The position numbers and the translations under genes are program-made. From Candidatus Moraniibacteriota bacterium (lineage in GTDB: Bacteria > Patescibacteriota > Minisyncoccia > JAHIHE01 > DAOVOJ01), in NCBI GenBank assembly GCA_030629775.1, contig DAOVOJ010000003.1, positions 1 through 36,023 on the forward strand: a stretch of DNA of 36,023 bases, given 5' to 3'. How positions within the stretch are numbered: the stretch's first letter is position 1; each line of letters opens with the position of its first letter. This document shows positions 1-36,023 of the stretch, in pieces. The notes under the pieces were generated by a model. The model had not been told where the DNA came from. It searched no databases and worked only from the letters and a program-made list of their open reading frames with translations.

Positions 1-199
1 CGGACATCATTTTGATCAGCGGCGGGTGTTCCGGATTCAGGCGATAGTCCTGAAATTTTAAATAAGAATAGCCCGCCGGAATGTGCGCCACTTCGTCAAC
101 GATTCCCGAGTCGCCGGCGACACTGGTAACGGCGAGAATAAACATTATCGCCAATAAAATAGCGGCGATAAAATGGGAGCATTTTTTTGTGAGTTTCAT
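1..199 (-). CDS. Partial GT39/PMT_2-like membrane glycosyltransferase (N-terminus only)
   Basis: Reverse-strand ORF open to the window edge: MKLTKKCSHFIAAILLAIMFILAVTSVAGDSGIVDEVAHIPAGYSYLKFQDYRLNPEHPPLIKM; the DE-AHIPAGYSYL..RLNPEHPPL motif is typical of PMT_2-type glycosyltransferases. Confidence 0.65.
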   Translation of the reverse strand, partial: MKLTKKCSHFIAAILLAIMFILAVTSVAGDSGIVDEVAHIPAGYSYLKFQDYRLNPEHPPLIKMMS

Positions 200-203
200 A
201 CTT

Positions 204-254
204 TTATTTTTATTTTATAAAAATTTTATTCTATTTTTATTTTAACATAGTTTT
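204..254. repeat. 51-bp direct repeat, copy 1 (promoter/leader of partial glycosyltransferase)
   Basis: ttatttttattttataaaaattttattctatttttattttaacatagtttt; 50/51 identical to 583-633. Confidence 0.9.
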
Positions 255-289
255 AGAAGCTCATAAAGTTCATATTATGCTAAAAAATA

Positions 290-583
290 TTATTTCTTTT
301 TTCTATATTTAAAGATTTGACAAATAATAATACCGGTTGTAAATATGCCTAGACCTTGTCCGACTATTAATACTATATCTTTACGTAAAATTCCGTGCAA
401 TGTCCAGAGAGAATAAGCCGCTAAGGACAAAATCATGAATGAGGTTGATAATCCCTCAGTAGATTTACGATTATAATTTTTTCTTATTTGATCGGGTAGT
501 CCAATTATTTTCACCAAAATCCCAACTATCAATGTCAATGATCCGACTACACTAGCAAATGTGATCGTTTGTAAAAAATCCAT
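290..583 (-). CDS. SemiSWEET / PQ-loop family small transporter
   Basis: 97 aa, three predicted TM helices, PDQIRKNYNRKSTEGLSTSFMIL PQ-loop-like motif. Confidence 0.8.
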   Translation of the reverse strand: MDFLQTITFASVVGSLTLIVGILVKIIGLPDQIRKNYNRKSTEGLSTSFMILSLAAYSLWTLHGILRKDIVLIVGQGLGIFTTGIIICQIFKYRKKK

Positions 584-633
584 TATTTTTATTTTATAAA
601 AATTTTATTCTATTTTTATTTTAACACAGTTTT
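583..633. repeat. 51-bp direct repeat, copy 2 (promoter/leader of SemiSWEET)
   Basis: 50/51 identical to 204-254, offset 379 bp. Confidence 0.9.
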
Positions 634-717
634 TGGAGTTGGGGAATAAAATAAAATATGGCAAGAAAAAAACGAAGCTTGTGAAATTTATCATCTTAGC
701 TTCGCTTGAAAAATCAT

Positions 718-843
718 TTACTCTGACTTAAGTAGCTTTGGAATTATATTCTCCTTTAGCCACTTGTCTTCTTTTGGATCTGTAACAAATTTTGTAACAC
801 CAGGTCCTTTCGGATTAACAAGTTTCTTCTTGTTAGTACTCAT
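718..843 (-). CDS. Small 41-aa protein of unknown function
   Basis: MSTNKKKLVNPKGPGVTKFVTDPKEDKWLKENIIPKLLKSE*; strong SD (taaGGAGGataataATG); cgaagc...gcttcg hairpin follows the stop. Confidence 0.6.
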   Translation of the reverse strand: MSTNKKKLVNPKGPGVTKFVTDPKEDKWLKENIIPKLLKSE

Positions 844-1039
844 TATTATCCTCCTTAAAAATCAATTATTATTTAACTTTCCTTAATAAAAGTATACAAA
901 ATAAGACAATATATGTCAACAGTCATAAAGTTAAAAGTTTGTAAAGTGCTTTCAACTTTTGATTCTGCTCCCTCTTTCATTTTTCGTTTTTTTGTAGTAT
1001 AATAAAAAAATAATAGCATCTTAAGAAAAGAATAAAAAT

Positions 1040-3394
1040 ATGAATAAAAAAAACAATCTCAAAAAAAACAATAAAACCAATCTTGTCAAAACAAAAATAG
1101 TACCGCTTATTCCGTTGAAGGAAACGGTTATTTTTCCGTATGAAGTCGTTTCGCTTTCTATTGCCCGGCGGGAATCGGTGCAGATCATGGATAATGTTCC
1201 TTCACGGCCTCGGATAGCTTTTGTTTGTCAAAAAAATCCCACTAACAGTTTAGTTTCCAATAATTTATATAAAATTGGAACGATTTGCGATGTTAAGCAA
1301 ATGATGAAAATGCCGGACGGCACGGTTAAGGCGATCGTGGAAGGAGTTGAAAGAGTGGAAGTCATTAGATTTGTCCAAAAAAAACCTTTTTATTTGGCAA
1401 ATGTCAAAAAAATTATTCCTGTTGACGGAGATCCGTTGAGAGTGGAAGCAATGAGAAGAGTAATTTTGGAACATCTTAAAAAAGGAATTTCTTTGGGAAA
1501 GCCGATCTCTTTTGAGGTGATCATTCAAATGCTGGGCAAAGATGTCGGTCACAATAAATTCATTGACATTATTACCGCCGGCTTGGATTTCAAAATCAAG
1601 GATAAGCAGGAACTTCTGGAAATTAGCGACACTGAAAAAAGATTGGCAAAACTGGACAGCTTATTGGTGGAGGAAATGAAAATCTGGGAGATGGAAAAAA
1701 AGCTGATGGACAAAACTCAGGAATCGCTGGGCAAAATGCAGAGAGAAGTTATTTTAAGAGAACAGTTGAAGACCATTGAAAAGGAGCTGGGAATGGACAA
1801 AGAGGGGGGAGAAATAGGGGAGCTGAACAAGAAAATCGTCCAGGCAAAAATGCCTCCGGAAGCGAATAAACAAGCGCTCAAGGAATTGGAGAGATTAAGA
1901 AAAATGTCCGAATACGCCCCGGAATCTTCTTATATCAGAACTTATCTGGAGTGGCTGTCAGAAATGCCATGGAGCAAGAAATCAAAAAGCCGAATTAACA
2001 TCAAGAAAGCGAAAGAAATTTTAGACAGGGACCATTACGGGCTTGATAAGGTAAAAGAGAGAGTTTCAGAGTTTTTGGCGGTCCAAAAACTGGCGGGCAA
2101 AATCAAGGGACCGATCTTGTGTTTTATCGGTCCGCCGGGAGTGGGCAAGACCTCTATCGGGAAGTCGATCGCCGAGGCGCTCAACAGAAAATTTATCAGA
2201 GCCTCTCTCGGCGGCATCAGAGACGAGGCGGAGATCAGAGGGCATCGCCGAACTTATGTCGGCGCCTTGCCCGGAAGAATTATTCAGGGAATTAAAAAAA
2301 CTGAAACCAGAAATCCGGTTTTTATGCTTGACGAGATCGATAAGATCGGCGCTGATTACCGAGGCGATCCTTCGGCGGCTTTGCTGGAAGCGCTTGATCC
2401 CGAGCAAAATAATTCTTTCGTTGACCATTATCTGGAACTTCCTTTTGATCTTTCCGATGTAATGTTCATTACCACCGCCAATGTTTTAGACACTATCCCT
2501 TCCGCTTTGCGTGATCGGCTGGAGATCATTGAATTTGTCAGTTATACCGAAGAAGAAAAGTTTAATATCGCTCGCCGGTTTTTAATCCCTAAAGTTTTAA
2601 AGGAACACGGCATAAAGATCAGCCAGTTTGCTATTTCGGACGAGGCTTTGAAAATTATCATCAGCAAATATACATTGGAAGCGGGAGTGAGGGGACTGGA
2701 GCGGCAGATAGCGAAAATTGCCCGCAAGGAAGCTAAGCGAATAGTTGAAAAAGCCCGCCTCAAAAAGATAAAAAAAATTAAAATAGATAAAAATAATTTA
2801 TCGGATTATCTCGGTCCGGAAAAGTTTCTGCGGACAATGAGAGAAACAAAAGATGTTGCCGGAGTGGCAACCGGTTTGGCGTGGACCTCGGTGGGCGGGG
2901 AGATCCTTTCTATTGAAGCTTCCTGTTTTCCGGGAAAAGGCAGTTTGAATCTCACCGGCCAGCTGGGAGATGTGATGAAAGAATCAGCCCAAGCGGCCTT
3001 TTCGTATGTCCGTTCAAGATCGTCAAAACTGAAGATCAAAAGAAATTTTTACAAGGAGTGCGATGTTCATCTTCATGTTCCTTCGGGTGCAATTCCAAAA
3101 GACGGACCATCGGCGGGCGTGGCGATGGCGGTAGCGTTAGCTTCCGCTTTAACAAAAAGGAAAATAAGGCAGGAAATTGCCATGACGGGAGAGATCACTT
3201 TGCGGGGAAAAATTCTTGAGATCGGCGGAGTAAAAGAGAAAGTCATTGCCGCTCGTAAAGGAGGTGTGAAGACAGTTCTTTTGCCGAAGGACAATGAAAA
3301 AGATTTGGAAGAAGTTCCCGCGGAAGTAAAAAAGGCGTTGAAGTTTAAGTTTGTGGAGAATGTGGATGAAGTGTTGGATTTGGTTTTGATTTGA
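1040..3394 (+). CDS. lon: ATP-dependent protease Lon
   Basis: 784 aa; GPPGVGKTSIGKSIAEAL Walker A, DPEQNNSFVDHYLELPFDLS, catalytic motif KDGPSAGVAMA. Confidence 0.97.
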   Translation: MNKKNNLKKNNKTNLVKTKIVPLIPLKETVIFPYEVVSLSIARRESVQIMDNVPSRPRIAFVCQKNPTNSLVSNNLYKIGTICDVKQMMKMPDGTVKAIVEGVERVEVIRFVQKKPFYLANVKKIIPVDGDPLRVEAMRRVILEHLKKGISLGKPISFEVIIQMLGKDVGHNKFIDIITAGLDFKIKDKQELLEISDTEKRLAKLDSLLVEEMKIWEMEKKLMDKTQESLGKMQREVILREQLKTIEKELGMDKEGGEIGELNKKIVQAKMPPEANKQALKELERLRKMSEYAPESSYIRTYLEWLSEMPWSKKSKSRINIKKAKEILDRDHYGLDKVKERVSEFLAVQKLAGKIKGPILCFIGPPGVGKTSIGKSIAEALNRKFIRASLGGIRDEAEIRGHRRTYVGALPGRIIQGIKKTETRNPVFMLDEIDKIGADYRGDPSAALLEALDPEQNNSFVDHYLELPFDLSDVMFITTANVLDTIPSALRDRLEIIEFVSYTEEEKFNIARRFLIPKVLKEHGIKISQFAISDEALKIIISKYTLEAGVRGLERQIAKIARKEAKRIVEKARLKKIKKIKIDKNNLSDYLGPEKFLRTMRETKDVAGVATGLAWTSVGGEILSIEASCFPGKGSLNLTGQLGDVMKESAQAAFSYVRSRSSKLKIKRNFYKECDVHLHVPSGAIPKDGPSAGVAMAVALASALTKRKIRQEIAMTGEITLRGKILEIGGVKEKVIAARKGGVKTVLLPKDNEKDLEEVPAEVKKALKFKFVENVDEVLDLVLI

Positions 3395-3440
3395 ATTAAT
3401 GGATTAACGGATTGATGAAATGGTGAATTATGTGTTTGCT

Positions 3441-3599
3441 GTCATTCCGACCGAAGTGACCCTAAGGCGATAGCCGAAGAGGGAGCGAAGTGGAGGAATC
3501 TGTAAAACATGAAATACTTGTTTCTAATAAAGACATTATAAAACACGCACTTTATCCACTAACAGATCCCTCGACTCCTATCGTCGCTCGGGATGACAG
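3441..3599. repeat. Palindromic repeat family A, copy 1 (intergenic)
   Basis: gtcattccgaccgaagtgaccctaaggcgatagccgaa...acagatccctcg...gtcgctcgggatgacag; also at 4883-5038 and 16492-16672. Confidence 0.9.
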
Positions 3600-3608
3600 T
3601 AATATTGA

Positions 3609-3995
3609 ATGGAATATTCTACCCACGAACAAAACTGTGAATATATCTTTAAAGAGGCCTGTCGGGTTTTAAAACTCAAGGGGTTTTCTTTTAAGCCGAA
3701 AATAATCAGGGCGGGCGACGGGTATGTGAAAAATTACAAACTGGGATACACTAATTTAAAGTCAAAGTTGGTGGTAGTTGATATTTATACACAGAAATTA
3801 AAAAAGCCGAAAAAGTATTCCAGCATTCTCGCCGTCATCGCGCATGAACTTGCCCATCATCAAAAAAAGCCTTATCGGCAGTTTTATAAATTCCGCTGGA
3901 TAAACCGGATTCACTATCCGAAGTTTTATAAGCAGGTCGTGAAGAATGTTGGGAAGTTTAAGAAGGATGGGGTGTTGGGGAGGTTTTATGAATAA
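3609..3995 (+). CDS. SprT/WLM-like zinc metallopeptidase
   Basis: HELAHHQKKPYRQFYKFRWI motif; starts 10 bp after repeat A copy 1. Confidence 0.6.
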   Translation: MEYSTHEQNCEYIFKEACRVLKLKGFSFKPKIIRAGDGYVKNYKLGYTNLKSKLVVVDIYTQKLKKPKKYSSILAVIAHELAHHQKKPYRQFYKFRWINRIHYPKFYKQVVKNVGKFKKDGVLGRFYE

Positions 3996-3997
3996 AT

Positions 3998-4036
3998 AAA
4001 AAAAGAGGAGAGTCGCGCGATGAGCAACTCCCACTG
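3998..4036 (-). terminator. Probable intrinsic terminator of the 4053-4415 gene
   Basis: Minus strand GGGAGTtgctcatcgcgcgACTCTCC followed by a T-rich run. Confidence 0.45.
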
Positions 4037-4052
4037 TTCTATTTGAATACCG

Positions 4053-4415
4053 CTAGTATTCTGTGTCCATACTCTCTTTTATTCCCAGGGAGTATTTTTC
4101 ATCAATTTTCTCGGCCAATTTAGGCCGAAGACTCCAGAGAGAGATAACGCGCCGTGCCATTTCCTTATCATCTTTCTCTTGAGCAAACAGATCAAAAGCT
4201 TCTTCCAATTGCTCATTTGAAGTGCGACAAAGCGTTTCTTTGGCGATTTTTCCGCCTAGTTCTGGACGATGCTCCTTAAGAAGTTCAAGGGCAACGCTAA
4301 CTATTCCTGGGTTGTTGTTTATCGCTTCTACAATAAGTAGATTAAAAGCGATCTCTACTTGCTCGTCTGGAATGTCCTGATTTAGGACTATTTTCTCAAA
4401 TGTTCCTATGCCCAT
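4053..4415 (-). CDS. Hypothetical soluble helical protein
   Basis: ORF starts 4454, but ATG at 4415 (MGIGTFEKIVLNQ...) has an SD (ggagacaattacaATG), so it is preferred. Confidence 0.6.
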   Translation of the reverse strand: MGIGTFEKIVLNQDIPDEQVEIAFNLLIVEAINNNPGIVSVALELLKEHRPELGGKIAKETLCRTSNEQLEEAFDLFAQEKDDKEMARRVISLWSLRPKLAEKIDEKYSLGIKESMDTEY

Positions 4416-4491
4416 TGTAATTGTCTCCTGCGACTCAAGCGAGAAAAATCTCACTTGAAGTCAACAATTTATCATATCACATCTAAAAAAT

Positions 4492-5700
4492 ATGTCAACT
4501 CCTAAAAACAAAAAAGCAATAATTGCGATGTCGGGCGGAGTTGATTCATCTGTGGCGGCGGTTTTATTAAAAGAACAGGGTTATCAGGTGGGAGGGGTTT
4601 TTATGAGATTGGGGATTGAGGGGGATGAGGAATCTGAGAAGAGCGCGCGGGCGGTGGCGGATAAGTTGAAAATAAAGTTTTATGTTTTGGATTTAAGTAA
4701 AGAATTTAAGAAAAAAATAATTAACTATTTTATTTCCGAATATAAAAACGGACGGACGCCGAATCCGTGCGTGATGTGTAATAAAGAAATTAAATTTGGG
4801 GTTTTATTGGATAAGGTTTTGGAAATGGGAGCTGATTTTGTGGCGACAGGACATTACGCCCGCTTACAGTGTTTACAACACTGTCATTCCGACCGGAGTG
4901 ACCATGAGGCGATAGCCGAAGGGGAACGGAGTGGAGGAATCTGTAAAGGCGATATGCTTGTGCCTCATAAAGATATTTTGAAAAACACATCTCATTTTCC
5001 TACAGATCCCTCGGCTCCTACCGTCGCTCGGGATGACAAGTTTAAACTACTTAAAGCAAAAGACAAAAATAAAGATCAGTCGTATTTTCTTTATAATTTG
5101 ACTCAGGAAAAGCTGAACTATTGCTTATTTCCGCTAGGGGAGTATAATAAAAGAGAAGTGAGGGAGTTGGCGAGAGGGTATAAATTGCCGGTTTTGGAGA
5201 GGGACGAGAGTCAGGAAGTCTGTTTTATTAAAAGCAAAAGATACGGGGATTTTTTAAAAAAGCATCTCAAGTTAATCTCGGGCGACATCGTTAATCTTGC
5301 CGGTGATAAAATAGGCCGCCACCAAGGACTGCCGCTTTACACTATCGGCCAGCGGCGGGAAATTGGCATTGGCGGAACCGGTCCTTATTACGTGGTCGGA
5401 ACGGATTTTGAAAATAATAAATTAATAGTCAGCAATGATGCCGATGATCCGGCTTTATACTCTAAAGAATTAATGGCGGAAAAAGTAAATTGGATTGCCG
5501 GAGAAATTCCTAAACCGCCACTCAAAATAAAAGCCAAGATTCGCTATCGGAGTAAAGAAGTTTCGGCGACAGTGAATCAGGAAAATAAAGACAAATATAA
5601 GGTCATTTTCAAAACTTCCCAACGAGCGATCACTCCGGGTCAGTCGGTGGTTTTTTATTTAAAGGACGAGGTTTTGGGAGGAGGGATAATAAGCTTATAA
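4492..5700 (+). CDS. mnmA: tRNA-specific 2-thiouridylase MnmA with in-frame repeat insertion
   Basis: AMSGGVDSSVAAVLL, NPCVMCNKEIKFG, ATGHYARL, KNKDQSYFLYNL, ITPGQSVVFYLKDEVLGGGII; residues encoded by 4883-5038 come from repeat family A. Confidence 0.96.
   Translation: MSTPKNKKAIIAMSGGVDSSVAAVLLKEQGYQVGGVFMRLGIEGDEESEKSARAVADKLKIKFYVLDLSKEFKKKIINYFISEYKNGRTPNPCVMCNKEIKFGVLLDKVLEMGADFVATGHYARLQCLQHCHSDRSDHEAIAEGERSGGICKGDMLVPHKDILKNTSHFPTDPSAPTVARDDKFKLLKAKDKNKDQSYFLYNLTQEKLNYCLFPLGEYNKREVRELARGYKLPVLERDESQEVCFIKSKRYGDFLKKHLKLISGDIVNLAGDKIGRHQGLPLYTIGQRREIGIGGTGPYYVVGTDFENNKLIVSNDADDPALYSKELMAEKVNWIAGEIPKPPLKIKAKIRYRSKEVSATVNQENKDKYKVIFKTSQRAITPGQSVVFYLKDEVLGGGIISL
4883..5038. repeat. Palindromic repeat family A, copy 2, inside mnmA
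   Basis: gtcattccgaccggagtgaccatgaggcgatagccgaaggggaacggagtggaggaatctgt...acagatccctcggctcctaccgtcgctcgggatgaca; 156 bp, frame preserved. Confidence 0.92.
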
Positions 5701-5767
5701 AGTCAAAAGTCGAAAACTTATTTACTACTGAGAAATCTAAAAATATAATTTTTTATTAAAATATTTT

Positions 5768-6205
5768 ATGTCAAAAAATCAATTATCAATCATAATTTCA
5801 AAACTAATCTTAATCGTTAGTGTTGTTGGTATTGGAACAGTATTTGAAATATCAGAACATACTTTAATAAAATCAAAAATGCTGGCTCCGTCAGTTATGG
5901 CACAGGAGAAAGTGTTAAATGAAATTAGTATATCAAAATGGAGTTATCTGGAATCATCTGAAAATATCCCAATTAGTTTTCAGGAGGCAAAAATAAATAT
6001 TACAAATTGGATTCTTGGTATGGGTGCGAATGTAGCTGTCTTAATAATTGTTTATGGAATGATGAAATTTATTTTAGCCACGACAAAAAAAGACAAAGAA
6101 AAGAAACATAAGGCTCAAAAAATAATTGTTTATGGTTTTATTATTTTTGTTCTTTGTGCTTTAATTTATGCTATTCTGTTGCCAGGAAGTGTTGTTTTGC
6201 AATAA
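5768..6205 (+). CDS. Small membrane protein, VirB2/TrbC pilin-like topology
   Basis: N-terminal hydrophobic segment plus two TM helices separated by a basic KKDKEKKHKAQK loop. Confidence 0.45.
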   Translation: MSKNQLSIIISKLILIVSVVGIGTVFEISEHTLIKSKMLAPSVMAQEKVLNEISISKWSYLESSENIPISFQEAKINITNWILGMGANVAVLIIVYGMMKFILATTKKDKEKKHKAQKIIVYGFIIFVLCALIYAILLPGSVVLQ

Positions 6206-6219
6206 TAGTATTCAATTAA

Positions 6220-8220
<2,001 letters not shown>

Positions 8221-8278
8221 AAAAGAGAACAACAAAAGAATATTTTTACCTCCTTTTTTGTTTGTTGTTGTTCTCTTT
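8221..8278 (+). terminator. Hairpin after gyrB, possibly bidirectional
   Basis: agagaacaacaa...ttgttgttctctt inverted repeat. Confidence 0.45.
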
Positions 8279-8313
8279 GCTTATGGTTTTGATCAAGCTA
8301 ACTAGACCCGTAA

Positions 8314-8370
8314 TTAGACTTGATGATGCCGGCTAGTCTCAACCGATACGATAAATGCAGGTGGATCCAT
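8314..8370 (-). CDS. Possible 18-aa peptide / leader ORF
   Basis: MDPPAFIVSVETSRHHQV*; GGGAGGtaagaaaATG; hairpin ATCAAGtCTAA...TTAGCTTGAT at its 3' end. Confidence 0.3.
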   Translation of the reverse strand: MDPPAFIVSVETSRHHQV

Positions 8371-8460
8371 TTTCTTACCTCCCTTTTCATTTTGTATTTC
8401 TATAATACTTCATTAGAAATTTTTGTCAAATTCTTAACAATTTAGTGATATATCAAGTTT

Positions 8461-8569
8461 GTCATCCTGAATTTATTTCAGGATCTGTCATGTGTTATAT
8501 AATGCTTTTATATTTATCTTGAAGCTAAATGTAACAGACGACAGATCCTGAAACAAGTTCAGGATGACA
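8461..8569. repeat. Palindromic repeat family B, copy 1
   Basis: gtcatcctgaatttatttcaggatctgtcatg...acagacgacagatcctgaaacaagttcaggatgac; near-identical inverted copy at 12968-13075. Confidence 0.92.
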
Positions 8570-8590
8570 GTTCTGACATATTTCGTAATT

Positions 8591-8885
8591 TTAAAGTAAT
8601 AAATTTTTTATTCTCTTCGCTTCTTCCTCAACAACTTTCCCGTCGTATTCTCCTGAATGGGCTGTTTGGTTTCCGTAAGATGGCTTTTTTTGGTCAAGAT
8701 GAAGATTTAAAATATAATTTTTCTCATCCTCGCTGATGTACAAATGAAAGCGGGGATAAAAATTTGTTCCCAACCTTCGGACATAAGAATTTTCCAAAGG
8801 AAAATACCCGCACTTTCTTTTTAAAAAAGTGGCGATGTTTTGTTTGAGATTTTTTTTGGGAAGATAGATTTTTATAAAAACTTGT
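8591..8885 (-). CDS. Hypothetical protein, N-terminus apparently abutting a repeat
   Basis: Tracked ORF 8591-8797 extends upstream in frame (IKIYLPKKNLKQNIATFLKRKCGYFPLENSYVRRLGTNFYPRFHLYISEDEKNYI...) with no ATG; exact 5' end uncertain. Confidence 0.5.
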
Positions 8886-8886
8886 T

Positions 8887-8990
8887 TAATCTGTGTTCGT
8901 CTGTGCTTTAATCAGTGTTTTTCTGTGTCTAATTTAAATGGCACACAGACGAACACAGACCTTCGGACACAGATAAACACAGATAATTTC
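8887..8990. repeat. Inverted CTGTGTTCGTCTGTG-type repeat (family C)
   Basis: aatctgtgttcgtctgtg ... cacagacgaacacagac..cacagataaacacagat. Confidence 0.8.
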
Positions 8991-9057
8991 TAATGACATT
9001 ATAACAACAAAAGAGCATAATGATAATATCAGCAATGTAACAATTTAGCAATATATT

Positions 9058-10074
9058 ATGAAAATAAATTCAAAAGAGAAAGGCGTTTGGCGGTACGCGG
9101 AGTTTTATGATGAATTTATAAAATCGGAGAACAGATTAAATTTAAATAAAAAAGGAACGAGGGAAATTGAAATTCACAAAATAAATAAACTGCTAAATAT
9201 CAATTATCTTTATTTTAAGCGAGAGGATGAAAACAAAACCGGCTCGCTGAAAGACAGGAGTTTGGCTTATCAGATCTCTTTGGCCAAGCAGAACAATAAA
9301 AAGTCGCTGGTTATTTCAACTTCCGGCAACGCGGGAATCGCGGCGGCGGCGTATTGTCGCGAAGCGAAAATAAAACTTTTAATTTTTATTTCTCCGGAAA
9401 CTGAAAAAGAGAAAATTATTGAGATGCAAAAATACGATCCGATCATCGTAAAATCAAAAAAGGCCATCAGGCTGGCAAACTATTTATCGGCAAAATATAA
9501 AATTGAAAATCTGCGACCGTCCGTTAACGATTCGTCAATTGAAGGTTTTAAATCAATCGCTTTTGAAATATTTGAAAATCTGGGAGAAGTTGAAGCGATC
9601 TTTACTTTCACCACCAGTGGAAGTTCGTTTGTCGGGATCGGACGGGCTTATAAATATTTATTGGAAAATAAAGAGATAAAAAAAATTCCAAAACTTTACG
9701 CCGTTCAGGGCGAAGCGGGGAAGTTGGGAATAAAAAATACCAGACGCAAAAAAGAAATTTTGGAGTTGATAAAATTAAGCGGAGGAAACGGTATTTATGT
9801 TGATGAAGAAAAAATCGAAAAAGCTAAAAATATTCTTGAAGAAAACAATATTTTTACTTCTCCCGAAGGACAGGCGAGTTTCGCGGCGGCGGTTAAAGCT
9901 AATGAAAAAAATAAATTCAAGAAAGTTGTTTGTATTCTTTCCGGAAAATCGAGAAAAGACAATGGCGAGATTAACGAGAGTAAAATTTTTCAAGCGGAAA
10001 ATTTTGGAGAAGTGGATAAAATCGCGGAGTTGACCGATTATTTCCCTCCCGAGAAGAGAATAAATTCTATCTAA
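9058..10074 (+). CDS. thrC: Threonine synthase-like PLP-dependent enzyme
   Basis: NKTGSLKDRSLAYQ PLP-lysine motif; STSGNAGIAAAAYC; TTSGSSFVGIGRAYKYL. Confidence 0.75.
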   Translation: MKINSKEKGVWRYAEFYDEFIKSENRLNLNKKGTREIEIHKINKLLNINYLYFKREDENKTGSLKDRSLAYQISLAKQNNKKSLVISTSGNAGIAAAAYCREAKIKLLIFISPETEKEKIIEMQKYDPIIVKSKKAIRLANYLSAKYKIENLRPSVNDSSIEGFKSIAFEIFENLGEVEAIFTFTTSGSSFVGIGRAYKYLLENKEIKKIPKLYAVQGEAGKLGIKNTRRKKEILELIKLSGGNGIYVDEEKIEKAKNILEENNIFTSPEGQASFAAAVKANEKNKFKKVVCILSGKSRKDNGEINESKIFQAENFGEVDKIAELTDYFPPEKRINSI

Positions 10075-10106
10075 TTTCTTAAAAAGAGCGTGTGTTTGAA
10101 TTTAGT

Positions 10107-11738
10107 TTATTCTTTCACTACTTCCACCGTTCTAATTTTTGTCTTGAAAATTCTTCGTCGCAAGGCGTTTTTGAAAAGAATTAATTCCTTGCTTTTGAAG
10201 ATCCACATTAGTAAAAGATAAATTAAAATTCCCGCCGAGCCCGCCAGAAAACCCTGAATAAGCACTCCGATAAAAGTTCTCATATTAACCAGCGGAGCGA
10301 TTAAATAAAGGGTTTGATAGGCAAACAGTCCGGCAATAATTGACGCCAGAGAGATTTTTGTCAAAGAAACAAAAATCTCTTTTTTATTGAACTGTTTCAT
10401 TTTTTGGGAAATCAAAATGAACAGCAGTCCGGCATTGACAATGCTTGCCAAAGAAAAAGCGATCGCCAATCCTGTTACTCCAAAGGGTTCGCCTGTCCAA
10501 GGGCTAATATACGAAGGAAGAATCAGGCAGCCGGCTAAATTTACCAGCATGCCGATCGAGGCTATCGCGAAAGGAGTTTTGGTGTTATGCGTTGCCCAAA
10601 AGGCGCGGGCGAAAAGAGGGATCAGCCCCTGGGCAAATAAGCTCAAAGCGAAAAACTGTAAAGTTTCCAGAGTTAAAACAGTGTCTTCCCAGCTAAATTT
10701 TCCGCTTCCCAAAACAACCCTGACGATCTGGGCTCTCAGAACTATCATTAAAACGCTGGCGGGGATCATCAGAAATAAAATTTGCCGCGTGATCAAAGAA
10801 AGCCGTTTGGCAAACTCAGGCATTTTTTTTCGGGAAGATAGGGCGGAGAGAGCGGGGAAGCTGGCCACCGCGAATGAAAAAGCGAATAATCCCAAAGGAA
10901 GATTCTGTAAATTATTGGCAAGATTAAAAATCGCTAAACTTCCTATTGCTAAAGTGGAAGCAATAATGGTAATAATTATTAAATTGAATTGAGAGACCAA
11001 TAATGTCAAAGTGCGGGGAACCATCATTTTAATAATCTTTCGCAATTCAGCGTTTTTAAGATCCCAAATCCATTGATAGCGAAAACCGAGACGAATGGCG
11101 GACGGCAGTTGAATAAGAAAATGAAGCAGAGCGCCTAGGACCACTCCCCATGCCAGACCGTAAAGCCCCCACCATTTTACAAAAAATACCGCTCCGATAA
11201 TAATGCCGATATTATACATTACCGGCGCCATGGCATAAAAAAAGAATCTTCTAAAAGACTGGAGAATTCCTCCCGTGACACTGCTCAGAGCAAGAAATAG
11301 GGGACTTAAAAACATAATGCGCGTTAGAGCAACAGTAAGATCTTTCTTTTCCCGGTCAAATCCCGGAACAATGAGATTAATAATTTCCGGTGACAGAATA
11401 ATTAAAATAAAGCAGACCAATAACAGCAAAACTAAAATAAAATTTAAAACTACATTAGTGGCTCTCCACGCCTCTTTTTCTTTATCAATTGCCAACAAGC
11501 CGGCGAAGATCGGAATAAATCCGGCCGACAACGCTCCAAGAACTACGATATTAAAAATTAAATCCGGGATTCTAAAAGCGGCGTAATAAATATCCAGTTC
11601 ATCTCCCGCTCCAAGCTGTCCGGCCAAAATTCGATCCCGCAACATTCCTAAAAAGCGGCTGGCCAGTGACGCCAGTCCCAATAAGATCGCCGCCGAGGTA
11701 ATTGAATTTGATTTTCCGTTGAGAATTTTCTTTAGCAT
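10107..11738 (-). CDS. murJ: Lipid II flippase MurJ (MviN family)
   Basis: 543 aa polytopic; SLASRFLGMLRDRILAGQLGAGDELDIYYAAFRIPDLIFN; QGLIPLFARAFWATHNTKTPF. Confidence 0.93.
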   Translation of the reverse strand: MLKKILNGKSNSITSAAILLGLASLASRFLGMLRDRILAGQLGAGDELDIYYAAFRIPDLIFNIVVLGALSAGFIPIFAGLLAIDKEKEAWRATNVVLNFILVLLLLVCFILIILSPEIINLIVPGFDREKKDLTVALTRIMFLSPLFLALSSVTGGILQSFRRFFFYAMAPVMYNIGIIIGAVFFVKWWGLYGLAWGVVLGALLHFLIQLPSAIRLGFRYQWIWDLKNAELRKIIKMMVPRTLTLLVSQFNLIIITIIASTLAIGSLAIFNLANNLQNLPLGLFAFSFAVASFPALSALSSRKKMPEFAKRLSLITRQILFLMIPASVLMIVLRAQIVRVVLGSGKFSWEDTVLTLETLQFFALSLFAQGLIPLFARAFWATHNTKTPFAIASIGMLVNLAGCLILPSYISPWTGEPFGVTGLAIAFSLASIVNAGLLFILISQKMKQFNKKEIFVSLTKISLASIIAGLFAYQTLYLIAPLVNMRTFIGVLIQGFLAGSAGILIYLLLMWIFKSKELILFKNALRRRIFKTKIRTVEVVKE

Positions 11739-11810
11739 TGTTTGTTTTTATTTCTTGCTGTTTAGTATAACATTTTTTTTAAGTTTTTTGAATTATGAAA
11801 TACGATTTTT

Positions 11811-11930
11811 CCCCTCCTTGCGAAGGAGGGGCTAGAGGTGGTTAGAAATAATAGCTAATTTTTCCAACACCTCTTTAAAAATCCCCCCTAGTCTCCCTTT
11901 TATAAAGGAGGAAGATTAAAGTCTTATAAT
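11811..11930. repeat. GC-rich CCCCTCCTT/AAGGAGGGG hairpin repeat (family D), copy 1
   Basis: cccctccttgcgaaggaggggctagaggtggtt ... ccaacacctctttaaaaatcccccctagtctcccttttataaaggagg. Confidence 0.75.
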
Positions 11931-12099
11931 CTAAGATAAAATAAAAGTTTTAACTTATTATGAATTACGAAACTCATCAAAACTTGTCATCCCGAACTTA
12001 TTATGAACAGTGGATAATTTGTGTATAATTATTTGGATTTTTGCCGGAGGCATTTGATAAAAATAAGCAAAATAATAATTTATTCAATTCAAATACAAC

Positions 12100-12206
12100 T
12101 TATACGACTTGAAATAAAGGCGGTTAATTTTGCGGTTCCCCGCTAACTTTTTAAGAATTGTATCTTATTTTGTTTTATTTAAGCCAAATTTATGGCTTAT
12201 TTTTAA
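12100..12206 (+). ncRNA. Possible short structured RNA region upstream of mraZ
   Basis: GTTAattttGCGGttccCCGCTAACttttt hairpin and TAAGCCAaatttaTGGCTTAttttt terminator-like hairpin in the murJ-mraZ gap; no ORF. Confidence 0.3.
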
Positions 12207-12298
12207 TTCTTGTTTTATTTAAAAAATAAAAATTAGCAGGTTATAAGAAAAGAATAAACTTAATTACGGAGATTGTAAAGCAATCGGACGCTGGTAAT

Positions 12299-12326
12299 TT
12301 GACTTTGATTGAAAATGGAGTATAAT
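12299..12326 (+). promoter_or_regulatory. Sigma70-like promoter of the dcw cluster
   Basis: TTGACT-16 nt-TATAAT. Confidence 0.8.
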
Positions 12327-12335
12327 GGAAACAAG

Positions 12336-12365
12336 TGGTGGAATGTGGATAAATATGGGGATAAG
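12336..12365 (+). promoter_or_regulatory. Candidate MraZ operator (three 10-bp-spaced TGG repeats)
   Basis: TGGTGGAATG|TGGATAAATA|TGGGGATAAG immediately downstream of the -10, upstream of mraZ. Confidence 0.75.
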
Positions 12366-12380
12366 TTAAAGTTAAATTCT

Positions 12381-12414
12381 AACCACCCCCAACCCCCTCT
12401 TTGCCAAGGAGGGG
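12381..12414. repeat. Family D hairpin repeat, copy 2, in the mraZ leader
   Basis: aaccacccccaaccCCCTCTTTgccAAGGAGGGG, 14 nt upstream of the mraZ ATG. Confidence 0.75.
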
Positions 12415-12428
12415 ATTAAAGAAAAAAT

Positions 12429-12860
12429 ATGTTTATTGGAGAATACCAACACAATATTGATGAAAAAGGGAGACTGGCGGTGCCGGTTAAATTTCGCAAG
12501 GAACTTTCAAAAGGAGCGGTCGTTACCAAGGGTCTTGATGACTGCCTTTTTTTGTATTCTCTTAAAGAGTGGAAAGAGATTGCCGGAAAGTTGAGCAAAC
12601 TGCCGATCAGCCAAGCCAACACACGGGCTTTTGCCCGCTTGATGCTGGCCGGAGCGATGGATGTTCAAATTGATAAACAAGGAAGAGTTGTTTTGCCGGA
12701 TTACTTAAGAAAATATGCCGGCTTGAATAAAAAAGTAATTATTAGCGGACTTTACAGCCGTTTGGAAATCTGGGACGAGAAAAAGTGGAATAAATATAAA
12801 AACACCACCGAGAAATCCAGCGGAGATATCTCGGAAAAGTTGGGAGAGATAAGAATATAA
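12429..12860 (+). CDS. mraZ: Transcriptional regulator MraZ
   Basis: MFIGEYQHNIDEKGRLAVPVKFRKEL ... DVQIDKQGRVVLPDYLRKYAGL. Confidence 0.95.
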   Translation: MFIGEYQHNIDEKGRLAVPVKFRKELSKGAVVTKGLDDCLFLYSLKEWKEIAGKLSKLPISQANTRAFARLMLAGAMDVQIDKQGRVVLPDYLRKYAGLNKKVIISGLYSRLEIWDEKKWNKYKNTTEKSSGDISEKLGEIRI

Positions 12861-12967
12861 AGAAAATTTTTATTTTTTATTTTTTATTTTTTATTTTTTA
12901 TTGAATTTCTAATGAATCAATTTTCAATGATTATTTTTTTTCTGAATTACGAAATGTGTTAGAATTT

Positions 12968-13075
12968 GTCATCCTGAACTTGTTTCAGGATCTGTCGTCT
13001 GTTACTGTAAGTTTTAAGATAAATATAAAAGCATAATGTAGCACATGACAGATCCTGAAACAAGTTCAGGATGAC
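12968..13075. repeat. Palindromic repeat family B, copy 2 (opposite orientation to copy 1)
   Basis: Reverse complement matches 8461-8569 over its length, including the non-palindromic centre (atgcttttatatttatctt). Confidence 0.92.
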
Positions 13076-13182
13076 AAGTTCAATTCAGGATGACAATTAA
13101 AGTTTTATATTTTATTTCTATCTTCTAGTTTTATTAAAACTTTATAAACTTTTAACTTTACAAACTTTATAAGCTTTATTTC

Positions 13183-14157
13183 ATGTCTTATTTTCACATC
13201 CCGGTTTTACTGAACGAAGTAATAAAAATTACTGATCCCCAAAAAAATGAGAATCTGGTGGACGGAACTTTGGGGGGCGGGGGACACAGTAAAGCGATTT
13301 TAGAAAAAACGGGACCGAAAGGAAAACTGCTGGGGATGGATCTGGATCCGGAAGCGCTGCGAGCGGCGCGGGATAACTTAAAAAAATTTGAGAAAAGAAT
13401 AATTTTGAAGAGAGAAAATTTTACTGATTTTTCCCGAGTAGTGGAAAAATATGATTTTCATCCTATTGATATAGTTCTTTTAGATCTGGGAATTTCGTCT
13501 TATCAGCTTGACGAAGATGTGTTGGGAATTTCTTTTTTAAAGAATCAGCCGCTTGATATGAGAATCGGAGGAGAATTGGAGAATTATGATAATCGGATCA
13601 CGGCAACGGAAATTTTAAACAAGTGGCCGGAGGAAAAAATAAAAGAAGTTATTAAGGATTATGGCGAGGAAAGATATGCTCGGGCAATTGCCAAGAATAT
13701 TGTTGTGGAAAGAAAAATAAAAAAGATCGAACTGACCGGACGGCTGGTGGAGATAATTGAAAAGTCGGTGCCGGCAAGTTATAAGAGCAGAAGGCAAAGA
13801 ATCCATTTCGCGACGCGAACTTTTCAGGCTTTAAGAATCGCGGTTAACAGGGAATTGGATAATTTAAAAAACGCTCTGCCTCAAATTTTAGAAGAATTAA
13901 GCCCTGGCGGGCGGATGGCGGTAATCTCCTTTCATTCACTGGAAGACAGAATTGTAAAACAATTTTTTGTGAGAGAGTCAAAAGATTGCGTCTGCGATAG
14001 CGAGGTTCCGGTATGCGTTTGCCATCACAAAGCGCGGCTTAAAATTTTAACTAAAAAGCCTATTACTCCAAGCGAGGAGGAAGTAGAAAAAAATCCGAGA
14101 GCAAGAAGCGGAAAATTAAGAGTAGCGGAAAAAGTCCATAAAGTCAAAAGTCTATAA
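13183..14157 (+). CDS. rsmH: 16S rRNA m4C1402 methyltransferase RsmH (MraW)
   Basis: HIPVLLNEVI, DGTLGGGGHSKAIL, LGISSYQLD, RIHFATRTFQALRIAVNREL, ISFHSLEDRIVKQFF. Confidence 0.97.
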   Translation: MSYFHIPVLLNEVIKITDPQKNENLVDGTLGGGGHSKAILEKTGPKGKLLGMDLDPEALRAARDNLKKFEKRIILKRENFTDFSRVVEKYDFHPIDIVLLDLGISSYQLDEDVLGISFLKNQPLDMRIGGELENYDNRITATEILNKWPEEKIKEVIKDYGEERYARAIAKNIVVERKIKKIELTGRLVEIIEKSVPASYKSRRQRIHFATRTFQALRIAVNRELDNLKNALPQILEELSPGGRMAVISFHSLEDRIVKQFFVRESKDCVCDSEVPVCVCHHKARLKILTKKPITPSEEEVEKNPRARSGKLRVAEKVHKVKSL

Positions 14158-14168
14158 AGTCGAAAGTA
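14138..14168. repeat. CATAAAGTCAAAAGT-type short tandem repeat (family E)
   Basis: gtccataaagtcaaaagtctataaagtcgaaagt; encodes the last residues of RsmH (VHKVKSL*). Confidence 0.75.
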
Positions 14169-14192
14169 AAACCTGTTGATTAAATAAAAACA

Positions 14193-14546
14193 ATGGCGAT
14201 CATTAAAACAAAATCTAACTTCAGAAGAATGGGCGGGAGAAGAACGGCTTCTTGTAAAGCAAGAAAGAGTAAATTGGCGCTTAGTTTTGTAATTGTCTTT
14301 TTGATTTGCTGTTTGAGCGTTTCTTACATTATTCAAACCAGTGGCGTGACGGCGGGGAATTACGATATTGAAGATTGTGAAAAAAAATTGGACGATTTAA
14401 AAAATGAAAATCAAAACTTGATGGTTGAACTGGCAAGATTAAAATCAATGCCCCGGTTGGAAGAAACGGCGGACGCGTTTAATATGGTTGCCATGGAAAA
14501 AGCGGATTATATCACCGCAAGCGGCTCGGCAATGGCGGTAAGATGA
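14193..14546 (+). CDS. FtsL-like cell division protein
   Basis: Single TM then coiled coil (CEKKLDDLKNENQNLMVELARLKSMPRLEETADAFNMV), located between rsmH and ftsI. Confidence 0.7.
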   Translation: MAIIKTKSNFRRMGGRRTASCKARKSKLALSFVIVFLICCLSVSYIIQTSGVTAGNYDIEDCEKKLDDLKNENQNLMVELARLKSMPRLEETADAFNMVAMEKADYITASGSAMAVR

Positions 14547-14548
14547 GT

Positions 14549-14590
14549 CTATAAAGTCGAAAGTCCATAAAGTGGAAAGTTCATAAAGCT
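14549..14590. repeat. Family E short repeat
   Basis: gtctataaagtcgaaagtccataaagtggaaagttcataaag. Confidence 0.7.
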
Positions 14591-14609
14591 AAGTCTGGGG
14601 GTTAAACTC

Positions 14610-14690
14610 GGAGTGACAAACGAGCGACAGCGGAGTTTGTTATTTTTTGCGATAAACTAACACACTCCGCTGTCGCTCGTGTGTCACTCC
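14610..14690. repeat. Long inverted repeat between ftsL-like gene and ftsI (family F)
   Basis: Arms GGAGTGACAAACGAGCGACAGCGGAGT / ACTCCGCTGTCGCTCGTGTGTCACTCC, 26 of 27 positions pair. Confidence 0.93.
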
Positions 14691-14738
14691 ATGATATATG
14701 TTGTCCGTGTATTACTCCAAATCTAAGTTATTGCAGTT

Positions 14739-16472
14739 ATGAAAAAAATCAGAAACAGGAGACAATCTAAAGACGGGAGGATTGTTTTTTTATCGGGGGT
14801 AATTTTTTTGGCTTTTGCGATCGTCGTTCTTCGCCTTTTTCAGGTACAGGTTTTGGATCATAATAATTATGTCGCTTTGGCGGAAGACCAATACGGTTTT
14901 TACGATAAAGTAATTCCTGAACGCGGAAAAATATTTTTCAAAGACGAACATTCCAGCGAACTTTATCCGGCGGCGATAAACAGGAGAATGAATTTGATTT
15001 ACGCCGTGCCGAGAGAAATAGAGGATTTTAAAAAAGCGGCGGAAACTTTGGCGCCAATTTTGGAAATTGACGAGGAAAAATTGCTTGGCGTATTAAATAA
15101 ACCCGACGATTCTTACGAAGTAATTAAGCGAAAAACGAATAACGAATTAGCGGAAAAAATTAAAGAACTGAATATTAAAGGAATTAAAACGGCGCCGGAG
15201 GATTGGCGGTATTACCCGGGCGATTCTCTGGCAGCCAATGTTTTGGGGTTCGTGGGGTATAAAGACAAAGATAAGGTCGGCCGATACGGAGTGGAAGGAT
15301 ATTACCAAAATGAACTGGCGGGGCAGACAGGAATTATAGGCGCCAAGTCCGGCGGAATTTTAAGCAAGATTGCCAAATTGCGATCCGATTTTAAAACGCC
15401 CCGCGACGGTGATAACCTTGTTTTGACTATTGACCAAACGGTCCAGTTTACCGTTGAAAAAAAATTAAAGGAAACCATAGAACGATTCGGGGCGGAAGCG
15501 GGAAGCGCGATCATTATGGATCCCCGGACAGGAGCGATCATTGCCATGGCCCAGCAGCCGTCCTATGATCCCAACGAATATTCCAAGACTGAAGATCTGA
15601 ATTGTTTTATCAATATCAACGCCAGAGGATTGTATGAGCCGGGGTCGGTGATGAAACCGGTTACGATGGCGATGGCGATTGATCTAAATAAAGTCGCTCC
15701 CGGGACGACTTACTTGGATGAAGGAGTGGTAAGAATAAAAGGGTGGCCGATCTATAATTCCGATGGCAAGGCTTACGGCAGGCAAACTATGACGGAGGTT
15801 TTGGAAAAATCTCTAAATACCGGAATCGTTTTTGTTCAGGAGCAAATAGATAAGGAAAAATTTTGTAATTATTTAAAAGATTTTGGTTTTGATATGCCGA
15901 CGGGAGCGGGGATAGAGGAAGAAATGGCGGGCAATCTTTCAAATCTTAGCAATTTCAAAATTGATGTTAATTTCGCCAACGCGGCTTTTGGTCAGGGAAT
16001 TATGGTTACGCCGATGGAAATGTTAACGGCGATCTCGGTAATTGCCAATGACGGGAAATTAATGAGGCCGTATTTGGTTGAAAAATTTATTCATCCCGAC
16101 GGCAGCGAAACTGAAGTTTCTTCGCAGGTGGTTCGCCAGGTAATTTCTCCCCGGGCGGCCAATCTGGTGTCGGCGATGATGGTGAGCGTCATTGAAAACG
16201 GCCATTCTCGCGGAGCGAGAGTAAAAGGTTATCGTTTTGCCGGCAAAACCGGAACGGCTCAAGTGGCAAAAAAAGACGAACGAGGCTATGATCCCGATAG
16301 AACGATCCATACTTTTGTCGGGTTCGGACCGCTGCCGGATCCTCGTTTTGCAATGTTGATCAGGCTGGATGATCCGACAGAGGTTTCTTTTGCCGCCGAT
16401 TCAACAGCTAAGTTTTTTCGGGAGATGATGAAATTTTTAGTTGATTATTATGATATTCCGCCGGAAGAGTGA
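14739..16472 (+). CDS. ftsI: Peptidoglycan transpeptidase PBP2/FtsI family
   Basis: YEPGSVMKPVTMAMA (SxxK), EKSLNTG (SxN), RFAGKTGTAQVA (KTG). Confidence 0.94.
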   Translation: MKKIRNRRQSKDGRIVFLSGVIFLAFAIVVLRLFQVQVLDHNNYVALAEDQYGFYDKVIPERGKIFFKDEHSSELYPAAINRRMNLIYAVPREIEDFKKAAETLAPILEIDEEKLLGVLNKPDDSYEVIKRKTNNELAEKIKELNIKGIKTAPEDWRYYPGDSLAANVLGFVGYKDKDKVGRYGVEGYYQNELAGQTGIIGAKSGGILSKIAKLRSDFKTPRDGDNLVLTIDQTVQFTVEKKLKETIERFGAEAGSAIIMDPRTGAIIAMAQQPSYDPNEYSKTEDLNCFININARGLYEPGSVMKPVTMAMAIDLNKVAPGTTYLDEGVVRIKGWPIYNSDGKAYGRQTMTEVLEKSLNTGIVFVQEQIDKEKFCNYLKDFGFDMPTGAGIEEEMAGNLSNLSNFKIDVNFANAAFGQGIMVTPMEMLTAISVIANDGKLMRPYLVEKFIHPDGSETEVSSQVVRQVISPRAANLVSAMMVSVIENGHSRGARVKGYRFAGKTGTAQVAKKDERGYDPDRTIHTFVGFGPLPDPRFAMLIRLDDPTEVSFAADSTAKFFREMMKFLVDYYDIPPEE

Positions 16473-16491
16473 GGTTAAAACTTGAACGCTT

Positions 16492-16672
16492 GTCATTCCG
16501 ACCGAAGTGACCCTAAGGCGATAGCCGAAGGGGGAACGGAGTGGAGGAATCTGTAAGAGCGATATACTTGTGTTTCGTAAAGATATTTTGAAACACACAC
16601 TCTACTCTTTTACAGATCCCTCGGCTCCTAAAGCCTGCCCCGTACTTTGATACGGGGTCGCTCGGGATGACA
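16492..16672. repeat. Palindromic repeat family A, copy 3 (intergenic)
   Basis: gtcattccgaccgaagtgaccctaaggcgatagccgaaggggg... ctcgggatgac with an extra internal gccccgtactttgatacgggg hairpin. Confidence 0.9.
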
Positions 16673-16696
16673 GGTTAAAGTGTAAAATATTTATTT

Positions 16697-17515
16697 ATGT
16701 CAACTGTTAACAAAAAAATCTTAAAAATTCTTGCCCGCCGGATTATAAAAAAATATCGGCCTAAAATTATTGGTATTGCCGGAGGCGAGGCGGAAGTAGG
16801 GACGAGGCAGTGCCTTGCCTCCACTAAAGAAATGATTGGTCGAGTTTTGGCGTCTCAGTTTTCAGCGCGCGCAAATAAGAATTTATTTAATGACGAAACC
16901 GATATTCTTTTGGCGATCATCGGTGTTGATTTTGTAGAGACGAGGCAGCGCCCTGTTTCTACGGCGAAGATTCTTATGAAAGCCATAAAAACAATTTTAA
17001 TAAAACAGGACTATCCGGAATTTTTAATTTTGGAAACAAAAACCGATCAAGCGGGCAAGATAAAATCATTATTTAAAGTCGCTCGTCCGGAAGTCGGAAT
17101 AATTATCGGAACGGGAAGATCAGCAAATGGTAAAGATGACAGTTTTAAGCAATCCGTCAGAGAAAGGAATTTGATGGTTAAATGTTTGCGGAAAAATGAA
17201 TTAGCGGTTTTAAATTGCGATGACGAAGCGACTAAAAATATCATTGAAGGGACAAGAGCGAAAGTGATCACTCTCGGATTTAATGAAAAAGCGGATGTTA
17301 AGGCGACGGAAGTTAGTTTTGAAAAAAGCGATTCAGCGGAAGATAAAAACAAAGAAGAAATCGTCAGTTTTAAAATTAATTATCAAAATTCTTTCGTCCC
17401 TATCCATTTAACTCGCCGGCAAATTTATCCCGCTCTCGCCGCCGCCGCGGTAGGTTTAAATTACGGTTTAAATCTGGTTGAAATAGCAAGCGTGTTGAGT
17501 GATCAAGAATTATAA
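16697..17515 (+). CDS. Mur-ligase-like protein (MurF-type central domain) with disrupted P-loop
   Basis: IIGIAGG...STKEMIGRVL...RANKNLFNDETDILLAIIGVD...DYPEFLILETKTDQAGKIKSLFKVARPEVGIIIGTG resembles MurF-like central domains, but the GKT of the P-loop is replaced. Confidence 0.7.
   Translation: MSTVNKKILKILARRIIKKYRPKIIGIAGGEAEVGTRQCLASTKEMIGRVLASQFSARANKNLFNDETDILLAIIGVDFVETRQRPVSTAKILMKAIKTILIKQDYPEFLILETKTDQAGKIKSLFKVARPEVGIIIGTGRSANGKDDSFKQSVRERNLMVKCLRKNELAVLNCDDEATKNIIEGTRAKVITLGFNEKADVKATEVSFEKSDSAEDKNKEEIVSFKINYQNSFVPIHLTRRQIYPALAAAAVGLNYGLNLVEIASVLSDQEL
16796..16824. repeat. 29-bp palindromic repeat (family G), copy 1, within Mur-ligase-like ORF
   Basis: gtagggacgaggcagtgccttgcctccac. 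Confidence 0.8.
16934..16962. repeat. 29-bp palindromic repeat (family G), copy 2, within Mur-ligase-like ORF
   Basis: gtagagacgaggcagcgccctgtttctac; same reading frame as copy 1 (138 bp apart). Confidence 0.82.
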
Positions 17516-17571
17516 ATTGGGAATTATGAGCTCTTGTGAAACGATTTGAAGTGTGGTAGATTATATTAGTT

Positions 17572-17652
17572 GAAAGTCCATAAAGTCCATAAAGTTGAAA
17601 GTTTATAAGGTGTCGTTGACTTTTGACTTTATGGACTTTTGACTTTATAAAC
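17572..17652. repeat. Family E repeats in inverted arrangement upstream of tRNA-Glu
   Basis: gaaagtccataaagtccataaagttgaaagtttataa ... gacttttgactttatggacttttgactttataaac. Confidence 0.8.
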
Positions 17653-17660
17653 TACTTTCC

Positions 17661-17732
17661 GCCGCCTTCGTCTAGCGGTTAGGACGCTAGGTTCTCATCC
17701 TAGTAACAGGGGTTCGACTCCCCTAGGCGGTA
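17661..17732 (+). tRNA. tRNA-Glu (anticodon CTC)
   Basis: GCCGCCT acceptor / AGGCGGT; CTAGG TTCTCAT CCTAG anticodon arm; GGGG TTCGACT CCCC T-arm; no encoded CCA. Confidence 0.93.
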
Positions 17733-19231
17733 CTATCGGGGAATTGGGGTCATAGGACTCCTTTTTTATTGCTAAAACTGGCGAAATTTCAGGGGTTTGA
17801 AATCTCTCATAGCCATAAATTGGCTTTTCAGGAAAAATCAAACCCTGTATTTTTATTTTCTGATCGTAACTGGCTTTGCTCCAGTATTCGGGAATAGTAG
17901 CAATAAAATCAAAGACATAAGTCACGGCTTTATCTATATTAAATTCTTTAATTTCATTTTCATCTAAAATAATTTGCTTATCTAATATTTCTTGTTTTAA
18001 TTTATCAAAAGCTTCTTTAAAATCTTCATCAGAAAAAAGCTCTTTCCTTCTCATTTCTATTAGTTTTACTTTTTCTTCTTTCAAGTTTTCCAATACTTTG
18101 AGAGTATCTTTCCTGTGTTTATTTAATTCTTTGTATCTTTTCTTCCAGACATCGGTAACTATGGCCTTAAAGGGGTCCAGAAAAGTTTTCTTGGGGGTTA
18201 TTTCTTCCAAGTAACGCAAAAAATCTTTTTCTAATTTTTTCTTAGCGATTGATTTTCTTGAATCACAATTTTTGTTATAACATCTGTAGTAAGGGTATTT
18301 TCCTCCCCATCTCCCAGTAGCAAAATAAGCTGTTAGGGGTCTGCCACAATAAGCGCATATTACAAAATGTCTCAAAGGAAAATTTTCGTTAGCTTGATTT
18401 CTGGAAATATTTTCGGCTCTATTTTCTCCAGTTAGAATATTCTGGCACTTGTAAAAAACTTGATCGCTAATGATGTGCTCATAATTACCTTCATACTCTT
18501 CACCTTTCACAGTCATTATTCCTATATAAAATTTTCTTTTGATAAATTTGCTCATAAGTTGAGCTGAAATTTCTTTTTCATTCCAACTTCTTAATCCTTT
18601 TTTGTTGGCCATAATTCTTAATTCTTCTAAGGTATAAATTCCAGTTGAAAATCTTTCAAAGATCCATTTAATCAGTGGAGCTCTTTTTTTATCTACTGCG
18701 ATAACCTTTTTTCCAAGTCTATTCGTTGTATTTAGGTAACCAACAGGGGCTTTGCCACACCAATATCCTTGTTCTCTTTTTTCCCTTAAGCAGTCAGTAA
18801 TTCTTTGACTCTTTGTGTCGTTGTCGAATTGAGCACTCGCGGCCATAATATTGCCAATAAACTTTCCCGTTGGAGTATTATCAATTGCTTCTGTTGTGGA
18901 AATAAGCTTTATATTTAGTTTATTTAAGAGAATGGTAATATTACTATAGTCATTAACATTTCTTGACAGTCTGTCTATTTTGTAAACAATGACGCAATCC
19001 ATTCCCTTGTTTCTCTTATTGCAGAATTTAAGCATCTCTTGCAAACTTGGTCTGTCGGTAGTTTTGGCTGAAACGCCGTCATCATGGAACATTTTGATTA
19101 TTTCTATATTATTGCTCTCGGCATAGTTTAAACAATTCTTTTTTTGCTGATCTAAGCTAACGCCAAATTGAGCTTGGTCTTCTGTTGAAACACGATAATA
19201 TATTATTCCTCTTATTTTATTTGGTGCCATG
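17695..19231 (-). CDS. Large serine recombinase/integrase
   Basis: Resolvase domain RGIIYYRVSTEDQAQFGVSLDQQKKNC...VYKIDRLSRN; Cys zinc-ribbon (CAYCGRPL...CYNKNCDS) and coiled coil; likely start MAPNKIRG; ORF stops inside tRNA-Glu. Confidence 0.95.
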
Positions 19232-19247
19232 TGTTTATTGTTAATTA

Positions 19248-19322
19248 TAAAAAGGGAGCAATAAATCTGCTTTGAACTCAACTAACTAAAAAGCAGTTGA
19301 AGCAGAAAATGCTCCCTTTTTA
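19248..19322 (-). terminator. Strong terminator-like hairpin in the recombinase 5' leader
   Basis: AAAAAGGGAGCA...TGCTCCCTTTTT with nested CTGCTT/AAGCAG, ~20 nt upstream of the recombinase ATG. Confidence 0.75.
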
Positions 19323-19408
19323 TATCACAATAGAATAATCATTATGATGACAAAAACCTTTTAGTTTTGTTGAGTTCATTATTATAATATCATACTCATT
19401 AATTTATA

Positions 19409-19576
19409 TCAATGCTTTGTTTTTAATGTTGTTTCTAACCCTTTTTCTTTCATCCATATATCAAAAGCCAGCTCCGCAAACTGGTATTGCGCGTCACGAA
19501 TTCGCTCAATCTCCTTATTGGTGAGACCTTGAGCATCTTTTCCTGCTAGCTTTTTAAATTTTGATAAAGAGATCAT
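19409..19576 (-). CDS. Small 55-aa hypothetical protein
   Basis: MISLSKFKKLAGKDAQGLTNKEIERIRDAQYQFAELAFDIWMKEKGLETTLKTKH*. Confidence 0.5.
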   Translation of the reverse strand: MISLSKFKKLAGKDAQGLTNKEIERIRDAQYQFAELAFDIWMKEKGLETTLKTKH

Positions 19577-19597
19577 GACATTAAAAGCAGTTATTTT

Positions 19598-22138
19598 TTA
19601 GAAGGGTATGTCGTCAATTTTTATTTCATCTTTTGATTTTTCTATATTGAGAGTATTATCGTCACTATCATCACCTGATTTTTTTTCAATATTATTATTA
19701 GGCACTGGTTTTTGTTTGGTGCCTGTATTTATGACGGTAGTGACGGTATTTTTTGTGTGATTAGTAATAGTCAGCTCTCTACCTTTATTAGTTCTTTTCG
19801 CTGTTATTTTAATTTCCATTGAAACTAGAAGTGGTTTTATTTTAGTAATTTTTTTACTTAAAGCATTAGGTTGTTTTACCCAATATCGATCTTTTTCATC
19901 AATAATAATTTTATTGTCCATAGCAACTTTAGTAAGATCTTCTAGCAGTTCTAGCATTGTTCCTTCCCATCTATTCTCAGATTCTTCTGAATTTAGAAGA
20001 GCTACTATAGCCGAAGCCACCATATCTTCCTCCACACCCTTTAAATTTATTTCTTTAATATTTTCTCTGTATATTTGAATAAAAGACCCCTCTTTGTATC
20101 CCAATGCTTGTGAAACTGCTTCTCCCCACTTGGCGAAATCTGCCATACGCGGCAGGCAATCTATTTTTATGTTAGGAATGATAGTCATTGCCTTGGACAA
20201 GGTATTAAGTATTCCTCCTAATATTTTTGGTTTTAATTCATTAAATTCTTGCCACAAATCTTCTTCATTTTTTCTTTCTTCCTCAGCAATAGTGTTAAGT
20301 TCAATAATTATGCTGCGCTCCAGCAAGTCCGGCTGGGTAGCTGATAGATTTATGCCATTTAATCCCACTATCCTTCTTATGTTTCTTATTATGTCCGTGT
20401 CATCGCTGTATAACATTCTTTGTGAAAATCCTGATCCTGTGATAACTCGGCAAAGCAAATCAGAAATATCATTTTTAATATTCCCCAAGTTATCAAAAAA
20501 GCAGATACAATTATGGTCCAGCGTTTGAATAAGCTCCTTTTTATTATTGCTAAGATCGGTAACTTCTATACGCGAAGGATCAATAAGAGAACGAATCATT
20601 TTGAAAGAAGTTGTTTTAGCGCTTCCCTGAGGTCCATGAAAAATGAGACAGGGATGCGGAATATTTTGGATAAAAGAAGTAACGACAAAAACATAAATTA
20701 GCAGCTTGTGATTTTTATTTTTGAGATTTAAAAAATTATTAAGCAAATCAATACTTCCATTTTTATCGGGAATAACTTGAGGCAGTTGATGCTGATATCT
20801 TTTAAAGAGAATGGGCGGATTTTCAATTACTTCCCAATCGTCAGGTGTAATTTTAATGGCTCTCCATTTTTCATCAGCTAAATCAAGCCAGAATTCTTTT
20901 TTATTAAAAGCCATTCGATTATAAAGAGATTCAGTTTTACCATCAAAAATAGCATCTCCCTCTAGTACACTCATAATTTCTTTCACGGCTGTTTCAGAAG
21001 GTGTTTTTCCAAGCACCTCGCGACCTATTCTATTGACCCATAATTTGAAATTTCTATTTCTTCTAATTGGCCAAATTTCAAAATGGTCTTTGTTTTTAAT
21101 TTTTGTATAAGCTTCGTCCAAATCATCTTTGAACAGGTGAATTAATTTTTTGATTCTATTAATTATTATCTCCGATTGCTTGTTTTCTTCAGTTTCTTTC
21201 AGGTGCTCTGTCTTTTCAATAATCAATACTTGCTTTGAAAGCTTATGGAGAAGTTCATCTAGATTGCCATTATGTTTAGTAAAGTAATCAGTAATATCTC
21301 CGCCCTTGCCAACTTCTTTCGGCAAGGTTGTAAGATAAATTTCACTTCCAGTAACTCCTAGCATTTTTACTACCCGATCCGCTCCGTTTCTGCCAGCGTC
21401 ATCATTGTCAAAGCAGACATAAATTTTTTTAAACTTTCCAATTTTTTCTACCCATTTTTGCTTAAAGGTTCCTGCTCCATGTGTGGATGTAATCGCAGGC
21501 ATTCCTCTTGACGTTAAAACAAGCATATCAAGTTCTCCCTCGCAAATTACAATTTTATCTTTGGCACTTTTTAATATATCCCATTCATATACTTGAGCTT
21601 TGATTCCCGAAGGGAATGTCACTTTTTTATTTCCTTTTTCTGGATCTTGCCGTAATTTGAGAAATATAAAATTTCCGTCAATATTTTTAATAGGAATGGT
21701 AATCCATTGTTTGCCGTAAAAACTACCCCAACCAAGCTTATATTTGTTTATGATATCATTTGTAATACCTCTATCGTTTAAGTATTTTTTGATACGATCT
21801 GGAAGTGCTTGATGATATTTTTCAACCCAGTCGCTATTAAAATTAGATTTCTTTAATCCCTTATTGTTTTTATGTGATTCTTTGGAATTTACAATGACAT
21901 TACTTTTTTTATCTCCAAAGTGTTCGGCTAGTGTAAAAATATTGCCCTTCGCGCTACATTTTTTACAATGGTATTGTCCAGTTTCAATACTAAAATAAAG
22001 ATGCGCTTCATTCTTTCGACTATCTTTGTCACAGTCGCTGAAAAGACAGTGAGTTATTATTTCCCCACCTGCTTTTTTAAAGGAAATTCCTTTTTGCGTT
22101 AGATATTCTCTGATATCGACTGTTTGTATTTGTTCCAT
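19598..22138 (-). CDS. Mobile-element primase-helicase (CHC2 zinc finger + TOPRIM + P-loop ATPase)
   Basis: CDKDSRKNEAHLYFSIETGQYHCKKCSAKGNIF; IVICEGELDMLVLTSRG...VCFDNDDAGRNGADR; LIFHGPQGSAKTTSF, ICFFDNLGN. Confidence 0.85.
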   Translation of the reverse strand: MEQIQTVDIREYLTQKGISFKKAGGEIITHCLFSDCDKDSRKNEAHLYFSIETGQYHCKKCSAKGNIFTLAEHFGDKKSNVIVNSKESHKNNKGLKKSNFNSDWVEKYHQALPDRIKKYLNDRGITNDIINKYKLGWGSFYGKQWITIPIKNIDGNFIFLKLRQDPEKGNKKVTFPSGIKAQVYEWDILKSAKDKIVICEGELDMLVLTSRGMPAITSTHGAGTFKQKWVEKIGKFKKIYVCFDNDDAGRNGADRVVKMLGVTGSEIYLTTLPKEVGKGGDITDYFTKHNGNLDELLHKLSKQVLIIEKTEHLKETEENKQSEIIINRIKKLIHLFKDDLDEAYTKIKNKDHFEIWPIRRNRNFKLWVNRIGREVLGKTPSETAVKEIMSVLEGDAIFDGKTESLYNRMAFNKKEFWLDLADEKWRAIKITPDDWEVIENPPILFKRYQHQLPQVIPDKNGSIDLLNNFLNLKNKNHKLLIYVFVVTSFIQNIPHPCLIFHGPQGSAKTTSFKMIRSLIDPSRIEVTDLSNNKKELIQTLDHNCICFFDNLGNIKNDISDLLCRVITGSGFSQRMLYSDDTDIIRNIRRIVGLNGINLSATQPDLLERSIIIELNTIAEEERKNEEDLWQEFNELKPKILGGILNTLSKAMTIIPNIKIDCLPRMADFAKWGEAVSQALGYKEGSFIQIYRENIKEINLKGVEEDMVASAIVALLNSEESENRWEGTMLELLEDLTKVAMDNKIIIDEKDRYWVKQPNALSKKITKIKPLLVSMEIKITAKRTNKGRELTITNHTKNTVTTVINTGTKQKPVPNNNIEKKSGDDSDDNTLNIEKSKDEIKIDDIPF

Positions 22139-22226
22139 ATTTTTAATGTTAATTGTAATGTTAATTTAGTTGAATGATAAATAGTACAGAATATTGAAAT
22201 AAACTTTCCAATAAACTAATTTGCCC

Positions 22227-22454
22227 TCATTTTTGGTCGTCCTCAGCGCGTTTTGTTATCCTATCAAGATGAAATAAGATGGCTCTTTTTTCATTTCTCG
22301 CATAATCATCTTTATCCACTAATTTGTTGAACCAGCGATGTATTGCTTGCTTGCTAAAATTTTGTTCTTTTGTAGCTTCGGCAAAACAAATATAAGAACT
22401 CCACGAGGGGTTTTTCTTTGTTATGTTGTTAAATCGTCTTTCGATTGATTTCAT
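22227..22454 (-). CDS. Hypothetical protein
   Basis: 75 aa ORF; leader ATTAACATTAAAAATATG shared with the primase gene. Confidence 0.5.
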   Translation of the reverse strand: MKSIERRFNNITKKNPSWSSYICFAEATKEQNFSKQAIHRWFNKLVDKDDYARNEKRAILFHLDRITKRAEDDQK

Positions 22455-22492
22455 ATTTTTAATGTTAATTTATTAAGCTAACGATTATAGTA

Positions 22493-22759
22493 TTATTCGC
22501 TATAGATTCGATTTTTTAGCATCTTTTGGTTATTAAATAAAGTTCGAGCGTTTATCTTTAAGCAGTCATTCCAGTAATTGTTAATTGTTTTGCTAAGACC
22601 ATTTCTATATTTAAAAATAAATTTAATTTTTCTGGGATTTTCCTTGTCCATAGTTTTCAATTCATATCCCAAAGAAAATAAAGCGGAAGCTAATCCCAGA
22701 TCAAAGGTTGAAAATTGTTCATCGGTTTTTGAATATTGTAAATTACTTTTAATAGTCAT
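22493..22759 (-). CDS. DUF5659-like small protein
   Basis: KTDEQFSTFDLGLASALFSLGYELKTMDKENPRKIKFIFKY. Confidence 0.5.
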   Translation of the reverse strand: MTIKSNLQYSKTDEQFSTFDLGLASALFSLGYELKTMDKENPRKIKFIFKYRNGLSKTINNYWNDCLKINARTLFNNQKMLKNRIYSE

Positions 22760-22895
22760 ATAATTTATTTTATTTAAAAGTTAAAGTTGTTTGTCGGTCT
22801 ACAAATTAATTATTATACTCCTATTATCCTACGCATATTAGTGATTAACCAATTATTAGAAATTCCCAATCTTTACTAAATTATCGCTAAAACAA

Positions 22896-22922
22896 AATAA
22901 AAAAAGCCAATCATAAGATTGG
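22896..22922 (-). terminator. Intrinsic terminator of the 22996-23649 gene
   Basis: Minus strand CCAATC ttat GATTGG cTTTTTTTATTTT. Confidence 0.8.
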
Positions 22923-22995
22923 ATTAGATTGAAATTTCCTAATAATTTTATTCTTTGCTAATTATCCTAAAATCATAAAGTTTTTGCAAATAGAA

Positions 22996-23649
22996 TTAGA
23001 TAATCAAAACATAGTATCCATTATTATATTTGGGCAATATTTTCTCAACCTCTTTTTTTGTATACCCCAATTTTGATTTCAGTTTATTTCTAATATTGTA
23101 GCAAGCCGAACTTAATCGTTTTTTTGTTAAATTACATTCACGCATTGTTGCATCTATTCCTTGTGGATTATTAATATGTTTGTATAGAAAGTTTAATACG
23201 ATTTTACTATCATCGCTAAAAGTACAAGGATTGTTATTGCCTTGCCTACAAGCGTATTTTCCATTGTCTCTAATAATTAATCCAGAGCTTCCTGGAACAT
23301 ACAAAGTTCTAACATATTCTTCTATTTTTTCCACAGTACCACATGAAAGAGCAATGTATTTTTTATTTCCTTTTTTTATTTTTATATAGCTTTTCCCTAA
23401 ATCTTTTTTATTTATTTTATGTCCAAAACATTCCAGATGTCTTAAATTAGTTTCACTAAAATTGTCTAGAATCCCATTCTCATATAAACCATAGATATAT
23501 CTGTTTAGTTTACCGAGATTTATTTCTTTCTCTGGTACAAAAATTAATCCCTTTTTATTGAGTTCATTTAGACGATATCCCTTAATGATACTTATAAATT
23601 CTAAAAAATCTGGCTTTACCGATTCTAAGGGCTGGTTTATTTCAAGCAT
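22996..23649 (-). CDS. Hypothetical protein of integrated element
   Basis: 217 aa ORF; C-terminal region resembles a helix-turn-helix (MRECNLTKKRLSSACYNIRNKLKSKLGYTKKEVEKILPKYNNGYYVLI). Confidence 0.55.
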   Translation of the reverse strand: MLEINQPLESVKPDFLEFISIIKGYRLNELNKKGLIFVPEKEINLGKLNRYIYGLYENGILDNFSETNLRHLECFGHKINKKDLGKSYIKIKKGNKKYIALSCGTVEKIEEYVRTLYVPGSSGLIIRDNGKYACRQGNNNPCTFSDDSKIVLNFLYKHINNPQGIDATMRECNLTKKRLSSACYNIRNKLKSKLGYTKKEVEKILPKYNNGYYVLII

Positions 23650-23817
23650 ATAATGATATTAAACTGAATTTATTCCTATTTTACCTCAAAACTAAATTTC
23701 TTTCAACCCTCCGTTCCTACTGTTTTTCGCGTTTTCTCGTATTAACTACTATTACCCCTTTCTTTTGATATTAAGAAGCTTTTTAATAAAAATACTGCGG
23801 ATTGTCTAAATAAACTG

Positions 23818-24474
23818 CTAAAACTCTCCAGCTTTCATCATCGCTTCTTTCTTTACTTCGCTATCCCACTCATTGTATAGATCTGTAAACTTTTGACCTT
23901 TTTTACTTAATCCACCTCCATAGAACATTCGTTTTATTCTTTCTCTTCGATTAGCTAACTTGATCATTTGATGAGTGTGCCAAAAAAGTCCATTCATTGT
24001 ATGTTTATTTATGGTTTGCGATTCGTAGATGATATTCGCGCATTCCCGGCACTTAAAAAAGTATTCTCCATCTGGAAGATAAAGCACTGTAGTTTTTCTG
24101 CCACAGGAACAAAGAAAGAAGTATCTAATCCCGAACATAGCTATATCTTCCTTCAATTCAATGTTTTGGTTGGTGCCCCCGTCTAAACTGTTATCTTTTT
24201 TACTAAACCATATCTCAAGTGCTTTAGGACTTCTATTTAAATCAACCCTATAAGAGACAAGCAAAGAATTTGATCCATTTTTAATATCAAAACTCCCTTC
24301 TCTTCCTTTCAATGTTCCCGCTTTTTTACTGAGCAGGTAATCAAAGTCATCCATTCCTTTAATGTTGGCAGGATATAATAGTTTCTTTCCAAAATCGGAA
24401 ATGCTAATTTTAAAAGATTCCTCAGCAAGGTTCTTTTTTGTTTTGTTTTTTAATTTTTCGTTATCTATTTTCAT
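23818..24474 (-). CDS. Zinc-ribbon hypothetical protein
   Basis: FFLCSCGRKTTVLYLPDGEYFFKCRECANIIYESQ four-Cys ribbon. Confidence 0.6.
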   Translation of the reverse strand: MKIDNEKLKNKTKKNLAEESFKISISDFGKKLLYPANIKGMDDFDYLLSKKAGTLKGREGSFDIKNGSNSLLVSYRVDLNRSPKALEIWFSKKDNSLDGGTNQNIELKEDIAMFGIRYFFLCSCGRKTTVLYLPDGEYFFKCRECANIIYESQTINKHTMNGLFWHTHQMIKLANRRERIKRMFYGGGLSKKGQKFTDLYNEWDSEVKKEAMMKAGEF

Positions 24475-24774
24475 AATTCTATTATAACAGAAGTCTTAAT
24501 TACTCGCCACATTTTCTTTTAAAAAATTTGAAAAAATATTTTTTGGCTGATTAAAAGTAGTATTAGAAAAAGTTTGAAAAAGCTTTGAAGAAACAGACCT
24601 GCTTTTATACATACCTTCAATCATTAAATTTATGGATGTTAAAGTAACCACCACCCGACGCCTTAATTCCTGAATTTTATACTTCTCGCCCTAACTCCTT
24701 TATATTTATTATTTTCAATGTTTCACTTATAGATTTTTTACCTGGTAGACACTTGCCCTGACCAAAATACCATC

Positions 24775-24807
24775 TTTACGGATATCTTTATAATATCCGT
24801 TTTATTT
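24775..24807 (+). promoter_or_regulatory. Hairpin/operator in the divergent control region
   Basis: ACGGATAT ctttata ATATCCGT ttta, directly upstream of the plus-strand operon. Confidence 0.5.
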
Positions 24808-24822
24808 TTAACTAAAAACATT

Positions 24823-25146
24823 ATGGAAAAAGAATCAACTAGAGAAAGAATGATAGAACATATGAAAGATAGAATGAAAGAAATTAAGGAAGCTAATGGA
24901 AACGAAGAAAAGAGAGAAAAATTTGGGCAAAGTATTTTAGCGGTTAGTAAAAGAATTCATTACAAAATTGAATTAAGTTGGGGCGGTCCAGCTGACTGGC
25001 TAGAAATTTTAGTAGACGAGGATAATAAAGAAATTGAAGATATTATTTATTATTTTGCCGACTGGTATGTACACGAACAAGAAAGTTTAAACGATGAAGA
25101 GTTTGAAGAAGTAAGACAATTTATTGAACCATTTATCATTAACTAA
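24823..25146 (+). CDS. Hypothetical acidic protein
   Basis: 107 aa, leader TTAACTAAAAACATTATG. Confidence 0.55.
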   Translation: MEKESTRERMIEHMKDRMKEIKEANGNEEKREKFGQSILAVSKRIHYKIELSWGGPADWLEILVDEDNKEIEDIIYYFADWYVHEQESLNDEEFEEVRQFIEPFIIN

Positions 25147-25153
25147 AAACACT

Positions 25154-25330
25154 ATGAGCAAAATTAAAACAATCAGGAAGATCTCTTATCGTTCGTGGAA
25201 TAACTTTCAACCAATTCCTTTTATCCCTTTACAGGGATTATTTTTAAAGGAGCTTGGTTTTGAGTTGGGCAGTAAAGTGAAAGTTGAATACAAGTTGGGA
25301 AAAATAATAATCACTAAAATTAATTCTTAA
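25154..25330 (+). CDS. SymE/AbrB-fold-like small protein
   Basis: FIPLQGLFLKELGFELGSKVKVEYKLGKIIITKI resembles SymE-like swapped-hairpin proteins; ATG at 25154 preferred over 25124. Confidence 0.55.
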   Translation: MSKIKTIRKISYRSWNNFQPIPFIPLQGLFLKELGFELGSKVKVEYKLGKIIITKINS

Positions 25331-25340
25331 ATCAAAACTT

Positions 25341-25907
25341 ATGATCTATAACAAAATAATAAATCAGGAACATGCTAAGCGCGCTGTTGAAATTGCTTTA
25401 TCTGGCAATCACTCCATTAAGTTTATCGGCAACGATGAAGCCGAGCAATTGAAGCAAGCTTGTGATGAACTTAATATCAAAACTATCGCGGTAAAATCCT
25501 GTAGGTGCGGAAATTTGAATGATCAGGAGAGAGATTGTCTTTGCCGATTATTTGAAATTAAGAATCATCAGAGAGGCAAGAAATATAGAACGCCAACAGA
25601 TCTAACAATAGAAGTTCTGAGAGTAACTCCCGCCGCTTATCTTAAATACGAAAGAGGCAAAAAACAGGAAAGCGTAAACGAAGTTAAAAAGCGAGTTAAA
25701 AAGGCAAAGAAAAATAAAGTTGCTGAAAAAATAACAGACGAACAAACATTACAGCTCCTAGAAATCGCTTTAAAACAATTACATCTTTCGCTTAATCAAA
25801 TCAATTCACTCAAGAGAGTCGCCCAAACAATCGCTAAACTGGATAGCAGTTTTGAAATCAAAGTGCGCCATCTCGCTGAGGCGTTACAATACAGGCAAAG
25901 AAATTAA
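25341..25907 (+). CDS. ComM/YifB-derived protein lacking the AAA+ core
   Basis: N-term QEHAKRAVEIALSGNHSIKFIGN aligns with ComM [29 protein letters not shown] but lacks Walker A; C-term LKRVAQTIAKLDSSFEIKVRHLAEALQYR is ComM C-terminus-like. Confidence 0.65.
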   Translation: MIYNKIINQEHAKRAVEIALSGNHSIKFIGNDEAEQLKQACDELNIKTIAVKSCRCGNLNDQERDCLCRLFEIKNHQRGKKYRTPTDLTIEVLRVTPAAYLKYERGKKQESVNEVKKRVKKAKKNKVAEKITDEQTLQLLEIALKQLHLSLNQINSLKRVAQTIAKLDSSFEIKVRHLAEALQYRQRN

Positions 25908-25942
25908 CTTTATCAATAATTTATTAATCTAAATCAAAACTT

Positions 25943-26635
25943 ATGAACAATCAAAATGTAATTCAAACTAATGAAAATTTGGAATCGTTTAAACAGGGAG
26001 TGAATGATCTTCTTTCCAAAAGAAGTTATTTCATTTCTCAAGTAATGCCCAAACTGAAAGAGAGTCAAGATTTTTATATTATCAAAGGTAAAAAGAGTTT
26101 GGCTAAAGGAGGAGCTGAAAAACTTGCCAGCATTTACAGCTTAACGGCTGTTTTTGAGAGAGACGACAACGCTTTGGAAATGTTAAGCGGAGTAAAAAAC
26201 TTAGTCGCTTTTATCTGTATTCTAACAAAGGACAGTGCTGTTGTGGGGCAAGGCAGAGGCGCGGACACGCTCGAGAGAAATAGCAATGATCCTAATAAAA
26301 CGCTCAAGATGGCGCAGAAAAGGGCTTACATTGATGCGGTAATTAGAACCACTGGATTATCCGATATTTTTACCCAAGATATTGAAGATATGAATTTAGG
26401 GGAAGTGAATACAAACAACAATCAGCAGAATTATGATTTACCAGAAAAGAAACTGTACATTGAAAATTCTACGGAAGAAAATATGATCACGAGAAAACAG
26501 AAAGATTTTTTGATTGATCTAATTTTCCAAAAAAATGTTGATGACGAAGAGGTTAGAGAAAGAGAGTTAGCTATGGTAGATGGTATGTCGAAATTTGACG
26601 CCAGCGAACTGATCGGGAAATTGCTGCCCGCCTAA
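25943..26635 (+). CDS. Putative phage/plasmid-type ssDNA recombination-associated protein
   Basis: KLKESQDFYIIKGKKSLAKGGAEKLASIYSLTAVFERDD...LKMAQKRAYIDAVIRTTGLSDIFTQD; similar to mobile-element recombination proteins by eye. Confidence 0.4.
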   Translation: MNNQNVIQTNENLESFKQGVNDLLSKRSYFISQVMPKLKESQDFYIIKGKKSLAKGGAEKLASIYSLTAVFERDDNALEMLSGVKNLVAFICILTKDSAVVGQGRGADTLERNSNDPNKTLKMAQKRAYIDAVIRTTGLSDIFTQDIEDMNLGEVNTNNNQQNYDLPEKKLYIENSTEENMITRKQKDFLIDLIFQKNVDDEEVRERELAMVDGMSKFDASELIGKLLPA

Positions 26636-26642
26636 GTTTAAT

Positions 26643-26685
26643 AAAGCGGCAAGGTTTAATTCAAATCTTGCCGCTTTATTTTTTT
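26643..26685 (+). terminator. Strong intrinsic terminator
   Basis: AAAGCGGCAAG gtttaattcaaat CTTGCCGCTTT attttttt. Confidence 0.93.
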
Positions 26686-26707
26686 ATTTATTCTTTACTT
26701 TTTCTTT

Positions 26708-28345
26708 ATGGAAATTTTAACTGTAATAATTTTAATCTTACTTTTTCTTTTTGCTTTTTCGGGCGATAAGAAACAAGAAGAAACCGAAGAAGAATTTTCA
26801 CTTCCTCCTGGATACTGGGAAGAAATTGAGTTGATGAGAAAAATTATCGCCTTGCTGGATAAATATGATTTTATAGCGGCTGATAAATTATTTTTTGATA
26901 ATCAGAATTTATCTAAGGATGAATATGAAAATCGTAAGAAGTTTTGTTTGAAGAGATATCTTGATGAGCGGCTGAAAGAAAAATTGGGATTTCAAATGGA
27001 TATTGAGAAAGCGCTGGCTTTATCTAAAACTGAGCGGAATTTATTATTGTCGTCTGGAGCCGGGACTGGCAAAACTTCCACGCTCGCCTATAAAGTATAT
27101 TTTCTAATTCACAAGCAAAATGTTTTATCTCGCGAAATAATGATTTTGACTTTTAACAAGAAAGCGGCCAGAGAAATTAAAAGCAGAATAGAACGCGAAT
27201 TTGCTTTGAAATCATTGGAGAATATCCGCACTTTTCACAGTTTCGCTTATCAGGTAGTTAAACCAAGAAAAAGAATGTTGATTGATCAGGAATTGTATGT
27301 TAAGAAAATTATCAGGCGAATAACCAAAAAAAATGTTAATTCCGATGTGGTTCAATTATTCACTCAGTTTATTCAGAAAGCCAAGAAATCAAGAATGAGT
27401 GTTGATGAAATAGAAGAAAAGATTGATAACTTTAAATCCAAGCATTTTCTGAAACTGGCTAACAGAATTTACAAAGAATATTCCGAATGTTTAGAGAAAG
27501 ATAATTTTCTTGATTTTGACGATCTTTTAACGGAAGCTATTAAGATAATAGAAAAAACAAAAGGCGAATGTAGAATAAGAGAGGTGAAATTAAATGATCT
27601 GAAATATCTGTTGATTGACGAATATCAGGACTTCTCAAAATTATTTTACGATTTAATTCAAGCGATCAGAAAACACAATCCTGAAATCAGATTATTCTGT
27701 GTCGGTGATAATTGTCAGGCTATTAATGGTTTTGCTGGATCTGATTTGAAATACTTTAATAATTTTACCGAGTATTTTGATAATTCAGATACAGCGTATT
27801 TGTTGACTAACTACCGAAGCAAGAAAAAAATTATTGATTGTAGTAATCGGTTTATGTTGAGAGAAAATAGAAGTTTTGATTATCAAGACAACGCGGGCGG
27901 AGAGGTTGTTGTTAGATATGTTGATGGCAATTCTACAAACGAGTATCTCAAACTTTGCGCTGAAATTATAAAAAGCAATCCGAATAAATCAGTCGCTATT
28001 CTTCATCGGAAGAATGAAATTAATAATATAACTTTGGAAATGTTTTGTAAGCGATTAGTAAAGTTTAGTAATGCTCAAAGTAAAATAACGATAAGTACCG
28101 TCCATAAATTCAAAGGACGAGAAGCTGATGTGATAATTATTTTACAAGTTACCAAAAAACTTTTTCCTCTTACTCATCCTTACAATGATCTTTTCAAAAT
28201 CTTCGGGCAGAATGATCAAGATATTTTGGACGAAGAGAAAAGATTGTTTTATGTGGCGATCACCAGAGCAAGAGAAAAGCTGTTTATTTTGACTGAAAGA
28301 GATGGCGAGAGTGAGTATTTGGAGGTGATTGAAAGGGATAAATAG
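26708..28345 (+). CDS. UvrD/PcrA-like SF1 helicase with N-terminal transmembrane segment
   Basis: SSGAGTGKTSTLAYKV, LIDEYQDFSKLFYDL, GDNCQAINGFAGSD, TVHKFKGREADVIIIL, RLFYVAITRAREKLFIL; N-term MEILTVIILILLFLFAFSG. Confidence 0.9.
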   Translation: MEILTVIILILLFLFAFSGDKKQEETEEEFSLPPGYWEEIELMRKIIALLDKYDFIAADKLFFDNQNLSKDEYENRKKFCLKRYLDERLKEKLGFQMDIEKALALSKTERNLLLSSGAGTGKTSTLAYKVYFLIHKQNVLSREIMILTFNKKAAREIKSRIEREFALKSLENIRTFHSFAYQVVKPRKRMLIDQELYVKKIIRRITKKNVNSDVVQLFTQFIQKAKKSRMSVDEIEEKIDNFKSKHFLKLANRIYKEYSECLEKDNFLDFDDLLTEAIKIIEKTKGECRIREVKLNDLKYLLIDEYQDFSKLFYDLIQAIRKHNPEIRLFCVGDNCQAINGFAGSDLKYFNNFTEYFDNSDTAYLLTNYRSKKKIIDCSNRFMLRENRSFDYQDNAGGEVVVRYVDGNSTNEYLKLCAEIIKSNPNKSVAILHRKNEINNITLEMFCKRLVKFSNAQSKITISTVHKFKGREADVIIILQVTKKLFPLTHPYNDLFKIFGQNDQDILDEEKRLFYVAITRAREKLFILTERDGESEYLEVIERDK

Positions 28346-28380
28346 CGTTTTTATTGGCTTGTTTATCGGAGTTTCTTTTG

Positions 28381-28408
28381 TTGACGCATTTATTGGCTGT
28401 GCTATTAT
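28381..28408 (+). promoter_or_regulatory. Sigma70-like extended -10 promoter of structured RNA
   Basis: TTGACG-16 nt (ending TGc)-TATTAT. Confidence 0.7.
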
Positions 28409-28414
28409 ATACTT

Positions 28415-28590
28415 GAAAAGTGAATAACAATTAATGGCCTAAACCTCGGGCTTTTTGTCTGAGGCATGGTTTAAATCCACTGTGACATAAAGACGGTTTC
28501 CCGTCTTTGCCATCATGTCACAGTGGTTGCTACTCGAAAGGGTAGTAGGTAACTCCGCGAGGATTACTGGTGAAGCGGGGGACCTTTTTT
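28415..28590 (+). ncRNA. Candidate structured RNA / riboswitch-like leader ending in an intrinsic terminator
   Basis: Stems TAAACC/GGTTTA, CCACTGTGACAT/ATGTCACAGTGG enclosing AAAGACGG/CCGTCTTT, CTACTC-GAAA-GGGTAG, and terminator GGTaaCTCCGC...GCGGGGgACC-TTTTTT. Confidence 0.7.
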
Positions 28591-28651
28591 GATGGAAAAG
28601 TTTCAGAAGCGTTATTAAATCATTAAATATTTTATTCTTAACATTAAAAAT

Positions 28652-29923
28652 ATGAAAAAACTTATCGCATTGTTAGTAATCGTATCATTTTTGATAATTC
28701 CGTCAGCTTCATACAAAGTTAATGCTAATATTTGTAATTTTTCACCTGGTATGGAAGGAGAAGCGCTAGATAATTGTTTAAGGGAACAAAGAAGACAAGA
28801 TCAAATAGCAAGGGATCAATTAATAGCCGATGCAGAAAATGCTCAAGAATTTTATGAAATTAAAATAGCTTATTTTTATAAACTAGATGGTCTTGAAAAG
28901 CAACTTGATGTATTTGACACTAATGGTCAATGTCGTTTTAGTAGCACAGATTGTTTACAAAGTATGAGGATTCCTTCTAATCCAACTACCTTAGGCGCTA
29001 ATGTTTTTTTAAATTTTATGGAAAATAAAGAAAAATGTTTTGATCATCTTTCACAATGTATAGCAAAAAAAATGGCTAATACTCAAACCCAACAACCCAT
29101 AAAAACTGATGATCAAATATGTAGTGAAAAATTTGGTCCAAATTGGAAATGGGATGGCGTTGCATATTGTGTTTGTAAAGATGGTTATACACAAAAAAAT
29201 GGAGACTGTGTTAGTTACGATCAAGCATGTAATATTTCATATCCTAATACAAAGTTTCTAAAAATTGATAATGTCGATGGTCATAGAATATGTGATTGTA
29301 AAAATGGTTATGTGTGGAATAAGCAAAGAACAGGTTGTATTATTGCGCCAGTTGTTCCAGTAAAAACAAATGATCAGATTTGTAGTGATACATACGGAAT
29401 AAATAGTAATTGGAATGGCACTAAAAACGATAATGGTGGTTTAATCTGTGATTGCAAAACTGGTTATGAATGGAATTATAACCAAACAGCTTGTATTAAG
29501 AAAGAAATAATAATACCTCCAAAAGTTAAGGGTGTAAGTGAGAACAATAATTTTTCCATTCCCGAAGGCGCTCTTATCCGAGCAACAAACGGAATTGATA
29601 TTTATATCGTCAAATATGTTGGCACAAAGAAATTCAAACGACTGATTTTAAGCCCATCTGTTTTTAATAATTATGGTCATTTGAGATGGGAGGATGTAAT
29701 GGATGTTGATTGGACAACGCTTAATTCTTTTGCTACTTCCGATCTAGTCCGTGCCGTAGGCGATGATAAAATTTACAGATTATATTCACAGGGCGACAAA
29801 GGACAAAAACGGATGATAAAAAATAATAGCGTTCTAGCGAGATTAGGATTTGATCCCGATTCTATTTATGAAATAAACAGGTTTGATAGAGAATCCTATT
29901 TAAAGGGTCTGGATTTAGAGTAA
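28652..29923 (+). CDS. Secreted Cys-rich (EGF-like) protein with C-terminal repeated beta domain typical of CPR surface proteins
   Basis: Signal peptide; three CxC..GY...C modules; C-term GALIRATNGIDIYIVKYVGTKKFKRLILSPSVFNNYGHLRWEDV. Confidence 0.7.
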   Translation: MKKLIALLVIVSFLIIPSASYKVNANICNFSPGMEGEALDNCLREQRRQDQIARDQLIADAENAQEFYEIKIAYFYKLDGLEKQLDVFDTNGQCRFSSTDCLQSMRIPSNPTTLGANVFLNFMENKEKCFDHLSQCIAKKMANTQTQQPIKTDDQICSEKFGPNWKWDGVAYCVCKDGYTQKNGDCVSYDQACNISYPNTKFLKIDNVDGHRICDCKNGYVWNKQRTGCIIAPVVPVKTNDQICSDTYGINSNWNGTKNDNGGLICDCKTGYEWNYNQTACIKKEIIIPPKVKGVSENNNFSIPEGALIRATNGIDIYIVKYVGTKKFKRLILSPSVFNNYGHLRWEDVMDVDWTTLNSFATSDLVRAVGDDKIYRLYSQGDKGQKRMIKNNSVLARLGFDPDSIYEINRFDRESYLKGLDLE

Positions 29924-29941
29924 AGTTTAAGAATAATTATA

Positions 29942-31156
29942 TTGACCATGAATGATACTTCAGAAAAAAATAAAAACGACGACAAAAATCTTGCAAGATT
30001 TGTATTCCGCTACCTCACATTGCTTTTGTTTGTTGTGATTATTATATTATTTTTTTATAGTCCTCAAGATGTTCCTGAGCAAAAAAAGATTTCCTCTGTG
30101 TTATTTGTAGAAAAAGTTTTTAGCTCTAATACTTGTAATGAATTTATATCTTTTTTTGACGGTGAAGCAAAAAAAATAGTTGCAGATGATATAGGGTTAG
30201 ATGATATTGAAGAGTGTGATAAAGAAAGAAAAGAAAATATTGAAGAATTTAGTAATTTAAGTTGTAACGAAATTGATAAAAAAGATTTAAATTTAGATTA
30301 TATTGATTTGGGAGTTGATATGCCTATTTTTTCTGATGTGGTTTACTGTATAGACACGGAAGAAGATAATGAAGGAATTTTTTTCTTTCTAAATTATAAT
30401 GGATCGAAAAAAACATATAAAATAGTAAATGGGGGAGGAAATATTGAGAAAGAAGTTAAGTTAAGAAGAAAAGAAGAAGAAATAAGGAATAAGGAAATTG
30501 AAGCAAGAAAAAATACTACTAATCCTGCTTATCTGATTTCGCCAGAGTTGTTTGTAATAGACGAAAGAAACATAATCTCCGATCTTCCAGATGATGATAA
30601 ATCGGTTTGGGTTGAAGAAGTTATAGACGAGAATACTATAAGAGTTTCGTATATTATTCTGAAAGGTGGCGAAAATATTATAACTTTTGCAACAGTCAGT
30701 TTATATGGTATAGGAAAAACTCAATCTGAATGTTTTAAGGGGGAAGCTATAAAATTTTTGAAAAAGTTTATTGAGCATAAGTATATTTATTTGTCTGGAG
30801 GATATAATTATTTTCCTAAAAAAACATATCCAAAAGTACCAGAAAAATTTTTATTAAAATATGTAAGGATATGGAAACAGGATGTCAATGTCTCAATTAT
30901 TAGTAAATTGCATTCAAGCATAACGGATAATGAGAATGAGATAGAAGTAAATGCAGCTATAGTTTACTTGGGTTATGGTATGCCAACGCGCTATTATCCT
31001 AGTTTTCTTTTGACAAGATTGGCGGGAGAGAATGAATGTTACTATTTAGATTCTGCCGAATCCATCAAATTAAGAGGAAGTCTTGAAAATATGGAAGAAT
31101 TCGCAAAAGTCGCAAAAAGAGGATTTTGGGCTGACAATGTTTGTAATGAAAATTAA
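29942..31156 (+). CDS. Membrane-anchored protein with SNase-like C-terminal domain
   Basis: N-terminal TM; ENTIRVSYI...VSLYGIGKTQSECFKGEAIKFLKKFIEHKYIYLSG...LARLAGENE..AKVAKRGFWADN pattern resembles staphylococcal-nuclease folds. Confidence 0.5.
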   Translation: MTMNDTSEKNKNDDKNLARFVFRYLTLLLFVVIIILFFYSPQDVPEQKKISSVLFVEKVFSSNTCNEFISFFDGEAKKIVADDIGLDDIEECDKERKENIEEFSNLSCNEIDKKDLNLDYIDLGVDMPIFSDVVYCIDTEEDNEGIFFFLNYNGSKKTYKIVNGGGNIEKEVKLRRKEEEIRNKEIEARKNTTNPAYLISPELFVIDERNIISDLPDDDKSVWVEEVIDENTIRVSYIILKGGENIITFATVSLYGIGKTQSECFKGEAIKFLKKFIEHKYIYLSGGYNYFPKKTYPKVPEKFLLKYVRIWKQDVNVSIISKLHSSITDNENEIEVNAAIVYLGYGMPTRYYPSFLLTRLAGENECYYLDSAESIKLRGSLENMEEFAKVAKRGFWADNVCNEN

Positions 31157-31187
31157 AAGAATACTAACAAATAATAATTCACCCCAT

Positions 31188-32018
31188 ATGAAACTAATCT
31201 CTCCCAAACTCAAAAAAGTCATAAAAACAATTATCATTATATTTCTTATTATAACGGCGTTTTCTTTTTGGACGGAACAATACTATCTGCTTTTTGAAGA
31301 CGGCTGGGAAGAAGAAAAGTCTTGTAATGTCTCCAACATAAAACTTCAGGGTGACTTAATAACCTATATTTCCAACGAAGGCAAGAACGAATACGACGAT
31401 CTTCTTTGGGATGAAATTGCTTCGGAAGATATTGTTAGGGCTATTGAAAAAGCGGAGAAAGATGATCATATTAAAGCAATCATTTTAGAAATAGATTCAT
31501 TTGGCGGATATCCCGTCGCTAGTGAGGAAGTGGCTAACGCATTGAAAAGAGCCAAGAAACCAACCATTGCTTTAATTAGGGAATATGGAACTTCTGGCGC
31601 TTATTACGCTGCCACCGGCGCTGACATGATTTTCGCCTCCCAAAATTCCGATGTTGGCAGTATAGGAGTGACTATGTCATATCTCGACCACGCCGAGGAA
31701 AATAAAAAAGACGGGCTAACTTATAACCAACTAAGCGTTGGTAAATTCAAGGACGCGGGAAATTCAGATAAACCTTTAACTCCCGAAGAAAAAGAATTGT
31801 TTATGCGCGACATTAATATCCTCCACGAAAATTTTATCAAAGCCGTCGCTGATAATCGCAATTTGGATATTGAAAAAGTAAGGCAACTCGCCGACGGCTC
31901 CACTATACTTGGCTTAATGGCTTTAGAAAATAATCTCATAGACAAAATCGGCGGGAGATATGAAGTTGAGGAATATTTAAAAGAAAAGCTTGGTGGGGAT
32001 ATTGAAATTTGTCGGTAG
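31188..32018 (+). CDS. sppA: Signal peptide peptidase SppA (S49)
   Basis: AIILEIDSFGGYPVASEEVANALKRAKKPTIALIREYGTSGAYYAATGADMIFASQNSDVGSIGV. Confidence 0.9.
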   Translation: MKLISPKLKKVIKTIIIIFLIITAFSFWTEQYYLLFEDGWEEEKSCNVSNIKLQGDLITYISNEGKNEYDDLLWDEIASEDIVRAIEKAEKDDHIKAIILEIDSFGGYPVASEEVANALKRAKKPTIALIREYGTSGAYYAATGADMIFASQNSDVGSIGVTMSYLDHAEENKKDGLTYNQLSVGKFKDAGNSDKPLTPEEKELFMRDINILHENFIKAVADNRNLDIEKVRQLADGSTILGLMALENNLIDKIGGRYEVEEYLKEKLGGDIEICR

Positions 32019-32074
32019 ATTATGAAAAATTAATTTATTTTTTAATAAGTTTTAATCAATTAATCAAAACAATT

Positions 32075-35000
32075 ATGAACAAGAAAACTCTGAAAAAATC
32101 CTTAGCGGGATTTATGGTCGTGGCAATTTTATTGCCAGTATTATCTTTAATGATAACGGTGTCGCCTGTTTTGGCTTATGAGGAATATCAAGAAAATGGC
32201 AACACTTATATTTTTGGAGAAATTACCGAGAATACTATCTGGACATTAGAAGATAGCCCCTACATTGTAACGGGAAATATAACAGTAGCGGAAAACAAAA
32301 TATTGACTGTTGAGCCGGGAGCGGAAATAAGATTTGACGGGTGGTATCAAATAAATGTTAAAGGAACGCTAAATGCTGTTGGAGAAAAAGAAAATTATAT
32401 TACTGTTACTTCTAATTGGGATAGTCCTTATGTTGGAAGCTGGGAAGGAATAAAATTGGATAGTTCAAGTGAAAATAATGTGATTCAATACGCTGTGATA
32501 GAATATGCCAATATTGGTATTGAGAATAATTACTATTCTTGTGCTCAAAATTTAACTGTTGAAAATTCAATATTTAATAATCTTCGTTATGGCATAATAC
32601 AATGCAAGGGGCTTATCTCTAATAATTATTTTATTAATGTTAACACAGCGTTTGATAGTTCTCGCGAGTGTGAAATTACCGATAATTATATTTCTGGCAG
32701 TACAAATGTTTTTCATTATCCATCTTCTGAAACTATTATTCATTCTAATAATATAGTCAATTACAATCCCACAAACCAGAATGGCTCACACTTAGTTTAT
32801 CACGGTGATAATGAAAATTTGGACGCGACAAATAATTATTGGGGAACTACTGACGAAAATTATATTGACGCTAATATTTGGGATAAGGATAATGATTCAT
32901 GGTTAGGAGAAGTAGTTTATAAACCCTATGCTGATTCTCTTATCACTTTTAATTTAACTGAACCAAGCGATGATATTTTATTTGAAAATGTAAGCAATCC
33001 AGCCGAAACTACTTTTAGCTGGAATCCGATAAATGGTCCAGGAGATATTTTGGATTATTACGAACTTTATATTGACGGTGAACTTAAAGAAACAGATATT
33101 GCTGGAACTGATATTGACTATGACATTTCTTCACTGTCAGACGGTTATCATTCTTGGTATGTTGTGGCAGTGAATAGTGACGGCAATAGTTATAAATCAA
33201 ACAATGTTTTTGGGTTTAATGTTAATATTCGCACTCCGCATACTCCGATTGCCAATCCAGCAGGCGGATGGTATTTTGAGGATCAATATATTACTCTAAG
33301 TTCCAATGACGAGAATAATATTATTAGATATACTTTAGACGGAAGCGAGCCCACAGAAGAAACTTTGTCTGAATATACTTCCCCGATTTCTATAACAGCA
33401 GTTGAAGAAGATTCTATTATTCTAAAAGCTAAAGCGTGGAATAGTGAAGGCAAAAGTAGTCTGATTATGACTGAAGAATATCAGTTTGATTTAACTCCAC
33501 CAGAGGATGTGATATTTGACCTTCAAGGTGGCGTTTATGAAAATCATGTAATTGTCTCTCTATCTTCTGGAGGAAGCGATGAAATCAGATATACCACCAA
33601 TGAAACTGAGCCGAATGAATTGTCAGCTTTATATACAGAACCAATTGCTATAAATAATTCCACTGTCTTAAAAGCGAAAGCGTGGGATGAAGTTGGAAAT
33701 AGCAGTGAGATAATAACAGAAGTTTATAATATTACTGCATGGCATGGTGGAGGTGGTGGTAGTTCGCCTGGCGGTGGAGGCGGAGCTGGATATTCTCCCA
33801 TAGAAATAACAGTGGATAGTTTAAAGACTGACGATACCACGCCTGAATTGACTGGAACAATAAATAACAATGATGCCACAATAACGGTGGCAATAGCTGG
33901 GAATGAATATAGTGCTACTAATAATAGTGATGGAACATGGACATTATCAGATAATATGATAAGCGAGTTATGCATAGGAATATACGATGTTAGAGTTAGA
34001 GCTTCTATAAGTATTGATTATGTTTATGGTTATGGAACTGATGATACAACAAATGAATTGACAATTAAATCAGATGAAGAAAATCCGCCTTATGCGGTGG
34101 CGATAGACAATCAGAAAAACGCTAGACCAGTTTCGGGAGTGGATGAAGCGGATGTCGTTTACGAATTTCCAGTGGAGGGAAGCATTACCAGATTTATGGC
34201 GATTTATAATCCAGACAGCGGAATTGATTCTTCCACTGAAATAGGACCTGTAAGATCAGCAAGACCATATTTCGCGCGGACAGCCAGCGAGCATGAAGCG
34301 ATTTACGCTCACGCAGGCGGTATTCCTGATGCCTTATCTGGTTTGAGCAATCACGAATATAGCGTTTATAATTTAGACGCTTTGTATGGCGGCGGCGATT
34401 ATTTTTGGAGAGATGAAACTAGAGACGCGCCGCACAACCTTTATACTTCCATAGAAAAGCTAAACAATTTTAGAGATGAATTTGAGCTTGGAACTGGAAC
34501 ATTTACTCAGCCATGGATTTTTTCTGATAATCCTTCTTCAATGGAAGGTATAGGATTTGATCAAGCTGAAGTGGAAGTGGAATACACTAATATAAATTAC
34601 AATGTGAAATGGGTTTACGATGATACGGATGGCGTTTATTACAGGCAAACTTACGAAGACGGAAGTTATCAAGATTATATAGACATAAATGACAATCATG
34701 TGTCAACTACAAATCTTGCTATTCAGTATGCGTTTACTAATCCGTTTACAGAAATGTCACAAATGGAGGGAGTTGCATTACTGTGCAGAGAAGGGAAATG
34801 TAGTAATGGAAAATGGAAAAAAGATAATACGGATAGCAATGTAAAATTTTATCTAAGCGGTAGCGAAGAATTTGAATTTAAGACAGGCAAGCTTTGGATA
34901 AATATAGCGGATGCAACCGATGCTCCTCTACCTGCGCCCATTACCAATGTAACAGTAGAAAATGTTAGCGCTGGAGATGAACTGAGGTTGAAAATAAATT

Positions 35001-35707
35001 GGGTTAATCCGTCAAATGAAGACTTAACAAAAATATTTATTTGTCGTTCAAATATTTTTTCTAATGATATGTGGCAATGCGGTTTGGCTGAAAATCTAAA
35101 AGGAGTGTTAGATAATTCTATTGAGAATAATTATATTACTCCCGATTCTACAAGCATTATTGACAATTATCGATTAGTAGAAGGGGCCACTTATTACTAT
35201 CGGTTATACGCATTTGACACTTTGGAAAATATTTATGATGAGTGGGGATATAATCCTGAGTGGTCCGAAGAAGCCAGTGGAATTCCTTTGTATGATCAAC
35301 CAATAGAATCTGGGATCAGAATTGATGATATCACTTGGATTAAAAATTTTGGCACAACTAATGATACTTATACAGACGGCTGGAAAATAAAGTTTGATAT
35401 TACGGTAAATGATCCCGAAGAAAACCAGTTAAAGTTTAAGATGAGTGATTGGACTTCTGATTCAAACATTATAGCGACCATTGGAAATACAAAAATTTCT
35501 TTGAATAATCTTGATACTGAAGTTGATATCTTAAACGCTACAAGCATGGGAACTGAATATGGCGATATGAATCCTTTGACTATTTCTGATATAAATCCTT
35601 CTATGGATAAAACTCAAGCGAGTTTCTATGTCTGGATAAAATTGCCAACGAGTACAGTCGCTGGGAACTATCGCGCGAGCTATAGAATTCAAACTTTAAC
35701 TCAATAA
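32075..35707 (+). CDS. Large exported multidomain protein: beta-helix, CHB_HEX_C-like repeats, Gly-rich linker, DUF3048-like domain
   Basis: Signal peptide; NIWTLEDSPYIVTGNITVAENKILTVEPGAEIRF; two IRYT(L/T)(D/N)GSEP-type modules; GGGGGSSPGGGGGAG; AIDNQKNARPVSGVDEADVVYEFPVEGSITRFMAIY (DUF3048). Confidence 0.75.
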   Translation: MNKKTLKKSLAGFMVVAILLPVLSLMITVSPVLAYEEYQENGNTYIFGEITENTIWTLEDSPYIVTGNITVAENKILTVEPGAEIRFDGWYQINVKGTLNAVGEKENYITVTSNWDSPYVGSWEGIKLDSSSENNVIQYAVIEYANIGIENNYYSCAQNLTVENSIFNNLRYGIIQCKGLISNNYFINVNTAFDSSRECEITDNYISGSTNVFHYPSSETIIHSNNIVNYNPTNQNGSHLVYHGDNENLDATNNYWGTTDENYIDANIWDKDNDSWLGEVVYKPYADSLITFNLTEPSDDILFENVSNPAETTFSWNPINGPGDILDYYELYIDGELKETDIAGTDIDYDISSLSDGYHSWYVVAVNSDGNSYKSNNVFGFNVNIRTPHTPIANPAGGWYFEDQYITLSSNDENNIIRYTLDGSEPTEETLSEYTSPISITAVEEDSIILKAKAWNSEGKSSLIMTEEYQFDLTPPEDVIFDLQGGVYENHVIVSLSSGGSDEIRYTTNETEPNELSALYTEPIAINNSTVLKAKAWDEVGNSSEIITEVYNITAWHGGGGGSSPGGGGGAGYSPIEITVDSLKTDDTTPELTGTINNNDATITVAIAGNEYSATNNSDGTWTLSDNMISELCIGIYDVRVRASISIDYVYGYGTDDTTNELTIKSDEENPPYAVAIDNQKNARPVSGVDEADVVYEFPVEGSITRFMAIYNPDSGIDSSTEIGPVRSARPYFARTASEHEAIYAHAGGIPDALSGLSNHEYSVYNLDALYGGGDYFWRDETRDAPHNLYTSIEKLNNFRDEFELGTGTFTQPWIFSDNPSSMEGIGFDQAEVEVEYTNINYNVKWVYDDTDGVYYRQTYEDGSYQDYIDINDNHVSTTNLAIQYAFTNPFTEMSQMEGVALLCREGKCSNGKWKKDNTDSNVKFYLSGSEEFEFKTGKLWINIADATDAPLPAPITNVTVENVSAGDELRLKINWVNPSNEDLTKIFICRSNIFSNDMWQCGLAENLKGVLDNSIENNYITPDSTSIIDNYRLVEGATYYYRLYAFDTLENIYDEWGYNPEWSEEASGIPLYDQPIESGIRIDDITWIKNFGTTNDTYTDGWKIKFDITVNDPEENQLKFKMSDWTSDSNIIATIGNTKISLNNLDTEVDILNATSMGTEYGDMNPLTISDINPSMDKTQASFYVWIKLPTSTVAGNYRASYRIQTLTQ

Positions 35708-35711
35708 ATAT

Positions 35712-36023
35712 ATGATAATGAAAAATTTAAAAAGTATTATTGCCGTTTGTTTTCTTTCCCTATTGCTTCCTGTTATTGCCTGCGCTTCAGAATCGGAAGA
35801 AGGATTTCTTAATCCCGGACAGGAAAATATTGAAGCTCAGCCGTCAGATATTGAAGCTATTGCTGAAAATCCAACTCCTCCTACTATTCCTCAAAATACT
35901 GGCGGAGGCGGTGGCGGAGGATATACTCCTCCAATAAGCCAAGCGGCCAATAATGTTCCTTTAAAAATCTCATCCTCTCAAAAAGGAACGCTGAACCAAA
36001 ATCTAAACAATAAAAATAAAGTA
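35712..36023 (+). CDS. Exported Gly-rich-linker protein, 3' truncated by window
   Basis: MIMKNLKSIIAVCFLSLLLPVIACASESEEGFL...TGGGGGGGYTPPISQAANN, open to the window edge. Confidence 0.6.
   Translation, partial: MIMKNLKSIIAVCFLSLLLPVIACASESEEGFLNPGQENIEAQPSDIEAIAENPTPPTIPQNTGGGGGGGYTPPISQAANNVPLKISSSQKGTLNQNLNNKNKV

Follow-up and report, generated by a model that had tools for sequence, protein, structure and literature searches.

How does a dispersed palindromic repeat come to lie inside the open reading frame of a conserved, single-copy tRNA-modifying enzyme, and what becomes of it there? The window, i.e., the whole stretch of 36,023 nucleotides analysed here, is contig C40 of a draft assembly (G000; 829 kb in 73 contigs, completeness ~94%), and it includes an mnmA gene that bears such a repeat. 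The gene product scores 417.6 bits against the cut-off of 284 for the NCBIfam NF001138 equivalog, and a single full-length match to mnmA is present in the genome. The P-loop SGGVDSS and both conserved Cys residues (C96 and C244) are preserved, as is every column that is invariant among 25 MnmA sequences of the class and among 41 mixed sequences. The equivalog score, the HUP P-loop, the catalytic Cys pair and the fold all place the protein in the MnmA family.

The repeat within mnmA and its family

The preliminary description of this locus reported a dispersed palindrome in frame inside mnmA, and this is borne out by ~45 matches in the assembly and by an ORF that is open throughout its length (Table 1). 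The location given for the insert (4883–5038, 156 nt) was right, while its limits are corrected to a core of 157 nt that begins one position earlier. Likewise, the two intergenic copies described at 3441–3599 and 16492–16672 do exist, with coordinates that now start at 3440 and 16491. The core repeat in mnmA runs TGTCATTCC...GGGATGACA and is flanked in the protein by TGHYARLQCLQH and KFKLLKAKDKNKDQSY. We refer to its family as family A, in which the copy nearest to the mnmA insert has an E value of 5e-56.

Table 1. Positions of mnmA, its insert and the intergenic family A copies in the window
Feature	Position	Strand	Basis
mnmA, tRNA 2-thiouridine(34) synthase, 402 aa, bears the in-frame insert	4492..5700	+	NCBIfam NF001138, Pfam PF03054/PF20259/PF20258
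Family A core palindromic repeat, 157 nt, encodes CHSDRSDHEAIAEGERSGGICKGDMLVPHKDILKNTSHFPTDPSAPTVARDD	4882..5038	+	~45 genome matches, hairpin z -3.9, AlphaFold pLDDT
Putative outer left arm (..ACAGTGTTTACAACAC), limits uncertain; other copies have similar outer arms (ATTACGCGTTTAC)	4868..4881	+	flank comparison, inference
AAGTTTAAAC-like stretch, outer right arm or host codons (K)FKL, inseparable	5039..5047	+	flank comparison
One-base-shorter purine run (GAAGGGGAACGG), takes the frame beyond the family CTG TAA stop	4918..4933	+	copy alignment
Intergenic family A copy, 159 nt, all six frames closed	3440..3598	+	
Intergenic family A copy, variant right arm (extra hairpin), arm common to the C50, C58, C63 and C6 copies	16491..16672	+	

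Alignment of the copies resolves family A into a left module of 65 nt, a right module and, between them, a spacer of ~57 nt that comes in two or more sequence types, the terminal pairing of the core being TGTCATTCCGA/TCGGGATGACA. Folded as RNA, the mnmA copy forms a hairpin with a z of -3.9, and none of 200 shuffled sequences was as strong. Two subfamilies were recognised, one with a longer right end (the copy at 16491, whose right arm diverges after ~16630, and those on C50, C58, C63 and C6) and one with an extra spacer segment of 65 nt (C68 and C2). The left outer arm and the possible right one suggest that the inserted stretch somewhat exceeds the core, the AAGTTTAAAC-like stretch matching both the right flank of the copy at C62:17193 and the conserved FKLLKA of relatives. 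A different family of dispersed palindromes (TTGTCATCCTGAACTTGTTTCAGGATCTG...) occurs in the window at 8433–8596 and 12962–13081, in opposite orientations, and likewise ends in a TGTCAT/ATGACA-like sequence.

Among 48 family A places examined in the assembly, the mnmA copy is the only one within a conserved gene. An ORF of 1015 aa on contig C37 was considered as a second coding copy, a candidacy weakened by the finding that only the 34-nt right end matches (88%); judging by its sequence, the palindrome there is a related or composite one. This ORF (L083:1682–4729, minus strand) encodes an O-antigen-ligase-like/TPR membrane protein with two to three palindromic pieces in frame, namely ARHSEAIAEES...AQDD, CHSERSGAEPKNP...LAQDD and CVKPTPSPSQEGN.

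Few frames of family A could be read through. Across 31 near-full copies, only 16 of the 186 copy-frames are free of stop codons, and the +1 frame, in which mnmA is read, is open in just two of them: the mnmA copy itself and that of C36, which has a different spacer type. It is closed in the remaining 29 copies, in agreement with the earlier remark that intergenic copies hit a stop in this frame. The usual form, GCCGAAGAGGGAACGG, meets CTG TAA, while the mnmA copy, GCCGAAGGGGAACGG, reads past it. In the mnmA frame the common form is ...GAA GAG GGA ACG GAG TGG AGG AAT CTG TAA; in the mnmA copy the purine run is shorter by one base and the sequence becomes ...GAA GGG GAA CGG AGT GGA GGA ATC TGT AAA..., which stays open to the end. 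The proposal that one base fewer avoids the TAA is thus correct as to mechanism. The shorter run is not unique to mnmA: the same one-base-shorter form is found in two intergenic copies (C15:16299 and C18:9812), so that it may predate the insertion instead of having repaired the frame afterwards, and we reject a change made or selected within mnmA as unproven. Insertion of a pre-existing short variant would explain the frame equally well.

An AlphaFold model, computed with an alignment of 41 sequences, has a mean pLDDT of 86 with a core above 90, and superimposes on solved MnmA structures (PDB: 2hma, 2deu, 2det and 2der) with Z values of 42–46 (45 for 2hma and 2deu) over 329–349 residues. The model contains one low-confidence segment, residues 131–178 (pLDDT <50). 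Because this segment falls between the strands 123–128 and 183–188, the insert is predicted to form a disordered loop at the turn, or tip, of a beta-hairpin, the MnmA fold being otherwise intact. Both the loop comparison below and this model agree with the view put forward previously that the insert occupies a variable MnmA loop, the enzyme being conserved and the genome CPR-like.

Palindromes in the same loop and in other genes

In a control set of 71 loops from a contig scan, mostly of non-CPR MnmA and with near relatives of the window left out, 69 measure 15–25 aa (mode 19). The two outliers both belong to CPR bacteria: a loop of 32 aa in Howlettbacteria and a palindromic one of 52 aa in Ca. 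Staskawiczbacteria (L124). Within the order, 18 genomes were searched and 14, including the window, had a complete mnmA loop; ten of these loops have no hairpin and measure 21–32 aa, among them the short loops of the sisters G014, G005, G007, G009 and G012, and four contain a palindrome (71 aa in the window, 66 in G015, 61 in G010 and 58 in G008). The alignment with sister genomes that had been suggested as a check therefore finds the insert missing in most of them, and no MnmA was found to have the same insert conserved without the DNA repeat.

The palindromes in the loops of G010, G015 and G008 differ from that of the window and correspond to repeats found in those genomes themselves or in relatives. 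Those of G010 and G015 belong to a second family, B (TGTCATTGCGAGG...CTCGCAATGACA), with 79 and 77 matches in the respective genomes, counts that take in both orientations because the element is palindromic. The insert of G008 is of this kind too, though diverged. Further families of the class place loop hairpins of very different sequence in L242, L246, L233, L067, L241, L238 and L248, with perfect stems of 26 bp in L242, 21 bp in L246 and 12 bp in L233. The mnmA event is accordingly no isolated case, a point that the preliminary description missed. In L242 and L246 (the mnmA genes of G189 and G149), second perfect inverted repeats of 28 and 24 bp are present in another loop (GARHLSALRCLAPKS and HLGAGHPSALGCPAPK). 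The MnmA loops of L237, L240, L226, L231, L249, L251 and L128, also of the class, have at the same site low-complexity, A/T-rich sequence (REFPISNFQFPIKSQIQNS-like, from CAATTTCCAATTTCC repeats), which often adjoins a short GC hairpin.

Loop hairpins with a fold z of -3 to -10 were found in 13 of 54 MnmA rows, and on a tree of these rows, made without the loop, the hairpin-insert state requires at least 11 changes by parsimony; since 20 of the rows had been picked for a long mnmA match, this number is evidence of recurrence and not an estimate of frequency. The MnmA loop is repeatedly invaded by unrelated palindromic families. G010 and G015, which are genera-mates, are set apart on the tree by the insert-free G014, and L045 and L046 are not sisters. 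Between G010 and G015 the dS of mnmA is 0.62 (Nei-Gojobori), and shared descent with neutrality would lead one to expect a difference of ~40% between their inserts, which differ at 15 of 123 aligned positions and by 17 nt in length. From these comparisons, the best fit would be that the two inserts arrived separately from source copies of similar sequence, or that other copies have converted them; the low divergence could also reflect constraint on the insert.

Nor is mnmA the lone host gene. Of the 47 family B copies examined in G010, three sit within recognisable genes and keep their frame, namely those in mnmA, priA (L277) and uppP (L291). Two relatives add further in-frame family B copies, G007 in recO (L334) and G014 in a Mur ligase gene (L335). 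With one of 48 family A places and three of 47 family B copies in genes, and all of these in frame, coding copies appear strongly depleted and the survivors open, in a survey that favours the detection of open ORFs. The loop of UppP bounded by SYL and LKSDLLF serves several unrelated palindromes as a second shared landing site (L291 and L323–L333). It holds family B in G010, an in-frame palindrome resembling those cognate to RAYTs (REP-associated tyrosine transposases; GGTTCCATAGTCC..GGGCTGTGGAACC) in G006, G017 and G012, and other palindromic pieces in G007, G009 and G000, while no such insert was found in the UppP loop of G013, G016 and G002. In G008 the family B copy in this loop has eroded while the ORF has stayed intact, as would be expected of tolerated, decaying inserts.

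Explanations for the insert

It is highly probable, in our judgement, that a mobile-type palindrome is tolerated in mnmA as a translated, disordered loop which leaves the enzyme core intact, and that the same loops have been re-invaded as permissive surface turns. A non-autonomous, dispersed palindromic repeat of the MITE/REP-like kind would have entered mnmA where the gene encodes a beta-hairpin turn, and would have been retained since this particular copy and its insertion phase leave the ORF open. The ~52 residues would then be translated as a disordered extension that does no harm to the core and, because the core is left intact, the insert is presumably tolerated rather than functional. 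Both the MnmA and UppP loops would have been re-invaded by unrelated palindromic families in the lineage because surface turns accept almost any in-frame sequence, and selection against gene loss would leave the rare genic copies in frame and open. We thus infer translation and neutrality of the insert, and targeting of the loops, or a benefit from recurrent insertion, may contribute. A wider proposition, that palindromes of the class are a standing source of protein sequence, that the MnmA and UppP loops are repeatedly, perhaps preferentially, targeted or retained, and that lineage-specific insertions come largely from mobile hairpins, is offered tentatively and seems to us somewhat doubtful.

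That the insert is not translated at all, the hairpin being skipped by translational bypassing or removed from the RNA, would suit the strong hairpins, which lie within conserved genes and recur at the same sites, and bypassing has a precedent in the byp elements of Magnusiomyces mitochondria, as mentioned in PMC6649704. This reading is nevertheless very improbable because the frame has been kept open: the +1 frame is open in mnmA although closed in nearly all other copies, and several families are free of stops in MnmA, UppP, PriA, RecO and the Mur ligase, which bypassing would not require. Furthermore, no Rfam intron or other RNA family was matched in 3300–6300. Equally hard to credit is that mnmA is a decaying pseudogene, or that its frame stems from an error of assembly or base-calling. 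The key difference is indeed one base in a purine run, in a draft genome of many contigs, but the invariant residues of MnmA are all preserved across 402 codons, the one-base-shorter form recurs in two other copies, and independent assemblies show an open insert of the same kind in the same loop. Selection for the inserts, with the loop extension serving MnmA or the mRNA hairpin tuning folding or expression, is improbable, though less so. It could draw on the repeated use of one loop on the tree, on the similar length of inserts of unrelated sequence, and on the inserts of G010 and G015 having diverged less than synonymous sites; yet the unrelated sequences, the predicted disorder, the missing inserts of close sisters and the erosion of the G008 copy in UppP speak against it, and variable surface turns that accept anything account for the pattern.

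Family A has terminal inverted repeats and a high copy number and is without coding capacity of its own, as is characteristic of MITEs, and its copy number and empty sites point to mobility. Direct duplications of 2–9 nt were no commoner beside 29 copies, the boundaries of which are uncertain, than in shuffled flank pairs. Direct mobilisation of family A by the RAYTs of the lineage is unlikely, yet better placed than the three readings weighed above. RAYT-type Y1_Tnp genes gave four hits in G000 and were present in all eight relatives searched, many being flanked by palindromes of their own, and the palindrome in UppP of G006, G017 and G012 resembles such cognates. In these nine genomes, however, neither family A nor family B lies beside any RAYT gene, and mobilisation by adjacency is accordingly rejected for family A; a cognate transposase gene may be missing because the assembly is only ~94% complete. 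Elsewhere in the window, a serine recombinase gene (17695–19281, minus strand) overlaps a tRNA-Glu gene (17661–17733), with a Toprim protein, a UvrD-like helicase and uncharacterised genes downstream, and the 17661–19281 region looks like part of a mobile element that has the tRNA gene as its integration site.

Comparison with known systems

Protein-coding palindromes have so far been described mainly in Rickettsia and Wolbachia. If the preferred reading, a tolerated and translated insert, is true, then a broad and reduced bacterial lineage gains new enzyme loops from landing mobile hairpins, and its filled and empty sites, with their different families, would amount to repeated natural experiments on the acceptance of foreign sequence by proteins. 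It would also caution against reading function into those insertions of CPR proteins that are specific to a lineage, as they may stem from repeats instead. Literature searches turned up nothing relevant on palindromes or MITEs inserted into genes of CPR/Patescibacteria, though such silence proves no novelty.

Several known systems share some of these features. The GTAG/CGTC-tagged palindromes of REP/RAYT systems (PMC3733652) are dispersed as well, and RAYT genes with flanking palindromes occur in the same genomes as family A, but family A is far longer than the 20–40 bp REPs and stands beside no RAYT gene. The mitochondria of Nematomorpha (PMC6649704) have long inverted repeats that are translated within protein-coding genes; those, however, are perfect and maintained, do not form dispersed mobile families, and belong to an animal organelle. 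The Wolbachia palindromic elements (Ogata et al. 2005, as cited in PMC2229807) are likewise protein-coding repeats outside Rickettsia, in another lineage, and are likened to family A by their description.

The closest likeness, already drawn in the preliminary description and upheld here as an analogy, is to the Rickettsia palindromic elements (RPE; Ogata et al. 2000, 2002). As summarised in PMC2229807 and PMC10969869, RPEs are dispersed elements of ~105–146 bp with a terminal inverted repeat of ~12 bp, nearly half of those in R. conorii lie in genes, and for gmk the insert was shown to be translated and the enzyme active. Family A is also palindromic and dispersed, with terminal pairing and a core slightly longer than an RPE. 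In both systems there are many intergenic as well as in-frame genic copies (here mnmA of the window, and mnmA, priA, uppP, recO and the Mur ligase gene for family B in relatives), several families within one genome, enzymes that tolerate the inserts, and hosts of the small-genome, host-dependent type. The lineage is another one, and the elements are filed as RPE-like by organisation. Genic copies are also much rarer, ~1/45 for family A and 3/47 for family B against nearly half in R. conorii. Finally, one protein loop is re-invaded here by unrelated families across genera, of which we found no report; on the sequences compared, the lineage and this repeated invasion of a single loop appear to be the new aspects of the system.

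What the first reader, a model, noticed from the sequence alone, without database searches (positions are those of the whole stretch)
28381..28590. Structured RNA candidate with its own promoter and intrinsic terminator
The UvrD-to-secreted-protein gap has a near-consensus promoter (TTGACG-N16-TATTAT with TGc extended -10), then a dense series of stems: TAAACC/GGTTTA, 12-bp CCACTGTGACAT/ATGTCACAGTGG capped by 8-bp AAAGACGG/CCGTCTTT, a GAAA tetraloop hairpin, and a terminator GGTaaCTCCGC..GCGGGGgACC-T6. A small tCC-GCGA-GGa hairpin competes with the terminator's left arm, as expected for an attenuating riboswitch. The next gene begins ~60 nt downstream and encodes an exported protein. Fragments (TAACTCCGnGAGG, GCGGGGGACC) vaguely recall ydaO/c-di-AMP and GEMM/c-di-GMP sequences, but I cannot assign a family.
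Basis: partly seen in the sequence, partly recalled or inferred. Interest (0 to 1): 0.75.

Follow-up and report, generated by a model that had tools for sequence, protein, structure and literature searches.

The report
LOOT RNA leader with hidden pseudoknot
The predicted structured RNA is real and belongs to a catalogued family of unknown function (LOOT RNA) found in Patescibacteria; comparing about 150 relatives shows an extra conserved pairing that the family model misses and suggests that these RNAs are switch-like leaders in front of the genes they control.

Summary
The structured RNA is real, and it is a member of a known family. cmscan finds Rfam RF03000 (LOOT RNA) at 28436-28568, 66.9 bits against a gathering score of 46.4. 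A second copy lies elsewhere in this genome. LOOT is a Patescibacteria family of unknown function, filed in Rfam as 'Gene; sRNA'. It is not ydaO or GEMM.

New from 115 non-redundant loci plus 37 independent ones: (1) A pseudoknot lies just outside the Rfam model. The P2 apical loop pairs with the strand before the U-run (window 28495-28504 with 28575-28584). The core pairs are 96.5% standard, against 40-64% when slid. (2) LOOT behaves as a 5' leader. A same-strand gene follows in 107 of 114 loci, median 58 nt after the model end. Paralogous copies share DNA from the promoter to about the start codon. (3) In about a quarter of loci the P2 5' strand is repeated just before the start codon (27 against 0.5 expected), so P2's 3' strand can pair isoenergetically with either copy, a bistable translational-switch layout. 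The window copy lacks this repeat and ends in U6, which fits a terminator-type output.

Regulation itself is inferred. The trigger is unknown.

The parts
28381..28408 (+). promoter: TTGACG - 16 nt - TATTAT
   Evidence: sequence; TATAAT-like box enriched at this place in LOOT loci, 70/115 vs 10-21; shared with the second LOOT copy, alignment from -60
28436..28568 (+). LOOT RNA as modelled by Rfam RF03000 (P1-P4)
   Evidence: cmscan 66.9 bits, gathering 46.4, model 1-121 of 121
28436..28471 (+). P1 hairpin with CCUAAAC...GCAUGG internal loop, an 11-nt GAAA-tetraloop-receptor-like motif
   Evidence: cmscan alignment; motif counts over 115 loci; receptor CCUAAG/UAUGG and its A-insertion variant, PMC11381326
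28477..28488 (+). P2 5' strand CCACUGUGACAU (locus-specific)
   Evidence: no other copy in this genome apart from P2 itself
28515..28526 (+). P2 3' strand AUGUCACAGUGG
28489..28508 (+). P2b apical hairpin AAAGACGG-UUUC-CCGUCUUU
   Evidence: -9.1 kcal/mol
28495..28504 (+). pseudoknot 5' strand GGUUUCCCGU in the P2 apical loop
   Evidence: 10-bp helix with 28575-28584, -15.7 kcal/mol; family-wide covariation
28575..28584 (+). pseudoknot 3' strand GCGGGGGACC, outside the Rfam model
28528..28547 (+). P3 hairpin with GAAA tetraloop (28536-28539)
   Evidence: GAAA loop seen in P3 of nearly all loci (with the sequences)
28549..28567 (+). P4 hairpin with GCGA loop
28585..28590 (+). U6 run directly after the pseudoknot strand, terminator-like
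   Evidence: sequence; U-run follows the tail in nearly all loci, six or more U only in loci without the start-codon repeat
28652..29923 (+). downstream gene, 423 aa with a signal-peptide-like N-terminus; presumed regulated gene
   Evidence: same-strand gene follows LOOT in 107/114 loci; no Pfam match above cut-off
28376..28658 (+). promoter-leader module shared with the second copy (G000:C17), ending at the start codon
   Evidence: blastn of the two copies, -60..222 relative to LOOT start, 70% identity

Best explanation
This is a LOOT RNA (RF03000) that acts in cis as the 5' leader of the exported-protein gene at 28652. Shown here: its sequence and P1-P4 fold match the family; a covarying P2-loop/tail pseudoknot runs directly into the U-run; the promoter, leader and tail form one unit that is duplicated up to the start codon in front of different genes. 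Inferred: the RNA is a two-state regulator. In terminator-type copies such as this one, pairing of the tail with the P2 loop just before U6 would help end transcription, and preventing that pairing would let RNA polymerase reach the gene. In repeat-type copies elsewhere, the P2 3' strand would choose between the P2 5' strand (start site free) and an identical copy next to the start codon (start site blocked). The trigger is unknown.
For: Rfam match and second copy. Pseudoknot: 24.0 against 14.2 for swapped loci; 92.0% standard over 8 pairs against 74.2 +/- 1.0% when tails are dealt among loci; 96.5% in the 7 core pairs against 40-64% slid, double-change covariation 0.43 against 0.04-0.11; repeated in 37 other loci. 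Cis context: same-strand gene in 107/114, upstream gene divergent in 77/113, start codon median 58 nt after the model end, copies share DNA from promoter to about the start codon. Repeat-type: 27/115 against 0.5 expected, none upstream, -3 to +5 nt from ATG in 25 of 27; duplex energies -17.8 and -17.6 kcal/mol; one genome holds 7 copies of which 5 each carry their own matching repeat. Loci with six or more U never have the repeat, 0/26 against 18/85, p = 0.006.
Against: No expression, termination or ligand data. The repeat is found in only about a quarter of loci in the first set and 3 of 37 in the second. In the remaining loci no LOOT segment pairs with the start region clearly above control, so their output device rests on the U-run alone. 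At the window the 60 nt between U6 and the gene could hold a second promoter. Loci are related by descent, so the tests are not fully independent. Rfam lists LOOT as an sRNA gene.
Confidence: 0.55

Rival explanations
1. LOOT is a stand-alone small RNA made from its own promoter and ended at the U-run; it acts in trans or on a protein, and the gene that follows is coincidental.
For: Own promoter and U-run; Rfam type 'Gene; sRNA'; no start-site pairing in about three quarters of loci.
Against: Same-strand gene close downstream in 107/114 loci; little room for another promoter in most; conserved unit reaches about the start codon; repeat-type loci; the P2 strand of the window copy occurs nowhere else in the genome.
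Confidence: 0.25
2. The promoter-LOOT unit is a mobile or duplicating DNA element whose RNA structure serves its own spread; regulation of neighbours is secondary.
For: Patchy distribution, 84 of 384 genomes, up to 7 copies; paralogous units stop near the start codon in front of unrelated genes; near-identical copies at contig ends in G148; accessory and defence genes downstream.
Against: No terminal repeats or target-site duplications were looked for or noticed; position is nearly always just upstream of a same-strand gene, which fits selection for cis function; no match in the phage collection with the window copy.
Confidence: 0.12
3. A c-di-GMP or c-di-AMP riboswitch relative (GEMM or ydaO).
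For: Loose sequence resemblance; a GAAA tetraloop/receptor pair, recalled also from the c-di-GMP-I riboswitch (own knowledge).
Against: No match to those families even at E = 10; own genome has neither GGDEF nor DAC; no positive association over 384 genomes: GGDEF 29/84 against 108/300, p = 0.90; DAC 8/84 against 52/300, p = 0.09.
Confidence: 0.02

Closest known systems
LOOT RNA, Rfam RF03000
   Same: P1-P4, conserved CCUAAAC/GCAUGG motif, GAAA hairpin; score above gathering over the full model.
   Different: The Rfam model stops at P4; the pseudoknot partner and U-run lie 7-22 nt further on. Rfam 15 reports 2 added covarying pairs for LOOT (PMC11701678) and the family is described as metagenome-based (PMC7779021); whether its discoverers noted the pseudoknot or the downstream repeat could not be read.
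Translational riboswitches with an anti-anti-RBS strand
   Same: Repeat-type loci: one strand can pair with either of two identical strands, one of them at the start codon, with equal energy.
   Different: No ligand known; the switching helix differs in sequence from locus to locus and is matched to its own gene; the downstream copy seldom goes with an SD motif (4 of 26).
Transcription-attenuating leaders with intrinsic terminators
   Same: Structured 5' leader, GC-rich helix, then U6 before the gene.
   Different: The helix abutting the U-run is a pseudoknot with a distant apical loop, not a local hairpin.
11-nt GAAA tetraloop receptor
   Same: CCUAAC...UAUGG in 35 loci, CCUAAAC...CAUGG in 58, with a GAAA loop in P3.
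   Different: C-G in place of G-C at the closing position; the A-insertion form dominates. Docking not tested; an A-insertion variant was measured in PMC11381326.

Membership tests
LOOT RNA (RF03000) | score at or above the curated gathering cut-off | tested here: met
   66.9 vs 46.4 bits, E 1.2e-10
LOOT RNA (RF03000) | full-length match with P1, P2, P3, P4 | tested here: met
   model positions 1-121 of 121; the P2 cap and one P4 pair are marked as non-standard in that alignment
LOOT RNA (RF03000) | host range: Patescibacteria / CPR | tested here: met
   84/384 genomes of the phylum; named hits nearly all CPR, the few others contigs of metagenome bins; 0 of 14 control genomes
ydaO-yuaA / c-di-AMP (RF00379) | match to the covariance model | tested here: not met
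   not listed at E up to 10
c-di-GMP-I / GEMM (RF01051) | match to the covariance model | tested here: not met
   not listed at E up to 10
riboswitch | cis position in the 5' leader of a gene | tested here: met
   positional evidence only
riboswitch | direct binding of a specific ligand that changes expression | not testable with these tools
   needs probing and reporter assays
intrinsic terminator | GC-rich helix followed by a U-run | tested here: met
   pseudoknot strand then U6; termination itself not tested

The most novel reading that the evidence does not exclude
LOOT is a widespread Patescibacteria class of bistable 5' leaders, spread as portable promoter-leader units, in which many copies carry their own address: a P2 arm identical to the start-codon region of their own gene, with a pseudoknot-driven switch between the two. 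Copies such as the window's use the same fold with a pseudoknot terminator instead.
Probability: 0.4. Interest if true: 0.8.

Novelty: new member of a known kind. Interest (0 to 1): 0.55.

Why it matters
Patescibacteria are a large group with few known regulatory systems. If LOOT RNAs are cis switches, about a fifth of these genomes use them to control exported proteins and restriction-modification genes, and a family of unknown function becomes testable. A switch whose sequence is rewritten at each gene to match that gene's own start site would be an unusual regulatory logic.

Tried and rejected
A trans target for P2 in this genome: the 12-mer occurs only in P2 itself. Pairing of the 5' leader with the spacer: no signal. 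Any other LOOT segment pairing with the start region in loci without the repeat: no clear signal. A local hairpin P5 around the tail: 51% of loci against 22% swapped at score 14, kept as a possible competitor of the pseudoknot. c-di-GMP and c-di-AMP: no positive association. Viral contig scans failed, the machine gave no answer. The original LOOT description (doi 10.1093/nar/gkx699, from memory) is not held.

Full report
What is there. A second copy lies on another contig of the same genome, 65.7 bits. Neither ydaO nor GEMM appears even at E = 10.

Distribution. LOOT occurs in 18 of 57 near relatives and 84 of 384 genomes of the phylum, up to 7 copies each, and in none of 14 control genomes. 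A named-genome scan gave 48 stretches, nearly all Patescibacteria / CPR, the few others being contigs of metagenome bins. I collected 118 loci (about 115 non-redundant) as the discovery set and 37 further named loci as an independent set.

A pseudoknot beyond the Rfam model. In almost every locus the apical loop of P2 can pair with the strand that lies after P4 and just before the U-run. The best helix scores 24.0 on average against 14.2 when loops and tails of different loci are combined. On a fixed register of 8 pairs, 92.0% of cells are standard, against 74.2 +/- 1.0% when tails are dealt anew among loci and re-fitted. The 7 core pairs are 96.5% standard, 40-64% when slid by 1-3, and the double-change covariation is 0.43 against 0.04-0.11. 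The observed register was chosen per locus by best fit, so the slid control alone favours it; the dealt-tail control allows for that. The independent set agrees, 22.8 against 15.0. The P4-tail pairing is barely above control across loci.

Tertiary motif. P1 carries CCUAAC/UAUGG in 35 loci and CCUAAAC/CAUGG in 58, and P3 carries a GAAA loop (the GGAA entries there are GGGAAAC sequences that contain GAAA). This resembles the 11-nt tetraloop receptor, for which an A-insertion variant has been measured (PMC11381326). Docking is inferred.

Cis context. The first gene 3' of LOOT is on the same strand in 107 of 114 loci, and the first gene 5' is divergent in 77 of 113. Start codons lie a median 58 nt after the model end. 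TATAAT-like boxes are enriched just upstream, 70 of 115 against 10-21. LOOT copies within one genome share DNA from about -60 to about the start codon; the two copies here align from -60 to 222, that is 28376-28658. Downstream genes are diverse: DNA methyltransferases, zinc-ribbon proteins, DUF4352, SNase, Shedu, KilA-N and exported proteins.

The start-codon repeat. In 27 of 115 loci 8 or more nt of the P2 5' strand recur downstream, against 0.5 expected from swapped loci, 0 upstream and 1 in reverse complement. In 25 of the 27 the copy ends within -3 to +5 nt of an ATG. For the 26 loci classed as repeat-type, the P2 3' strand binds either copy with nearly equal energy, -17.8 and -17.6. Genome G411 holds 7 LOOT copies of which 5, each with a different P2, carry a matching repeat. 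The independent set has 3 of 37 with 9 or more nt, 0.03 expected. About 6-8 of 26 repeat-type genes are methyltransferases, by my reading of family counts; with 8 against 1 of 82, p = 3e-5. Repeat-type loci never have six or more U after the tail (0/26 against 18/85, p = 0.006), which suggests two output types but may reflect descent. The window copy has no repeat; its P2 12-mer occurs nowhere else in the genome.

Interpretation. The best reading is a cis-acting two-state leader. Location, unit structure and pseudoknot are shown; regulation, direction and trigger are inferred. c-di-GMP and c-di-AMP synthases do not associate with LOOT (GGDEF p = 0.90, DAC p = 0.09 in the negative direction), and this genome has neither.

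Limits. Start codons and genes were assigned by simple ORF rules. Loci are related. P2 was found by a script. The original LOOT paper could not be read, so novelty of the pseudoknot and repeat is relative to the Rfam model and the papers held. The viral scan could not be run.

Noticed in passing
G000:C17:4178-4310 (L002): Second LOOT copy of this genome, followed by a gene for another exported protein; tail GGCGGAAGGC then U7.
   Followed up: yes
G163:C3:17612-18107 (L072): Two LOOT copies about 240 nt apart, each in front of a short gene; the two small proteins resemble each other, as if a LOOT-gene unit had been duplicated in tandem.
   Followed up: partly
G148 contigs C25, C40, C88: Contigs begin or end exactly at near-identical LOOT copies, so recent duplicates seem to break the assembly.
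   Followed up: partly
window 25341-25907: A 188-aa ORF matches the start and the C-terminal part of the Mg-chelatase/ComM family but lacks most of the middle; probably a remnant.
   Followed up: no
window 32009-35707: 1232-aa protein with DUF3048 plus chitobiase C-terminal-like and Ig-like domains, next to an S49 peptidase gene.
   Followed up: no
LOOT loci, 3' of the tail: In about half of loci a local hairpin (for example GCTGGCGGG...CCCGCCAGC in G421) could compete with the pseudoknot for the tail strand.
   Followed up: partly
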